Positions 1-51,917 of a stretch of DNA of 51,917 nucleotides are shown piece after piece. The DNA comes from a bacterium (GTDB taxonomy: Bacteria; RBG-13-66-14): assembly GCA_035528375.1 (NCBI GenBank), contig DATKYS010000140.1:1-51917 (forward strand), written 5' to 3'. Position numbers and translations under genes: made by a program. The notes beneath the pieces were generated by a model that saw only the letters and a program-made list of their open reading frames with translations, was not told the DNA's origin and did not search any database. Numbering within the stretch: the first letter of the stretch is position 1; the number at the start of each line of letters is the position of its first letter.

Positions 1-522
1 CCGGGCCCGGTAGCGCCGGGGGGGGGGGGACGCGGAGGTGAGGGTCGCGTTCCCCCTCTCCCCGTGGGAGCGGTGCGCCGACGGGGATGGGGGTGAGGGC
101 TGCTTTATAAGAAAACGGGCGGACCTGAAGGTCCGCCCCTACGTCATCGCAATATGCAAGGCACGGGCCGGGGTGAGGGGGTAAACGCGGCGGCCCGCAG
201 AGGACTCGTCCTACGGGGCCGCCCTACATCATCGCAACATGCATGTCCCCTCCCCCCTCTGGGGGGAGGGTTAGGGAGAGGGGTGGGAGTATGGACACCC
301 GCCCCTACGGGTGAGATGTGGATTTCACACCGTCCCCGTAGGGGCCGACCGACGGCGCGCCGTTCAGGTCGGCCCGCGGGCGACCGCAGAGGGTCGCCCC
401 TACGTCATCGCAATATGCAAGGCACGGACCGGGGTGAGGGGGTAAACGCGGCGGCCCGCAGAGGACTCGTCCTACGGGGCCGCCCTACATCATAGCAATT
501 GGCGATGGTCCGCAGGTGTGGG
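1..522. repeat. Mosaic of dispersed palindromic intergenic repeats
   Basis: I see no gene here. The stretch is a patchwork of short modules that recur in other gaps of the window: a palindrome built on GGACCTGAAGGTCC ending in CCCCTACGTCATCGCA (near 121-150 and 330-410), a GTGTGGACACCCGCCCCTACG-like module (near 290-310), and a GGCGGCCCGCAGAGGA... module ending in GCCGCCCTACATCAT. A 104-bp block is present twice, at 134-237 and 395-498, differing at about two bases. Short reading frames across it are products of the repeats rather than genes. Confidence 0.75.
134..237. repeat. 104-bp direct repeat, copy 1 (copy 2 at 395-498)
   Basis: Positions 134-237 and 395-498 align without gaps with about 102 of 104 identical bases (differences in the GGGCCG/GGACCG and ATCATCG/ATCATAG stretches). 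The block joins two of the dispersed modules, so it looks like a recent local duplication of an already composite repeat. Confidence 0.85.
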
Positions 523-2184
523 TCAGGAACCCGGCGGCGGGGGCGGCCTGGTGGTCAGCTCGGCGTAGGGCGGGGCGAAGTACCAGGCGTCGCGCCACTC
601 GGCCGGGTCCATCCGCGCCAGGCCCTCCAGGTCGTCGCGCCGGTGCAGGACGGTCACCGTGGCCGACCGGGGCAGGACGAGGTGGTATCGCTCCCAGAGC
701 CCGTCGCGCCGGGTGAGGTCCAGCTCGCTGGTCAGCTCGGGCGTCCCGCCGGCGAGAAATAAATCGGGGAAGGGTTGCAGCGTTATCCACTCCGGGGCGC
801 GCCCCAGGACGTACTCCGAGTCGTAGCACTCGTGCCCCGGCTTCCCCAGGCCGGGGATTTTCAGCCCCTCCCGGGCGATGTGGGCGTCGGAGAGCCCCAA
901 CATGTCCACCGTCTCCAGGCCGGTAAAGTATGGAATCACGCCGGCGATGGTCACCGCCACGGTGTCGTCGGGGTCGGCGTTTTCCCCGAGCCAGCGGGCG
1001 GTGGCGTGGAGATGCTCCGAGTAGTACCGCAGGTCGCCGAAGGTTATCGTCGGCTCACTCCAGAAGGTGGAGAGGGCCCAACTTCCGGCGAAGAAGATTG
1101 CAATGACGGCCGGGACGGTAAGTTTCTTCCCGGGTATTTTTTCGAGGAGCCGTTCCGCGCCCAGGGCGGCGGCGGTGAAGACCAGCGGCAGGGTGGGCAC
1201 CAGGAGCCGGAAAACCATCCAGTCCCCGCCGATGACGACGAAAAAGAGCCAGTAGGCCGCCGTGCCGGCGAGAATCGGCCAGAGCTTGCGTCCCTGGTTC
1301 CTCCACCGGACGGCCGCCAGGCAGGCGAGCGGCGGCGCGGTGAATAACAAAAACCGGCCCAGGTCGCTCAGACCGCGCTCCGCGAGGCGCCAGCTCAGCC
1401 CCGCCTTGACGTAAAAGGTGTTGGGGAGCCAGTCGCCGTAGTAGAGGAGCCGGAACGCGAGCTGCCCTCCGGCCAGGACGGCGAGGGGCGCCAGAAAGAT
1501 GAAAACCTGCGGCCAGTTCCGGTCCCGGCGGAAGACGAGCCAGGCGAGACCGGTGAGGGCGAATAATGCCGCCTCGGGCCGGACCAGGTAGCCCAGGCCG
1601 AAGAGGGCCCCCGCCCCGAGAAGCTCGCCCCTGCGGCGTCGCTCGTCCGCCCCCTCCCGTCCGAGGAGCAGGTAAAATCCCCCGGCCAGGCACACCGCCA
1701 GGGCGCCCGTCTCCATGGCCCCGGCCAGGTGCCAGAACTGGAAGCTCCCGTTCAGCGCCACCATCCACGCCGCGCCCGGACCGGCCCAGCTTCCCTTCCC
1801 GCCCAATCTTCGTCCCAGAAGCCAGGTCAGGATGACGGCCCCCACGCCGAAGAGCCCGGCCAGGACCTTCGCCGCGACCGGCCCGGGGACGCCCAGCCCC
1901 ATCAGCCCCGTCAGCATCGCCAGCCAGCCGAAGCTGGTATAGCCCTCCACCGGCTCGCCGGGGTTGAAGACCGGCCCGTGGCCCGCGAGCCAGTTGTCGG
2001 CGTAGCGCATGAAGATGTACGCGTCGTCCACCGAGTTCCACAGGAAGCGGTCGGCGTAGATGAAGGCCCCCGCGAGGACGACGATGACCGCCCCCAGCAG
2101 GAGTAACCGGCTCAACTTCTCGTGCTTATCGGTCGGCGGATTCACGATATTAAAAAAACGGGTTCGTCCCCGATGATAAACCAC
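523..2184 (-). CDS. GT-C family membrane glycosyltransferase, AftB/ArnT-like (paralogue 1 of 3)
   Basis: A polytopic inner-membrane protein of 553 residues. After a first membrane helix it has an acidic DD pair (SVDDAYIFMRYA) and a GPVFNPGEPVEGYTSF stretch, the first extracytoplasmic loop typical of GT-C enzymes that use polyprenyl-linked sugars. About nine more hydrophobic segments follow, and then a soluble C-terminal part containing the D-x2-G-L-x-D-x-H-I-A-R-E-G and P-G-H-E motifs. The same order and motifs occur in the proteins at 3160-4785 and 32002-33621, so these are paralogues. Donor and acceptor are unknown; transfer of a sugar to an envelope polymer or lipid is the family-level guess. 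The start is uncertain: GTG at 2184 is used, with a second GTG at 2145, and neither has a clear ribosome site. It follows the lipoprotein gene at 2206 by 21 bases. Confidence 0.8.
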   Translation of the reverse strand: MVYHRGRTRFFNIVNPPTDKHEKLSRLLLLGAVIVVLAGAFIYADRFLWNSVDDAYIFMRYADNWLAGHGPVFNPGEPVEGYTSFGWLAMLTGLMGLGVPGPVAAKVLAGLFGVGAVILTWLLGRRLGGKGSWAGPGAAWMVALNGSFQFWHLAGAMETGALAVCLAGGFYLLLGREGADERRRRGELLGAGALFGLGYLVRPEAALFALTGLAWLVFRRDRNWPQVFIFLAPLAVLAGGQLAFRLLYYGDWLPNTFYVKAGLSWRLAERGLSDLGRFLLFTAPPLACLAAVRWRNQGRKLWPILAGTAAYWLFFVVIGGDWMVFRLLVPTLPLVFTAAALGAERLLEKIPGKKLTVPAVIAIFFAGSWALSTFWSEPTITFGDLRYYSEHLHATARWLGENADPDDTVAVTIAGVIPYFTGLETVDMLGLSDAHIAREGLKIPGLGKPGHECYDSEYVLGRAPEWITLQPFPDLFLAGGTPELTSELDLTRRDGLWERYHLVLPRSATVTVLHRRDDLEGLARMDPAEWRDAWYFAPPYAELTTRPPPPPGS

Positions 2185-2205
2185 GCCCGGCGGTGTGGCA
2201 ACGGC

Positions 2206-2874
2206 TCACTCGATCCGGCGCTCCACGATGCCCCCCGAGTCCAGGTCGAAGGTGACGTAACCGAGGAGTCGGGCGCAGTCGCGGTCGGCGAAGAACTGGA
2301 GCTGGCCCAACCGGTCCCCCGAGAGAGACCAGAGGAATAGCTGGAGGTCGCAGTCCCTCCACCCCTCGAGCCGTCTGAACTCGGCGGCGGCGGTGCGCAT
2401 CCAGTTCTCCACCTGGCCGTCGGAGTAGCCGGGCAGCCTTTCGAAGGAGCCTCCCTCGGTGCGCCAGGTCTTGGTGGTGGCGGCCCCGCCCCAGTCCACC
2501 CAGACGGTGAGCAGCCTCCCGTCCCCGGAGAAGTACTCGAACTGCCACTCGGGGCAGTCCCGGGCGTTCGCCAGACCCCCCGTCTCGTCGAGCCAGACGC
2601 CGGCGACCAGGTAGCACCGAGCGTCGGGGTCCCACATCCGTGCGGCCTCGTCGGCGATGGGCCGGGCCCAGGCGACGCCACGGAACGTGAGGCAGTCGTA
2701 CCCGGCGAGGTCCACCGTCAGCGGGTCGGAGGCGACCTGCGACTGTCTCGTCGGCTGGTCGCACCGCAGGACGTACCCGCTGATGTCGGTCACGCGGCCG
2801 CAGCTCAAAAGGAGGGCGAGGGTCGGCGGGAGCAGGAGAAGGCTTGCGGCGGGCTTGTTCACGGCTACCTTCAC
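2206..2874 (-). CDS. Predicted lipoprotein, function unknown
   Basis: 222 residues starting at GTG. The N-terminus is a signal peptide with a lipobox at ALLLSC, so the protein should be lipid-anchored and exported. I recognise no family. Its middle (W-A-R-x2-A-D, then W-x-P-D-x2-C, G-V-x2-D-x2-G-L, and V-x-V-D-x2-G-G) lines up with the N-terminal part of the lipoprotein at 36124-37023, so the two probably share a module. Four to five cysteines remain after the lipobox. It lies just upstream of a GT-C glycosyltransferase gene on the same strand and may be co-transcribed with it. Confidence 0.65.
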   Translation of the reverse strand: MKVAVNKPAASLLLLPPTLALLLSCGRVTDISGYVLRCDQPTRQSQVASDPLTVDLAGYDCLTFRGVAWARPIADEAARMWDPDARCYLVAGVWLDETGGLANARDCPEWQFEYFSGDGRLLTVWVDWGGAATTKTWRTEGGSFERLPGYSDGQVENWMRTAAAEFRRLEGWRDCDLQLFLWSLSGDRLGQLQFFADRDCARLLGYVTFDLDSGGIVERRIE

Positions 2875-3110
2875 GTCTCGGGTGTAGATAGCCCAAATTA
2901 GTCATGATATGACTAGCACAATTTTTCTAAACCGTCAAGCGATAGAGGTATATCTTATTGATATTAAAAGATATAAAAAATAGTCGCGGGATTGACGCGA
3001 CCGTACTTTCTTCGTACCGGGAGTGTGCCCGCCAATGTGGCCTCGGGGTCGCAGTTCGGGTGGGGGTGGACGACCGGCCGGGGACCAGGCGAGACCTTTA
3101 CCGAGCACAT

Positions 3111-3135
3111 AAAAAAGCCGCACCGGCGATGCGGC
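3111..3135 (-). terminator. Rho-independent terminator
   Basis: Read on the minus strand, GCCGCA and TGCGGC arms (3117-3122 and 3130-3135) are followed by six T residues (3111-3116). It sits 25 bases beyond the stop of the GT-C gene at 3160 and should end that transcript. The remainder of the 2875-3159 gap shows nothing recognisable apart from an AT-rich patch near 2900-2990 that could hold the promoter of the lipoprotein gene. Confidence 0.7.
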
Positions 3136-3159
3136 CCTCCACCCGTGGCGATGCTCCCT

Positions 3160-4785
3160 CTAGTAACCGTAGACCGGCGGCGGCGGAAGGGGCTCCACCA
3201 CCCGCGCCAGTGGATGGGTGAAATACCACAGCCAGGTCCAGGTGAGGGGATCCATCCGTCGCAGCCCTTCGATGTCGTCGCGGCGGTGGAGGATGGCCCG
3301 CGTCGGAAGCAGCGGCATCACGATGTGGTAATCCCGCCAGAGCTCGCGGCGGGTGATCAGGTCGTAGTCGGGCAGGAAGGCCGGCTCCTCCCCCGAGAGC
3401 AGGAAGATCGTCGTAAGCCCCATGATTATCCAGTCCGGCTTCCGGTCCAGGAGGTAGTCGTTGTCGTAGCGTTCGTGGCCCGGAGTGGCCCGCCCGCCCA
3501 GGTCTATCCCCTCCCGGGCGATGTGCCGGTCGTTGAGCCCCAACGTGTCTATGGCCCGCAGGCCCGTCAGCCAGGGGATGATGCCCGCGCTGGAGACGGC
3601 GATGGTGTCGTCGGGGTCGCTGACCCCGGCGAGCCAGTGGCCGGTATGGAAGTGCAGCGTTTCATGGAACCGGTACTCGCCGATGTGGGCGTACTCGCCC
3701 CGCGAGGCTGACAACAGGCAGAGCCCACCCACCGAGGCCGCGACCAGGACCGGCAGGGCGGCCTTCCGCAACGGTAGATTGAGCCCCCGCAATCGGTCCA
3801 GACCCAGCCCCGCCGTCACCGCCAGTATCGGCAGAACCGGCACCAGCAGGCGCCAGGCCATCCAGTCACCCCCGATGAGGACCAGGTAGATGAAGTAAAG
3901 CCCGACGGCGGCGAGCATCGGGGCGAGACGTCGCCCGAGCCTGCGCCAGGGAAGGGCCGCCGCGAGCAGAAACAGCGGCAGGTGGCTCAGGATGAAGCCG
4001 CCCATGAATCCCAGGCCCCGCAGGAGCAGCCTGCCGTTGAGGCCGGTCTTGGCGTAGAAGGTGTTGGGCAGCCAGTCGCCGTAGTAGGCCAGGCGGAAGA
4101 CCTCGTGCCCGCCCACCAGTATCGCCGTCGGCAGCAGGTAGATGAGCAGGCGCTTGAGCCGCCCCTCCCGGCCCGGCCAGACGTAGAGCACGCCCAGGAG
4201 GGTGAAGAGGTTGCCCTCGGGCCGCAGGAGGCCGCTGAGGCCGAAGAGCAGCCCGGCCCCGATTATTTCCCGGTTCCTTCTCTTCGCGTCGGCGTTTTCT
4301 CCGCCCAGGAGCAGGTAGAAGCCGGCGGTGAGCGTCAGGGCCAGGGGGGCGACCTCCATCGCCCCGGCCAGGCCCCAGAAGGTGAAGCTCGATGAGAGGG
4401 CCAGCGCCCAGGCGGTCGCCGGACCGGCCCACGAGTCCCTTCCCCCCAGGCGCCGCCCCAGGAGCCAGGCGAAAATGATGGCCCCCAGGATGCAGAGCTC
4501 GGCCAGCGCTTTCGCCGCCAGTGGTCCCGGCACGCCCAGCTTCATCAACCCCGCCAGTAGCGCCATCCAGGCGAAGTTCGTGTAGCCCTCGACGCGTTCT
4601 CCGGGGTTGTACACCGGGCCTAGTCCATCGTCCCAGTTGCGGGCGTAGCGCAGGGTGATGTAGACGTCGTCCAGGGAGAGCCAGTCGAACTCGACGGCGA
4701 ACCAGACCGCCGAGGCCGCAGAAAAGGCCAGCGCCGCCACGAGCAGCCACTTGGCGAGCCTTTGCCGTCCGTCGGTCAGGGTCAC
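3160..4785 (-). CDS. GT-C family membrane glycosyltransferase, AftB/ArnT-like (paralogue 2 of 3)
   Basis: 541 residues. The GTG start at 4785 is preceded by a GGAGA ribosome site. The layout matches the other two paralogues: first membrane helix, SLDDVYITLRYA with the acidic pair, GPVYNPGERVEGYTNF, many membrane helices, and a C-terminal exported part with DTLGLNDRHIAREG and PGHERYDNDY. It ends with the shared H-R-R-D-D-x2-G-L-x-R-M-D-P stretch. This is most likely a polyprenyl-phosphate-sugar dependent glycosyltransferase acting outside the inner membrane; the substrate is not visible from sequence. It is transcribed alone and has its own terminator at 3111-3135. Confidence 0.8.
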   Translation of the reverse strand: MTLTDGRQRLAKWLLVAALAFSAASAVWFAVEFDWLSLDDVYITLRYARNWDDGLGPVYNPGERVEGYTNFAWMALLAGLMKLGVPGPLAAKALAELCILGAIIFAWLLGRRLGGRDSWAGPATAWALALSSSFTFWGLAGAMEVAPLALTLTAGFYLLLGGENADAKRRNREIIGAGLLFGLSGLLRPEGNLFTLLGVLYVWPGREGRLKRLLIYLLPTAILVGGHEVFRLAYYGDWLPNTFYAKTGLNGRLLLRGLGFMGGFILSHLPLFLLAAALPWRRLGRRLAPMLAAVGLYFIYLVLIGGDWMAWRLLVPVLPILAVTAGLGLDRLRGLNLPLRKAALPVLVAASVGGLCLLSASRGEYAHIGEYRFHETLHFHTGHWLAGVSDPDDTIAVSSAGIIPWLTGLRAIDTLGLNDRHIAREGIDLGGRATPGHERYDNDYLLDRKPDWIIMGLTTIFLLSGEEPAFLPDYDLITRRELWRDYHIVMPLLPTRAILHRRDDIEGLRRMDPLTWTWLWYFTHPLARVVEPLPPPPVYGY

Positions 4786-5085
4786 GGTTGTTCTCCGGGA
4801 AAGCGGTTCCGAGCCACGCTCGCAGAATTATAGCACACCGGTTCCGAGCCTGCGCCGGGGTCTACCCTCGATGTACGGCTGGGGCGGATTTATTTGGGAG
4901 GAGTGCGGAGCCCCCGCCCTACATTAAAACAACACGCGACGCGCGAGCCGGGGTGAGTGCCGCCTTATTCTCCCTCTCCCCGTGGGAGAGCGGTGAGGGG
5001 TAAAAAACGGGCGGGTCAGGAGACCCGCCGCTACGGCAATCCATCGGCACAATGGGCTGATTCGCCCCGGGTTCCGGCCGCTCGA
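4786..5085. repeat. Intergenic gap with dispersed palindromic modules
   Basis: No gene is seen. The gap carries modules of the dispersed family: a CCCGCCCTACATT end near 4910, a CTCTCCCCGTGGGAGAG palindrome near 4972-4988, and GGCGGGTCAGGAGACCCGCC near 5010-5030. An AT-rich patch around 4820-4840 may belong to the promoter of the GT-C gene at 4785. Confidence 0.6.
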
Positions 5086-6372
5086 TCAACCCATGTCCAG
5101 GGCCAACCGGGTAGACTGCTTGCGGGGCAGAATCAACCGGTTCAATATCCCGCCCGCCGTCTTGAACGGCCGGTTGAGTATCCGGTGCGCCTCCCGGTGC
5201 AGGAACCTCATCCGTTCGGGGGTTATGTACGGGTGGTTCCAGACCAGATGCTCGGTGTTATAGTGCCGGTAATCGCGGTCGAAGATACCGTAGGTGGATT
5301 CAAACTGGTCCCACATCGGCGTCTTTGGGAAGGGGGTCAGTATGCTGAGGGCGAAGACGTCGAAGCCCATCTCCCCCAGCCGGCGGACGTCCCGGAGGGT
5401 ATCCGCCTCATCCATGTTCTCGTGGCCGACGATGTAGTTGATCATCCGGTAGATCCGCCCCTTCTCCTTGGTTTTGCGCGCGAACTCGATTATCTCCTCC
5501 ACCTTCTGCTTTTTATTGACGGTGTCGAGCACCTGCTGGGAGACGACCTCGACGCCGATGCAGGTGGCTATCAGCCCGCGCTCGCACCAGGTGTCCAGGT
5601 TGTGGAGCACGATCGAGGCCCGGGTCATCGCGAACCAGTGGAAGCCGTACCGGGCGAAGAGGAGGGTGATGTGGTCGCTGGCCACGGGGTCTATGCCGAA
5701 GGTCTCGTCGAAGAGCAGGAGGTATTTTATCCCCATGCTCTTGAGCTTTCGGAGCACGTTTTCGATGCCTTCCTCGTTGATGTTGAAGGAGTGCCCCCCC
5801 CCGAAGGCCGCGGCCTGGCAGAAGACACATTTGTACGGGCAGCCGTGCCTGGTGTAGAGAATCGCCACGTTAATCAGCTTGATTTTTCCGTGGTTGATGC
5901 TGAGGTTGCCGATTACCAGGGGGTGTTTGATCTGGTCGTCGGGCACCCGGTGTCCGAAGAGCTCGGCGACGGCGTTCTCGCCGGGTCCGATGACCGTGCG
6001 GTCCACCAGGGATTCAATGTGCGGGTCGAGGGCGCCGTAGTTCCCCGCCCATATTTCGCGCACGCCCTGGCGCCGGGCCTCCGCGATCATCCGCTCGACC
6101 TCGGTTATCTCGCTCTGGTAGAGGCTGAACCCGACGATGTCCCAGCCTTCCGCCAGCTTGGCCTTGTACTCATTCCAATTCGGGAACTCGAGCAGCTCCA
6201 CCTCGGGCACGTTGCGCTTGATGAATCGGAGGCCGATGTTGAAATCGCGCGGCATGCACGGGCTCCAGGGCTTGTGCTGGAAGTTGTCGTTGACGAAGTC
6301 CACGTAGATACCCGAGAAACGCTTGTAGACGGTGCTCAACAGCACTCGGGGTTTCGATGACATCGTGCTCAA
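5086..6372 (-). CDS. Radical SAM protein with B12-binding-like N-terminal domain
   Basis: 428 residues. The CPYKCVFC motif at residues 178-185 gives the C-x3-C-x2-C cluster that binds a 4Fe-4S centre and S-adenosylmethionine. Residues 1-145 have the layout of a cobalamin-binding-type Rossmann fold (GWDIVGFSLYQSEI, then EIWAGNYGA), but without the D-x-H-x2-G cobalamin histidine. The C-terminal third holds IGVEVVSQQVLDTVNK and FPKTPMWDQ, usual in methylthiotransferase or cyclase-like radical SAM proteins. Substrate unknown. TTG at 6372 has GGAG eight bases ahead; ATG at 6363 is the alternative. It stands alone between repeat-filled gaps. Confidence 0.75.
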   Translation of the reverse strand: MSTMSSKPRVLLSTVYKRFSGIYVDFVNDNFQHKPWSPCMPRDFNIGLRFIKRNVPEVELLEFPNWNEYKAKLAEGWDIVGFSLYQSEITEVERMIAEARRQGVREIWAGNYGALDPHIESLVDRTVIGPGENAVAELFGHRVPDDQIKHPLVIGNLSINHGKIKLINVAILYTRHGCPYKCVFCQAAAFGGGHSFNINEEGIENVLRKLKSMGIKYLLLFDETFGIDPVASDHITLLFARYGFHWFAMTRASIVLHNLDTWCERGLIATCIGVEVVSQQVLDTVNKKQKVEEIIEFARKTKEKGRIYRMINYIVGHENMDEADTLRDVRRLGEMGFDVFALSILTPFPKTPMWDQFESTYGIFDRDYRHYNTEHLVWNHPYITPERMRFLHREAHRILNRPFKTAGGILNRLILPRKQSTRLALDMG

Positions 6373-6874
6373 TGGCTTGACTCCTTACCGAGTTGCACGG
6401 GTGGAAAACTCTGCAGATGACGCCATCACTGATGCTTCCAGACGTGTTTTGGCTTCTAATCCCGGTTATATAAATCGGGCGGGTATCCACACCAGCCCGA
6501 GGCCTGCCGCGAGGATCACCACTGCGAGAACGGGGAATTTTTTAAAGACTTCGGGAAAAATTTCCCGTTCTACACTTCTTTGCTCCGTGGTGTTTCCCTT
6601 TTCATTGAGGGGAAGTATAGCACTTTTTCGATATGTATGTGTTCGACGCCGCAGAGCCCATCGGGGACGAACGGAGGGAGCGATGGAGCCAGCCTCGCAC
6701 CGCCCTTCGTTTTATATTTTCGGCTGGCGTACGTAACCCCGCTCCTGCGGGTGAGGTGTGAACCACGCGCCACCCTCGTAGGGGCCGACCGACGGCGCGC
6801 CGCTCAGGTCGGCCCGCGGGCGGGTGTGGACACCCGCCCCTACGCGTCTTTGCGCTTCGCCGGGGATTCGGAGG
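6373..6874. repeat. Repeat-bearing intergenic region
   Basis: No gene is recognised. An AT-rich part (about 6530-6640) could hold promoters. The stretch 6735-6850 is a tandem of dispersed modules: GTAGGGGCCGACCGACGG with its inverted partner, then GCGGGTGTGGACACCCGC followed by CCCTACGCG. The region ends at the duplicated 3' end of the dehydrogenase gene (6875). Confidence 0.6.
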
Positions 6875-6952
6875 CTAGATTTTCTCGCTCACGCTCTTCC
6901 CCTGCAGGAAGAGCAGCAGGTAGTCGCGGCCGCCGGCCTTCGAGTCGGTCCC
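6875..6952 (-). pseudogene. Displaced 3' end of the 1-pyrroline-5-carboxylate dehydrogenase gene (att-like direct repeat, copy A)
   Basis: This 78-bp segment matches 7849-7926, the last 25 codons plus stop of the dehydrogenase gene, with only two mismatches (6878 and 6880). Read on the minus strand it still encodes FLQGKSVSEKI and a TAG stop; the intact gene ends FLQGKSVSEKL and TAG. Together the two copies bracket the AT-rich genes at 6964-7753. This is what remains when an element inserts at a gene's 3' end and supplies a new one, leaving the old end downstream. No integrase is present. Confidence 0.85.
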
Positions 6953-6963
6953 GCGCTAAATTA

Positions 6964-7380
6964 CTACCGAGGGAAAATTTGCATGGCTGACATCTGAACA
7001 GGATTTGGTTGATAACCGGGACAACTACTCATCAATGATCTTGTTTGCTGGGCTAACACCATCATCCCACCGCCAAGCTGATGCATCGGCCCACCATACC
7101 TAAAGGGGCTGTCATAACTTGTATAGCGTGAGGCGAGAATCCGGCTGGATGAGCTTAAAGCAGTATGTAAATCAAAATCATCGTTGCGTCTTCTCTGCTC
7201 TTCTGCTGCTACTGCTTGAAGTTCTCTTCGTTTTTTCGCTAGGTTCTCAATTTCCTTAAGCACCTCTGCATATGTGAACGCTTGCATTAAGGCAGCCATC
7301 TCCCCTTCGTCGCAATAAATGCCTTCCATATCAGACAACCCATCATTACATTCATCCTCATACATCTCGTCTAAACTCAT
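6964..7380 (-). CDS. Hypothetical protein of an AT-rich insert
   Basis: 138 residues, no recognised family. The N-terminal 40 residues are acidic (MSLDEMYEDECNDGLSDMEG), followed by a helical charged segment (EVLKEIENLAKKRRELQ) that could form a short coiled coil, and a glycine/methionine-rich tail. The ATG is preceded by AAGGAAG. Base composition is far lower in GC than the flanking genes. It starts 13 bases after the zinc-ribbon gene at 7394-7753, so both are likely one transcript. Both lie inside the insert bounded by the duplicated dehydrogenase 3' end, which suggests horizontal acquisition. Confidence 0.65.
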   Translation of the reverse strand: MSLDEMYEDECNDGLSDMEGIYCDEGEMAALMQAFTYAEVLKEIENLAKKRRELQAVAAEEQRRRNDDFDLHTALSSSSRILASRYTSYDSPFRYGGPMHQLGGGMMVLAQQTRSLMSSCPGYQPNPVQMSAMQIFPR

Positions 7381-7393
7381 CTTTTCTTCCTTT

Positions 7394-7753
7394 TCAACAA
7401 AAAATAAGGTTAATTAACGCGACAACTAAAATAATAAAAACAAAAATAACTAAAGTCAAACCTCTTGTAGCCCACTCTTTTTTAACTTTTTGTTGTTGAA
7501 TTTGTTTTTGAATTCGTTCTTGTTCTTCAATCCGTTTCTTTAGTTCTTTTTCTCGTTCTTCTTCTATCCTTCTAGCTTCAATAAAAGGTTCTGCACACTC
7601 ATTACACCGATCCCCAAAATCATGGTCATATGACCAACATTTTGCGCATACTCTTTTTCCACAAACTCGGCACTTGTAAATATTATCGCCGCGAACCAGG
7701 TTGATCCCAGCTCCGCAAATCTCACAAAAGACAACAACAGGAACCTTACCCAT
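7394..7753 (-). CDS. Zinc-ribbon membrane protein with coiled coil, AT-rich insert
   Basis: 119 residues. Four C-x2-C pairs are visible in residues 10-55 (CEICG, CRVCG, CAKC, CNEC), the pattern of a treble-clef or double zinc-ribbon fold. A highly charged coiled coil follows (about residues 58-92, rich in E, K, Q and R), then a single C-terminal membrane helix (LTLVIFVFIILVVALINLI), giving a tail-anchored topology. Function unknown. The ATG has AGAGGA about eight bases ahead. It is paired with the gene at 6964-7380 and shares its low GC. Proteins of this shape occur in mobile-element cargo, but I cannot name a system. Confidence 0.7.
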   Translation of the reverse strand: MGKVPVVVFCEICGAGINLVRGDNIYKCRVCGKRVCAKCWSYDHDFGDRCNECAEPFIEARRIEEEREKELKKRIEEQERIQKQIQQQKVKKEWATRGLTLVIFVFIILVVALINLIFC

Positions 7754-7848
7754 GATTTATCCTCTACATGGAAGTTAGAAAAAGAAACAGCAAGCCTTAA
7801 TCAGCTTACTGTTTCTTGTTTGCGCTGTCAAGATTAAGGGAGAGTTCG

Positions 7849-7926
7849 CTACAGTTTCTCGCTCACGCTCTTCCCCTGCAGGAAGAGCAGCAGGTAGTCG
7901 CGGCCGCCGGCCTTCGAGTCGGTCCC
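7849..7926 (-). repeat. att-like direct repeat, copy B (in-gene)
   Basis: The 3' terminal 78 bases of the dehydrogenase gene, matching 6875-6952 at 76 of 78 positions. Right-hand boundary of the AT-rich insert. Confidence 0.85.
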
Positions 7927-9429
7927 CGACATGTTGAACCCGCCGAAGGGCTGCACGTCCACCAGGGCACCGGTGCATTTGCGGTTCAGGTAGAGGTTCC
8001 CCGTGTGGAGCTCGCGCCGGCCGCGCTCGAGGTTCTCGCGTTTTTTCGAGTACAGCGCCCCGGTGAGGCCGAAGGGGGTCGAGTTGGCGATGCGCACGAT
8101 GTCGTCGAAATCCTTGGCCTTCACCACCGCGGTGACGGGGCCGAAAATTTCCTCCTGGGCGACGCGGGCGTTCCAGGGCACATCCACGAAGACCGTGGGC
8201 TCGATGTAGTACCCCTGGCGGCCGATGACCTGTGCCGGCCTGCCCCCGCACAACAGCCGGGACTCCTTCCTGCCGATTTCGATGTAGGAGAGGATTTTGT
8301 CGTAGGAGTCCCGGGTGATTACTGGGCCGTGGTTGTTCACCGCCGGGCCGTCAATCCACTCCGTGGGGTCGTGGGTGACGATCTTGGGGACACGCCTGCC
8401 GAGCTTTTCCACCACCTCGTCGTAGATTTTCTCGTGGACCATGGCGCGGCTGCCGGCGGAGCACTTCTGGCCCTGGTAGCCGAAGGCCGCCACGGCGACG
8501 CCCTCGACGAAGGCGTCCACGTCGGCCGTCTCGTCGGCGGCCATGAAGTCCTTGCCGCCCATCTCCAGCACCGTCCGCTTGAGCCACCTCTGCCCGGGGT
8601 GGACCTTGGCGGCGCGCTCGAAGATGCGCGTACCCACCTCCATGGAGCCGGTGAAGTTGATGAAGCGGGTCCGGGGGTGGTCCACGATGAGGTCGCCGAT
8701 TTCGCCGCCGGAGCCGGGGATGAAGTTCAGCACGCCCGGCGGAAGGTTGAGCTCCTCGAAGATTTCCACCAGTTGCCAGGCGATGGCCGGGGCCGGGGTG
8801 GCGGGCTTCAGGCAGACGGTGTTCCCCGCGACGATGGGCGCCGTGGTGATGCCGGCCATGATGGCGAAGGGGAAGTTCCAGGGCGGGATGGCGACCCCCG
8901 CGCCCAGGGGGATGTAGAAGTAGTCGTTCTCCTCGCCGGGCCAGGGGGTCAGCTCCTGGGGTCGGGCGTAGCGAATCGCCTCCCGGGCGTAGAATTCGAG
9001 AAAATCAATTCCCTCGCAGGTGTCGGCGTAGGCCTCGATCCAGTTCTTCCCCTCCTCGTACACCATCCAGGCGGAGAGCTCGTATAGGCGCTCGCGGCAG
9101 ATTTGGGCGGCGTTCAACAGGTAACGCGCCCGGTGCTCGGCCGGGACTCTTCGCCAGCTCTCGAAGGCCTCGTTTGCCGACTCGATGGCCCTGGCGGCCA
9201 GCTCGGCGGTGCACTTGTGGAAGGTGCCGACCACCTGGTCCGTGTTGCCGGGGTTGATAGAATCGAAGGTCCTGTGCGTCTCCACGTGCTCGCCGTTTAT
9301 GACAAGCGGGTAGGTACGGCCGAGCTTCGATTCGACCAGCTTCAGGGCCTCCTCCATTTTTTTCCGGGGGCCCGGTTCCGAGAAGTTCACGTAGGGTTCG
9401 TTCTTGAAGGGGGGCAGCATCGTGGCCAT
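7849..9429 (-). CDS. rocA/pruA: 1-pyrroline-5-carboxylate (L-glutamate gamma-semialdehyde) dehydrogenase
   Basis: 526 residues, close to the full length of the RocA type. It oxidises L-glutamate gamma-semialdehyde (in equilibrium with 1-pyrroline-5-carboxylate) to glutamate with NAD, the last step of proline and arginine breakdown in the cytosol. The aldehyde dehydrogenase motifs are in place: IPPWNFPFAIM near 181-191, EMGGK with the general-base glutamate near 289, and GQKCSAGSR with the catalytic cysteine near 323. ATG at 9429 lies directly after GGAGG, so ATG at 9420 may be the true start. The last 78 bases are a repeat of 6875-6952, so its present 3' end may be a replacement brought by an insertion. 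No proline dehydrogenase gene is adjacent. Confidence 0.93.
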   Translation of the reverse strand: MATMLPPFKNEPYVNFSEPGPRKKMEEALKLVESKLGRTYPLVINGEHVETHRTFDSINPGNTDQVVGTFHKCTAELAARAIESANEAFESWRRVPAEHRARYLLNAAQICRERLYELSAWMVYEEGKNWIEAYADTCEGIDFLEFYAREAIRYARPQELTPWPGEENDYFYIPLGAGVAIPPWNFPFAIMAGITTAPIVAGNTVCLKPATPAPAIAWQLVEIFEELNLPPGVLNFIPGSGGEIGDLIVDHPRTRFINFTGSMEVGTRIFERAAKVHPGQRWLKRTVLEMGGKDFMAADETADVDAFVEGVAVAAFGYQGQKCSAGSRAMVHEKIYDEVVEKLGRRVPKIVTHDPTEWIDGPAVNNHGPVITRDSYDKILSYIEIGRKESRLLCGGRPAQVIGRQGYYIEPTVFVDVPWNARVAQEEIFGPVTAVVKAKDFDDIVRIANSTPFGLTGALYSKKRENLERGRRELHTGNLYLNRKCTGALVDVQPFGGFNMSGTDSKAGGRDYLLLFLQGKSVSEKL

Positions 9430-9611
9430 CCTCCGGTTTGAGGTTTGCGATGGTCGTTGAAAAGTCCCACCGATTATACGACGCCGCCCGAGGGAAATAA
9501 AGCGGGCGGCCGCGGCGCCTCCGGGAACCCCGTCGGAACCCCCGTCTCCTCCCGATCGTAGGGGGAGGACAGCCCTCTTTCCGGCGGGGGATGAATGCCG
9601 GGCCGGAAACC

Positions 9612-9640
9612 TTGACGGAGGGCGTATTTTCGAATATATT
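9612..9640 (+). promoter_or_regulatory. Sigma70-type promoter for the TPR gene
   Basis: TTGACG at 9612-9617 and TATATT at 9635-9640, separated by 17 bases, in an AT-rich pocket about 60 bases ahead of the TPR gene at 9698. The rest of the 9430-9697 gap is GC-rich and shows no gene. Confidence 0.7.
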
Positions 9641-9697
9641 ACTAAAGTCTTATCTCGTAACTATTTGATTTCGTTGAATGTGACTTAGGACGGCGGG

Positions 9698-11689
9698 ATG
9701 TTGACTCCGGAAGAGGCCGTGCGCTCCCTGCGCTTGAAGGTCGAGTGGTCGGGTTTCCCGCCCCTCTTCCCCCCGCGCTTCGTCCGGGAAGAGCGGAAAA
9801 AGGCGCTGCTCAAGTGCTACCGGTTCCTCTCGGAGGGGAAGACGACCGAGGCGCAGGACCTCCTGACGGCTCTGAGCGCGGAGGTCGAGGACGAGACCAA
9901 CGTCGCGGCGCTCTTGAACCTGGTCGCCTACTGCCGGATGGAGTCGGGCGACCACGAAACCGCCAAGGGCACCTACATGCAGGCTATGAGCGCGGGCCAG
10001 CGGCTCGCGCACCCGGGTATCCAGATGGACGCCCTGACGGGAATCAGCGTCACGGAGGCGTCCCTGGGCGAGTACGGGCGGGCCAGGCACATCGTGCTCC
10101 ACGGCATTGGCATTTCCGGCGCCGGCGACGTCGTCCAGCTGGCCACCCTCAAGCGCTCCCTGGGCTTCGTCGAACGGTCGGCGAACCAGCACGACGACGC
10201 CCTCGGCCCCCTGGGCGAAGCCCTGCGACTCTTCCGGGAAGCGGGCGACGACGTCGGAGCGGCCTGGACCCACCTCGATCTGGGCGCCTGTCACAAGCGG
10301 GCGGGCCGGTTCGCCGAGGCGGCGGCTTCCTTCCGTTCCTCGGTGGAGCGGTTCGACGCGCTTGAGTGCAAGCCCGGCATGTCCAAGGCCATGATTCAGC
10401 TCGGGGCGGTCGAGGAGCTGCGCAGCAATGTGGAAGAGGGGCTCGAGATCCTGAACCGCGCCCTCGTCATTGCTGAGGAGGCGGATTACAAACCGGGGAT
10501 CGCGCTTTGTCTGAACAACATCGGCGTCATCCTGAACCGCCGGGGCATGTACGAGAGCGCGATCGAGCACTTCAAACGCGCCCACCGAATAGCGGGGATC
10601 ATCGGCGACGTGTCCCTGGCGAGCGGGTCCGTCAACAACCTGGGGAACGTCTACTGCGACCGGGGCGAGCTGGACCTGGCCAAGGAGTCATACAAATCCG
10701 CCATCCAGAGCCAGAGACACTGCCGCAACGAGGAGATTCTGGTCGGTTATCTGGGCAACCTCGGCCTGGTTTACCTGGAGCTGGGCGAGTTCCGGAAGAG
10801 CGCGACGTCACTGGAGGAGGCGGTATTTCTCTTCTCGAAGGGCAACAACCGCTTCGGCGAGGCGGTGATGCTCTCCAACCTGAGCGGCGTGTACATCGAG
10901 ATAGGCAAATACAGGAAGGGGATGGGGCTTTGCGAACGGGCGCTCTCCATCTTCCGGGAGCTGGACACCCCATGCGCCATCGCCGAGGCGCTGTCTAATC
11001 TGGGGTTCGCCCGCTCGTGTATCGGGGAGCACGAGGGCGCCGAAGAGGCCTTGCAGGAGGCCCTGAAGGTGCTCAAGGGGATTGAAGAGCCGATAACCCT
11101 CGCGCAGATTCTGGTCAGGAAGGCGCTGGTTGAGGCGGACGCCGGTAAGCTCGACGGGGCGCTGACCACGATGCGCAAGGCCCTGGGCGTTTACACGAAG
11201 CTGGGCCAGGCGAACAAGGTCACTTACTGCCAGTCCATTCTGGCCAGGCTGAACGGCCTTTTGGGGAAGACGGAAGAGGCGGCGCGTTTCATCGGGGAGG
11301 CGGAACCCGTGTTGGACAGGATGCCGGATTCGGTGGAGAAACTGAAGTGTCGCCTGAACCTGGGGGCCGCACTGCGGACGACCGGCGACCGCCGGAGGGC
11401 GTACGATTTACTGCGCTCCGCGTACCTGGGATTTTTCAAGATAAACGCGGCGCCGGGAGTTGCGCAGTCCCTCGGCGAGCTGGGGCTGCTCGCCCGCGAA
11501 ACCGGGAATTATCCCGGGGCGGCGGCGTACCTTTCCGCCGCGGTCAAGACGCTGGGCGCCTTCGGCGGGCATCCGCCGGAAAAAGAGCCCCTCGAGGCAG
11601 CCCTGGGTGAGGCGCGAACGGCCCTGACCCGGGAAAAACAAACGCCGGTCGCCTTCGACCCGGCGAACCCGCCCGAGCTGGGCGTCTGA
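9698..11689 (+). CDS. Tetratricopeptide-repeat protein
   Basis: 663 residues built almost wholly of TPR-type helical hairpins of 34-40 residues from about residue 30 to 620, recognisable by recurring A-x-x-x-L-x3-L and Y-x-x-A motifs (for example ALCLNNIGVILNRRGMYESA and YLGNLGLVYLELGEFRKSA). No signal peptide or membrane segment, so cytoplasmic. Repeats of this long-unit type (LGN/Rapsyn-like) serve as protein-binding scaffolds; the partner is not visible, and no kinase, nuclease or winged-helix domain is attached. It stands alone, divergent from the dehydrogenase gene, with its own promoter. Confidence 0.85.
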   Translation: MLTPEEAVRSLRLKVEWSGFPPLFPPRFVREERKKALLKCYRFLSEGKTTEAQDLLTALSAEVEDETNVAALLNLVAYCRMESGDHETAKGTYMQAMSAGQRLAHPGIQMDALTGISVTEASLGEYGRARHIVLHGIGISGAGDVVQLATLKRSLGFVERSANQHDDALGPLGEALRLFREAGDDVGAAWTHLDLGACHKRAGRFAEAAASFRSSVERFDALECKPGMSKAMIQLGAVEELRSNVEEGLEILNRALVIAEEADYKPGIALCLNNIGVILNRRGMYESAIEHFKRAHRIAGIIGDVSLASGSVNNLGNVYCDRGELDLAKESYKSAIQSQRHCRNEEILVGYLGNLGLVYLELGEFRKSATSLEEAVFLFSKGNNRFGEAVMLSNLSGVYIEIGKYRKGMGLCERALSIFRELDTPCAIAEALSNLGFARSCIGEHEGAEEALQEALKVLKGIEEPITLAQILVRKALVEADAGKLDGALTTMRKALGVYTKLGQANKVTYCQSILARLNGLLGKTEEAARFIGEAEPVLDRMPDSVEKLKCRLNLGAALRTTGDRRRAYDLLRSAYLGFFKINAAPGVAQSLGELGLLARETGNYPGAAAYLSAAVKTLGAFGGHPPEKEPLEAALGEARTALTREKQTPVAFDPANPPELGV

Positions 11690-11967
11690 CCGTCACCCCG
11701 CCGCCGGTCGTCTGAGCCATGACGCCCGTTAGATGCCAATTCCGCGCCGACGCCCCTGCTGAATGTTGGGCGGGAGTTTCAGTCCCCGCCGTTTTCAGGC
11801 CCCGACCCTCACCCTGACCCGTAGGCGCGCCTCTCCCTGGGAAGGAGAGTGGAAGCGGGCCGACCTAAACGGCGCGCCGTCGGTCGGCCCCTACGTAGGT
11901 CATTGGCCGTAGGGCGGGGATAGGTATCTGCGGCCGAAGGCAAATCCCCGCCCTACGGTGTGATGGT
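11690..11967. repeat. Intergenic region with dispersed palindromic modules
   Basis: No gene seen. 11765-11960 is a chain of dispersed modules: GGGCGGGAGTTTCAGTCCCCGCC, CCCTCACCCT followed by a CTCTCCC/GGGAGAG-like palindrome, CGGGCCGACC with its partner GGTCGGCCCCTACG, and GTAGGGCGGGGA with its partner TCCCCGCCCTACGG (11951-11958). The 83-bp tandem repeat begins directly after. Confidence 0.65.
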
Positions 11968-12158
11968 GGGGGCCCACTATACTGGCCCCCTTTGGTTGCG
12001 GGGGCCGGGAGCGGAAAGAACGCCGGATTCGACGTTGCGCTTGTTAAGGCGGGGGCCCACTATACTGGCCCCCTTTGGTTGCGGCCTGGAAACGAAAACA
12101 ACGCCGCGTACGGCGTTGTCTCTTTACTATGGCGGGGGCCCACTATACTGGCCCCCTT
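11968..12158 (-). repeat. 83-bp tandem repeats carrying the tRNA-fMet 3' end
   Basis: Three identical cores start at 11968, 12051 and 12134, exactly 83 bases apart. In the tRNA sense each has a hairpin with GGGGGCC and GGCCCCC arms, preceded by the last bases of a tRNA (CCGCAACCA, ending at 11993, 12076 and 12159). Only the third belongs to a full tRNA. The two intervals between cores are diverged copies of each other; the one at 12086-12133 holds a perfect nine-pair hairpin (ACAACGCCG and CGGCGTTGT) with a T-rich 3' side. The array may be remnants of repeated insertion or duplication at the tRNA 3' end; the hairpins also look like terminators. Confidence 0.85.
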
Positions 12159-12235
<77 letters not shown>

Positions 12236-12276
12236 AAGAGAATGTAGCACATAAAGGGGGAGGCGTCAACTGAGGG

Positions 12277-12768
12277 TTACTGGACCCGGGCTTCCTCCTG
12301 GGGCAGCGGCTCCTGGACGTTCTCCGGCAGAGGGGTGGGCGGGGCCTCGATGGTGAAGTGGGCGGTGGCCTCGGCCCGCTCGTTGGCCTTGACCTTGTCG
12401 AAGCAGGTGACGTGGACCTCGTAGGTACCGGGAAGGAAGGCTACAGGGTCTATGAGAATCTCGTTGCTGAATTCGACGGCTTCGCCCTTGCCGGTGAGCG
12501 CGGCGATGGCCCCGTCGGCGAAGGCGATGGAGTCGGGGTCGTCGGCCAGGTAGATTTCTATCTGCTCGACCACGTTGTACTCGCCGGTTTTGGCGTCCAG
12601 GGCGGGCCGCGTGACGGTGAACACCACGCCCAGAGTGTCGCCCAGGTCGAGCTGGGCGGCGGATAGTTCCAGTCCGGCGATACCGTAGCCGGTCTCGACG
12701 GTCTCCCCCTCCTCCTCGCAGGCGACGAGGGTCAGGAGGAGGACCGGAATGAGCAGCAGTTTTTTCAC
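12277..12768 (-). CDS. Predicted lipoprotein, Ig-like
   Basis: 163 residues. The GTG start at 12768 has AGGGAGG seven bases ahead. The signal peptide ends in the lipobox TLVAC, followed by an acidic linker (EEEGETVET). The rest has alternating beta-strand character (LGVVFTVTRP, VEQIEIYLAD, GTYEVHVTCFDKV), suggesting one immunoglobulin-like domain. Function unknown. It lies 27 bases downstream of pnp on the same strand and may be read from the rpsO-pnp transcript. Confidence 0.7.
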   Translation of the reverse strand: MKKLLLIPVLLLTLVACEEEGETVETGYGIAGLELSAAQLDLGDTLGVVFTVTRPALDAKTGEYNVVEQIEIYLADDPDSIAFADGAIAALTGKGEAVEFSNEILIDPVAFLPGTYEVHVTCFDKVKANERAEATAHFTIEAPPTPLPENVQEPLPQEEARVQ

Positions 12769-12794
12769 GGGAAACCTCCCTGATGCGGAGTGGG

Positions 12795-15002
12795 TCAGCG
12801 GTCCCTCCTGGGGCGACGGTCGGACCGTCCTCGCCCCGAGCCGCCCCTGTCGGAGCCCCGGTCAGAGCCCCGGTCGTCGTCGCGCCGGCGCTCCTCGAAG
12901 CCCTCGGGCTTTTCCAGAAGGAGCCTGCGGGAGAGGTTGAGCCGGCCCTGGGAGTCAATCTCGGTGACCTTGACCGTCATCTCGTCGCCGACCTTGCAGA
13001 CGTCCTCGACCTTGCCGACGCGGCCCCACTCCAGCTCGGAGATGTGGACCAGGCCGTCCTTCCCGGGGAGTATCTCGACGAAGGCGCCGAAGTTCATTAT
13101 CCGGACGACCTTGCCGGTGTAAACCTGGCCCGGCTCGGGGTCGGTGACGATGCCCCGGATGATTTTCATGGCCCGCTCGAGGGCGTCGAGATCGGCCGAG
13201 GCGACGGTCACGTGGCCGTCGTCCTCCACGTCTATGGATACGCCGGTCTGTTCGATGATGCCGCGGATTATCTTGCCGCCGGGGCCGATGAGATCGCGGA
13301 TTTTGTCCGTGGGGATGTCCAGGGTCTGGATGCGCGGGGCGTAGGGGGAGAGTTCGGCGCGGTGCACGGGCAGGACCTCGTCCATGCGGTCCAGGATGTG
13401 GACCCTGCCGCACCGGGCCTGCTCCAGGGCCCGCTTGAGCACCTCGGTGGGCAGGCCGTCGAGCTTGATGTCCATCTGCAGGGCCGTCACGCCGTTGCGG
13501 GTGCCGGCGACCTTGAAGTCCATGTCGCCCACGTGGTCCTCGTCGCCGAGGATGTCGGTGAGGATGATGTACTCGTCGCCTTCTTTTATCAGGCCCATGG
13601 CGACGCCGGCCACGGCGGCCTTGACCGGTACGCCGGCGTCCATGAGCGCGAGAGACCCGCCGCATACCGTGGCCATGGAGGACGACCCGTTGGACTCGGT
13701 GATGTCACTGACGATGCGGATGGTGTAAGGGAAATCGTCCTTGTTGGGCAGGATGGCGGTTATCGCCCTTTCGGCCAGCATGCCGTGTCCTATCTCCCGT
13801 CGCCCGGGCCCGCGCAGGAAGCGCACCTCGCCCACCGAGTACGGCGGGAAGTTGTAGTGCAACAGGAAGCGGGACCAGTACTCCTCGGTCAGGGTTTCTA
13901 TCTTCTGCTCGTCGGAGACGGTGCCCAGGGTGACGGTGACCATGGCCTGGGTCTCGCCGCGGGTGAAGAGGGTGGAGCCGTGGGTGCGGGGGAGGAAGGA
14001 GGTCTCGATGGTGATGGGGCGGACCTGGTCCGGTTTCCGTCCGTCCACGCGGAGGCCCTCGGTGACCACGCGTCCCCGGACCACCTCGCGCTCGAGCTCT
14101 CTGAGGATGCGCTTTGCCTGGGTGAGCCGGTGGGCCTTATCCTCGGACTCCTTCCAGCGCTCCTCGAGCTCGGCCAGCACGTCATTTTTAATTTCCTTGA
14201 TGGCGGCCTTGCGCGCCAGCTTGTCGGCGGCTCCGGTCATCGCCCGGAAAAGGTTATCCCCGACCATCTCTCGGACGAGGGCCGCGATTTCGGCGTCCGG
14301 CGCGATCTCCTCCGGTACCTGCTTCGGCTTCCCGACCTCGGCGACCATCTCTTTGATCAGGGCGATGATTTTTTTTATCTCGGCGTGGGCGGCCTCCAGG
14401 GCCTCGGTCAGAACCTCCTCGGGCACCTCCTTGGCCTCGCCCTCGACCATCACCAGGGCGCCGGAACTGCCGGAGACCACGATGTCCATCTGCGATTTCT
14501 CCAGCTCACTGTTGCTCGGGTTGAACACCAGCGTGCCGTCAATCCTGCCCACGCGGACCGCCCCGAGGATGTGCTCGTGGGGTATGCTGGAGAGGGCCAG
14601 GGCGGCGAAGGCGCCGTTCATCGCCACGATGTCGGTCGGGTGCTCGGGGTCGGCGGAGAAGGCGGTGCCGACTATCTGGGTCTCGCGGTTGTGGGAGTTG
14701 GGCAGCATGGGGCGGATCGAGCGGTCTATCATACGGCAGACGAGTATCTCGCTGGTGGAGGGTCGCCCCTCGCGCTTGAAGAAACCGCCGGGGATTTTGC
14801 CGCCCGCGCTCTTGCGCTCCCGGTAGTCCACCGTCAGGGGGATGAAGTCCACCTCGCGGGGTTGCGGGTCTATGCAGGCGGTGTTGAGGACGACGGAGTC
14901 GCCCAGGGAGGCCAGGACGGCGCCGTCGGCTTGTTTGGCCACGCGGCCGGTTTCCAGCACCAGGGTGTTCTGCCCGATGGTTATCTCTTTGCGTAGGCTC
15001 AT
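12795..15002 (-). CDS. pnp: Polyribonucleotide nucleotidyltransferase (PNPase)
   Basis: 735 residues, full length. PNPase degrades RNA 3' to 5' by phosphorolysis, as a trimer and often with a degradosome. Order: first RNase PH domain (about 10-145), all-helical segment (about 235-310), second RNase PH domain (about 320-460) with the [10 protein letters not shown] active-site aspartates, KH domain (about 555-610) with [11 protein letters not shown], and S1 domain (about 620-690) with [15 protein letters not shown]. The C-terminal 36 residues form an Arg/Asp/Gly-rich tail that could bind RNA or a partner. It follows rpsO by 46 bases, the arrangement conserved in many bacteria. Confidence 0.98.
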
Positions 15003-15048
15003 GGGTAAAGTCTCACTTTCGTGCCATTCTCGCGAGCTGGACCCCCAG

Positions 15049-15318
15049 TCACTTGCGGAGGCCGAGCTCGGTGATCAGCTTGCGGTAGCGCTCCTCTTCG
15101 GTGCGCTGTAGGTAGTTAAGGAGGTGCCGGCGTTTGCTGACCAGCTTCAACAGTCCCCGGCGACCGTGGTGGTCCTTGGGGTGCAGCTTGAAGTGTTCGG
15201 TCAGATCGGTGATGCGGGTGGTCAAGAGGGCTATCTGAACCTCGGAGGAGCCGGTGTCCCTTTCGTTGGCGCCGAACTTGGCGATGATTTCCGACTTCGT
15301 ATCCTTGGTGAGAGGCAT
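15049..15318 (-). CDS. rpsO: 30S ribosomal protein S15
   Basis: 89 residues, the usual length. S15 binds 16S rRNA helices early in 30S assembly. The family signature is intact ([20 protein letters not shown], then [20 protein letters not shown]). The ATG at 15318 is preceded by AGAGGAGA, which overlaps the stop of the upstream lipoprotein gene. It is followed by pnp. Confidence 0.98.
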
Positions 15319-15327
15319 TTTTCTCCT

Positions 15328-15813
15328 CTAGCGGTTGGCGCCGCCGTACTTGGCGGCGGCGTCGAGGTCGTCCACGAGGATGTTGAAAAGGTTGGAGGCC
15401 ATGTAGCGGCCCTCGCCTATGTAGAGGTCCATCACGTCGAGGGCGGCGGTGCGGGCCGTCTGAATCAGGGTGCGGTCGTAGATGGACAGTTTGTCAAAAC
15501 CTTTGATGTAGCGGTCGTAGGCGGACGAGTAGAAGTCGTCGAAGAGGAGGTCGGCCTCCTCGGCGTCCCCCCGGCGATGGGCCAGCATCCCCTGGAAGAA
15601 GGGAATCAGCGGCTCTTCGGGGTCGCGCTCCTGGAGCCTTCCGACGACCTCCTCCACGGTTACGAGGTCGCCCGAGTCCAGGGCGAACATCGCGTCATCG
15701 AAGTCCTCGCGGGTGAGATCGCAGGGCTTTTTTGAGGCGCAGCCTAAGCCGCAGCCCGCGAGGATCGCCGCCAGGGTAAAGATAATTTTTGCGCGTCCGA
15801 GCATCTCATCCAT
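15328..15813 (-). CDS. Predicted lipoprotein, possibly helical-repeat
   Basis: 161 residues from ATG at 15813, or 158 from ATG at 15804; a longer frame upstream lacks a credible start. Signal peptide with lipobox candidates LAGC and GLGC. The mature part is helical and acidic (DFDDAMFALDSGDLVTVEE and MLAHRRGDAEEADLLFDD), like one or two TPR-type hairpins. Function unknown. Its stop lies within the ribosome site of rpsO, so it is probably translated from the same message and may be the first gene of that operon. Confidence 0.7.
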   Translation of the reverse strand: MDEMLGRAKIIFTLAAILAGCGLGCASKKPCDLTREDFDDAMFALDSGDLVTVEEVVGRLQERDPEEPLIPFFQGMLAHRRGDAEEADLLFDDFYSSAYDRYIKGFDKLSIYDRTLIQTARTAALDVMDLYIGEGRYMASNLFNILVDDLDAAAKYGGANR

Positions 15814-15822
15814 CCGTGGATG

Positions 15823-15846
15823 AAAAAGCCGGCGCGGCGGCCGGCT
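15823..15846 (-). terminator. Hairpin ahead of the 15328-15813 lipoprotein gene
   Basis: AGCCGGC and GCCGGCT arms with a six-base loop, followed on the minus strand by five T residues (15823-15827), about ten bases upstream of the ATG at 15813. It has terminator form but sits in the leader of the next gene, so it might attenuate transcription into the rpsO-pnp operon. The role is inference. Confidence 0.45.
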
Positions 15847-15991
15847 AAAGGAGTCAACCTTCAGTGCCCCTCGTTTTCCGGGAGGAGACGGAATCTGCCC
15901 GCTCTCCTTGGGCCGGGTCCCGGTCCTCGAGGGGCTGCCGCCAAGGACCCAGCGCGGGAAGAATAACACGCCGGGCGCGATTATGCAAGAT

Positions 15992-16014
15992 AAAAGGGGA
16001 CCCGCCGGGTCCCC
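15992..16014 (-). terminator. Rho-independent terminator
   Basis: Minus-strand hairpin with GGGGACCC and GGGTCCCC arms (15996-16014, three-base loop) followed by TTTTA, placed 22 bases after the stop of the barrel gene at 16037. Confidence 0.8.
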
Positions 16015-16036
16015 CGCAATATATCCCCGCGCTGCG

Positions 16037-16492
16037 CTAGAAAAAGTACACGACGCCGGCGAGGAAGCCGAAGGAGAAATGTGTTACCTCCCCGATGCCG
16101 AGAACGGGGCGCACCTCGGTGTCCAGGTAGAAATTTGCCCCGAGGGGTATCTGCATGCCCACGTGGAATGGAAGGGCGAAGTAGGCTCCCCCCCCGTAGT
16201 AGTATGTGCTGCCGACAAAGCCTATTCCCAATCCCATCCCGACGTAGGGGTTTATCGAGGGAACGTTAAAGGAATACTTGAAGTTGCCGGTGAACTGGCC
16301 GACGAAGACGCCGGCGGTGATTATGTCGAATTCGGCGGTGATGTCTATGTTGGAGGTCAACTTGAAGTCGCCTATGAGGTTGATGCAGAAGGAGGGGTCC
16401 TGGTATCCCAGACGTAGGCCGGCGCCGACGCGGGCGCTGGCCGGTAGGGCCAAGAGGGCCAGAAGGACGATGGTCAAAACGGCCTTGCGCAT
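16037..16492 (-). CDS. Small outer-membrane beta-barrel-like protein
   Basis: 151 residues. Cleavable signal peptide (MRKAVLTIVLLALLALPASA) followed by alternating strands rich in glycine and aromatics (GLRLGYQDPSF, PYVGMGLGIGFVGSTYYYGGG) and ending in VVYFF. A terminal phenylalanine is the usual recognition signal for outer-membrane insertion through BamA. Size suits an eight-strand barrel. The ATG is preceded by AAAGAGG. Single gene with its own terminator. Confidence 0.7.
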   Translation of the reverse strand: MRKAVLTIVLLALLALPASARVGAGLRLGYQDPSFCINLIGDFKLTSNIDITAEFDIITAGVFVGQFTGNFKYSFNVPSINPYVGMGLGIGFVGSTYYYGGGAYFALPFHVGMQIPLGANFYLDTEVRPVLGIGEVTHFSFGFLAGVVYFF

Positions 16493-16733
16493 GCTTGAAC
16501 CTCTTTCCGAGATGAGGGGGTGAAATGTGGATGACCGCTCCTTTTATCTTATCAGTCGGATCCTTCGCGGGTCAAGATGGATGCTTAACATCTTGTAAAT
16601 ATGGTGGTTAACCGGGAAGACGCGGTTCGTGTTCGGGTACGTGAAGCTTGACTCGATTTCCGGCGTTGGTGTAATATCATTTTTTGCAGTGTTTGGAGCG
16701 AGCCGTCAAATGTCCACAGCCAAAGGAGGCACA

Positions 16734-17480
16734 ATGAGGATAAATAGATTCCAGTTTACCTTCGCGCGCAGGTTCGTGCCCATAGCCCTCCTGGTGATGC
16801 TCTTGGTCGCCGGGTGCACGGACCCGGTCGCCAACGATCTCTACCAGGATCAGAACCAACCCGGCTCACCGGTCAGGGCTCAGGTTTTCCCGCCCTACGA
16901 CCTCGAGCGGCACCCCGAGTACCTGGGGACCCTGCTGGTGTACCGGGAGTGGGAAGGCGGTCAAGGCGGGCAGCCCACCCCGCTCGACAAACCCTACATC
17001 ACCATGTACCAGTCCCGGGAGCTGTACGACCCCAAAAACCCCGGCTACTTCGGCTTCAAGGTCTGGCGGAAGGCCGCCGGCGGGAACTGGGTTGAGCTGA
17101 CCGACGGCAAGTACATGGTGCCCGAGACCATACGCTCCAACCCCATCCTGCCCGAGAACTGGAAAAGTTCCAACAAGTTGATCATCTACGACGAGCCCAA
17201 CGTGGTTTTTAACACGAACAACGTGGAGCTGGACTTTCCCGCCTACAACCCGGACCTGGACGGCTTCAGGGGAGACCAGAACCCCATCCTGGGCTGGGAC
17301 GTGCATAACCCATCGGGTTACTACCCCTACAAGTACTTCTTCAGCGAGAACTACTCCTACGGGTTCGTGGACACCGGTTTCGACGTCGGCACCATGGATT
17401 ACGAGGATTACAAGTGGGCCGTCTGCTTCGTGGATTACTCGGGCAACATGTCCGACCCGGTAATCGTCGAGGTGGAGTAA
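16734..17480 (+). CDS. Predicted lipoprotein, operon partner of OmpA-like protein
   Basis: 248 residues. The frame is open further upstream, but the ATG at 16734 has a perfect AAAGGAGG five bases ahead and starts a signal peptide with lipobox LLVAGC. The mature protein is rich in tyrosine, proline and tryptophan (GWDVHNPSGYYPYKYFF) and has beta-rich, surface-protein-like composition. No family recognised. The OmpA-like gene begins 40 bases downstream on the same strand, so the two are probably co-transcribed and may act together at the outer membrane. Confidence 0.75.
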   Translation: MRINRFQFTFARRFVPIALLVMLLVAGCTDPVANDLYQDQNQPGSPVRAQVFPPYDLERHPEYLGTLLVYREWEGGQGGQPTPLDKPYITMYQSRELYDPKNPGYFGFKVWRKAAGGNWVELTDGKYMVPETIRSNPILPENWKSSNKLIIYDEPNVVFNTNNVELDFPAYNPDLDGFRGDQNPILGWDVHNPSGYYPYKYFFSENYSYGFVDTGFDVGTMDYEDYKWAVCFVDYSGNMSDPVIVEVE

Positions 17481-17520
17481 ACAAGAACAACGACAGCGGC
17501 AGTTTGAAAGGAGTTCACCC

Positions 17521-19164
17521 ATGCGCAAGCTTTTGTTGATCGTAGCGCTGCTCGTTGTTCTGACCGTCAGCGTCAGTGCAAAGGGCACGAATCCCTACGG
17601 CATGGCGGGTCAGTTCAAGCTCTGGTCCGCCGACACCATCCAGCAGTGGGGCATCGCCCTGGGGCTGCACTTCGACATCTGGGCGTACTACCAGGAAATC
17701 CAAGGCTCGGGCTACGAGTGGGCAGACACGACCGACGACTACATCGCCGACGTCTACAGCCGGAACCCCTTCGACCTCACCTTCTGCTTCTTCGACTGGT
17801 GGGAGTTCTCCGTGACCCCGACCTTCGCGGCGCACAAGGTCCTGGACACCGAGATAGAGGAGATCGGACTCTCCGAGCTCTTCATCGGGACGAAGTTCTA
17901 CCCCATCTACGAGGATGATAACGGCTACCTGCCCGGGATGTCCCTCGTTCTGGGCTTCGATCTCGGGTCGGGTATCGCCCAGGAGGACGACCTCAAAACG
18001 AACTTCTACGACGAGGCGCTCAACTGGACGACCCACGGCGACACCAACATAGACTTCATCTACGCCCTCTCGAAGCACGTGGGCAAGAACGATCTCTTCA
18101 GCTACCACCTCAACCTCGGCTACCGGTTGACCCTGGGCACCTACGACCTCTACGAGTGGATGTTCGACGAGAGCACGGGCGATACGGAGCGGGTCGTGGC
18201 GATGAGCGACTACCCCGTGCCCGACTACTTCCTCTACGGCGCGGGCTTCGAGGTCAAGGCCACGGACAACTTCTCCTTCATCACCGACCTGGTCGGCAAG
18301 TACGCCTTCGCCGAGCAGCAGAAGCGCGACGGCCGGACCTACGCCGTCACCGACAACTGGTTCCAGGTCGTGCCCGGCATCCGTTTGTCCGGCGACGATT
18401 TCCTCTACTACGACTTCGCCGTGGCCCTGGGCGTGGGGAAGGATAACCCCTGGATCGAGGTCATAACCGGCTTCTCCGCCGACGTGAACCTGGTCCCCCG
18501 CGACACCGACGGGGACGGCATCCCGGACGACGTCGACGGCTGCCCCGAGGTCCCCGAGGACTTCGACGGCTTCGAGGACTTCGACGGCTGCCCCGATTTC
18601 GATAACGATAACGACGGCATCCCCGACACCGAGGACGAGTGCCCCGACGAGCCAGAGGACATGGACGGGTACAAGGACTCCGACGGTTGCCCCGACCCGG
18701 ACAACGACTCGGACGGCATCCCGGACGAGAAGGACAAGTGCCCCAACGAGCCGGAGACGGTCAACGCGTTCGAGGACGAGGACGGCTGCCCGGACACCCC
18801 GCCCGTGATCTACGAAGGACCCAAGACCCTCTATCTCGAGGGCGTGAACTTCGAGCCGAACCTGGCCGTGATGCTGGTCGGCTCCTCCCGCAAGCTGGAG
18901 GAGGCCGCGCGGATCATGATCGAGAACCCCTTCATCAAGGTCCAGATCGTCGGCCACACCACCGACCGCGGCGACCGCACCTTCCTGATGCAGCTCTCCC
19001 GCGACCGCGCACAGGCCGTGGTGGACTCGCTGGTAAACGACTTCGGCATTGAACGGAACCGTCTGACCGCCGTGGGCAAGGGCCCCGACGATCCCATGGC
19101 CTCCAACGAGACCGCTTCGGGACGCGAGCAGAACCGCCGCATCGTGTTCGAGGTAGTTGATTAG
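17521..19164 (+). CDS. OmpA-family outer-membrane protein with thrombospondin type 3 repeats
   Basis: 547 residues. The ATG follows AAAGGAG. Order: signal peptide (1-20, ending SVSA); a beta-rich porin-like region (about 21-325); acidic calcium-binding thrombospondin type 3 repeats (about 326-425) with D-x-D-x-D-G-x2-D units and paired cysteines; and a C-terminal OmpA domain (about 435-547) with VGHTTDRGDRTFLMQLSRDR and REQNRRIVFEV, which binds peptidoglycan. It would tie the outer membrane to the cell wall. It follows a lipoprotein gene and is closed by a strong terminator. Confidence 0.9.
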   Translation: MRKLLLIVALLVVLTVSVSAKGTNPYGMAGQFKLWSADTIQQWGIALGLHFDIWAYYQEIQGSGYEWADTTDDYIADVYSRNPFDLTFCFFDWWEFSVTPTFAAHKVLDTEIEEIGLSELFIGTKFYPIYEDDNGYLPGMSLVLGFDLGSGIAQEDDLKTNFYDEALNWTTHGDTNIDFIYALSKHVGKNDLFSYHLNLGYRLTLGTYDLYEWMFDESTGDTERVVAMSDYPVPDYFLYGAGFEVKATDNFSFITDLVGKYAFAEQQKRDGRTYAVTDNWFQVVPGIRLSGDDFLYYDFAVALGVGKDNPWIEVITGFSADVNLVPRDTDGDGIPDDVDGCPEVPEDFDGFEDFDGCPDFDNDNDGIPDTEDECPDEPEDMDGYKDSDGCPDPDNDSDGIPDEKDKCPNEPETVNAFEDEDGCPDTPPVIYEGPKTLYLEGVNFEPNLAVMLVGSSRKLEEAARIMIENPFIKVQIVGHTTDRGDRTFLMQLSRDRAQAVVDSLVNDFGIERNRLTAVGKGPDDPMASNETASGREQNRRIVFEVVD

Positions 19165-19180
19165 CGGTAACTGACCGAAG

Positions 19181-19207
19181 AGAGGGTCCCGCGAGGGACC
19201 CTCTTTT
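19181..19207 (+). terminator. Rho-independent terminator of the OmpA-like gene
   Basis: AGAGGGTCCC and GGGACCCTCT arms with GCGA loop, then a TTTT run, starting 17 bases after the stop at 19164. A degenerate second copy of the same hairpin (AGAGAGCCTCC-GCGA-GGGGCCCTCTTTTTT) lies at about 19239-19268, as if the terminator had been duplicated. Confidence 0.88.
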
Positions 19208-19397
19208 AATACGAGGATGCGGGTGAGACTTACGAGTCGAGAGAGCCTCCGCGAGGGGCCCTCTTTTTTCCTGGGGCGGGGCTGCACGGGTGAGGCAAAA
19301 GCTCGTTCTTCGTTCGATCGGGGGGCAACCCCGTGTCGCACGCCGTGTCGGTGTGGCGGTTCGGCCCCCGATGAGCTATGATTACCAAGTTCGTCAG

Positions 19398-19490
19398 CAC
19401 AATTTCTTGCCCGACGAGCTGCCTCGGGAAGTGACCCTCATCCGTTATTTTCCTTGCCCCAACATGGATTCCGTGCTCGACCAAGGGGGG
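19398..19490 (+). pseudogene. Fragment of a DppA-like (M55) aminopeptidase gene
   Basis: The translation contains LPDELPREVTLIRYFPCPN, closely matching PPDGLPRDVTLIRGFPRPN (residues 74-92) of the intact M55 peptidase at 21184-22044. Only this stretch of about 25-30 residues is recognisable; the metal-binding motifs before and after are missing. It lies in the 363-base gap between the OmpA-like gene and the propeller gene. Probably the residue of a second, lost dppA copy. Confidence 0.7.
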
Positions 19491-19527
19491 TAAATTAAAG
19501 CGGATTCAAAAGACGTGAGGGGATACC

Positions 19528-21147
19528 ATGCGTAAAAGCGCCGTTATCTGCCTCTTGATCGCCGTCGCCGCCCTGGCCGCGCCCAAGCTCAAAATCGCCT
19601 TTATCGGTATCGAGCCCAGCGGCGTCAGCGCCTCCGTGGCCGCAGGAGTTTCGGTCAGCTTCCGTGATGCGCTCATCAACACGCGCCGCTTCGAGGTCGT
19701 CGAACGGGAGCGCCTGGAGGCCCTGATGGAAGAGCAGGGGCTGGCGCTTTCCGGTTGTGTTACCACGGAGTGCTTCGTTCAGGTGGGTCAGTTGGCGGGC
19801 GCCCAGAAGGTGATTGTGGGAGAAGTCGCCCAGGTGGGCGGGTCCTACATCGTCAGCGTGCGGATGGTGGACGTTTACTCGGGCAAGGTGGAGCAGTCGC
19901 TCTCCGAGGTATCGCGCAGCCTGGAGGGCCTGTTGACGGCGGCCAACACGCTGGCCGTCAAGCTGTCCGAAACCATCTCCGTCGAGGGCACGGTGATTTC
20001 CGTTTCGGGAAACACCATCAAGACCGACCTCGGAAGCCAGGACGGCGTCAACGTGAACGACACGGTGTACCTGGTGCGCTTGGGCAAGGAGCACTATCAT
20101 CCGGAGACCGGCCTGTTACTCGGCCGCGACATAAAGGAACTCGGGACGGCCACCATCACCCGGATTCTGGCCGATGAGCTCTCCGAGGCGGTCCTGAAGG
20201 GCTCATTTTCTGTGGTCGTCGGGGACAAGGTTAGGCTGGCGGCATCGCCGAGCGGCGTTCCGCCGGTTACTGTGCCGCCGGTCGAGACGCCGACGGTTGA
20301 AAAACCGCCGGAGGTAAGGCCGTCCGGCGCGGGCCGCATCGCCTTCAACTCAAGCCGCGACGGGGACTTGGAAATCTTCGTGATGGACTCAGACGGGCGC
20401 AACCAGACCCAGTTGACGAACAACACAAGCTGGGACAGCTATCCCGCCTGGAGTCCGGACGGCCGCCGCATCGCCTTCTCTTCCGACCCCACCGGAGAAA
20501 TAGAATTCGAAATCTTCGTGATGGACGCCGACGGGCGCAATCAGACCCAGTTGACGACGGAGGGTGGAATGTATCCCGCTTGGAGTCCGGACAGCCGCCG
20601 CATCGCCTTTATCATCCACTCCAAACGCACATATAATATGGAAGTCTTCGTGATGGACGCCGATGGACACAACCTGACCCAGTTGACTGAATACGCCGCC
20701 AGTATGTATGGTCCCGCCTGGAGTCCCGACGGCCACCGAATCGCATTCGAGTCCGTGAGTACGGGGAAGGTTGGTTCGGAAATTTTCGTGATGGACGCCG
20801 ACGGGCGCAACCAGACGCAGTTGACGACAAGAGGCGGCTATTGCCCCGCCTGGAGTCCCGACGGCCGCCGCATCGCCTTTCAGTCCAAACGCGACGGGAA
20901 ATGGCAAATCTACGTGATGGACGCCGACGGAGGCAACCAGACGCAGTTGACCAATGATAGTAGTGCAGACTTGTATCCTGCCTGGAGCCCGGATGGCCGC
21001 CGTATCGCCTTTGAATCCAATCGCATCGGGGGCCAGGGAATCTACGCGAGCTGGGAAATCTTCGTGATGGACGCCGACGGGCGCAACCAGACGCAGTTGA
21101 CGACAAGCGGTGATAACCGTAATCCCGCCTGGTGCCCGGTGGAGTAG
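19528..21147 (+). CDS. CsgG-like domain fused to a TolB-type (PD40) beta-propeller, secreted
   Basis: 539 residues with a short signal peptide (to about ALAA). Residues 20-160 resemble the CsgG/TolB-N type domain that senses or assembles at the envelope (IAFIGIEPSG, FRDALINTRRFEVVERERLEALMEEQG, YIVSVRMVDVYSGKV). A proline-rich linker (about 240-265) leads to six PD40 blades, each with a motif like EIFVMDADGRNQTQLT and PAWSPDGRRIAF. The last blade ends PAWCPVE, so the ring probably closes with the strand GRIAFNSSRDG. The blades are also very similar at the DNA level. Likely a periplasmic or surface protein-binding platform; partner unknown. It stands 36 bases ahead of dppA. Confidence 0.82.
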   Translation: MRKSAVICLLIAVAALAAPKLKIAFIGIEPSGVSASVAAGVSVSFRDALINTRRFEVVERERLEALMEEQGLALSGCVTTECFVQVGQLAGAQKVIVGEVAQVGGSYIVSVRMVDVYSGKVEQSLSEVSRSLEGLLTAANTLAVKLSETISVEGTVISVSGNTIKTDLGSQDGVNVNDTVYLVRLGKEHYHPETGLLLGRDIKELGTATITRILADELSEAVLKGSFSVVVGDKVRLAASPSGVPPVTVPPVETPTVEKPPEVRPSGAGRIAFNSSRDGDLEIFVMDSDGRNQTQLTNNTSWDSYPAWSPDGRRIAFSSDPTGEIEFEIFVMDADGRNQTQLTTEGGMYPAWSPDSRRIAFIIHSKRTYNMEVFVMDADGHNLTQLTEYAASMYGPAWSPDGHRIAFESVSTGKVGSEIFVMDADGRNQTQLTTRGGYCPAWSPDGRRIAFQSKRDGKWQIYVMDADGGNQTQLTNDSSADLYPAWSPDGRRIAFESNRIGGQGIYASWEIFVMDADGRNQTQLTTSGDNRNPAWCPVE

Positions 21148-21183
21148 GCCCTCACCCCGGCCTTTTGACCGAGGAGATAAAAA

Positions 21184-22044
21184 GTGCGGTTCTTCATCTC
21201 CCTGGACATGGAGGGCGTTTCGGGGCTGGTGAACTGGGCCGGTTTCGACCCCCCCGCGGGACCGGACCACGCCTTCGCCCGCCGCCAGGCCCTCGCCGAG
21301 GTTCTGGCCGTCATCGAGGGGCTCCGGGACGGCGCCCGGGAGGTCGGTGATCCGGTCGAGGGGGTCACGGTGGCCGACTCCCACGCCCGGGGGCTCAACC
21401 TCCCGCCCGACGGGTTGCCGCGCGACGTGACACTCATCCGCGGTTTCCCCCGACCCAACTACATGGTGGAGGGCCTCGGCCCGGAGCACGACCTGGCCTG
21501 CTTCGTCGGCTACCACAGCCGGGTGGGTCAATCCGACGCCCTGATGGACCACTCCTACTCCGGCGGCGCGATTTACGAGGTTCGGCTGGACGGGAAGGTC
21601 GTGGGCGAGACAGAGCTCAACGCCGCCTACGCCGCCCACTACGGTGTGCCGCTGGGGCTGGTGTCCGGCGACGCCGCCCTGGAGGCCCAGGTGGCCGAGA
21701 GCTTCGGCCCGAAAGTGGTATTCGTCCGGACGAAGGCGGGCATCGGTCGCTTCGCCGCCGCCTGCGAGCACCCCGAGAACGTTCTGGAGCGGCTGCGCGA
21801 GGGCGCCCGGCGGGCGGTCCTCTCGCGGAAGGAGCTACCGCTCCACCGGGTCGGTGAACCGTGCACCCTGGAGGTGGACCTCACCGAGACCCAGATGGCC
21901 GACCTGCTGGCGCTCTACCCCGGCTTCGAGCGGACCGGCGGGCGGCGGATCCGCATCACCGCGCCCGAGATGCCCATCCTCTACCGGGCCTACATGGGTC
22001 TGCTCCTGGTCGCCGGGATCGCTAAAAAACTCAGGGAAGGGTAA
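21184..22044 (+). CDS. dppA: D-aminopeptidase, M55 family
   Basis: 286 residues. M55 peptidases are zinc-dependent, decameric aminopeptidases that cleave N-terminal D-amino acids, such as those released from peptidoglycan. All expected metal ligands are visible: D8 and E10 in SLDMEG, H67 in DSHARG, H111 in GYHS and E142 in GETELNA. No signal peptide, so cytoplasmic. The GTG start is preceded by GAGGAG. The next gene starts two bases after the stop. A fragment of a second copy lies at 19398-19490. Confidence 0.93.
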   Translation: MRFFISLDMEGVSGLVNWAGFDPPAGPDHAFARRQALAEVLAVIEGLRDGAREVGDPVEGVTVADSHARGLNLPPDGLPRDVTLIRGFPRPNYMVEGLGPEHDLACFVGYHSRVGQSDALMDHSYSGGAIYEVRLDGKVVGETELNAAYAAHYGVPLGLVSGDAALEAQVAESFGPKVVFVRTKAGIGRFAAACEHPENVLERLREGARRAVLSRKELPLHRVGEPCTLEVDLTETQMADLLALYPGFERTGGRRIRITAPEMPILYRAYMGLLLVAGIAKKLREG

Positions 22045-22045
22045 C

Positions 22046-23215
22046 GTGCGCGTTCGAGGTCTCGCGCCGATCGTCCTTTCGTTTTTCCTCGCCTGCGGAG
22101 ACGGGGGGGTCGAGGAGGAAGCCGTCCCCGACGCGCTCACCCGCCCCGAGCCAGATCCCGCCCGGATGGCGGGATGGCGCTGCGCCGGGCGCGACTGGAC
22201 CCACTCTGGCGTCTTTCCCGGCGACGCCGCGGCGCCGCCCGTCGAGTGCTGGCGCCTCGCGACCGGCGGGACGACCTTCGCCTGGCCCGTCGCCGCGCCC
22301 GGAATCGCCGTCGCAGCCGACGAGGCGGGGCACGTGGTCGCCGCCGATCCCGCCACGGGGGAGGAGCGCTGGCGCGCGGACCTGGGCGAGCCGGTCCGCG
22401 GGGCGCCCGCGCTCACCGACGGCGCGGTTTACCTCTCCCTGGGCCGGGGGGCGGTGGTCTCCCTCGACCGCATCACGGGGGAGGTCCGGTGGCGCGTCGA
22501 GCTGGCCGGACCGTGCGACGTGGGCCCGACCCCCTACGGCAACTTCCTCTACGTGCCCGACGAGAGCGGAGCCCTCTTCGCCCTGGATAACCTCACCGGC
22601 GGCGTGGTCTGGGTTTACGCCGCGCCGTCCCCCATCCTGTCCCACCCGACGGTGGACGAGCGTTGCGTCTACTTCGCCTCCCAGGACGGCGTGGTCAGCG
22701 CCCTGGACCGGCGCACCGGCGAGGGGGTCTGGTCGGTCAGGGTGGAGGGGAGGGCCTACGGGGGGGTCACTCTGGCCGGGGCCGCGCTCTACATCGCCGC
22801 CCGCTCGGGACAGCTCGCCGCCCTGAACCCCGCCGACGGCGCCCTCTTGGCCCAGACCACCCTGGGCCAGCCGCCGGTCGGTCTGCCCGTCGTGACGGGG
22901 GGGGTCGTCGTCCTGGCCCACGACGGGGCGAAGATTGCGGCTTTATCTGTCGGCGATATGACCGAGCTGTGGCAGGTCGGCCTGGGTGACTACCCCGGCG
23001 GCGGCGCGGCGGTCGTCGGCGGGACTGTCGTCTGCCCCACGTGGTTCGGTACTCTTCGCGGTTACGACCTGAACGATGGTTCCAAGCTCTGGGAGGTCAA
23101 GTTGGGCGGCATGTGCGACGCCCCGCCCGTCGGCGACGACGAGGGCCGGATGCTCGTCCTCCGGCGCGACGGCGTGCTCATCTGCTTTAAAATTTCCACG
23201 GAGGTGCCGGCGTGA
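22046..23215 (+). CDS. PQQ-type beta-propeller lipoprotein (BamB-like fold)
   Basis: 389 residues. The GTG start at 22046 directly follows the dppA stop, with AGGGAAGG ahead; an open frame upstream overlaps dppA and is not used. A short signal peptide ends in the lipobox FFLAC. The rest is a run of PQQ/WD-like blades of about 40 residues, each with the A-x-D-x2-T-G-x2-x-W pattern (ALDRRTGEGVWSV, SLDRITGEVRWRV, YDLNDGSKLWEV), giving about seven to eight blades. The fold matches BamB, a lipoprotein of the BAM complex, but the same fold serves other roles, so the function is not assigned. It overlaps cytidine deaminase by four bases. Confidence 0.82.
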   Translation: MRVRGLAPIVLSFFLACGDGGVEEEAVPDALTRPEPDPARMAGWRCAGRDWTHSGVFPGDAAAPPVECWRLATGGTTFAWPVAAPGIAVAADEAGHVVAADPATGEERWRADLGEPVRGAPALTDGAVYLSLGRGAVVSLDRITGEVRWRVELAGPCDVGPTPYGNFLYVPDESGALFALDNLTGGVVWVYAAPSPILSHPTVDERCVYFASQDGVVSALDRRTGEGVWSVRVEGRAYGGVTLAGAALYIAARSGQLAALNPADGALLAQTTLGQPPVGLPVVTGGVVVLAHDGAKIAALSVGDMTELWQVGLGDYPGGGAAVVGGTVVCPTWFGTLRGYDLNDGSKLWEVKLGGMCDAPPVGDDEGRMLVLRRDGVLICFKISTEVPA

Positions 23216-23619
23216 GCCCCGAGGAGCTGCTCGAGAGGGCCGCGGAGGCCCGTGGCCTGGCCCGCGCCCCGTATTCCGGGTACGCGGTGGGGGCCGTGGT
23301 GCTCTCGGCCGACGGCCGGGTTTTTCCCGGGGCGAACGTGGAGAACGCGGCCTACGGCGAATCCCTCTGCGCCGAGCGAAACGCCGCGGGGAGTGCAGTC
23401 TCCGCGGGAGCCCTGCCCATCACGGCCTGCGCCGTGGTCGCCGGGCGGGTGGGCTCCCCGTCGCGGGGCGTCTGGCCCTGCGGCGCCTGCCGTCAGTTCC
23501 TCTTCGAACTGGGAGGCGGCGGCCTCTTGGTCTATACTTTGGCCGACGATGGGTCGGTGGCGTCGGCCCGGTTGGCCGATCTCCTGCCACTACCCTTCGG
23601 GCGGGAACAACTGGAATAA
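23212..23619 (+). CDS. cdd: Cytidine deaminase
   Basis: 135 residues, typical of the homotetrameric type. It deaminates cytidine and deoxycytidine for pyrimidine salvage in the cytosol. The zinc site is complete: NVENAAYGESLCAERNA carries the cysteine and catalytic glutamate (C-A-E) and PCGACRQFL carries the two further cysteines. The GTG start overlaps the stop of the propeller lipoprotein (GTGA). The sigma factor gene starts 20 bases downstream, so the metabolic and regulatory genes may share a transcript. Confidence 0.95.
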   Translation: MSPEELLERAAEARGLARAPYSGYAVGAVVLSADGRVFPGANVENAAYGESLCAERNAAGSAVSAGALPITACAVVAGRVGSPSRGVWPCGACRQFLFELGGGGLLVYTLADDGSVASARLADLLPLPFGREQLE

Positions 23620-23639
23620 AAGGAACCGCACCGACCCCC

Positions 23640-24305
23640 ATGGCGTATCAAGGGATGAACGAGGACCCCGGCCGGGGTGTGTCGAGGCGGGGGGAAGAAT
23701 CCGCCGCGGAGGGGGACGACGTGGAGCATGCGCTGACGGTGAGCTCCAGCGAACGGGAGGCCTACGAGGCCTTCGTGGAGGAGCACGCCCAGGAGGTCTA
23801 CAACATCGCCATGGTCCTCACCGGGGATCGCTACCGGGCCGACGAACTGGCCCAGGAGGCGTTCCTGAAGCTCTACCGCTCCCTCCGGCACTTCGACCCC
23901 GACCGCTCGCTCCGGAACTGGCTCTACACGGTGCTCAAGAACCTCTACATAGATTCCTGGCGCCGCGAGAACCGGATGAAAACCAGCAGCATTGACGAGC
24001 CCGTATCCCTGGGCGGCGGCTCCTCGGTACCCTTCCAGCTCGAGAGCCCCGACCCGGACCCGGAGCGGACCGTCGGGTCCAACGAGGTGGCGGTGATAGT
24101 GCGGGACGCCGTCAGCCGGCTGCCCAAGAAATACTCCATGGCCGTCGCCCTGTGCGACCTGGAGGGGCTCACCTACGAGGAAATTTCCGAGGTGATGGAG
24201 TGCTCGATCGGGACGGTCCGCTCGCGCATCCATCGCGGACGCAAGCTCCTCCGCGAGCGCCTGGCCCACGTGGCGCCCCAGCTCCTGGGCTACACGCCTG
24301 CCTGA
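23640..24305 (+). CDS. ECF-type RNA polymerase sigma factor
   Basis: 221 residues from ATG at 23640; ATG at 23655 is the alternative. Region 2 (about 45-105) has DELAQEAFLKLYRSLRHFD and NWLYTVLKNLYIDSWRR for core binding and -10 recognition. Region 4 (about 150-205) has LEGLTYEEISEVMECSIGTV-RSRIHRGR, the helix-turn-helix for the -35 element. The N-terminal 40 residues are an unstructured, charged extension. With the zinc-finger anti-sigma gene (24908) and the RseB-like gene (25788) it forms a sigmaE-rseA-rseB-like set, which suggests a response to envelope stress. A repeat array separates it from its anti-sigma gene. Confidence 0.92.
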   Translation: MAYQGMNEDPGRGVSRRGEESAAEGDDVEHALTVSSSEREAYEAFVEEHAQEVYNIAMVLTGDRYRADELAQEAFLKLYRSLRHFDPDRSLRNWLYTVLKNLYIDSWRRENRMKTSSIDEPVSLGGGSSVPFQLESPDPDPERTVGSNEVAVIVRDAVSRLPKKYSMAVALCDLEGLTYEEISEVMECSIGTVRSRIHRGRKLLRERLAHVAPQLLGYTPA

Positions 24306-24503
24306 AGGGGCGGGTCGGCCGGCGGGTGGGGTGAAGCCGTCGTTAGTCGGTGTCGAGCTCTAAGAATACGACGGATCGGTCGGCGGGAGATGACGGGCCG
24401 GCGAGGGAATTGAAGAGAACGGCCGCTTTACGGGGAATGGGAAATCGTTGCCGGCGGGAGCTTCCGAGGATGGGGGGGAACGTAAAAGAACTCCGAGCGT
24501 ATC
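24306..24503. other. Spacer between sigma factor gene and repeat array
   Basis: No gene and no clear terminator after the sigma factor stop. The end of the stretch (from about 24470) resembles a diverged half unit of the array that follows. Confidence 0.5.
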
Positions 24504-24911
24504 CTTCACCGACGACACCGAACACCGAGTGACCGAGAGCCGGGAATCTGAGTAAAGTACTAGCATGAGCGGGTATTCGCCTTCACCGACAACACCGAGC
24601 GACCGAGAGCCGAGAATCTGAGTAAAGTACTAGCATGAGCGGGTATTCGCCTTCACCGACAACACCGAGCGACCGAGAGCCGAGAATCCGTAAAAAAACT
24701 TCGAGCATGTGCAGGCAGTCGTCGTCACTGACAAGACTGGACATCGAGCGGCCGAGAGCCGGGAATCCGAGTTAAGTACGAGCGCGAGCGGGTATTCACC
24801 TTCACCGACGACACCGAACATCGAGCGACCGAGAGCCGGGAATCTGAGTAAAGTACAAGCATGAGCAGGTATTCGCCTTCACCGACAACACCGAACATCG
24901 AGCGACTATGA
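24504..24911 (+). repeat. Six-unit tandem repeat array between sigma and anti-sigma genes
   Basis: The phrase CTTCACCGAC begins units at 24504, 24581, 24651, about 24725, 24800 and 24877, giving periods of 70-77 bases. Each unit runs CTTCACCGACAACACCGAGC, GACCGAGAGCCGAGAATCTG, AGTAAAGTACTAGCATGAGC, GGGTATTCGC. Units 2 and 3 are nearly identical; units 1, 4, 5 and 6 are diverged. On the plus strand small frames open with ATG: 24565-24621 (MSGYSPSPTTPSDREPRI), 24635-24775 (same start, 46 residues), and 24861-24911, whose stop overlaps the anti-sigma start. There is no spacer diversity, so this is not CRISPR. Possible roles are a regulatory leader, a binding-site array or a mobile repeat. Confidence 0.9.
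24861..24911 (+). CDS. Possible 16-residue leader peptide coupled to anti-sigma translation
   Basis: The last repeat unit opens with ATG at 24861, encoding MSRYSPSPTTPNIERL, and its TGA stop overlaps the ATG of the anti-sigma gene (ATGA at 24908-24911). The anti-sigma start has no clear ribosome site, so translation might depend on this small frame. The small frame itself also lacks a clear ribosome site, so this remains a hypothesis. Confidence 0.3.
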   Translation: MSRYSPSPTTPNIERL

Positions 24912-25663
24912 GATGCTGGCGTGCCAAAGGTCTGTTTTCGGCCTACATGGACGACGAGCTGCGGGGGCGTGAGCTCGACGCATTCTCCGCGCACCTGGAC
25001 GGGTGCCCGACCTGCCGGCGCGAGCTCGCCGAGCTGCGGGCGCTCAAGGAGGCCGTCGGCTCGGTCGGCTACCGGCTCCCCGCCGATTTCCACCAGGCCG
25101 TCCTGTCCCACTCGCGTCTCGCGGACCTGGTGACGGAGCGTTTCCGGTCGCGGAGCGAGGCCCGGTCGGCCCGGCCCAACCTGCGGCTGGTCCTGGTGGC
25201 CGCCTCCGTGGTCATCATCGCGGTCGGTGTGGGGCTCCTCGGCCTGGACAACATGGCGGGGACCGCGTCTCCGATGGCCCTCGATCTGCCGCAGATCAGC
25301 GACCGCGTGACCGATTCGTCGCCGTCGCCCGCCACCGAGCTCCGGCGCGAGGGGGACGGGGTGGCCGATGCTGTGGCGGAGGCGGTGCATAATGATAGTG
25401 GTCCCGAGGAATATCTCAGCGAGCATCTGGCCGCGGCCGAGGTGTCCCAGAGCTCCACCGAGGAACTCTCCCGCCACGTCCTCGCCGATGAGGCGCTCAG
25501 CCGCGCCGCCGATGTTCCCGTAGAAATTTCGACCGGCGCCCGCTTCTCCCTCGTCAGCGCCGGCTCCCCCATCCCGGACGCCGACGCCGGTCTGCCGAGC
25601 CTGCCCGCGGGGGACGCCGCGGATGTGGACACCGAGCCCGCCGCCGAGGCAACGGGAGAATAG
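24908..25663 (+). CDS. Zinc-finger transmembrane anti-sigma factor
   Basis: 251 residues. The N-terminal domain has the zinc-binding anti-sigma pattern: C3, then H29-x3-C33-x2-C36 (AHLDGCPTC), after the helix GLFSAYMDDEL. One membrane helix (about 92-113, LVLVAASVVIIAVGVGLLGL) divides a cytoplasmic sigma-binding half from an exported tail of about 135 residues rich in acidic residues, serine, alanine and proline. The exported tail would be the input for regulated cleavage, with RseB as protector. The cognate sigma gene is at 23640. The start overlaps a possible leader peptide. Confidence 0.88.
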   Translation: MRCWRAKGLFSAYMDDELRGRELDAFSAHLDGCPTCRRELAELRALKEAVGSVGYRLPADFHQAVLSHSRLADLVTERFRSRSEARSARPNLRLVLVAASVVIIAVGVGLLGLDNMAGTASPMALDLPQISDRVTDSSPSPATELRREGDGVADAVAEAVHNDSGPEEYLSEHLAAAEVSQSSTEELSRHVLADEALSRAADVPVEISTGARFSLVSAGSPIPDADAGLPSLPAGDAADVDTEPAAEATGE

Positions 25664-25684
25664 GACGCTCCTTTGAGACGACCG

Positions 25685-25711
25685 ACGCCGGGTTGCGCCC
25701 CGGCGTTTTTT
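25685..25711 (+). terminator. Rho-independent terminator
   Basis: ACGCCGGG and CCCGGCGT arms followed by TTTTT, 21 bases after the anti-sigma stop. It would limit read-through from the anti-sigma gene into the RseB-like gene. Confidence 0.8.
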
Positions 25712-25787
25712 AAACGGCCTGCATTCGGCGCTTTTTTCGTAAAATCCAGAACTAACCCCCCACTCCCTGCGTAATAGTTAGCGAATC

Positions 25788-26783
25788 ATGTCGCGCAAGC
25801 TCACGATCCTGGTTCTTCTTTTCTGCGTCGCGGCCCTGGCCGAAACGGCGCTGGACGTGCTCACCCAGGCGCTCGTGGCCGAGCCGACCGTGGAGAATTA
25901 CGTCGGCGAGAAGACGATAATCCTCTACAACGGTGCCCAGGCCGAGGCGATGGAGGTGCGCGTGAGCTTCGAGGCCGGCGGCGCGACGCGCACCGATTAC
26001 CTCTCCCCGCCCGCCATGCGTGAGCGGGTCGTGATAGACGACGGCGCGGACCTCTACTCCTATGACCCGCACCTCGAGGTCACCGTCCACTCCGACTCCC
26101 CGCAGATGCTGGACGACCGCCTGAGCGACACCGAGCGCAGGGACCTCATCGCCGGCAACTACATCCTCGAGCTCGAGCCGAACCACACGGTGGCGGGGCG
26201 CGACGCCTACAGGGTCGAGATAACCTCGCGTCACAACGCCACACCCCACCGAATCCTCTGGATAGACTCCAAGAACTACCTCGTGCTGCAGAGCCGGGAG
26301 GAGTGCAACGATTCGGCCGCCAACACCGGTTTCTCCTGGATCGAGTTCAACGTGGAGTTCTCCCCCGATTACTTCTCTATGGGCCAGTTCACGGGCACGG
26401 TGGTCGAGGAGGCCGCGCCGGTCAGCAAATCCGCCCGGAACACGCTCCCGGAAGAGCTGGGGTTAGTGCCCGTCGTTCCCGAAAAGCTCCCCGGCGGTTT
26501 CGTCCTGGTCGAGACCAGATTGGGTTACCGGGCCAACGGTCAGTACGCCGCGCACCTCTCCTACACCGACGGCCTCGAGGGGCTCTCCGTCTTCGAGGAG
26601 GCGCAGGAGGGAAGTCTCAAGGGGCAGGAGATAGCCCTGGGCGAAACGATGGCACGCCTCTCCAAGAGCGCCAACTACTCGGTGCTCCAGTGGCGGGCCG
26701 GAGACATCACCTTCACCCTGGTCGGCCAGCTCACCAACTACGGCCTCTACCAGGTCGCCGCCTACTTCGTGACCGGGAAGTGA
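25788..26783 (+). CDS. RseB/MucB-like periplasmic regulator
   Basis: 331 residues with a signal peptide (to about ALAETA). The N-terminal two thirds have the lipoprotein-carrier-type beta fold seen in LolA and RseB (NYVGEKTIILYNGAQAEAMEV, YRVEITSRHNATPHRILWID). The C-terminal third (about 230-331) resembles the RseB C-terminal domain: LPGGFVLVETRLG, HLSYTDGLEGLSVFEEAQ. In the known system RseB binds the exported tail of anti-sigma RseA and blocks its cleavage until displaced. Its position after a sigma and anti-sigma gene supports the same role here. Similarity is judged by eye, so the assignment is moderate. Confidence 0.72.
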   Translation: MSRKLTILVLLFCVAALAETALDVLTQALVAEPTVENYVGEKTIILYNGAQAEAMEVRVSFEAGGATRTDYLSPPAMRERVVIDDGADLYSYDPHLEVTVHSDSPQMLDDRLSDTERRDLIAGNYILELEPNHTVAGRDAYRVEITSRHNATPHRILWIDSKNYLVLQSREECNDSAANTGFSWIEFNVEFSPDYFSMGQFTGTVVEEAAPVSKSARNTLPEELGLVPVVPEKLPGGFVLVETRLGYRANGQYAAHLSYTDGLEGLSVFEEAQEGSLKGQEIALGETMARLSKSANYSVLQWRAGDITFTLVGQLTNYGLYQVAAYFVTGK

Positions 26784-26854
26784 GGTGGGCGGTCGCCGGG
26801 GTGCCGTGAGAGGTCGCTCTGATTCTCGGGCGTTCGATTCGTATACTCAGGGGG

Positions 26855-27000
26855 CGGGTTCAAAGACCCGCCCTTAGGGGTGAGGTTTGAATAGCGCGTC
26901 ACCCTCGTAGGGGCCGACCTAAAGGTCGGCCCCTACGTCATCGCAGCGTTAAGGTCAAAGGGGGCGTGAAAGCGGCGGGGAAAGGAATCCCCGCCCTACA
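26855..27000. repeat. Dispersed palindromic modules
   Basis: A clean copy of the commonest module, GTAGGGGCCGACCT joined to AAGGTCGGCCCCTACG with CATCGCA after it, lies at about 26909-26946. A GCGGGTTCAAAGACCCGC palindrome is at about 26855-26872, and GGCGGGGAAAGGAATCCCCGCC with CCTACA at about 26975-27000. No gene in the 26784-27054 gap. Confidence 0.75.
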
Positions 27001-27054
27001 TTTCAGATTCGGCGTTACGGATAATGATCCCAACCCACCAGGCGCGAGAAAACC

Positions 27055-27879
27055 CTACCCTTCGTCGCCGGTCCCCCGGGCGCCGGCCTCCCACCGGCCG
27101 CCCCCCTTGACTATCCCCCGATCCGCGCCCTCCAAAAATGCCGTCAGCCGCGCGATGTCCTCGTTGGGCTCCAGCTCGGCCTTGATCCTCTCCAGGGCCC
27201 CCTTGGGCGCCAGCCCCGAGCGGTAGAGGATGCGGTAGGCCCGCTTGATGAGGCCGACGCGCTCGTCGGAGAAGCCGTGGCGCCGGAGACCGACTTCGTT
27301 GATCGAGCCGACGTGGGTCGCGGGGTAGTTGTAGACGAGCATGAAGGGGGGGACGCCCTGGGTGACCATACAGCCGCCGCCCGTGTAGGAGTAGGCGCCG
27401 ATCCGGTTGAACTGCTGCACTCCCGTCAGGCCGCCGATTATCGCGTGGTCCTCCACCGTAACGTGGCCGGCCAGGGTCGCCAGATTGGCCAGAATCACCC
27501 CCGAGCCCACCACGCAGTCGTGGGCCACGTGGGAGTAGGCCATCAACAGGCACCCCGAGCCGACCACCGTCCGCATGTTCGCCTGCGTCCCCCGGTGGAT
27601 GGTCACGCCCTCCCGGATGGTGTTGGAATTCCCGATGACGGTTTCGCTCGGCTCGCCGGCGAATTTCAGGTCCTGGGGGACGACCCCGATGACGGCGAAG
27701 GGGAAAACGGTGTTGCGCTCGCCGATTACCGTCGGCCCCTCGATGACGACGTGGCTCTTGAGCACCGTGCCGGCGCCGAGGGTCACGCCGGCGCCCACGC
27801 ACGAGAAGGGGCCCACGACCACGTCTTCGGCCAGCCGCGCCTCGGGGTGAACGATGGAGCTGGCATGGACCTCGGGCAT
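27055..27879 (-). CDS. lpxA: UDP-N-acetylglucosamine acyltransferase
   Basis: 274 residues. LpxA transfers a 3-hydroxyacyl chain from ACP to UDP-GlcNAc, the first step of lipid A synthesis. The protein begins with left-handed beta-helix hexapeptide repeats (VHASSIVHPEARLAEDVVVG), has the catalytic histidine in MAYSHVAHDCVVGS, and ends with a helical domain (RHGFSDERVGLIKRAYRILY). The ATG directly follows the fabZ stop (TAG-ATG). It is the last gene of the bamA-to-lpxA cluster; no lpxB follows in this window. Confidence 0.96.
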   Translation of the reverse strand: MPEVHASSIVHPEARLAEDVVVGPFSCVGAGVTLGAGTVLKSHVVIEGPTVIGERNTVFPFAVIGVVPQDLKFAGEPSETVIGNSNTIREGVTIHRGTQANMRTVVGSGCLLMAYSHVAHDCVVGSGVILANLATLAGHVTVEDHAIIGGLTGVQQFNRIGAYSYTGGGCMVTQGVPPFMLVYNYPATHVGSINEVGLRRHGFSDERVGLIKRAYRILYRSGLAPKGALERIKAELEPNEDIARLTAFLEGADRGIVKGGGRWEAGARGTGDEG

Positions 27880-28377
27880 CTACTTCCCGGTTTTCGGAAT
27901 CTTTTTCCCGTTGACCAACACCTCGACCCCGCCCTCGGGCACCTCGAAATAGCTGCTCATGACCCCGGAGACGGTCGTCTTTCCGTCCACGGAGGCCCGG
28001 GCCTTCATCTTGCACAGGCCGCGGTGGATGGTGACGATTTCGGTGTAGAGGTCGAGGCGGTCGCCGGGAACCACGGTGTGCCGGAGCTTCATGTCGTCGA
28101 AGCCCCGCAACAGGATTACCTGGCCCTCGGTTAGCTCGTAGGAGTAGTGGAGGAGGATACCACCCGCCTGGGCCAGCGCCTCGACCTGCAACACGCCCGG
28201 CATTATCGGCTCGCCGGGGAAGTGGCCGGTGAAGTACGGCTCGTTGTGGGTGACGTTCTTGTAGGCCTTGATGTAGTGGAGCGGCTCGACCTCCACTATC
28301 CGGTCCACCATCTGGAACGGGTAGCGGTGGGGCAGCTTGGCGAGGATGCCCTTGATGTCCATGATTCCGGGCGGCAT
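27880..28377 (-). CDS. fabZ: 3-hydroxyacyl-ACP dehydratase
   Basis: 165 residues. FabZ dehydrates 3-hydroxyacyl-ACP in fatty acid elongation and competes with lipid A synthesis for the same substrate. The hot-dog-fold motif with the catalytic histidine is [19 protein letters not shown], followed by the active-site glutamate in [10 protein letters not shown]. The ATG at 28377 has GGGGAGG ahead. It abuts lpxA. Normally it would directly follow lpxC; here a restriction-system remnant separates them. Confidence 0.96.
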
Positions 28378-28380
28378 GGG

Positions 28381-28461
28381 TTACGACCTCCCCGATTTAG
28401 GGTTCCGGCGACGGGAGGCAAGGGGTTTACGGCTGCGCCGTCGCAGGTATGCCGGGGGCAT
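28381..28461 (-). CDS. Possible 26-residue basic leader ORF ahead of fabZ
   Basis: ATG at 28461 (inside the 30-bp repeat) opens a frame for MPPAYLRRRSRKPLASRRR and seven further residues, ending in TAA three bases before the fabZ ATG. The end of the frame contains the GGGGAGG ribosome site of fabZ. Translation is unproven; the frame could equally be chance in GC-rich repeat DNA. Confidence 0.25.
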   Translation of the reverse strand: MPPAYLRRRSRKPLASRRRNPKSGRS

Positions 28462-28479
28462 AGCTCGCTTCGCTCGGTT
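28450..28479. repeat. 30-bp dispersed repeat, copy 1 (copy 2 at 33586-33615)
   Basis: TGCCGGGGGCATAGCTCGCT followed by TCGCTCGGTT occurs identically here and at 33586-33615. Here it lies upstream of fabZ, flanked by an inverted pair AAGGGGTTTA (28417-28426) and TAAACCCCTT (28479-28488) and by two similar TTACGGC(T/G)... phrases. The rest of the 28378-28618 gap has no gene. Confidence 0.8.
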
Positions 28480-28618
28480 AAACCCCTTGTTTCCAATAAG
28501 GAGGGTGATTACGGCTTCGCCGACGCAAAGATACGGGTGATTTTACCACAAAGGGCACGCCCGGGGCGGCCCCGGTTTCGTTCCATACGGCGGCGTCCCC
28601 TCACGATCTCTTGCGTCT

Positions 28619-29209
28619 TCATGTCGATGTCTCGAGAGCCGTTAGGGCGGCTCGGTGCCAGCGGGCGATGTACTTGTCGGAGAGGTGCTCGGGGTGAGCC
28701 GCGAGGTAGTCGAGGCACCAGCACACAAGGCCATCCCAGGCGTCGTCGGGATCGACGGAGCGCAGCGACCAGCCGAGCTCGCCGAGCGTCCAATTCGACT
28801 TCGCAGCGTTTCGGAGCATCGACGTGGTCACCCAGTTCGGCTCGTCGTCGGAACCGCCGCGCGCGACCGGCACCACGTGATCGATGGTCGGGAAGAGCTC
28901 CCAATATACGATGTGGCAATCGCTCATCTTCCAGTTGGGATGAGCAGGAAACTCCTCGGGCATGACCTTCGAGAGCAGGCGCAGGGTCGCAGGAAAAACG
29001 AGGCGCGCGCCGGAGTAGCGGTCGGTGAAGCGGTCACGCAAGAACACGCGCATCGACTGAAGCTCCGTGTACTTGCGGCCCGTGTTCGCGTGGCGAATGA
29101 AGGGATACTCGGCAACGGCAATCGCTCGCGCGGCGTCGCAATCCTCGCGGAGCAGGGCGCCGCAGACCCGCGCGACGACGTCGGCCGGCCCTTGAACGTC
29201 AGCCCGCAT
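28619..29209 (-). CDS. HNH endonuclease, restriction-associated
   Basis: 196 residues. The C-terminal half contains an HNH-type motif: TIDHVVPVARGGSDDEPNW then TTSMLRNAAKSN, with the D-H pair, the central asparagine and the last asparagine. No flanking zinc cysteines are seen. The ATG overlaps by 11 bases the end of a type I restriction R-subunit remnant (29199-29445), the order in which such HNH genes often follow hsdR. It is therefore probably cargo of a decayed restriction-modification locus inserted between lpxC and fabZ. It appears intact itself. Confidence 0.82.
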   Translation of the reverse strand: MRADVQGPADVVARVCGALLREDCDAARAIAVAEYPFIRHANTGRKYTELQSMRVFLRDRFTDRYSGARLVFPATLRLLSKVMPEEFPAHPNWKMSDCHIVYWELFPTIDHVVPVARGGSDDEPNWVTTSMLRNAAKSNWTLGELGWSLRSVDPDDAWDGLVCWCLDYLAAHPEHLSDKYIARWHRAALTALETST

Positions 29210-29445
29210 CCTTCCAAACCTCCTCGGCGAGCTTGCCGAGCACGCTCGCGAGCTTCCCGTCGAAGACCTTGTTGAGGCGCACGAAGCCCCCCTGGGACTT
29301 GAACTGCCCCCGGTCGAGGGACTCGCGGTCGACGATGGTTTCGATCTTCACTTGTTCTGCGATGCGGTCGAGTCACTTCGACTGCTGCTCGGTGAACTTG
29401 TGCACCTTACGAAGTCGCTGGATGGCGCGGTCGACGGCTCCGGGG
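29199..29445 (-). pseudogene. C-terminal remnant of a type I restriction enzyme R subunit (HsdR)
   Basis: Directly after the lpxC stop, the minus strand reads DRAIQRLRKVHKFTEQQSK, a TGA stop (29373-29375), LDRIAEQVKIETIVDRESLD, then RGQFKSQGGFVRLNKVFDGK and LASVLGKLAEEVW. This matches the end of HsdR proteins of the EcoEI type (helix-rich C-terminal domain). The in-frame TGA replaces the tryptophan usual after this position (TGG to TGA). All of the motor and nuclease domains are absent. The frame ends overlapping the HNH gene start. Confidence 0.8.
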
Positions 29446-30288
29446 TCACCCGAGCTCCGCCCGGAGCCTGCGCGCCAGCCCCAGGTTGGAGGTGTGCCCG
29501 CCCTTGACGCTGATGACGTGGGCCCGGAGCGGGGCGCCGATCAGGGTGAGGTCGCCGAGGAGGTCGAGGACCTTGTGGCGTACGAACTCGTCGGCGAAGC
29601 GCAGGTTGTCGTTCAAAATTTCCTCGTCGCCGATTACGATGGCGCAGGCCAGCGAACCGCCGCGGATCAGCCCGGCCCGGCGCAGGGCCTGAACCTCGTG
29701 GAGGAAGCAGAAGGTGCGGGCGGGCGCTATCTCCTCGGCGTAGCGCCCGTCCTCGCCGCTGAAGTCCAGGTACTGGCTCCGCAGCACGGGGTGGTCGAAG
29801 TGGAGGGCGAAGGAGACTCGGAGCGGTCCGGGGTGCGGCAGGACGATCATCTGGGCCGTGCCGGTGTCGTGGACGATGGGCCGCTTTGGTTCCAGGTAGC
29901 GCCGCGGGGCGTCCTGCTCCACGCGGCCCGCCTCGCACAGGGCGTTCACGAAGGGCAGTGCGCTGCCGTCGGTTACGGGGGGCTCGCTGGAGTCCACCTC
30001 GATGACCGCGTTGTCCACCCCGCAGCCGGAGAGGGCGGAGAGGATATGCTCCACGGTGTGGACCTCCACCTCGCCCGCCCCCAGGGTCGTGCCCCGGGAG
30101 GTGTCCATCACGTATTCGGCGAGGGCCTGTATCTCGGGCTTCCCGGGCAGGTCCACCCTCCGGAAGAGGTAACCCGTGTCCGCCTCGGCGGGCAGGTACC
30201 TCATCCGGCAGAGGTCGCCGGTGTGGAGGCCGATTCCCGTCAGCTCCACCGCGCGGGCGATGGTCCTCTGCCTTTCCGCTTTATCCAC
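29446..30288 (-). CDS. lpxC: UDP-3-O-acyl-N-acetylglucosamine deacetylase
   Basis: 280 residues. LpxC is the zinc deacetylase that commits the pathway to lipid A. Motifs: [20 protein letters not shown] with the catalytic glutamate and first zinc histidine, [27 protein letters not shown] with the other zinc ligands (H and D), and KGGHTSNL with the C-terminal histidine. GTG at 30288 or 30291 overlaps the end of lpxD. It is slightly shorter at the C-terminus than the common 300 or so residues; its stop is the junction with the restriction remnant, so the last residues could be altered by that insertion. Confidence 0.95.
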
Positions 30289-31345
30289 CACCGCGGCCCT
30301 CCAGCTCCGCGATCCGCTTCTCGAGCTCTTCGATTCTACGCAGGAGCGCCCGGTGTTCCCGGCGCATCTCGGGCAGGTCGGAGACGGCGGCCTCGATCCT
30401 GGCCGCGCGTCGGACCGGTCGGGCCGGGGAGCCGAACCAGCGTTCCCCGGCGGGGATGTTGCGGGAGACGCCGGACTGGGCGGTGACGACCACGCCGTCA
30501 CCGATCACGAGGTGGCCGGCTATTCCCACCTGCCCGGCGAGCTGCACCCGGTCGCCGATGGTGCACGAGCCCGAAATCCCCACCTGGGCTGCCATGGCGC
30601 TGTCCTCCCCCACGCTGACGTTGTGGGCGATCTGGACCAGGTTGTCTATCTTGACCCCGCGGGCGATTCGGGTCGGCCCCAGCGCCCCCCGGTCCACGCA
30701 GGCGTTGCAGCCTATCTCCACGTCGTCGCCGGTGACGACCCAGCCCATCTGGGGTATCTTGTGGAAGCGCCCCTCGGCGTCGGGCGCATACCCGAAGCCG
30801 TCCGAGCCGATCACCGCCCCCGGGTAGACGATGTTGCGCGCCCCGAGCTCGCACCGCTCCCGGATGACCACGTTGGGGTAGATGATGGAGTCGGGGCCCA
30901 CACCGGTGCCCTCGCCGATGTACACCCCGCTCATCACGATGGTCCGGTCGCCGAGCCTGACGGCGGCCCCGAGGGTGACGTGGGGGCCGACGGCGACCCC
31001 CTCGCCCAGCACGGCGGACGGGTCCACCGAGGCCGAGGGGTGCACGCCCGCCGGCGGGTAGGGGATGGACGGGGCGAACCTTCTGGCGATCTGTGTGTAA
31101 CCGAGGTAGGGGTTGGGGCAGCGGATGTACGCCAGATTGCCGACGGGCGGCGTCTTCTCGTCAATTATCACCGCCGCCGCCCGGCACCGGGGCAGGAGCT
31201 TCGCGTATCGCCTGTTGGCTAAAAAAGTGACCTGGTCCGGGCCGGCCGCCTCGAGGGTGCTTATCCCGCTCACGCGCACCGAGGGGTCGCCCCTCTCCAG
31301 CGAGCCACCGGTGATGACGGCTATCTCCCCCAGGCTCAGAGCCAC
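30281..31345 (-). CDS. lpxD: UDP-3-O-acylglucosamine N-acyltransferase
   Basis: 354 residues. LpxD adds the second acyl chain in lipid A synthesis. A UDP-binding N-terminal domain (to about 100) precedes left-handed beta-helix hexapeptide repeats with the catalytic histidine in [20 protein letters not shown]-terminal coiled-coil helix ([19 protein letters not shown]) supports trimerisation. GTG at 31345 is preferred because GGGGGGAG precedes it by a few bases and [13 protein letters not shown] is the usual N-terminus. A GTG at 31381, right after the skp stop, would add 12 residues. It overlaps lpxC. Confidence 0.95.
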
Positions 31346-31381
31346 GTCTCCCCCCCTCGAAGGGGTGCCGGGGACTTCCAC

Positions 31382-31921
31382 CTACTCCGCCCCGGCGGCG
31401 GTGTTCAGCACCTCGATTATCTCGTCGGTGATGTCGTAGATGTCCTTGCCGTAGATGAGGGCCGTCATGTCCAGGATGAGGTCGTACTCGGTCGTCTGGC
31501 CGAGCTGGTCTATCGCCGCGTAGATTTTCTCGATGAGCTTGTCCAGCTCCTGCTTCTCCCTGGCCTGGAGGGCCTGGATGGCGCCGTCCCGGAGCTGGCT
31601 CGCCTGGGTGTATATCTGCTCGATTTCGGCGTTGATCTCGTCCCGTTTCTCGTCGGAGAGCGGCGTGTCCAGTTTCTTCTGCAGCTCGATGATCTGCTGC
31701 TGGTACTCGTCCAGGCGGGGCTGAACCTCGAGCTCCTTCTGCCGCGTCTCCTCCTCCAGGGTCTTCAAAGCGTCCTGGAAGAGTATCCACTCGTCCTGGA
31801 CGCGCTGGAGGTCAACGTAGGCGATGACGAGGGGTTGCTGCTCTTCGTCGCCGTCGTCCTGGGCCGCGATCGGGGTTACGAAAAGGGCCAGTAACAGGGT
31901 CAGCGGTAGAATCCTTTTCAT
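31382..31921 (-). CDS. skp: OmpH/Skp-like periplasmic chaperone
   Basis: 179 residues from ATG at 31921, which has GAGG ahead; a longer frame to 31963 is less likely. Signal peptide (to about PIAAQ), then AYVDLQRVQDEWILFQDAL, the start of the Skp fold, and long charged helices (about 60-150) that form the tentacles of the trimer. Skp holds unfolded outer-membrane proteins for the BAM complex. Its place between bamA and lpxD is conserved in diderm bacteria; here a glycosyltransferase gene intervenes on the bamA side. Confidence 0.85.
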   Translation of the reverse strand: MKRILPLTLLLALFVTPIAAQDDGDEEQQPLVIAYVDLQRVQDEWILFQDALKTLEEETRQKELEVQPRLDEYQQQIIELQKKLDTPLSDEKRDEINAEIEQIYTQASQLRDGAIQALQAREKQELDKLIEKIYAAIDQLGQTTEYDLILDMTALIYGKDIYDITDEIIEVLNTAAGAE

Positions 31922-32001
31922 GGATGCCTCGCAGGGAGAATTACCGTTACCCAAGGATAGCATAACGGTGACGCTGTAGCCGTAAACACATCAGATACCG
32001 G

Positions 32002-33621
32002 TCATCGCCGTGCGTACTCCGGGACGAAGCCGTAGCTCGACTCCCATTCGCCGGGCTCCAACCTCTCCAGCCCGCGGGCGTCGTCCCGCCGGTGCAGTAT
32101 CGTGAGGGTGGGGTAGAGCGGTAACACGAGGTGGTACTCCGTCCAGAACTCCGGCCGCCGGAGGAGGTCCATCTCGTAGAAGAGGGGCGGCTGGGCCCCG
32201 GACAGGAGCTCGCCCGGGGTGATGTTCAGCACGAACCACTCCGGCTTTTTGGCCAGGACGTAGTCGTTGTCGAACCGCTCGTGCCCCGGGAAGCCGAAGC
32301 CGGCGATGCTCACCCCCTCCCGGGCGATGTGGCGGTCCATCAGCCCCACCATGTCTATGGTGTACAGATCGGTGAAGTAGGGGATGATGCCGGTCGAGGT
32401 CAGGGCCACCCGGTCGTCGGGGTCGGCGTATTCGTTGAGCCACCGGGCCGTGAGGTACCGCTGCTGGACCCCGAAGCGCATGGGGCTGAAGGCCATCGAG
32501 GGGTCGGCCTCCAGGTGCGTGAGGAATAAAAGGCCGGCCAGGGCCAAGACGGCGGCGGGGATGCGGATAATCCTCCCCCATTTCTTTTCTCGGAGCCGTT
32601 CGAAGAGGTTCAGGTAACCGGCGGCCCCCACGAGGACGAGGATTGGCAGGGTGTGGTGGAACAGGCGCAACGACATCCAGTCGCCGCCGATGGCCGCCAG
32701 ATATATCCAGTACAGGAGGCACCCCGTGAGGAACGGCAGGACCCTGGCCCCCCACCGCCTCCAGGGGAAGAAGACCGCGCCGACGAAGAGGAGCGCCTGG
32801 GCCTTCACGAAGGTCAACAGGTACTCCAGGCCCCGGCCGATGACCCGCAGATTGATGCCCACCTTGGCGTAGAACGTGTTCGGCAGCCAATCTCCGTAGT
32901 ACGAGAGCCGGAAGATGAGCTGGCCGGCGACCATGAGCACGCCGGGGGCGAGGAGGAGGGCCGCCCGCAGCGGCCGCCTCCCCTTCTCCAGGAGGACGAC
33001 AACGAGGGCCGGGATGCCGAAGAGGACGGCGTCGGGGCGCGTCAGGACGCTCAGACCGAGGAACACCCCCGCTCCCAGCGTCTCGCGCAGCCTCGCCTTC
33101 TCGTCGGCGCCCTCCCGTCCGAGGAGGAGGTAAAACCCCGCCAGGAGGGTCAACGCCAGGGTGGAGACCTCCATGGAGCCCGGGAGGGTCCACCAGATGA
33201 AGGTGCCGTTGAGGGCCAGGGCCAGCGCCGCCGCCGGCCCGAGCCAGGAATCCTTCCCCGCGATGCGGCGGCCCAGGAGCCAGACCAGGCACAGCGCGCC
33301 GGCTCCGGAAAGACCGGCCAGGAGCTTCACCGCCAGCGTCCCGGGGATGCCCAGACCGATGAGCGGCGTGAGGGTGAGGACCCACAGGAAGTTGGTGTAA
33401 CCCTCGACCCGCTCGCCCACGTTGTACACCGGTCCCTGCCCCTGGGCCCAGTGCTGGGCGTAGCGCAGGGTGATGTAGGCGTCGTCCGCCGAAAGCCAGT
33501 TCATCCGGGAGCTGTACCAAAGGGAGAGCCCCAGCCAGACCGCCAGGGCGATGACGAGGAGCGACCGCTGTAGTCCTTCCCCGTTTGCCGGGGGCATAGC
33601 TCGCTTCGCTCGGTTCTCCAC
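32002..33621 (-). CDS. GT-C family membrane glycosyltransferase, AftB/ArnT-like (paralogue 3 of 3), inside the bamA-skp cluster
   Basis: 539 residues with the same layout as the genes at 523 and 3160: first helix, LSADDAYITLRYA with the acidic pair, GPVYNVGERVEGYTNFL, multiple membrane helices, and an exported C-terminal part with DMVGLMDRHIAREG and PGHERFDNDYVL. GTG at 33621, eight bases after the bamA stop, opens the long frame. ATG at 33597 is the alternative, since the first eight residues come from a 30-bp dispersed repeat. The gene separates bamA from skp, which are neighbours in most diderms, and may act on an envelope glycan. Confidence 0.8.
   Translation of the reverse strand: MENRAKRAMPPANGEGLQRSLLVIALAVWLGLSLWYSSRMNWLSADDAYITLRYAQHWAQGQGPVYNVGERVEGYTNFLWVLTLTPLIGLGIPGTLAVKLLAGLSGAGALCLVWLLGRRIAGKDSWLGPAAALALALNGTFIWWTLPGSMEVSTLALTLLAGFYLLLGREGADEKARLRETLGAGVFLGLSVLTRPDAVLFGIPALVVVLLEKGRRPLRAALLLAPGVLMVAGQLIFRLSYYGDWLPNTFYAKVGINLRVIGRGLEYLLTFVKAQALLFVGAVFFPWRRWGARVLPFLTGCLLYWIYLAAIGGDWMSLRLFHHTLPILVLVGAAGYLNLFERLREKKWGRIIRIPAAVLALAGLLFLTHLEADPSMAFSPMRFGVQQRYLTARWLNEYADPDDRVALTSTGIIPYFTDLYTIDMVGLMDRHIAREGVSIAGFGFPGHERFDNDYVLAKKPEWFVLNITPGELLSGAQPPLFYEMDLLRRPEFWTEYHLVLPLYPTLTILHRRDDARGLERLEPGEWESSYGFVPEYARR
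33586..33615. repeat. 30-bp dispersed repeat, copy 2
   Basis: Identical to 28450-28479. On the minus strand it encodes the residues NRAKRAMPPA at the N-terminus of the GT-C protein, with an ATG at the same relative place as in copy 1. Confidence 0.8.
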
Positions 33622-33629
33622 CTCGGCCC

Positions 33630-35909
33630 CTAGAAGGTTTGGGCGATGCTGAAGTGGAGGCGGCCCTTGGGCACGTCCTCGCTCCAGCCGTAGTCGAATC
33701 CCAGGAGCCCCACCATGGGGATGTCTATCCGGACGCCCACGCCGTAGCCGAAGACCAGGTCGCCCCAGTCAACCTCCGTCAGATTTCCCCAGGTGTTCCC
33801 CGAATCCAGAAAGGTCATGCCGTACACCATGTTCTCCACGATGGGGACGCGGTACTCGAGGTTGTAGTAGAGCTTGAAATTACCGCCGATGACGTTACCG
33901 TCCGAGTCGCGGGGCGAAAGGCTGAAGTCGTGGTAACCGCGGACGTCTGACCCGCCGGTGTAGAAGCGCTCGTAGACCGGGACCTTCTCCGTGTCGGAGT
34001 AGGAGTCTGCGAATCCCGCGTAGAGTCTCATCGCCAACGCCGTTTTCCAGAAGCCGGGGAAGTAGGTGGTGGCGTAGCCCGTTATCTTGTAGAAGTCCTG
34101 GTCCCCGCCGAAAGGGCCCCCGGCGACCTCGAAGCTCAGGTACTGGCGTGAGCCGGTGGTGGGGAAGAAGTAGTTGTCGCGTGTGTCCCGCATGAGGGAG
34201 AGGGTCACCGAACTGGTCAGCTTGGTGCCGGCGGCCTCCCGGGTGGACTCGCTGGCGTCGTCGTAGGGGTTGATGGTGTTCTCGGCGTAGTCGTACCGGA
34301 TCCGCCAGGAGGCGTCATCGCCCAGGGGGCGCCCCACGAGGCCGTAGAAGCCGAACTTGACCTGTTCGTAATCGAAGCGGGTCTGGACCGAGGAGTGGTA
34401 GGCGCCCGCACCGACGGCGGTGTGGGTGTCCAGGAACCAGGGCTCGAGGAAGGAGAGGGAAAGGTTGGACACGGTGGCGCCCAGGTCGGCCGAGAGGGTG
34501 AGCTCCTGACCCCCGCCCTTGGACTTCCAGATTTCGGGCAGCGCCTCGGTGTCGAAGTTGATCCATCCGATGGAGAAGTTGGCCATCAGGCCGTCCCGGG
34601 TGGAGTAACCGCCCCCCACCGAGATGCGCGTCGTCCCCTCGCGCTCCACCACCCGCACCGTGAGGTCAATGACCTTGGCCACCGGGTCTATCCGCCAGTC
34701 AGGGACGACGTTCTCGAAGTACTGCAGGTTGAAGATGCGCTCCAGGGAACGGCGGAAGGCCTTCCCGTCGAACACCTCGCCCGGGTAAATGGTGAACTCG
34801 CGCCGGATGACCTTGTCCTTGGTGAAGGTGTTGCCGACTATTTCGATCTTGCCCACCGTCGCCGGCTCGCCCTCGTCCAGGACCCAGTGGTACGTGACGG
34901 TGTTCGTCTCTTCGTCTATCTCCTTCGGTTCGTCTATCTGGAGGAAGACGTAGCCGTACTCCCAGTAGTCGTCGCGGATGGCCTCCAGGGAGGCTTCGTA
35001 GGCGCCGATGTCCAGGACGTCGCCCGGGGCGATCTGGAGGTCGCGCTCGATCCGGCGGTCGGACAGGATGTAATTCCCCTCCCAGGTCACGCCGCCGAAG
35101 TAGTACCGCTCGCCCTCGTAGATGGTGATCAGGATGTCCACCTCGTCCTCGGTGTCCGAGAAGTCGAGCTTGTAGTCCTCCACCCGGGCGTTCAGGTACC
35201 CGCCGTTGTTGTAGCCGTCCACGATGGCGGCGAGGTCGCTCTCGAACACCTTCTGATCGAAGGTCTCCGAGTTCCACCACTCGTCCTCGGAGAGCTGCAT
35301 GAAGAGGTTGCGTATCTCCCAGTCCGAGTAGGCCTCGTTGCCCTCGAAGGCGATGGTGCGGATCCAGATCTCGGAGCCCTCCTCGATGACGAACTTCACG
35401 TCCACCGTGCCGCCGGAGCCGGGCGAGGTCTCGGGGGTGACGCGGCAGTGGATGAGCCCCTTCTCGTCGGCCATGTCCTCGATAGCCAGCACGGCCGTGT
35501 TCAGGACCGACGGGTCGAGGGGTTGACCGCTCTTGACCCGGCTCTCGATGGCATCGGCCACGTCGTCCTCGTTGAGCTCCTCCACGCCGACGTAGGACAC
35601 GACGCCGATGGTCCCCCGTTCCACCACCTCGAAGATGAGCTTTACCCCGTCCTCGTAGGGCTCCGTCAGGACGGCGACGTCGTCGAAGACACCCTGATCG
35701 AATAGACGGGTGATGTCGGCGGCGACGGCGTCGGGGTCCAGGGGCTGGCCGACGCGCGAGGAGACGCGCTCGAAGACGTACTGGTCGTCGTAGATGCGGT
35801 TGCCGCGGACCTCCATGGCGCGGATGACGGGCGCCTGGTCCTGCGCGTGGGCTGTCGCACCGAGGAGGAGGACGACAAAAAGGGCGTAAACGGGGCCTTT
35901 TATGGGCAT
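33630..35909 (-). CDS. bamA: Outer-membrane protein assembly factor BamA
   Basis: 759 residues. Signal peptide (about 1-22, ATAHA then QDQ), five POTRA domains (about 25-425: IRAMEVRGNRIYDDQYVFE, GTIGVVSYVGVEELNEDDV, IRTIAFEGNEAYSDWEIRN, YFGGVTWEGNYILSDRRIE, VGKIEIVGNTFTKDKVIRR), and a 16-strand barrel (about 430-759) ending in SIAQTF with the usual terminal phenylalanine. BamA inserts beta-barrel proteins into the outer membrane. It is the first gene of the minus-strand run through skp, lpxD, lpxC and fabZ to lpxA. Confidence 0.97.
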   Translation of the reverse strand: MPIKGPVYALFVVLLLGATAHAQDQAPVIRAMEVRGNRIYDDQYVFERVSSRVGQPLDPDAVAADITRLFDQGVFDDVAVLTEPYEDGVKLIFEVVERGTIGVVSYVGVEELNEDDVADAIESRVKSGQPLDPSVLNTAVLAIEDMADEKGLIHCRVTPETSPGSGGTVDVKFVIEEGSEIWIRTIAFEGNEAYSDWEIRNLFMQLSEDEWWNSETFDQKVFESDLAAIVDGYNNGGYLNARVEDYKLDFSDTEDEVDILITIYEGERYYFGGVTWEGNYILSDRRIERDLQIAPGDVLDIGAYEASLEAIRDDYWEYGYVFLQIDEPKEIDEETNTVTYHWVLDEGEPATVGKIEIVGNTFTKDKVIRREFTIYPGEVFDGKAFRRSLERIFNLQYFENVVPDWRIDPVAKVIDLTVRVVEREGTTRISVGGGYSTRDGLMANFSIGWINFDTEALPEIWKSKGGGQELTLSADLGATVSNLSLSFLEPWFLDTHTAVGAGAYHSSVQTRFDYEQVKFGFYGLVGRPLGDDASWRIRYDYAENTINPYDDASESTREAAGTKLTSSVTLSLMRDTRDNYFFPTTGSRQYLSFEVAGGPFGGDQDFYKITGYATTYFPGFWKTALAMRLYAGFADSYSDTEKVPVYERFYTGGSDVRGYHDFSLSPRDSDGNVIGGNFKLYYNLEYRVPIVENMVYGMTFLDSGNTWGNLTEVDWGDLVFGYGVGVRIDIPMVGLLGFDYGWSEDVPKGRLHFSIAQTF

Positions 35910-36076
35910 GATTGCGACGGCGTTCCGACGGATGGTGTTGTGGCAGGCGATTTTGCCACGTCGGCCGAGGGGCTGTCAACCTCGGAGGAAGGCCCGGATT
36001 AAAAAGACGAGGGTTCCCGTCGTCCGAGCCCCCCTTCAATACGCAGACGACGTCAAATGGTGCCCGCCGACAAGTC

Positions 36077-36104
36077 TTGACGGGAGGGTGGTCCGGGGTA
36101 TATG
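36077..36104 (+). promoter_or_regulatory. Sigma70-type promoter
   Basis: TTGACG (36077-36082), 16-base spacer, TATATG (36099-36104), 20 bases ahead of the lipoprotein gene at 36124. It lies in the divergent gap between bamA and that gene. Confidence 0.6.
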
Positions 36105-36123
36105 TTGGTCGCTCGGGAGGACT

Positions 36124-37023
36124 ATGCGGCGCTCTCTTCTCATCTCATCGTCGCTCCTCGCGGCGCTCCTCGTCCCGGGCTGCGACACGCCCTCGGGACC
36201 CGCCTCTCCGGCGGAACTCGGCTATCTCTGGGCGCGGGCCCTGGCCGACCCCGTGGCCGGGGACTGGAACCCAGACACCCCCTGCTCGGGCGTTTCGGGC
36301 GTCGTGGACCCGGACGGACTTCTCACCGACTCCGGTCTCTTCGAGAGCCGCTGGCTCCTCTACTACCGCGGCGCGGAGGCGTACCTGGAGGTGACCGTGG
36401 ACCCATCCGGCGGGATTTCCACCCGGGAGGTAGACCTGGCCGGCGCTCACGGAGAGGAAGCGGAGGTTCCGCAGTCCAAGGATTCGCCGGGTATCATGGA
36501 TTCGGTGAGGGCCTATGTCGAGTCCGAGGGACTTCTGCCGCCGCCGACGGTGCTCCGGCGGGTCGGGATGGGGCTCCTCGCTTCGACGGGGGCCGACGCG
36601 TCGTGGAAAATCGAGGCGGGCTACGACTACCCGACGCCCATCTGCGGTGACTGGGCCGGCGAGGATTCTGGGGCGGCGGTGGACTTCATGCTCACCGAGC
36701 TCGACTACGTGGACCACTTCCGCTTGACCATCGAGGTGGCGGGGGCGGACGAGACCTTCGTCATCGAGCGGATGGTCCCACGCGACACCGACGATGACGA
36801 TTATCTGGACTGGTTCGGCGCCACGGCCTACTTCTGGGACGACACCCTCAAGCTGCGGGTGGACGGCTACCTGGACCCCTTCACCGGCCACGTGGACGGG
36901 ACTTGGTCCTGGGAAGCATTCCCCCTGGAGGACTCCGGCGTGTGGGAGGCCGACCGGGTACGTTTCGACTACTGCCCCGTTCTGGAGCTTTACGTGAACC
37001 CGGGAACGGGCGAAGTGGAATAG
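36124..37023 (+). CDS. Predicted lipoprotein, function unknown
   Basis: 299 residues. The frame is open further upstream, but ATG at 36124 has CGGGAGG five bases ahead and starts a signal peptide with lipobox LLVPGC. The mature protein is acidic with repeated beta-type segments (LYYRGAEAYLEVTVDPSGG, DFMLTELDYVDHFRLTIEV). The first 100 residues line up with the lipoprotein at 2206-2874 (W-A-R-x2-A-D, W-x-P-D-x2-C, G-V-x2-D-x2-G-L). No known family. Divergent from bamA. Confidence 0.72.
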   Translation: MRRSLLISSSLLAALLVPGCDTPSGPASPAELGYLWARALADPVAGDWNPDTPCSGVSGVVDPDGLLTDSGLFESRWLLYYRGAEAYLEVTVDPSGGISTREVDLAGAHGEEAEVPQSKDSPGIMDSVRAYVESEGLLPPPTVLRRVGMGLLASTGADASWKIEAGYDYPTPICGDWAGEDSGAAVDFMLTELDYVDHFRLTIEVAGADETFVIERMVPRDTDDDDYLDWFGATAYFWDDTLKLRVDGYLDPFTGHVDGTWSWEAFPLEDSGVWEADRVRFDYCPVLELYVNPGTGEVE

Positions 37024-37079
37024 ACGGCAGGCGGGTTTCCATGCCCACCCGTCCGGTCATCCGCCGCCTTGTGCCTGAA

Positions 37080-37205
37080 TGTAGGGTGGGGACTTCAGTC
37101 CCCGCCGTTTTCACGTTCCCAGCCCCGACCCTCACCCTAGCCCTCTCCCTAGAAGGGAGAGGGAATACGCGGGCCGACCTGAAGGTCGGCCCCTACGAGG
37201 GTGAT
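37080..37205. repeat. Dispersed palindromic modules
   Basis: Contains GTAGGGTGGGGACTTCAGTCCCCGCC, the CCCTCACCCT module with CTCTCCCTAGAAGGGAGAGG, and CGGGCCGACCTGAAGG with TCGGCCCCTACG (near 37170-37197). No gene in the 37024-37276 gap. Confidence 0.7.
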
Positions 37206-37225
37206 TCGTCGAGGGCGCCATATTT

Positions 37226-37256
37226 AAAAGGGCGGGCCCCTGAGCCCGCCCCTTTT
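37226..37256. terminator. Bidirectional rho-independent terminator
   Basis: GGGCGGGC (37230-37237) and GCCCGCCC (37244-37251) arms flanked by AAAA and TTTT, so it can act on both strands: after the stomatin-like gene (minus) and after the lipoprotein gene at 36124 (plus). Confidence 0.85.
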
Positions 37257-37276
37257 ACCGTTTCCGGTGACGCGGC

Positions 37277-38377
37277 CTACTTCTTCACCGGCGGGGTGAA
37301 CTTCCACAGGTCGGTCAGCGTGCCGACGCTACCCAACACGTTGGTGAGCTCCAGCGGGAAGAAGACCTTGTTGGCCTCGCCCTGGGAAATCTCGTTGAGG
37401 GTGTCCATGTAACGCAGGGCCACGAGGTATCCGGGGGCGACGGAGGCGTCCACGGCGGTCTTGATGAGCTCGATGGCGGCGGCCTCGGCCTCGGCGCGGA
37501 TGCGGCGGGCGTCGGCGTCACCCGCGGCTTCCAGGACCTGCTTCTGCTTGTAACCCTCGGCGGTGAGGATGGCCTCCTGCTTCATGCCCTCGGCGCGGGC
37601 GATGCGGCTCTCGCGGTCGCCCTCGGCGCGCAGGATGGCGGACCGCTTATCGCCCTCGGCTTCGAGGATCTTCGCGCGGCGCTCACGCTCGGCGGTGGAC
37701 TGCATCTGCATCGCCGCATCAATTTCGGGCGGGGGCGTGATGTCCTGCAGCTCCACGCGGTTGACCTTGACGCCCCACTTGTCCGTGGCCTCGTCGAGGA
37801 CCAGCCGCAGCTTGTTGTTGATGACGTCGCGGCTGATGAGCGTCTCGTCCAGGTCCAGCTCGCCCATCACGTTACGCATGGTGGTCTGGGTCAGCTTCTC
37901 GATGGCCTCGGGGAGATTGCGAATCTCGTAGAGCGCCTTGGGCGGGTCGGTTATCTGGAAGTACAACAGCGCGTTGACCTGCATGCGGACGTTGTCTTTG
38001 GTGATGACCGCCTGGGAGGGGAAGTCGAAGACCTGCTCGCGGAGGTCCACCCGGTCGTTGAATTCACGCTGGGTGTAGGTGCGCCCGCGTATGTTGACGT
38101 TGCGGGTCCAAAGCACCCGGCGCGGCTTGTCTATGATCGGGATGATCAGGTGCAGGCCGCTCTTCAGGGTTTTCGCGTACTTGCCCAGGCGCTCGATGAC
38201 CATCACCTCGGCCTGCTTGACCACCTTGAACCCGGCGATGGCGAAGACCAGCAGGAACAGAAATATCGCGCCCAGGGCGATGATCGTCCCGATGCTCAGG
38301 CCGCCCGTGTCCGCGGCGAAGCTGGCCGTGGCCAGGCCCAGCACCGAGGCGGGGACCAGATAGCGCAGTTTCAGCAA
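37277..38377 (-). CDS. qmcA: SPFH/stomatin-like membrane protein
   Basis: 366 residues. TTG at 38377 has GGAGGTG seven bases ahead. N-terminal helix, then a membrane anchor (IIALGAIFLFLLVFAIAGF), then the SPFH domain (about 50-230: VMVIERLGKYAKTLKSGLHL, FPSQAVITKDNVRMQVNALL, PPKALYEIRNLPEAIEKLTQ, GVKVNRVELQDITPP). The C-terminal helix is a charged coiled coil (AERERRAKILEAEGDKR, RIARAEGMKQEAILTAEGYK). Such proteins form ring assemblies at membrane microdomains and protect or regulate membrane proteases. It follows an NfeD gene, the classical pairing. Confidence 0.93.
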   Translation of the reverse strand: MLKLRYLVPASVLGLATASFAADTGGLSIGTIIALGAIFLFLLVFAIAGFKVVKQAEVMVIERLGKYAKTLKSGLHLIIPIIDKPRRVLWTRNVNIRGRTYTQREFNDRVDLREQVFDFPSQAVITKDNVRMQVNALLYFQITDPPKALYEIRNLPEAIEKLTQTTMRNVMGELDLDETLISRDVINNKLRLVLDEATDKWGVKVNRVELQDITPPPEIDAAMQMQSTAERERRAKILEAEGDKRSAILRAEGDRESRIARAEGMKQEAILTAEGYKQKQVLEAAGDADARRIRAEAEAAAIELIKTAVDASVAPGYLVALRYMDTLNEISQGEANKVFFPLELTNVLGSVGTLTDLWKFTPPVKK

Positions 38378-38444
38378 ATCACACCTCCGTCACGGTCGTA
38401 GAGAGGTTTTTGGACTAAAAAAAGAGGGGTCCGGCGGCGCCGGG

Positions 38445-38897
38445 TCATTCGCCCTCGTGGGGGGCGATGATGAACTTGATGCCGTCCAGGCCGATGAGCT
38501 TGACCCGCCGCCCGATCTCGAAGGATGTGCCGTCGTCCTTGGGCCATACGGCGCCCCATTCCTCGCCGCCCACCTTGACGTAGCCCCGCCGGTCGTAGCT
38601 CACCGGCTGGGTGACGATGCCGGTCTTGCCCACCAGGGCCTCGATGTTGGTCTTGGTGTCCTCGGTGTGGGCGACCTTTTCGGCCTTGACGAAGAATTTG
38701 CGGGTCAGGAAGAGAAACATGCCACCGGCCAGGACGAAGACGGCTATCTGCCAGACGACGGCCATGCCGGTGAGGGACACGGCGGCGGTGAGCATCCCCG
38801 CCACGCCGAAGGGCAGGAGGAAGAAGCCGGGGACCACGATTTCGGCCACGGCCAGGAGGAACCCGGCGATGAGCCACAGGTGCCATGCTTGAATCAT
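38445..38897 (-). CDS. nfeD: NfeD-like membrane protein
   Basis: 150 residues. Four hydrophobic helices (about 5-70), then an OB-fold domain (about 85-148: ALVGKTGIVTQPVSYDRRGY, VKVGGEEWGAVW, VKLIGLDGIKFIIAP). The ATG is preceded by AAGGAG. NfeD proteins partner stomatins; the stomatin gene lies 67 bases downstream. This is the short form without the ClpP-like protease domain. Confidence 0.93.
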   Translation of the reverse strand: MIQAWHLWLIAGFLLAVAEIVVPGFFLLPFGVAGMLTAAVSLTGMAVVWQIAVFVLAGGMFLFLTRKFFVKAEKVAHTEDTKTNIEALVGKTGIVTQPVSYDRRGYVKVGGEEWGAVWPKDDGTSFEIGRRVKLIGLDGIKFIIAPHEGE

Positions 38898-38975
38898 GGG
38901 CGCTCCTTGGAGAAAACTTATCCAGTTTACCCTTGTATTATACCGGGTCGGGGGGAAAAAAACAGCGAGGAAGTT

Positions 38976-39650
38976 TTAGTCGTCCAGTAGATCGGGCCGG
39001 AGCCGGCGCGTGCGATCGAGGGCCCGCTCGCGGCGCCACTCCTTCACCGCCCCGTGGTCGCCGGAGAGCAGCACCTCGGGGACGGTCATCCCCCGAAACG
39101 CCGCCGGCCGGGTGTACCAGGGGCAGTCCAGGAGCCCCTCGCCCTCGAAGGAATCCTCCAGGGCCGCCTCGGCGTCGGAGAGGACGCCGGGGATGAGCCG
39201 CACCGCCGCCTCCACCGCCGCCAGCGCCACCAGCTCCCCCCCTGACAGGACGAAATCCCCCAGCGACAGCTCCAGGTCCGCCAGCGTCCGCACCCGCTCG
39301 TCCACGCCCTTGTAGCGGCCGCAGATGAAGACCAGGTGCTCGGCCAGCGAGAGCTCCCGGGCCAGGGGGTGGTCCAGCACACGCCCGCCGGGATCGGTGA
39401 GAATCACCCTGGACTCCGGCCGCCGAAGGTCCTCCACCGCGGCGAAGATGGGCTCGGGCTTCAGGAGCATCCCCGCCCCGCCGCCGAAGGGCTCGTCGTC
39501 GGCCAGGTGGTGGTCCCCGCCGCAGTAGTCCTTCAAGTCCACCGCGCTCAGGCGGGCCAGACCCTTCTCCTGGGAGCGCCCGGCGATGGACGTCTCCAGG
39601 TATGCCCACACCGGGCCGGGGAAGAGGGTGATGATGTCGGCTTCGAACAT
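38976..39650 (-). CDS. trmD: tRNA (guanine-N1)-methyltransferase
   Basis: 224 residues. TrmD methylates G37 next to the anticodon, preventing frameshifts. The deep-knot SPOUT domain has FEADIITLFPG at the start, EPFGGGAGMLLKPEPIF, HLVFICGRYKGVDERV and LGDFVLSGGE. The C-terminal domain is shortened (family often 230-255). The ATG overlaps the stop of the gene at 39650 (TGATG). It is separate from rpsP and rplS, its usual neighbours in other bacteria. Confidence 0.95.
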   Translation of the reverse strand: MFEADIITLFPGPVWAYLETSIAGRSQEKGLARLSAVDLKDYCGGDHHLADDEPFGGGAGMLLKPEPIFAAVEDLRRPESRVILTDPGGRVLDHPLARELSLAEHLVFICGRYKGVDERVRTLADLELSLGDFVLSGGELVALAAVEAAVRLIPGVLSDAEAALEDSFEGEGLLDCPWYTRPAAFRGMTVPEVLLSGDHGAVKEWRRERALDRTRRLRPDLLDD

Positions 39651-40306
39651 CAGGGTGCGACGACAAGCTCGATGCCGTCCTCGACGTAGTAGTCGTGGCC
39701 GTTGACGGTGACCGGCCCCAGCGGCTGGTAGCCCCAGAGGTGGAAGCTGATGCGGCCCGCGGGCGGCGCCGGCACCGTGCCCCAGTCCTCCCCGTTGACC
39801 GACGCCGGCAGGTTGGCCTCGGGGTTCTTATTTAAAATAACCAGTTGGGAGAATTTTTCGGGCAGGTACGGCCGCACCGTGGGAAGCCCCACGTCCTGCA
39901 TGGCGTAGAGGCCGTAGTCGTCGCGGAGCCAGACGACGATGTGGACCGCCTGCCAGCGGGAGAAGCTCCCGGTGCGCTCCACCTTGTCCCACCGGGGCTG
40001 GAAGCCGTCGGCGTCGGTGACCTCGGCCCCGGGGCGGATGTACAGCGGCGAGGAGAAGCCTTTCTCGGAGCGGAACTCGGCCAGGCCCAGGTACTCCACG
40101 TCGGCCGACATCTCCTTCAGCCCCACGGTGAGCTCGTTGAAGTCGAAGCCGCCCCACTCCAGCACGATACTGTCGCCGACGGCGGTGGCGTTGACGCGGA
40201 AGTTCAGGATGCCTATCTCCTCGAAGTGGTAGAGCGCCGCGTCGTAGGAGAGCTCCGCCCCCGCAGCGAAGCAGAGGATGAGCATGAAAACGGCGGTCGT
40301 CCGCAT
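39650..40306 (-). CDS. Secreted hypothetical protein
   Basis: 218 residues with a signal peptide (to about AAGA). It is rich in beta strands and aromatics (GDSIVLEWGGFDFNEL, FSRWQAVHIVVWLRDDYGLY), suggesting an extracytoplasmic beta-sandwich domain, with a carbohydrate-binding-like character. No family recognised. ATG at 40306 is preceded by GAGGG. It begins just after murI ends and overlaps trmD, so murI, this gene and trmD form one operon. Confidence 0.65.
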   Translation of the reverse strand: MRTTAVFMLILCFAAGAELSYDAALYHFEEIGILNFRVNATAVGDSIVLEWGGFDFNELTVGLKEMSADVEYLGLAEFRSEKGFSSPLYIRPGAEVTDADGFQPRWDKVERTGSFSRWQAVHIVVWLRDDYGLYAMQDVGLPTVRPYLPEKFSQLVILNKNPEANLPASVNGEDWGTVPAPPAGRISFHLWGYQPLGPVTVNGHDYYVEDGIELVVAP

Positions 40307-40317
40307 GGGCCCTCGAA

Positions 40318-41157
40318 TCAGGAAAAGCTCTCCAGGTCCACGATTTTCAGCTCCCCCACCGGCCCCGCGAAGAAGTTCTGTGCGATGGCGAGGAAGGTCT
40401 CCGAAACGTCGGTGGCGTGGAAGGCGTGACCGCCGCCGGAGCCGGAGAAGTTGGCCAGCCCGTTGGCGTCCAAGAGCTCGTCCACGGCGCGGGCCGTCTC
40501 CTCGGCCGAGTCCACCAGCGTCACCCTCTCGCCCATGGCCTGGGCGATGACGTCCTTCAACAGCGGGTAGTGGGTGCAGCCGAGGACCAGGGTGTCCACG
40601 CCCTCGCGGCGGAGCGGCTCCAGGTAACTTTGGGCGACCCAGCGCGGGACGGGGCCGGTCAGCCAGCCCTCCTCGGCCAGGGGGACGAAGAGGGGGCAGG
40701 GGCGCGAATGGACCGTCGCGTCCGGCCTCAGGCGGTGGATGGCCTCCTCGTAGCTGCCGCTGGCGACGGTGGTGCGCGTTCCGATGACGCCGATGACGCC
40801 GGTTTTCGTCTGGGCGACGGCGGCCCGAGCCCCGGGCTCCACCACCCCCACCAGGGGTAGCTTCGCCTCTCGCGCGAGTGTGGGCAGCGCCGCGGCGCTG
40901 GCCGTGTTGCAGGCGACCACCACGAGCTTGACCCGCATACCGGCGAAGAAGGCCAGGGCCTGGCGCGTGTAGTGGATGATGGTGGCCGGGGATTTGCCGC
41001 CGTAGGGCACCCGCGCCGTGTCGCCCAGGTACACCAGGGTTTCGCGGGGCAGGCGCTCGACCACCGCCCGGGCCACGGTCAACCCGCCGACGCCGGAGTC
41101 GAAAATGCCGATGGGTGCGCCGGGATCGATAATTTGTTCGTTTATCTTAGTTTTCAC
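40318..41157 (-). CDS. murI: Glutamate racemase
   Basis: 279 residues. MurI makes D-glutamate for peptidoglycan. The two catalytic cysteines lie in VVVACNTASAAALP and LVLGCTHYPLL, and the N-terminus has IGIFDSGVGGLTVARAV with the phosphate-binding serine. GTG at 41157 is used; TTG at 41166 is an alternative and neither has a clear ribosome site. It precedes the 39650 gene and trmD on the same strand. Confidence 0.95.
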   Translation of the reverse strand: MKTKINEQIIDPGAPIGIFDSGVGGLTVARAVVERLPRETLVYLGDTARVPYGGKSPATIIHYTRQALAFFAGMRVKLVVVACNTASAAALPTLAREAKLPLVGVVEPGARAAVAQTKTGVIGVIGTRTTVASGSYEEAIHRLRPDATVHSRPCPLFVPLAEEGWLTGPVPRWVAQSYLEPLRREGVDTLVLGCTHYPLLKDVIAQAMGERVTLVDSAEETARAVDELLDANGLANFSGSGGGHAFHATDVSETFLAIAQNFFAGPVGELKIVDLESFS

Positions 41158-41202
41158 TTTGGACAAATAATAGCATACTGCAGTTCAGTCGGCACACGAT
41201 AT

Positions 41203-41221
41203 AAAAAAGGCGGTCAACGCC
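41203..41221 (-). terminator. Rho-independent terminator of the Panacea toxin-antitoxin pair
   Basis: Minus-strand GGCG and CGCC arms with a five-base loop, followed by TTTTTT (41203-41208), 16 bases after the stop of the gene at 41237. Confidence 0.65.
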
Positions 41222-41236
41222 GCTAATTTATGATCA

Positions 41237-41680
41237 TCATGTGTGTTTTAATTCAGAAGGACATACTTCATGCTCCGGATCCCAAAAAATGACATTAAAA
41301 ACACCTTCTACCAGTAACCCCCAAATTCGTTCTTCGCCAGATAGTCTGAAACGGACAATTTCATCTTGTTGTATCCTTAATTCGTCTATTAAAATACCTT
41401 GAGCTTCTGTAATAATATTTTCTAATGGGATGGACTTTGCTGGGTGATTACCTCTGAGTAATTCTTTCCATTTTAATTTTTCAAATTCTTTAACCTTCCG
41501 TATAATTTCTAGTAGCTTTACTCTTTGAATACTAGACCAACACCATTTACCATCTAGTTGTAAATAACTAAAAGACCATTTTGGATTTAATTCATAATAT
41601 GCTGAAGGATTATACTCAATCGAAGGTTGTTTTTTAAACGTTTTTGGGTGTTCAATGTTTGGTCTCTTACTCTTTTTCAT
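41237..41680 (-). CDS. Putative toxin of a Panacea-type toxin-antitoxin pair
   Basis: 147 residues, AT-rich unlike its neighbours. The fold is not obvious, but the C-terminal part (RLSGEERIWGLLVEGVF then VIFWDPEHEVCPSELKHT) resembles a small-protein family often encoded next to Panacea (DUF4065) antitoxins; that judgement is from memory of similar proteins. The start follows the antitoxin stop by two bases. The target is unknown. GC well below the flanking ruvB and murI suggests recent transfer. Confidence 0.6.
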   Translation of the reverse strand: MKKSKRPNIEHPKTFKKQPSIEYNPSAYYELNPKWSFSYLQLDGKWCWSSIQRVKLLEIIRKVKEFEKLKWKELLRGNHPAKSIPLENIITEAQGILIDELRIQQDEIVRFRLSGEERIWGLLVEGVFNVIFWDPEHEVCPSELKHT

Positions 41681-41682
41681 GT

Positions 41683-42120
41683 TTATTTAAGTGATATCCT
41701 CGTATAATATTCCTTCATGGATTCTAATGTTATCTCGTTGTTAGAGTGTTCTGTGGGTGCTAAGCCTTCACGGGCCTTTTTCCACGGGTCCTCTGAATGA
41801 CTCAAATCAACAAGCCACTGGGTGTGTTTCTTACCGTAGAAAGAAAGAACCGCATCAATAGTTTCTTTCTGAATGCTTGATAAATTGATTGTATTACCAT
41901 CCAAGCATTCCTTAATGACAAACATACCCTTATGCCTTTTATATAAGTTGGGAATGACAGGGCCAAAAGTCCACGCTTCGATGCGCTCATTAAAAAGAGG
42001 CGCATCATCCCAGACTAGCGACCATGCTTGGCAGTAATAGGCGAGCTTTTGTAAGCGCATCGTGGTGATTTCACCAGTCTTGCGTAGAATATAAGCTGCC
42101 GCATCGAATACTGTAGCCAA
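41683..42120 (-). CDS. Panacea-domain (SocA-like) antitoxin
   Basis: 145 residues. The start of the Panacea domain is clear: RLQKLAYYCQAWSLVWDDAP, with PLFNERIEAWTFGPVIPNLY. Panacea antitoxins (SocA, PanA) neutralise several unrelated toxins; SocA acts as a proteolytic adaptor. TTG at 42120 is the start, with AGGAGG eight bases ahead. The gene and its partner are AT-rich and inserted between ruvB and murI, with their own promoter and terminator. Confidence 0.85.
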   Translation of the reverse strand: MATVFDAAAYILRKTGEITTMRLQKLAYYCQAWSLVWDDAPLFNERIEAWTFGPVIPNLYKRHKGMFVIKECLDGNTINLSSIQKETIDAVLSFYGKKHTQWLVDLSHSEDPWKKAREGLAPTEHSNNEITLESMKEYYTRISLK

Positions 42121-42146
42121 TTGCCACCTCCTTGATGTTAAACAAC

Positions 42147-42174
42147 ACTAGAATAAAAACGAAGAATTTGTCAA
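42147..42174 (-). promoter_or_regulatory. Promoter of the toxin-antitoxin pair
   Basis: Minus strand: TTGACA (42169-42174), 16-base spacer, TCTAGT (42147-42152), just upstream of the antitoxin start and directly downstream of the ruvB stop. Confidence 0.6.
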
Positions 42175-42177
42175 TCT

Positions 42178-43200
42178 TTACAGGTTCAGCTCACCCTGCC
42201 GCCCCCGCCGGGGCGTGAGGCCCAGGTGGTCCCAGGCCCGGGGCATGGCCACCCGCCCCTGGGGGGTGCGGGCGATGAAGCCCTCCTGGATCAAAAACGG
42301 CTCGTGGACCTCCTCCAGGGTGTCCGGCTCCTCGCCCACGGCCACGGCGATGGTCTTCACCCCGGTGGGCCCGCCGCCGAACTTGGCGCACAGGGTGCGC
42401 AGGACGGTCCGGTCCATCTCGTCGAGCCCGGCCGAGTCCACGCCGAGGAGCCCTAGCGCCTCGTCGGCCACCCTCGCGGTGACCGCCCCGTCGGCCTTCA
42501 CCTCGGCGTAGTCGCGCACCCGGCGCAGCAATCTGTTCGCCACCCGGGGCGTGCCGCGGCTACGGCGGGCTATCTCCCCCACCCCCCTGTCGTCTATCCG
42601 GACGCCCATGATTTTAGCCGAGCGCCGCAGGATGGTGTCTATCTCCTCCACGGGGTAGTAGCCGAGGCGCAGCGCCACGCCGAATCGCGCCCGCAAAGGC
42701 GATGACAGGAGCCCCACCCGGGTCGTCGCCCCCACCAGGGTGTAGCGCTTGAGGTCGAGCTTGATGGAGCGCGCCGCCGGACCGGAATCTATCACGATGT
42801 CCAGCCGAAAGTCCTCCATAGCCGGGTAGAGGTATTCCTCGACGATGGTGGGCAGGCGGTGGACCTCGTCAATGAAGAGGATGTCGCGGTGGTCGAGGGC
42901 GGTGAGGATGCCGGCCAGGTCGCCGGGGCGTTCCATGGCGGGTCCCGAAGTGCTCCGCATCTCCGCGCCGGTCTCGCGGGCGATGATGTGGGCCAGGGTG
43001 GTCTTGCCCAACCCCGGAGGACCGGAGAGAAGGACGTGGTCGAGGGCCTCGCCGCGCCGCCGGGCGGCCTCGATGAACACGACGAGCTGCTCGATCACCC
43101 CCCGCTGGCCGACGAACTCCGCCAGCTTGTCGGGGCGCAGGTTGCGCTCGACGAAGTCCTCGGGCTGCGGGGTGGGGTCAACGACGCTCGACTCGGGCAC
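42178..43200 (-). CDS. ruvB: Holliday junction branch-migration ATPase RuvB
   Basis: 340 residues. RuvB hexamers drive branch migration of Holliday junctions with RuvA. Walker A GPPGLGKT at residues 60-67, Walker [11 protein letters not shown], sensor and arginine-finger region ([20 protein letters not shown]), and the C-terminal winged helix ([20 protein letters not shown]). GTG at 43200. No ruvA or ruvC lies nearby; a lipoprotein gene is just upstream. Confidence 0.98.
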
Positions 43201-43214
43201 GCCGGCTCCTCGTA

Positions 43215-43760
43215 TTACAGGCGGTACAGGGCCTTGAGCCAGCCCCAGGAATGCTCGCCGACCTTCTGGTCGCTCCAGCGGGTGATTATCCAGTCCCCGT
43301 CCTGCTTCTGCATGTCGAAATTGGCGTAACCGGTGATGTAGTAAGAATCGTAATCTTCATTGTAATAATAGATGATTCTGTAGTAAATCGGTCCGCTCGT
43401 ATAGATGCTGGCCCCTTCGATTAGCGGTTCCATGTCCTTAAGAGCGAGATATATGTCAATCCCCGTGGCCTCGTAGAACATGTTGCGCGTGGCTGTCCGT
43501 TCCGAAGAGATGGTCCAAATACCGTCGGGGGGTATCCTGTAGTCGCCGGGTTGGGTGTCCCAATCCTCTCTGTCGAATGCGAAGCGGAAATCGTCGTCCA
43601 GAACCTGATACACGAAGCTGCTGTCCTGTATGGCGTAGGAATCTTCGAGGTAACGGAGCGTGTTGTAGGGTGTGGAGAGGTCGGGGCCCGGCCCCGGCGG
43701 CAGGCTGAAGCAGCCGCCGAGGAGCGTCAGGGTTGCGAGAAAGGGAATCGCTCTTCTCAT
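43215..43760 (-). CDS. Predicted lipoprotein, function unknown
   Basis: 181 residues from ATG at 43760, which has GGAGGA ahead; a longer frame upstream is not credible. Signal peptide with lipobox LLGGC. The mature protein resembles small NTF2-like or SnoaL-like folds in layout: [20 protein letters not shown] then helix, and a closing stretch [15 protein letters not shown]. That comparison is weak. It precedes ruvB by 14 bases. Confidence 0.65.
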
Positions 43761-43816
43761 TCTTCCTCCACACGCAAAACTACCCGCCCCGCCCCGGCTT
43801 GTCAAGGGAAAGAAAA

Positions 43817-43838
43817 GGGGAGCGGCCGGGCGCTCCCC
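43817..43838 (-). terminator. Rho-independent terminator
   Basis: GGGGAGCG (43817-43824) and CGCTCCCC (43831-43838) arms; on the minus strand the T-rich TTTTCTTT follows. It closes the transcript of the barrel gene at 43863. Confidence 0.8.
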
Positions 43839-43862
43839 CTTCACCAGGGCAATCCTTTCGCC

Positions 43863-44852
43863 TCAGAAGGCGACCACGGCGTCCAGCGTCACGGTGTCGT
43901 TTTTCACGTCGCCGGGCTCGTCCTCGGCCGTGTACTCGAGCTTGAACGCCAGCCACTCCAGCGGCGCGAAGCCCAACCCTCCGGCGATTCGGGAAAACTC
44001 GTCGTTCCCGGTAGCGGTGTCCGGGTCCCAGGAGCCGTAGCGCGCGAAGGCGTAAACAGGCGCGAAAATTTCGTCGAAGCGGAACACCGCCTCGGCGTAA
44101 TACCCCGAAGAATCCACCGCCTCGTCCACGCCGTCTGCGCCCAGGACGTACTCGCCGGTCAGCTCCAGGCCCCACTGTTCGAGGTGCAGGTGCCCGCCGT
44201 AGCGCGCGGACTCCAACTTCTCGTCTTGGGCCCCCTCGTTGGACAGGACCGCCGAGGCGCCGAAGTGCAGCCAGTCCAGGGCGGGTACGACGTCCAGCCG
44301 GGCGCCGTAGGCCCAGCGGTCCGGCGCGGCGGGCTCGCCCTCGATCTCCGGCTCCTCGAGGGGGAGGTACAGCATGTACGCGTCAAAATCGAAGAACCCC
44401 GTGCGGGCGTAACCCGCGAAGCCCAGCTCGGTCATGCCGTCCTCAAAGCCCGTGCTCGTGGTCAGGGGTGCGCTCACCGTCGGGCGGTCCGGGGTCGCGT
44501 AACGCAGGAAGTCCCAGCCGAAGGGGACGTCGAAGTTCCCGAAATACACGCCGGCGGTGGTGAGAAAATCATCCCCCTCTGGCAGGTGGAGGTCCAGGAG
44601 GGTGGCGGCCGGCTCCACCTCGACGCGCCCATCCTCCTTCTCCAGGACGACCCCCGCGGCGTATTCGGCCCAGTCGGTGAAGACGCCCGTCAGGTCTACC
44701 TCCAGGGCGCCGAGGAGACCGTCCGTGGTCGTCTCGTCGGCGAGGGTCGCGGCGACGCCGGCGTCGAAGAAACCGGATAGGGCGGGGCCGTCGTAATCCG
44801 CCGCCGCCGTGATAGCGCAAAGAATCAGTAGAGCGGTGACAAGGCGGTGCAA
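43863..44852 (-). CDS. Porin-like outer-membrane beta-barrel protein
   Basis: 329 residues. TTG start at 44852 with GGAGGTG about seven bases ahead; no ATG or GTG is better placed. Signal peptide (to about ITAAA) followed by alternating strands with aromatic girdles (AGVYFGNFDVPFGWDFLRYA, GFEDGMTELGFAGYARTGFF, FARYGSWDPDTATGNDEF) and ending in VTLDAVVAF. Layout resembles phosphate-selective or short-chain porins. A terminal phenylalanine suits BamA recognition. Single gene with its own terminator. Confidence 0.7.
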   Translation of the reverse strand: MHRLVTALLILCAITAAADYDGPALSGFFDAGVAATLADETTTDGLLGALEVDLTGVFTDWAEYAAGVVLEKEDGRVEVEPAATLLDLHLPEGDDFLTTAGVYFGNFDVPFGWDFLRYATPDRPTVSAPLTTSTGFEDGMTELGFAGYARTGFFDFDAYMLYLPLEEPEIEGEPAAPDRWAYGARLDVVPALDWLHFGASAVLSNEGAQDEKLESARYGGHLHLEQWGLELTGEYVLGADGVDEAVDSSGYYAEAVFRFDEIFAPVYAFARYGSWDPDTATGNDEFSRIAGGLGFAPLEWLAFKLEYTAEDEPGDVKNDTVTLDAVVAF

Positions 44853-44939
44853 GGTTCACCTCCGAGTTGAGTTAAAGCGTGTTATTTTTATATTATATCG
44901 TGGCACGATTGGGTCTGTCAAAAATGTGCCGCGGTGTTG

Positions 44940-45180
44940 CGACGATGTAGGGGCGAGTGTCCGCACCCGCCCGTTGAAGATTGAATCCTAAATGCGCTTG
45001 CGATGGCGTAGGGGCCGACCTTTAGGTCGGCCCGTTTTTCAAAGAAAGCCCTCACCCGGGCCCGAGCCTCGCGGATTGCGATGATATAGGGGCGGATGTC
45101 CAAACCCGCCCGCTCGTTCTGACTGGATGTAGCGCCGCGGCGGCCCGCGGAGGGGCCGCCCTACACTGCTTTGGGAGGAG
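44940..45180. repeat. Cluster of dispersed palindromic modules
   Basis: A chain of modules: GTAGGGGCGAGTGTCCGCAC, GTAGGGGCCGACCTTTAGG with TCGGCCCG (about 45009-45034), an ATAGGGGCGGATGTCC module, and GGCGGCCCGCGGAGGGGCCG with CCCTACA at about 45139-45165. No gene in the 44853-45181 gap, apart from an AT-rich patch at 44880-44900 that could be the promoter of the barrel gene. Confidence 0.7.
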
Positions 45181-45181
45181 G

Positions 45182-46438
45182 TTATGTTTTCAGCGGTTTC
45201 TTCTTCGCGGCGGGGAAGAGGACGTTGTTGAGAATCAGCCGGTAGCCCGGCGAATGGGGGTAGAGGGAGAGCTCGGTGGGCGGGTCGCCGACGAAGTGCT
45301 GGTAATCCTCGGGGTCGTGGCCGCCGAGGAAGCTGAAGGCCCCCTCACCGCAAACCCCGTAGAGGTACTTCACCTCGTCCAGGCCGTCCACGGTGGCCAG
45401 GACCACGCAGGAGTCCTTGACCTCGTCGCGGACGAAGGCGGTGTCCTGCCCCATGAAGTCGGGGATGGTGCGGACGTGGCACTGGGTCAGGAGGGTGGGA
45501 ATCGGGTCGAACTTGGCGGCGAATTCGAAGAGGGTGAAGGTGGGCCGCACACCGGCGGGCAGGTCGTAGAGCCCCCGCCCCCGGGGCGTGTCTATGGACG
45601 AAATCTCGTACAGGTTCGGGTCGGGGTAAACCTCGAAGTCGCTGAAGGCCAGGCAGCGTGAGTAATCTAACTTGGAGTTGTAGCCCGGTGTGACGGGCGT
45701 GCCGTCAATGGAGGGGTCCACGATGTCAATCCCCGACGCGGCCAGGGCCACGTCCAGGCTCGCCGGGGCCGAGCACATGGCGAACAGGAACCCACCCGAC
45801 TCCACGTACCGGCGAATCTTTTCCGCCACGGCCAGCTTGTGCTCGGGCACCGTGGCGTAACCGGCCTCGCGCGCCGCCCGCTCGAACTCCGACCGCATCG
45901 TGCGGAACCACTCCGCCTGGCCCTCGGACCGCGAAAATTTTCCGTACTGCCCGGTGAAGTCCTCGTGGTGCAGGTGGAGCCAATCGTAGCGGTCCAGAGC
46001 GCCGGAGAGGACCTCGGCGTCCCAGATACGCTCGTAGGGTATTTCGGCGTAGGTGAGCGCCAGCATCACCGCGTCGTCCCAGGGCTCGTAGGTGTAGGGG
46101 GCGTAAACCGCCACCTGGGGCGCCTTTTCCAGAAGGACGGAGTCCATGTTCTCCGTCTCGATGGTGGTCCGGATGGCCGCCTCGGCGGCGGCGTCCACCG
46201 GCTCCAGCGCCACGCCGCGCACCGCCGCCAGCTCGACCAGGCCCGGGACATCGGGGGTGAGCCAGCTCCCGCCGCGGTAATTCAGGAGCCACTCGCAGTC
46301 GTAATCCTCGGAAAGGACCCAGTAGGCCACGCCGTAGGCCTTGAGGTGGTCGGTCTGGGCGGAGTCCATGGGGATGAGGTAGGACCCCCACGCCGGGGCG
46401 AGCGTAACAAGGAGGGTGATGAAGAGGTTGCGTTTCAT
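45182..46438 (-). CDS. Conserved secreted protein of a Bacteroidetes-type family (often mislabelled asparagine synthetase B)
   Basis: 418 residues with a signal peptide (MKRNLFITLLVTLAPAWGS). I recognise the pattern LIPMDSAQTDHLKAYGVAYW, CEWLLNYRGGSWL, YDWLHLHHEDFTGQYGKF and SPGYRLILNNVLFPAAKKK from a family widespread in Bacteroidetes. It carries the misleading name asparagine synthetase B, but has neither a glutaminase nor an ATP-pyrophosphatase domain. The function is unknown; GGFLFAMCSAPASLDVALA and FSFLGGHDPEDYQH suggest a ThuA or GATase1-like fold. It stands alone. Confidence 0.75.
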   Translation of the reverse strand: MKRNLFITLLVTLAPAWGSYLIPMDSAQTDHLKAYGVAYWVLSEDYDCEWLLNYRGGSWLTPDVPGLVELAAVRGVALEPVDAAAEAAIRTTIETENMDSVLLEKAPQVAVYAPYTYEPWDDAVMLALTYAEIPYERIWDAEVLSGALDRYDWLHLHHEDFTGQYGKFSRSEGQAEWFRTMRSEFERAAREAGYATVPEHKLAVAEKIRRYVESGGFLFAMCSAPASLDVALAASGIDIVDPSIDGTPVTPGYNSKLDYSRCLAFSDFEVYPDPNLYEISSIDTPRGRGLYDLPAGVRPTFTLFEFAAKFDPIPTLLTQCHVRTIPDFMGQDTAFVRDEVKDSCVVLATVDGLDEVKYLYGVCGEGAFSFLGGHDPEDYQHFVGDPPTELSLYPHSPGYRLILNNVLFPAAKKKPLKT

Positions 46439-46489
46439 GGGACGGGTAATATACGGGCAGCGCGCGTCGTCGTTCCAGGAGGGGGACGT

Positions 46490-46530
46490 AAACGACGGGC
46501 GGGTGTGGACACCCGCCCCTACGGGGTTTG
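46490..46530. repeat. Dispersed palindromic module
   Basis: One clear copy of CGGGCGGGTGTGGACACCCG with CCCCTACGG, between the secreted protein gene and the coiled-coil gene. Confidence 0.7.
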
Positions 46531-46537
46531 GTTCTAA

Positions 46538-46972
46538 TTACAAATCTGCCAGGTCGTCGTCGGAATCGCCCTTCTTCAGGCGCTCCAGGTCCTCGGCGGA
46601 CTTCTGCTCCCGCGAAACTTCGCCGACCTCACCGGCGGCCCCGGACTCCTCCCCCACCATGTCGTCAATCTGCCCCTTCAGTAGCTCCGCCCGGTCGGTC
46701 GGGGTGAGCTCGGGCGCGGCCCCCTCGGAAACCTCGGCCTCGGCCAGGAGTTTTTCCGCCTCGGCGAGCTTCCCGCGGCAGCGCCCCTCGTCCTCCTTGA
46801 GCTCCGCGAGCTTCGCGTCGGCGGCCTCGACGAGGTGCGGCTTGGCGGCCGTCTCGGCCAGGCGGCGGCGCTCCTCCCACAATTTGATGTCTTCCAGAAC
46901 CCGCCCAAGGTCCTTCTCGAAGACCTTCTTGACCTTGAGCGCCTCGTAGTATCCTTGCCCATGCCCGGCCAT
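46538..46972 (-). CDS. Coiled-coil protein, PspA operon partner
   Basis: 144 residues, almost wholly charged and helical (FEKDLGRVLEDIKLWEERRR, LAELKEDEGRCRGKLAEAEK). It ends ERLKKGDSDDDLADL, nearly the same tail as the PspA protein just upstream, which ends KRLKEGDADSDLKDL. No signal or membrane segment, so it is cytoplasmic. It follows pspA by 78 bases on the same strand. The shared tail suggests a common docking partner or origin; function unknown. Confidence 0.7.
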   Translation of the reverse strand: MAGHGQGYYEALKVKKVFEKDLGRVLEDIKLWEERRRLAETAAKPHLVEAADAKLAELKEDEGRCRGKLAEAEKLLAEAEVSEGAAPELTPTDRAELLKGQIDDMVGEESGAAGEVGEVSREQKSAEDLERLKKGDSDDDLADL

Positions 46973-47050
46973 GGCCCGCCCCTTCGTGGGTAAGAATGGC
47001 GCGGGGGAGGAGCGGCGCGGCCCCTCCCCCGTTAGGTATGCGAAAATCGG

Positions 47051-47734
47051 CTACAGGTCCTTCAAGTCGGAGTCGGCGTCGCCTTCCTTCAGCCGCTTGA
47101 GCTGCTCGTCCACGCCGACCTTCTCCAGTTGCTCGAACTCCTTGTCGAGGCTGTCGGTCTCGAGCTCGGCCATGTCCACGGCGGCCTCGCCCTCGGCCTC
47201 GAGCTTGTCCACCTTTTCCTCCATGCGGTCGAAGGTGGAGAAGGCGCCGGAGTCGTTGATGCCGGCCATTGTCTCGTGGATCTGCTTCTGGGCCTCGGCG
47301 CGCTTGGCCCGGGCGATGAGGAGCTGCTTCTGGCTCTTGCACTCCTCTATCTTGCGCTGGAGCTGGCGGAGCGAGCTCTTCAGGGCCTCGGTGGCCTGCT
47401 TCTGCTTCTCCCACTGCTCCTTGAAGCCGCGGGCGTTCTCGGCGGCGCTGGTCTTGCGTAAGAGGGCTTCCTGGGCCAGGTCCTCGCGCCCCGCGGTCAT
47501 GGCCTGCTTGGCCTTTTCGGCCCAGTCGAAGGCGTCCTTCTTCGACCTGTCGTACTGGTTGTAGAGCCGCTTCTCGTCGGCGACGGTCACCATCACCTGT
47601 TTCTTGGCCTCGGCGTAATGCTCCTCCATCTCGTACACCATCTGGTTGAGCATCTTCTCCGGGTCCTCGGCCTTTTCCAGCATGGCGTTGATGTTCGCCT
47701 TGAGGATGTCTCCCATGCGCTTGAAGATTCCCAT
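47051..47734 (-). CDS. pspA: Phage shock protein A / IM30-family protein
   Basis: 227 residues. PspA forms ESCRT-III-like rods that bind and protect the inner membrane under stress. The N-terminal amphipathic helix and start MGIFKRMGDILKANINAMLE and the helices PEKMLNQMVYEMEEHYAEAK, KKDAFDWAEKAKQAMTAGRE and LKSSLRQLQRKIEECKSQKQ match the family. The ATG follows GGGAGAG. It is flanked by a YbjN/CesT-like gene upstream and the tail-sharing coiled-coil gene downstream; no pspF or pspBC is present. Confidence 0.93.
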   Translation of the reverse strand: MGIFKRMGDILKANINAMLEKAEDPEKMLNQMVYEMEEHYAEAKKQVMVTVADEKRLYNQYDRSKKDAFDWAEKAKQAMTAGREDLAQEALLRKTSAAENARGFKEQWEKQKQATEALKSSLRQLQRKIEECKSQKQLLIARAKRAEAQKQIHETMAGINDSGAFSTFDRMEEKVDKLEAEGEAAVDMAELETDSLDKEFEQLEKVGVDEQLKRLKEGDADSDLKDL

Positions 47735-47787
47735 GATCTCTCCCGTATCCGGTGAAGTTTTTTTACCTTTGCATGTGTAAAATAAGG

Positions 47788-48162
47788 CTAGCCCTTCCGA
47801 ATGGCGTTGTAAATCATCTGTGCGCCGTTCTCCAGGGCCATGACGCTGGCGTGGATTTCGTCGGCGTGGATGCCGGCCCCCTCCACGGAGTCCACGAGGA
47901 CCAGGTCGCCGCCGTCAATGGCGACCGCGCCGTGGTCCAGCTTCATGTTCAGGGCCAGGAGTTTCTTTAAGAAGGCGGCGTCGGCGCCGGACGGCACCTC
48001 GGCCAGCTTCAGCCGGAAGAGAACCAGGTTCTCCGCCACCGAGATGACCACGTTGGTCGAGTCGTCGTGGTCGGCGTTGACCAACCAGACCCCCTCGGCG
48101 ACCTGGTTGTAGTCGTAGTTCAGGCTGAGGAAGAAGTGTTCCAGTTTCTCAGGCGTGAGCAT
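47788..48162 (-). CDS. YbjN/CesT-like protein, PspA operon
   Basis: 124 residues in the layout of the YbjN or type III chaperone (CesT) fold: EKLEHFFLSLNYDYNQVAEG, NVVISVAENLVLFRLKLAEV, LLALNMKLDHGAVAIDGGDL, VLVDSVEGAGIHADE. Such proteins bind partner proteins; members occur beside pspA in several phyla. It starts 53 bases before pspA and is probably co-transcribed. The 48163-48381 gap behind it shows no gene. Confidence 0.7.
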   Translation of the reverse strand: MLTPEKLEHFFLSLNYDYNQVAEGVWLVNADHDDSTNVVISVAENLVLFRLKLAEVPSGADAAFLKKLLALNMKLDHGAVAIDGGDLVLVDSVEGAGIHADEIHASVMALENGAQMIYNAIRKG

Positions 48163-48381
48163 GGCGCCCCCTTGAATTTTAGTAAATCAGTGGTTCGCGT
48201 TTCAGGGAACTCAGTCTACCAAAGGGAGTCTTGCCGGGCAAGGGGAATCGGATGGGTGGTTGTGGCGTGCGTCTTCGGGTACATGCAACGGGTAACCGGT
48301 CGTCACCCCAACCACCGGCAGGGGATGGATGCGGGTCTGGGTGCGGGGTGCAAAAAAGAGGTTTACAAAAGGCGACATCGG

Positions 48382-48639
48382 CTAACGGTACACCTCCCGT
48401 CTATGCCTCACGCGGATGACCAGGATCAATAGCCGGTCATCCTCGACCTGATAGATGACCCGGTAATCGCCGATTCTGATGCGGTAGCGGTCGGCCGAAT
48501 CCGTTATTTTACGTACACCCGGCGGTCGCGGCTCCGACGCCAGTTGCTCTATCCTCTTGATTATCCTTGTATAAACGGCAGGGGTCAGCTGTTTTAAATC
48601 CCGGTACGCCCGTTTCGTCAGGACCACCCGGTGAGCCAT
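48382..48639 (-). CDS. RelE/ParE-family toxin
   Basis: 85 residues with the RelE-type layout: VLTKRAYRDLKQLTPAVYTR, EPRPPGVRKITDSADRYRIR, GDYRVIYQVEDDRLLILVIR and a final VRHRREVYR. RelE toxins cut mRNA on the ribosome. The arginines, late histidine and final tyrosine expected for activity are present. The gene begins where the antitoxin stop ends. Confidence 0.92.
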   Translation of the reverse strand: MAHRVVLTKRAYRDLKQLTPAVYTRIIKRIEQLASEPRPPGVRKITDSADRYRIRIGDYRVIYQVEDDRLLILVIRVRHRREVYR

Positions 48640-48909
48640 CTAGTCCAGCCCGAGCTCGGCCTTGATCTGCTCCAGGCTGATGGTGCCTTCCCGCCGCACC
48701 TCTTTTAGAATTGTTTCCGCTTCCCGGTTGTCCATCTCGTCTGAGTATCGCTCCAGGAGTTCGAGAAAGAGCAGGTAGCGCTGCGGCGGGATGAGCACCG
48801 CCTGTTTCTTGTTGCGTCGGGTTATGATGTAATCCTCTAGACCGTAGTGAATTTTGTTTAGCAGGTCGGCCAAGGTAGCCCGGGCTTCGGTTATGGAAAT
48901 GGTCTTCAT
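48640..48909 (-). CDS. Phd/YefM-family antitoxin
   Basis: 89 residues: MKTISITEARATLADLLNKI, then YIITRRNKKQAVLIPPQRYL, typical of the Phd/YefM DNA-binding domain, and a C-terminal helix (SLEQIKAELGLD) that would cover the toxin. It directly precedes the RelE toxin gene on the same strand. Autoregulation through the palindrome at 48922-48947 is likely. Confidence 0.9.
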   Translation of the reverse strand: MKTISITEARATLADLLNKIHYGLEDYIITRRNKKQAVLIPPQRYLLFLELLERYSDEMDNREAETILKEVRREGTISLEQIKAELGLD

Positions 48910-48921
48910 CGCTGCCCCTAA

Positions 48922-48947
48922 ATGTACGTAATGTACGTTACGTACAT
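48922..48947 (-). promoter_or_regulatory. Palindromic operator of the Phd/RelE pair
   Basis: ATGTACGTAA (48922-48931) and its exact inverse TTACGTACAT (48938-48947) are separated by TGTACG, so the GTACGT phrase occurs three times. It lies 13 bases ahead of the antitoxin start, the position for binding by the Phd antitoxin or toxin-antitoxin complex. Confidence 0.75.
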
Positions 48948-49002
48948 ATTGTAGCCGAACCCTTCTCCGATGTCAACCTACGGCCCCTGTAGTTCCCTCC
49001 GG

Positions 49003-50538
49003 TCACTCCCATTCAATAGTAGCTGGAGGTTTTGAGGACACGTCGTAGGTCACACGGTTGACGCCGGGGACCTCGTTGATTATCCGGCTGGAGATTTTCG
49101 CCAGCACCTCGTAGGGCATGCGGAACCAGTCGGCGGTCATGCCGTCCACGCTGGTCACGGCGCGCAGGGCGACGGTGTTGGCGTATGTGCGCTCGTCGCC
49201 CATCACCCCCACGCTCTTGACCGGCAGAAGGACGACGAAGGCCTGCCAGATGTCGTCGTAGATTCCCGCCGCATGGAGTTCTTCGAGGTAGATGACGTCG
49301 GCGGCGCGCAGGGTCGCCAGCCGTTCCCGGGTCACCTCGCCCAGGATGCGAATCGCCAGCCCCGGGCCGGGGAAGGGATGGCGCCCCAGTATTTCCGGTG
49401 GGATGCCCAGTTCCCGCCCCACCGCGCGCACCTCGTCCTTGAAGAGCTCCCGTAGCGGCTCCACCAGTTTCAGGTGCATCGTCACCGGCAGGCCGCCCAC
49501 GTTGTGGTGGCTCTTGATCGTGGCCGAAGGGCCCTTGACCGACACGCTCTCTATCACGTCGGGGTAGAGGGTGCCCTGGGCGAGGTACTCGGGCCTCGGC
49601 GACATGCCGTCGGCGGCGCGCTGGAAAATCTCGATGAAGGTGTGGCCGATGCGCTTGCGCTTCTCTTCGGGGTCGGTGACCCCCGCGAGGGCGGCGAGAA
49701 ACTCCTCCGACGCGTCCACCATCTTCACCGGCAGGCCGAGACCGGCGTAGCATTCCATGACCTCCGTCGCCTCGTCGGTCCGCAGGACGCCGTTGTCCAC
49801 GAAGATGCAGTGCAGGCGGTCGCCCAGCGCCCGGTGCAGCAGCACCGAGTTGACCGTGGAGTCCACCCCGCCCGAGAGGCCGCTGACCACGCCGCCGCCC
49901 CCCACCTCCTCGCGCACCCTCTCGATGGTTGACTCGATGAAGGAGCTCATGCGCCAGTCGCCGGCGCAGCCGCAGACGCGGTAGAGGAAATTTCGCAGGA
50001 TGGCCGGGCCCTCGGGGGTGTGGTGCACCTCGGGGTGGAACTGGACGCCGAAGATGGACCGGCCTTTGTCGCGCACCGCGGCGTAGGGCGAGTTGCCGGA
50101 GTGGGCGATGGCCTCGAAGCCCGGCGGCAGGGACTCCACCCGGTCGCCGTGGCTCATCCAGACCGGCTCTTCCCAGCCCAGCCCGGCGAAGAGGTCGGAG
50201 GAATCGGTGATGGAGAGCACGGCGGGGCCGTACTCCTTGCGCGTGGCCCGGCCCACCTCGCCGCCCAGGCGCTCCACCACGGCCTGCAGGCCGTAGCAGA
50301 TGCCCAGCACGGGCAGCTCGACCACGTCGAAGAAATTTTTCGGGAGGTGGGGCGCGCCGGGCTCCACGATGCTCGCCGGGCCTCCGGAGAGAATCAGCCC
50401 CCGCACCTCGGGGCCGAGGTACTCCTCCGGCGGCGTCGAGAACGGCTGAATCTCGCAGAAGACGTGCGCCTCGCGCACCTTGCGCGCGATGAGCTGCGTG
50501 TACTGGCTGCCGAAATCGAGGATGACGATGCGCTCCAT
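49003..50538 (-). CDS. guaA: GMP synthase (glutamine-hydrolysing)
   Basis: 511 residues from ATG at 50538, preceded by GAAGGAAG. GuaA converts XMP to GMP in purine synthesis. The glutamine amidotransferase domain has C81 in LGICYGLQ and the histidine and glutamate in [10 protein letters not shown]. The ATP-pyrophosphatase domain has GLSGGVDST near 222. The dimerisation domain is intact to [10 protein letters not shown] longer frame upstream has no credible start. It lies between the Phd/RelE pair and the secreted protein at 50643, on the same strand. Confidence 0.98.
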
Positions 50539-50602
50539 GCTTCCTTCGGATGCTGTTCGAGTGGCCCCCATTTTACCAGAGCGGCGGGCCCGTGTTGAAT
50601 GT

Positions 50603-50625
50603 AAAAAACCTCCCGCGGGGGAGGT
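50603..50625 (-). terminator. Rho-independent terminator
   Basis: Minus-strand ACCTCCC and GGGAGGT arms (four- to five-base loop) followed by TTTTTT (50603-50608), 18 bases after the stop of the gene at 50643. Confidence 0.8.
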
Positions 50626-50642
50626 CTTCTGTTTCGAGGCGG

Positions 50643-51602
50643 CTATTTCAGCCCGTCGTCCAGGCAGACCCCCCACTCGACGACGGCGAAGCCCTCCCGC
50701 TCGAACTTCGGAATCACCGGCTCGGGGAGATACCAGTCCGCCGTCGCCATGGCCGCGTCCAGCGGTTCTATCAGGAAAAACAGGCGCAGGACGCTGTCCG
50801 GTTCCGGCTCGACGCGCAGACCCACCACGGCGTCAATCTCCTCCGTCTGGGGGTAGACCGCGTAGAATAAGGATTCGGTCAGCCGCGGCGTCCAGTATTC
50901 CAGGAAGTCGTCCGCCTCGCGGTCCCGGAAGCCGTACTCCCGCAGGGTGTGGGCGAAGAAGTCGCTCATGACGTCGCTTGTTACGAGCCAGCCGTGCCCC
51001 CGCTGCCAGACGTCGGGCGCGTCGGCCTCGTAGAAGAGGTAGCCGTAGCGCGGGGCGTCGAAGATGACCTCCCCACCTCCGGCCTCACCGGCGGGGACGA
51101 CGACGTAGCCGATGCCGTTGTCCATCCAGCCGTCCGGCTCGACGGTGACGTTCCAGCCGTCGCCGTAGGGCGGGTCGGAGTAGGTCAGCGCGCAGCCTTC
51201 GGCCAGCTCCAGCCGGACCGTGACCTCGGTGGCCTCCGGCGGGTAGAGGTAGATGTTGGGCTTTTTCACGGTGATATTCAGAACTTCACCGGCTCCGGGC
51301 CTTATTAGGGTGAAGTTGATGTTGCGTCGCGTATCGGCGAAGAAGGATATGTCCTCGTAGGTAAAATCAACAAATCCAGGGGCGGAGCAGGTCACGTTGT
51401 ACTGCCCGGGTGGAACGTCACTCCGGGAGAAATACCCGTCTTCGTCGGATGTGGCGTGTATGTCCGTGCCTTCGACTCGGATGGTGGCGAATGGGATGGG
51501 CATCCCGCTCTCATCGCTGACCGTTCCCGACAGCGTGGCGCACTCCTCCGCCGATGCCGCCATGAATGAGGCCAGCACCAGCACGGCCAGTATTTTTCCC
51601 AT
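50643..51602 (-). CDS. Secreted protein with carboxypeptidase-regulatory-like domain, tandem paralogue
   Basis: 319 residues from ATG at 51602, with GAGGGG ahead; the frame upstream overlaps the next gene. Signal peptide (to about ASAEE), then a carboxypeptidase regulatory-like (CNA-B or transthyretin) domain: [20 protein letters not shown] and [20 protein letters not shown]. The remaining 200 residues ([15 protein letters not shown] to [13 protein letters not shown]) form an unknown domain that recurs in the partial gene at 51617. The stretch [11 protein letters not shown] is typical of surface or secreted proteins. Function unknown. Confidence 0.75.
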
Positions 51603-51616
51603 CGGCACCCCTCGAT

Positions 51617-51917
51617 TTACAGGACGACACCCCACTCGACGACGGTGAAGCCTGTGCGCTCGAAGTGCGGAATCTCCGGCTCGCCCAGGAGGCCGCCCAG
51701 GAGCGGGTCGGCCACCAGGTAGTAGTACAGGCGCAGGACCGAGTCCGGCTCGGGGTACACGTCCAGGCCGATTAGAGGCTCGATGTCGGCCGCCAGTTGG
51801 GGGAAGACGGCATACTGGGCGGCGGTGAGCCGCGGCTCCCAATAGTCCAGGAAATCTTTGATCTCGCGGTCGGTGAAGCCGTAGTCGTGGAGGTTTTTAG
51901 TGAAAAAGTCGCGCAGG
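51617..51917 (-). CDS. Partial gene, paralogue of the 50643 protein (C-terminal end)
   Basis: The window ends inside this gene. The last 100 residues are visible and line up with the C-terminus of the protein at 50643-51602: [51 protein letters not shown] and GFTVVEWGVVL. It ends 14 bases before the paralogue starts, so the pair is a tandem duplication in one transcript. Its N-terminus is outside the window. Confidence 0.8.
   Translation of the reverse strand, partial: LRDFFTKNLHDYGFTDREIKDFLDYWEPRLTAAQYAVFPQLAADIEPLIGLDVYPEPDSVLRLYYYLVADPLLGGLLGEPEIPHFERTGFTVVEWGVVL

Follow-up and report, generated by a model that had tools for sequence, protein, structure and literature searches.

In a draft genome of the Coatesbacteria (G000; 2.63 Mb in 144 contigs; a relative of Candidatus Coatesbacteria RBG_13_66_14), the genes of an ECF sigma factor and its anti-sigma factor are separated by a tandem repeat array, at the head of which lies an ECF-type promoter motif (P2). 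From our point of view, P2 is probably a second, sigma-dependent promoter of the anti-sigma gene, whose promoter-leader segment has been duplicated in tandem and is decaying near neutrally, a reading to which we assign a probability of about 0.62. Under stress, the released sigma factor would act at three sites: at P1, upstream of its own gene, from where transcription would read through into the anti-sigma gene; at P2, for a second round of anti-sigma transcription; and at P3, before an RseB-like gene. As such, active sigma would lead to an extra brake, by which the response would be shut off. Within the genus of G000, the stretch that begins with P2 and reaches to the anti-sigma start would have been duplicated in tandem; in G000, only the first copy would have kept a recognisable promoter, and the five later copies would now form a poorly structured 5' leader of about 400 nt that drifts approximately neutrally except for its last ~40 nt. 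That P2 is active, that the present sigma uses it and that it serves in feedback is what we infer from the sequence.

The locus was studied within a window of 51,917 nt, by which we mean the whole stretch of DNA that was analysed; features are on the forward strand unless indicated. All three genes were recognised by Pfam matches above cut-off, namely a sigma factor with only the Sigma70_r2 and Sigma70_r4_2 domains (23721-24305), an adjacent anti-sigma factor with an N-terminal zf-HC2 domain and one hydrophobic stretch (24908-25663) and, downstream, a MucB/RseB-like protein (25788-26783; PF03888, E 8e-6). Only three Sigma70_r4_2 loci were found in the genome, the present sigma gene being the strongest. 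The sigma gene likely starts at GTG 23721 after GAGGGGGACGAC, as judged from a conserved SD-like element that reads GAGGGGG here and AAGGGGG in the family members G004 and G006, where the counterpart of this codon is a TTG; the ATG at 23655 lies just 6 nt past the -10 element of P1. The anti-sigma gene is followed by an intrinsic terminator (ACGCCGGG-N6-CCCGGCGT and a T run, 25685-25711), which was found by eye and is absent from the output of the terminator scan; similar hairpins stand 3' of the anti-sigma gene in G001, G002, G004 and G006.

Our comparison comprised five genomes of the family, namely G000, its congeners G001 and G002, and G004 and G006, of which the three congeners are few, related and hence not independent; a search of the incomplete genomes G003 and G005 detected neither gene of the sigma/anti-sigma pair. 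The sigma protein is 95-97% identical at the amino acid level within the genus and 79% within the family, and the anti-sigma protein is 83-84% identical in G001/G002 and 34-38% in G006/G004. The spacer between the two genes measures 602 nt in G000 (sigma stop at 24305 to anti-sigma ATG at 24908) and 340-814 nt across the family, including 814 nt in G004 and 501 nt in G006, in neither of which an array is evident. More distant members of the phylum (G008, G010, G011) have a spacer of only ~20 nt with a visible SD.

The initial annotation had described six units of 70-77 nt that start at 24504. Both Tandem Repeats Finder (TRF), which calls the array twice (24521-24894 with period 70 and score 429; 24661-24906 with period 77), and a cut by homology establish that a tandem array lies between the two genes, and a repeat search found the copies in register. 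It is, however, composed of five full units of 70-79 nt and a partial head, and it begins ~27 nt earlier, at 24477, with the ECF-type promoter that had been missed. Behind 171 nt of repeat-free, diverged sequence without a detected intrinsic terminator (24306-24476) follow the 57-nt head U0 (24477-24533), which carries P2 and a 30-nt core (CTTCACCGACGACACCGAACACCGAGTGAC) and is 82% identical to the U0 of G001, and the units U1 (24534-24603, 70 nt), U2 (24604-24673, 70 nt), U3 (24674-24752, 79 nt), U4 (24753-24829, 77 nt) and U5 (24830-24906, 77 nt), whose last base lies 1 nt 5' of the anti-sigma ATG. The ancestral unit length is 77 nt, the 70-nt units being 77-nt units minus 7 nt.

U1, U2, U4 and U5 share 87-99% identity with one another, 73-79% with U3 and at most 77% with the units of the congeners. 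Since these four units are closer to each other than to those of the congeners, the expansion was recent and lineage-specific; the ancestral-like U3 looks older than the others. As proposed in the initial annotation, we compared unit numbers across related genomes and searched for copies at unrelated loci. G001 and G002 carry the array at the same site with a head and two units (82+77 and 77+77 nt), so that the number of full units varies between species as in a VNTR (5, 2 and 2), with the reservation that the count in G000 comes from a draft assembly in which mis-assembly is possible and in which U1/U2 may have been collapsed if short reads were used. No further copy of the unit was found in the own 2.63-Mb genome (next match E = 0.28), and in a search of this genome and 60 relatives convincing E-values were obtained solely at the same locus in the two congeners. 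By eye, each unit seemed to retain a trace of the anti-sigma start at its left end (GAGA-GCCGG versus GAGATGCTGG), but this idea was discarded, as the score is reached by 20-38% of shuffles and is not significant.

The evidence for P2 comes from its motif and its position. P1 (GGAAC-N17-CGTATC, 23622-23649) is an exact match before the sigma gene; the same motif stands at this position in G001, G002 and G006, and GGAAC-N17-CGTACT in G004. It has the form of a textbook ECF promoter, which suggests autoregulation of the sigma gene. P2 (GGAAC-N16-CGTATC, 24477-24503) lies 855 bp away on the same strand, and the two are among just eight GGAAC-N16/17-CGTATC sites in the genome, compared with none for a reversed-pattern control. 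From this density, a chance match within 602 nt of one strand is expected in about 1 of 1000 cases. The shorter pattern GGAAC-N16/17-CGTA occurs 54 times versus 21 in the control.

We further scored the spacers with a promoter matrix built from 14 sites of the own genome outside the spacer, P2 excluded, which had themselves been selected with the same core pattern. The top match in all five spacers is the near-consensus site (18.7 in G000, 15.6 in G001, 13.2 in G002 and 14.3 in both G004 and G006), and runner-up scores do not exceed 8.5, save for an overlapping register in G006 and the unit copies in G001. On both strands of the 52-kb window, scores of at least 18 are reached at three places, of which two are P1 and P2 and the third precedes a signal-peptide gene. 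An exact GGAAC/CGTA match appears in 1.3% (G000) and 0.2% (G001) of dinucleotide-shuffled spacers; a motif with one mismatch arises in 5-14% of shuffles per spacer and is so not rare, and the sites of G002, G004 and G006 each carry one mismatch in the -35 element. The distance from the -10 end of the spacer site to the start codon varies among the five genomes (404, 190, 185, 129 and 88 nt).

At the level of motifs, the sequence that the cognate sigma factor would recognise is found between the sigma and anti-sigma genes. A separate anti-sigma promoter with its own start had been named in the initial annotation as an argument against its proposal; such a promoter is indeed predicted at 24477-24503, though a separate start codon is not. 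Beyond the terminator of the anti-sigma gene lies P3 (AGAAC-N17-CGTAAT, 25748-25775), a promoter-like site before the MucB/RseB-like gene, whose elements recur at the equivalent position in G001 and G002. For some predicted sigma-E-like promoters (25748-25788; 46476-46450), the distance to the start codon is just 11-12 nt, and their transcripts would be nearly leaderless. Since the present sigma gene is the strongest Sigma70_r4_2 locus and has the motif before itself, we infer that these sites belong to it.

The array could also be a neutral minisatellite that arose when a spacer under weak constraint underwent slipped duplication, and that has no effect on anti-sigma output, P2 being a chance match. 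The spacer does evolve fast, its homogenised units in G000 point to a recent lineage-specific expansion, and other tandem arrays occur in the ~176 kb of sampled stretches (L051 2204-2467, L038 1842-2012 and L086 1754-1913). However, chance would not readily place a near-consensus promoter as the best match in five of five family spacers, nor make the G000 match exact up to the TC after CGTA, and we consider this explanation unlikely. The three arrays just named have units of 30 nt (x 8.8), 60 nt (x 2.8) and 42 nt (x 3-4), respectively. Within the window, a further array at 11963-12167, beside an apparent tRNA-Met gene on the minus strand, consists of an 83-nt unit (x 2.5), each copy of which contains a terminator-like GGGGGCC..GGCCCCC hairpin.

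The initial annotation had proposed that small peptides encoded in the units regulate the anti-sigma gene by translation coupling. The frames exist: MSGYSPSPTTPSDREPRI in U1 (ATG at 24565), a frame in U2 (ATG at 24635) that continues to 46 aa, and MSRYSPSPTTPNIERL in U5 (24861-24911), whose final CTATGA overlaps the anti-sigma ATG, as had been noted. It is conceivable that they, and chiefly the last one, set anti-sigma translation by coupling; none of the three congeners interrupts the frame of the last unit, and in each it terminates with CTATGA over the start codon. As had also been recognised, the anti-sigma start has no SD visible by eye, which holds in all three congeners, whereas G004 and G006 show GGGAG/AGGAG before their GTG/TTG starts; this leaves room for a translational role.

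The frames themselves, however, do not behave like coding sequence. The start of the last one is ATG in G000, GTG in G001 and absent at that position in G002, the frame of U4 has no ATG, and no SD was seen before any of the small frames. The 12 variable columns among the three last units fall on codon positions 1, 2 and 3 as 6/4/2, which is the opposite of protein constraint. Since unit lengths of 70, 77 or 79 nt are not multiples of three, the frames do not continue in register. A lack of frame conservation between units or strains had been foreseen as speaking against the peptide proposal, and at least in part this is what we found, between units and between species alike. We therefore reject the small peptides, including MSRYSPSPTTPNIERL, as conserved products and regard coupling through them as quite unlikely; the repeats resemble drifting leader DNA copies more than a set of small regulatory peptides. 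We likewise rejected the idea that the anti-sigma protein begins earlier, in frame within the last unit, as that frame is open but a start codon is absent in G000 and the G004/G006 homologues begin at the same residue as the annotated start. In the spacer of G004 (L023, G004:C196), a clear SD (MNQDQEPSGSGGKNESVGEAAKKKSRYRLSRVYLKQLNHLLTHDGDKKNPGKS) accompanies a frame of ~53 aa, of which no counterpart was seen in the other family members.

If the unit copies served as several binding sites for sigma-RNA polymerase, unit number would tune anti-sigma output. Species do differ in unit number, and successive units of G001 hold three promoter-like boxes with scores of 15.6, 13.2 and 11.0, the second and third units retaining GAAAC-N17-CGTAAC and GGAAC-N16-CGTGTG, a sign, also in favour of our main reading, that promoter copies travelled with the unit. 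Sites within the units after the head, however, never score above 6.5 in G000 and 6.1 in G002, and tandem promoters appear very unlikely. That the array RNA is an attenuator, a riboswitch-like or a protein-binding element is highly improbable: the units do share a 30-nt core (CTTCACCGAC..ACCGA..GAC), but an Rfam search of the region gave no match, the terminator scan found no intrinsic terminator in spacer or leader, and the leader, which would measure ~398 nt in G000 if P2 is used, shows no stable fold and is less structured than dinucleotide-shuffled sequences (z = +5.3 in G000, +1.4 and +2.2 in G001/G002), which also speaks against the attenuation initially suggested.

A duplicated leader segment under near-neutral decay, as we propose, is consistent with the conservation of the region. 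Between species, identity over the last 77 nt amounts to 74-78%, no higher than at fourfold-degenerate sites of the anti-sigma (77-83%) and sigma (81-90%) genes. Immediately before the anti-sigma start, the final 40 nt, which are the best conserved part of U5, reach 85-93%, as would be expected of a translation start region.

Elsewhere in the genome, GGAAC-N16/17-CGTA sites often lie shortly 5' of signal-peptide genes, and also of fabZ-lpxA, a candidate pattern of targets like that of a sigma-E envelope regulon. Near the sigma locus, on the minus strand (27055-31381), lies a cluster of genes that, from reading their translations, we take to be lpxD, lpxC, fabZ and lpxA; a GGAAC-N16-CGTAAC site before fabZ (28406-28380) is a candidate member of the same regulon. 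The locus also provides a candidate sigma-E-like promoter motif and target list for the Coatesbacteria.

Given its location between the two genes, it is plausible that the array bears on the sigma to anti-sigma ratio, as the initial annotation suggested. One could speculate that the tandem duplication gives the negative feedback of an envelope stress response a tunable gain, in which new copies add promoters (G001) and longer, SD-less and unstructured leaders (G000), and unit number sets the ratio and evolves fast, but we hold this to be improbable. If P2 is active, an uncultured and poorly known phylum would share the arrangement of Corynebacterium, in which released sigma drives extra synthesis of its own inhibitor, and the array, with 5, 2 and 2 units in the three species, would offer naturally graded leader lengths within a feedback loop, which could be tested with reporters.

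Transcription of rshA and cseE in C. glutamicum starts at sigma-dependent promoters that lie within the sigH-rshA and sigE-cseE operons, the cseE promoter (GGAACT-N16-CGTT) lying 65 nt before cseE, and these promoters have been proposed to restore the brake and shut the response after stress (PMC3489674, PMC10012870). An ECF-type promoter directly before the anti-sigma gene is what we predict here from sequence as well. Unlike in C. glutamicum, the sigma gene also has a predicted autoregulatory promoter, a third promoter-like site precedes the RseB-like gene, and the promoter-leader segments are tandemly duplicated over ~400 nt. The promoter arrangement is hence already known, and it is the tandem duplication of such a segment, of which we found no published description in the open-access literature, that sets the G000 case apart. 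The gene order of sigma, membrane anti-sigma and RseB-like protein corresponds to that of the proteobacterial RpoE-RseA-RseB system, as do the candidate targets, exported proteins and lipid A genes; the anti-sigma factor, however, is a zf-HC2 (ZAS-type) protein, a terminator and an own promoter-like site precede the rseB-like gene, and the family has the long spacer described above. With intergenic VNTRs (minisatellites), the array shares head-to-tail units, a species-specific unit number and homogenised copies, but differs in that its unit starts as a promoter-leader segment and occupies the same site in three species.
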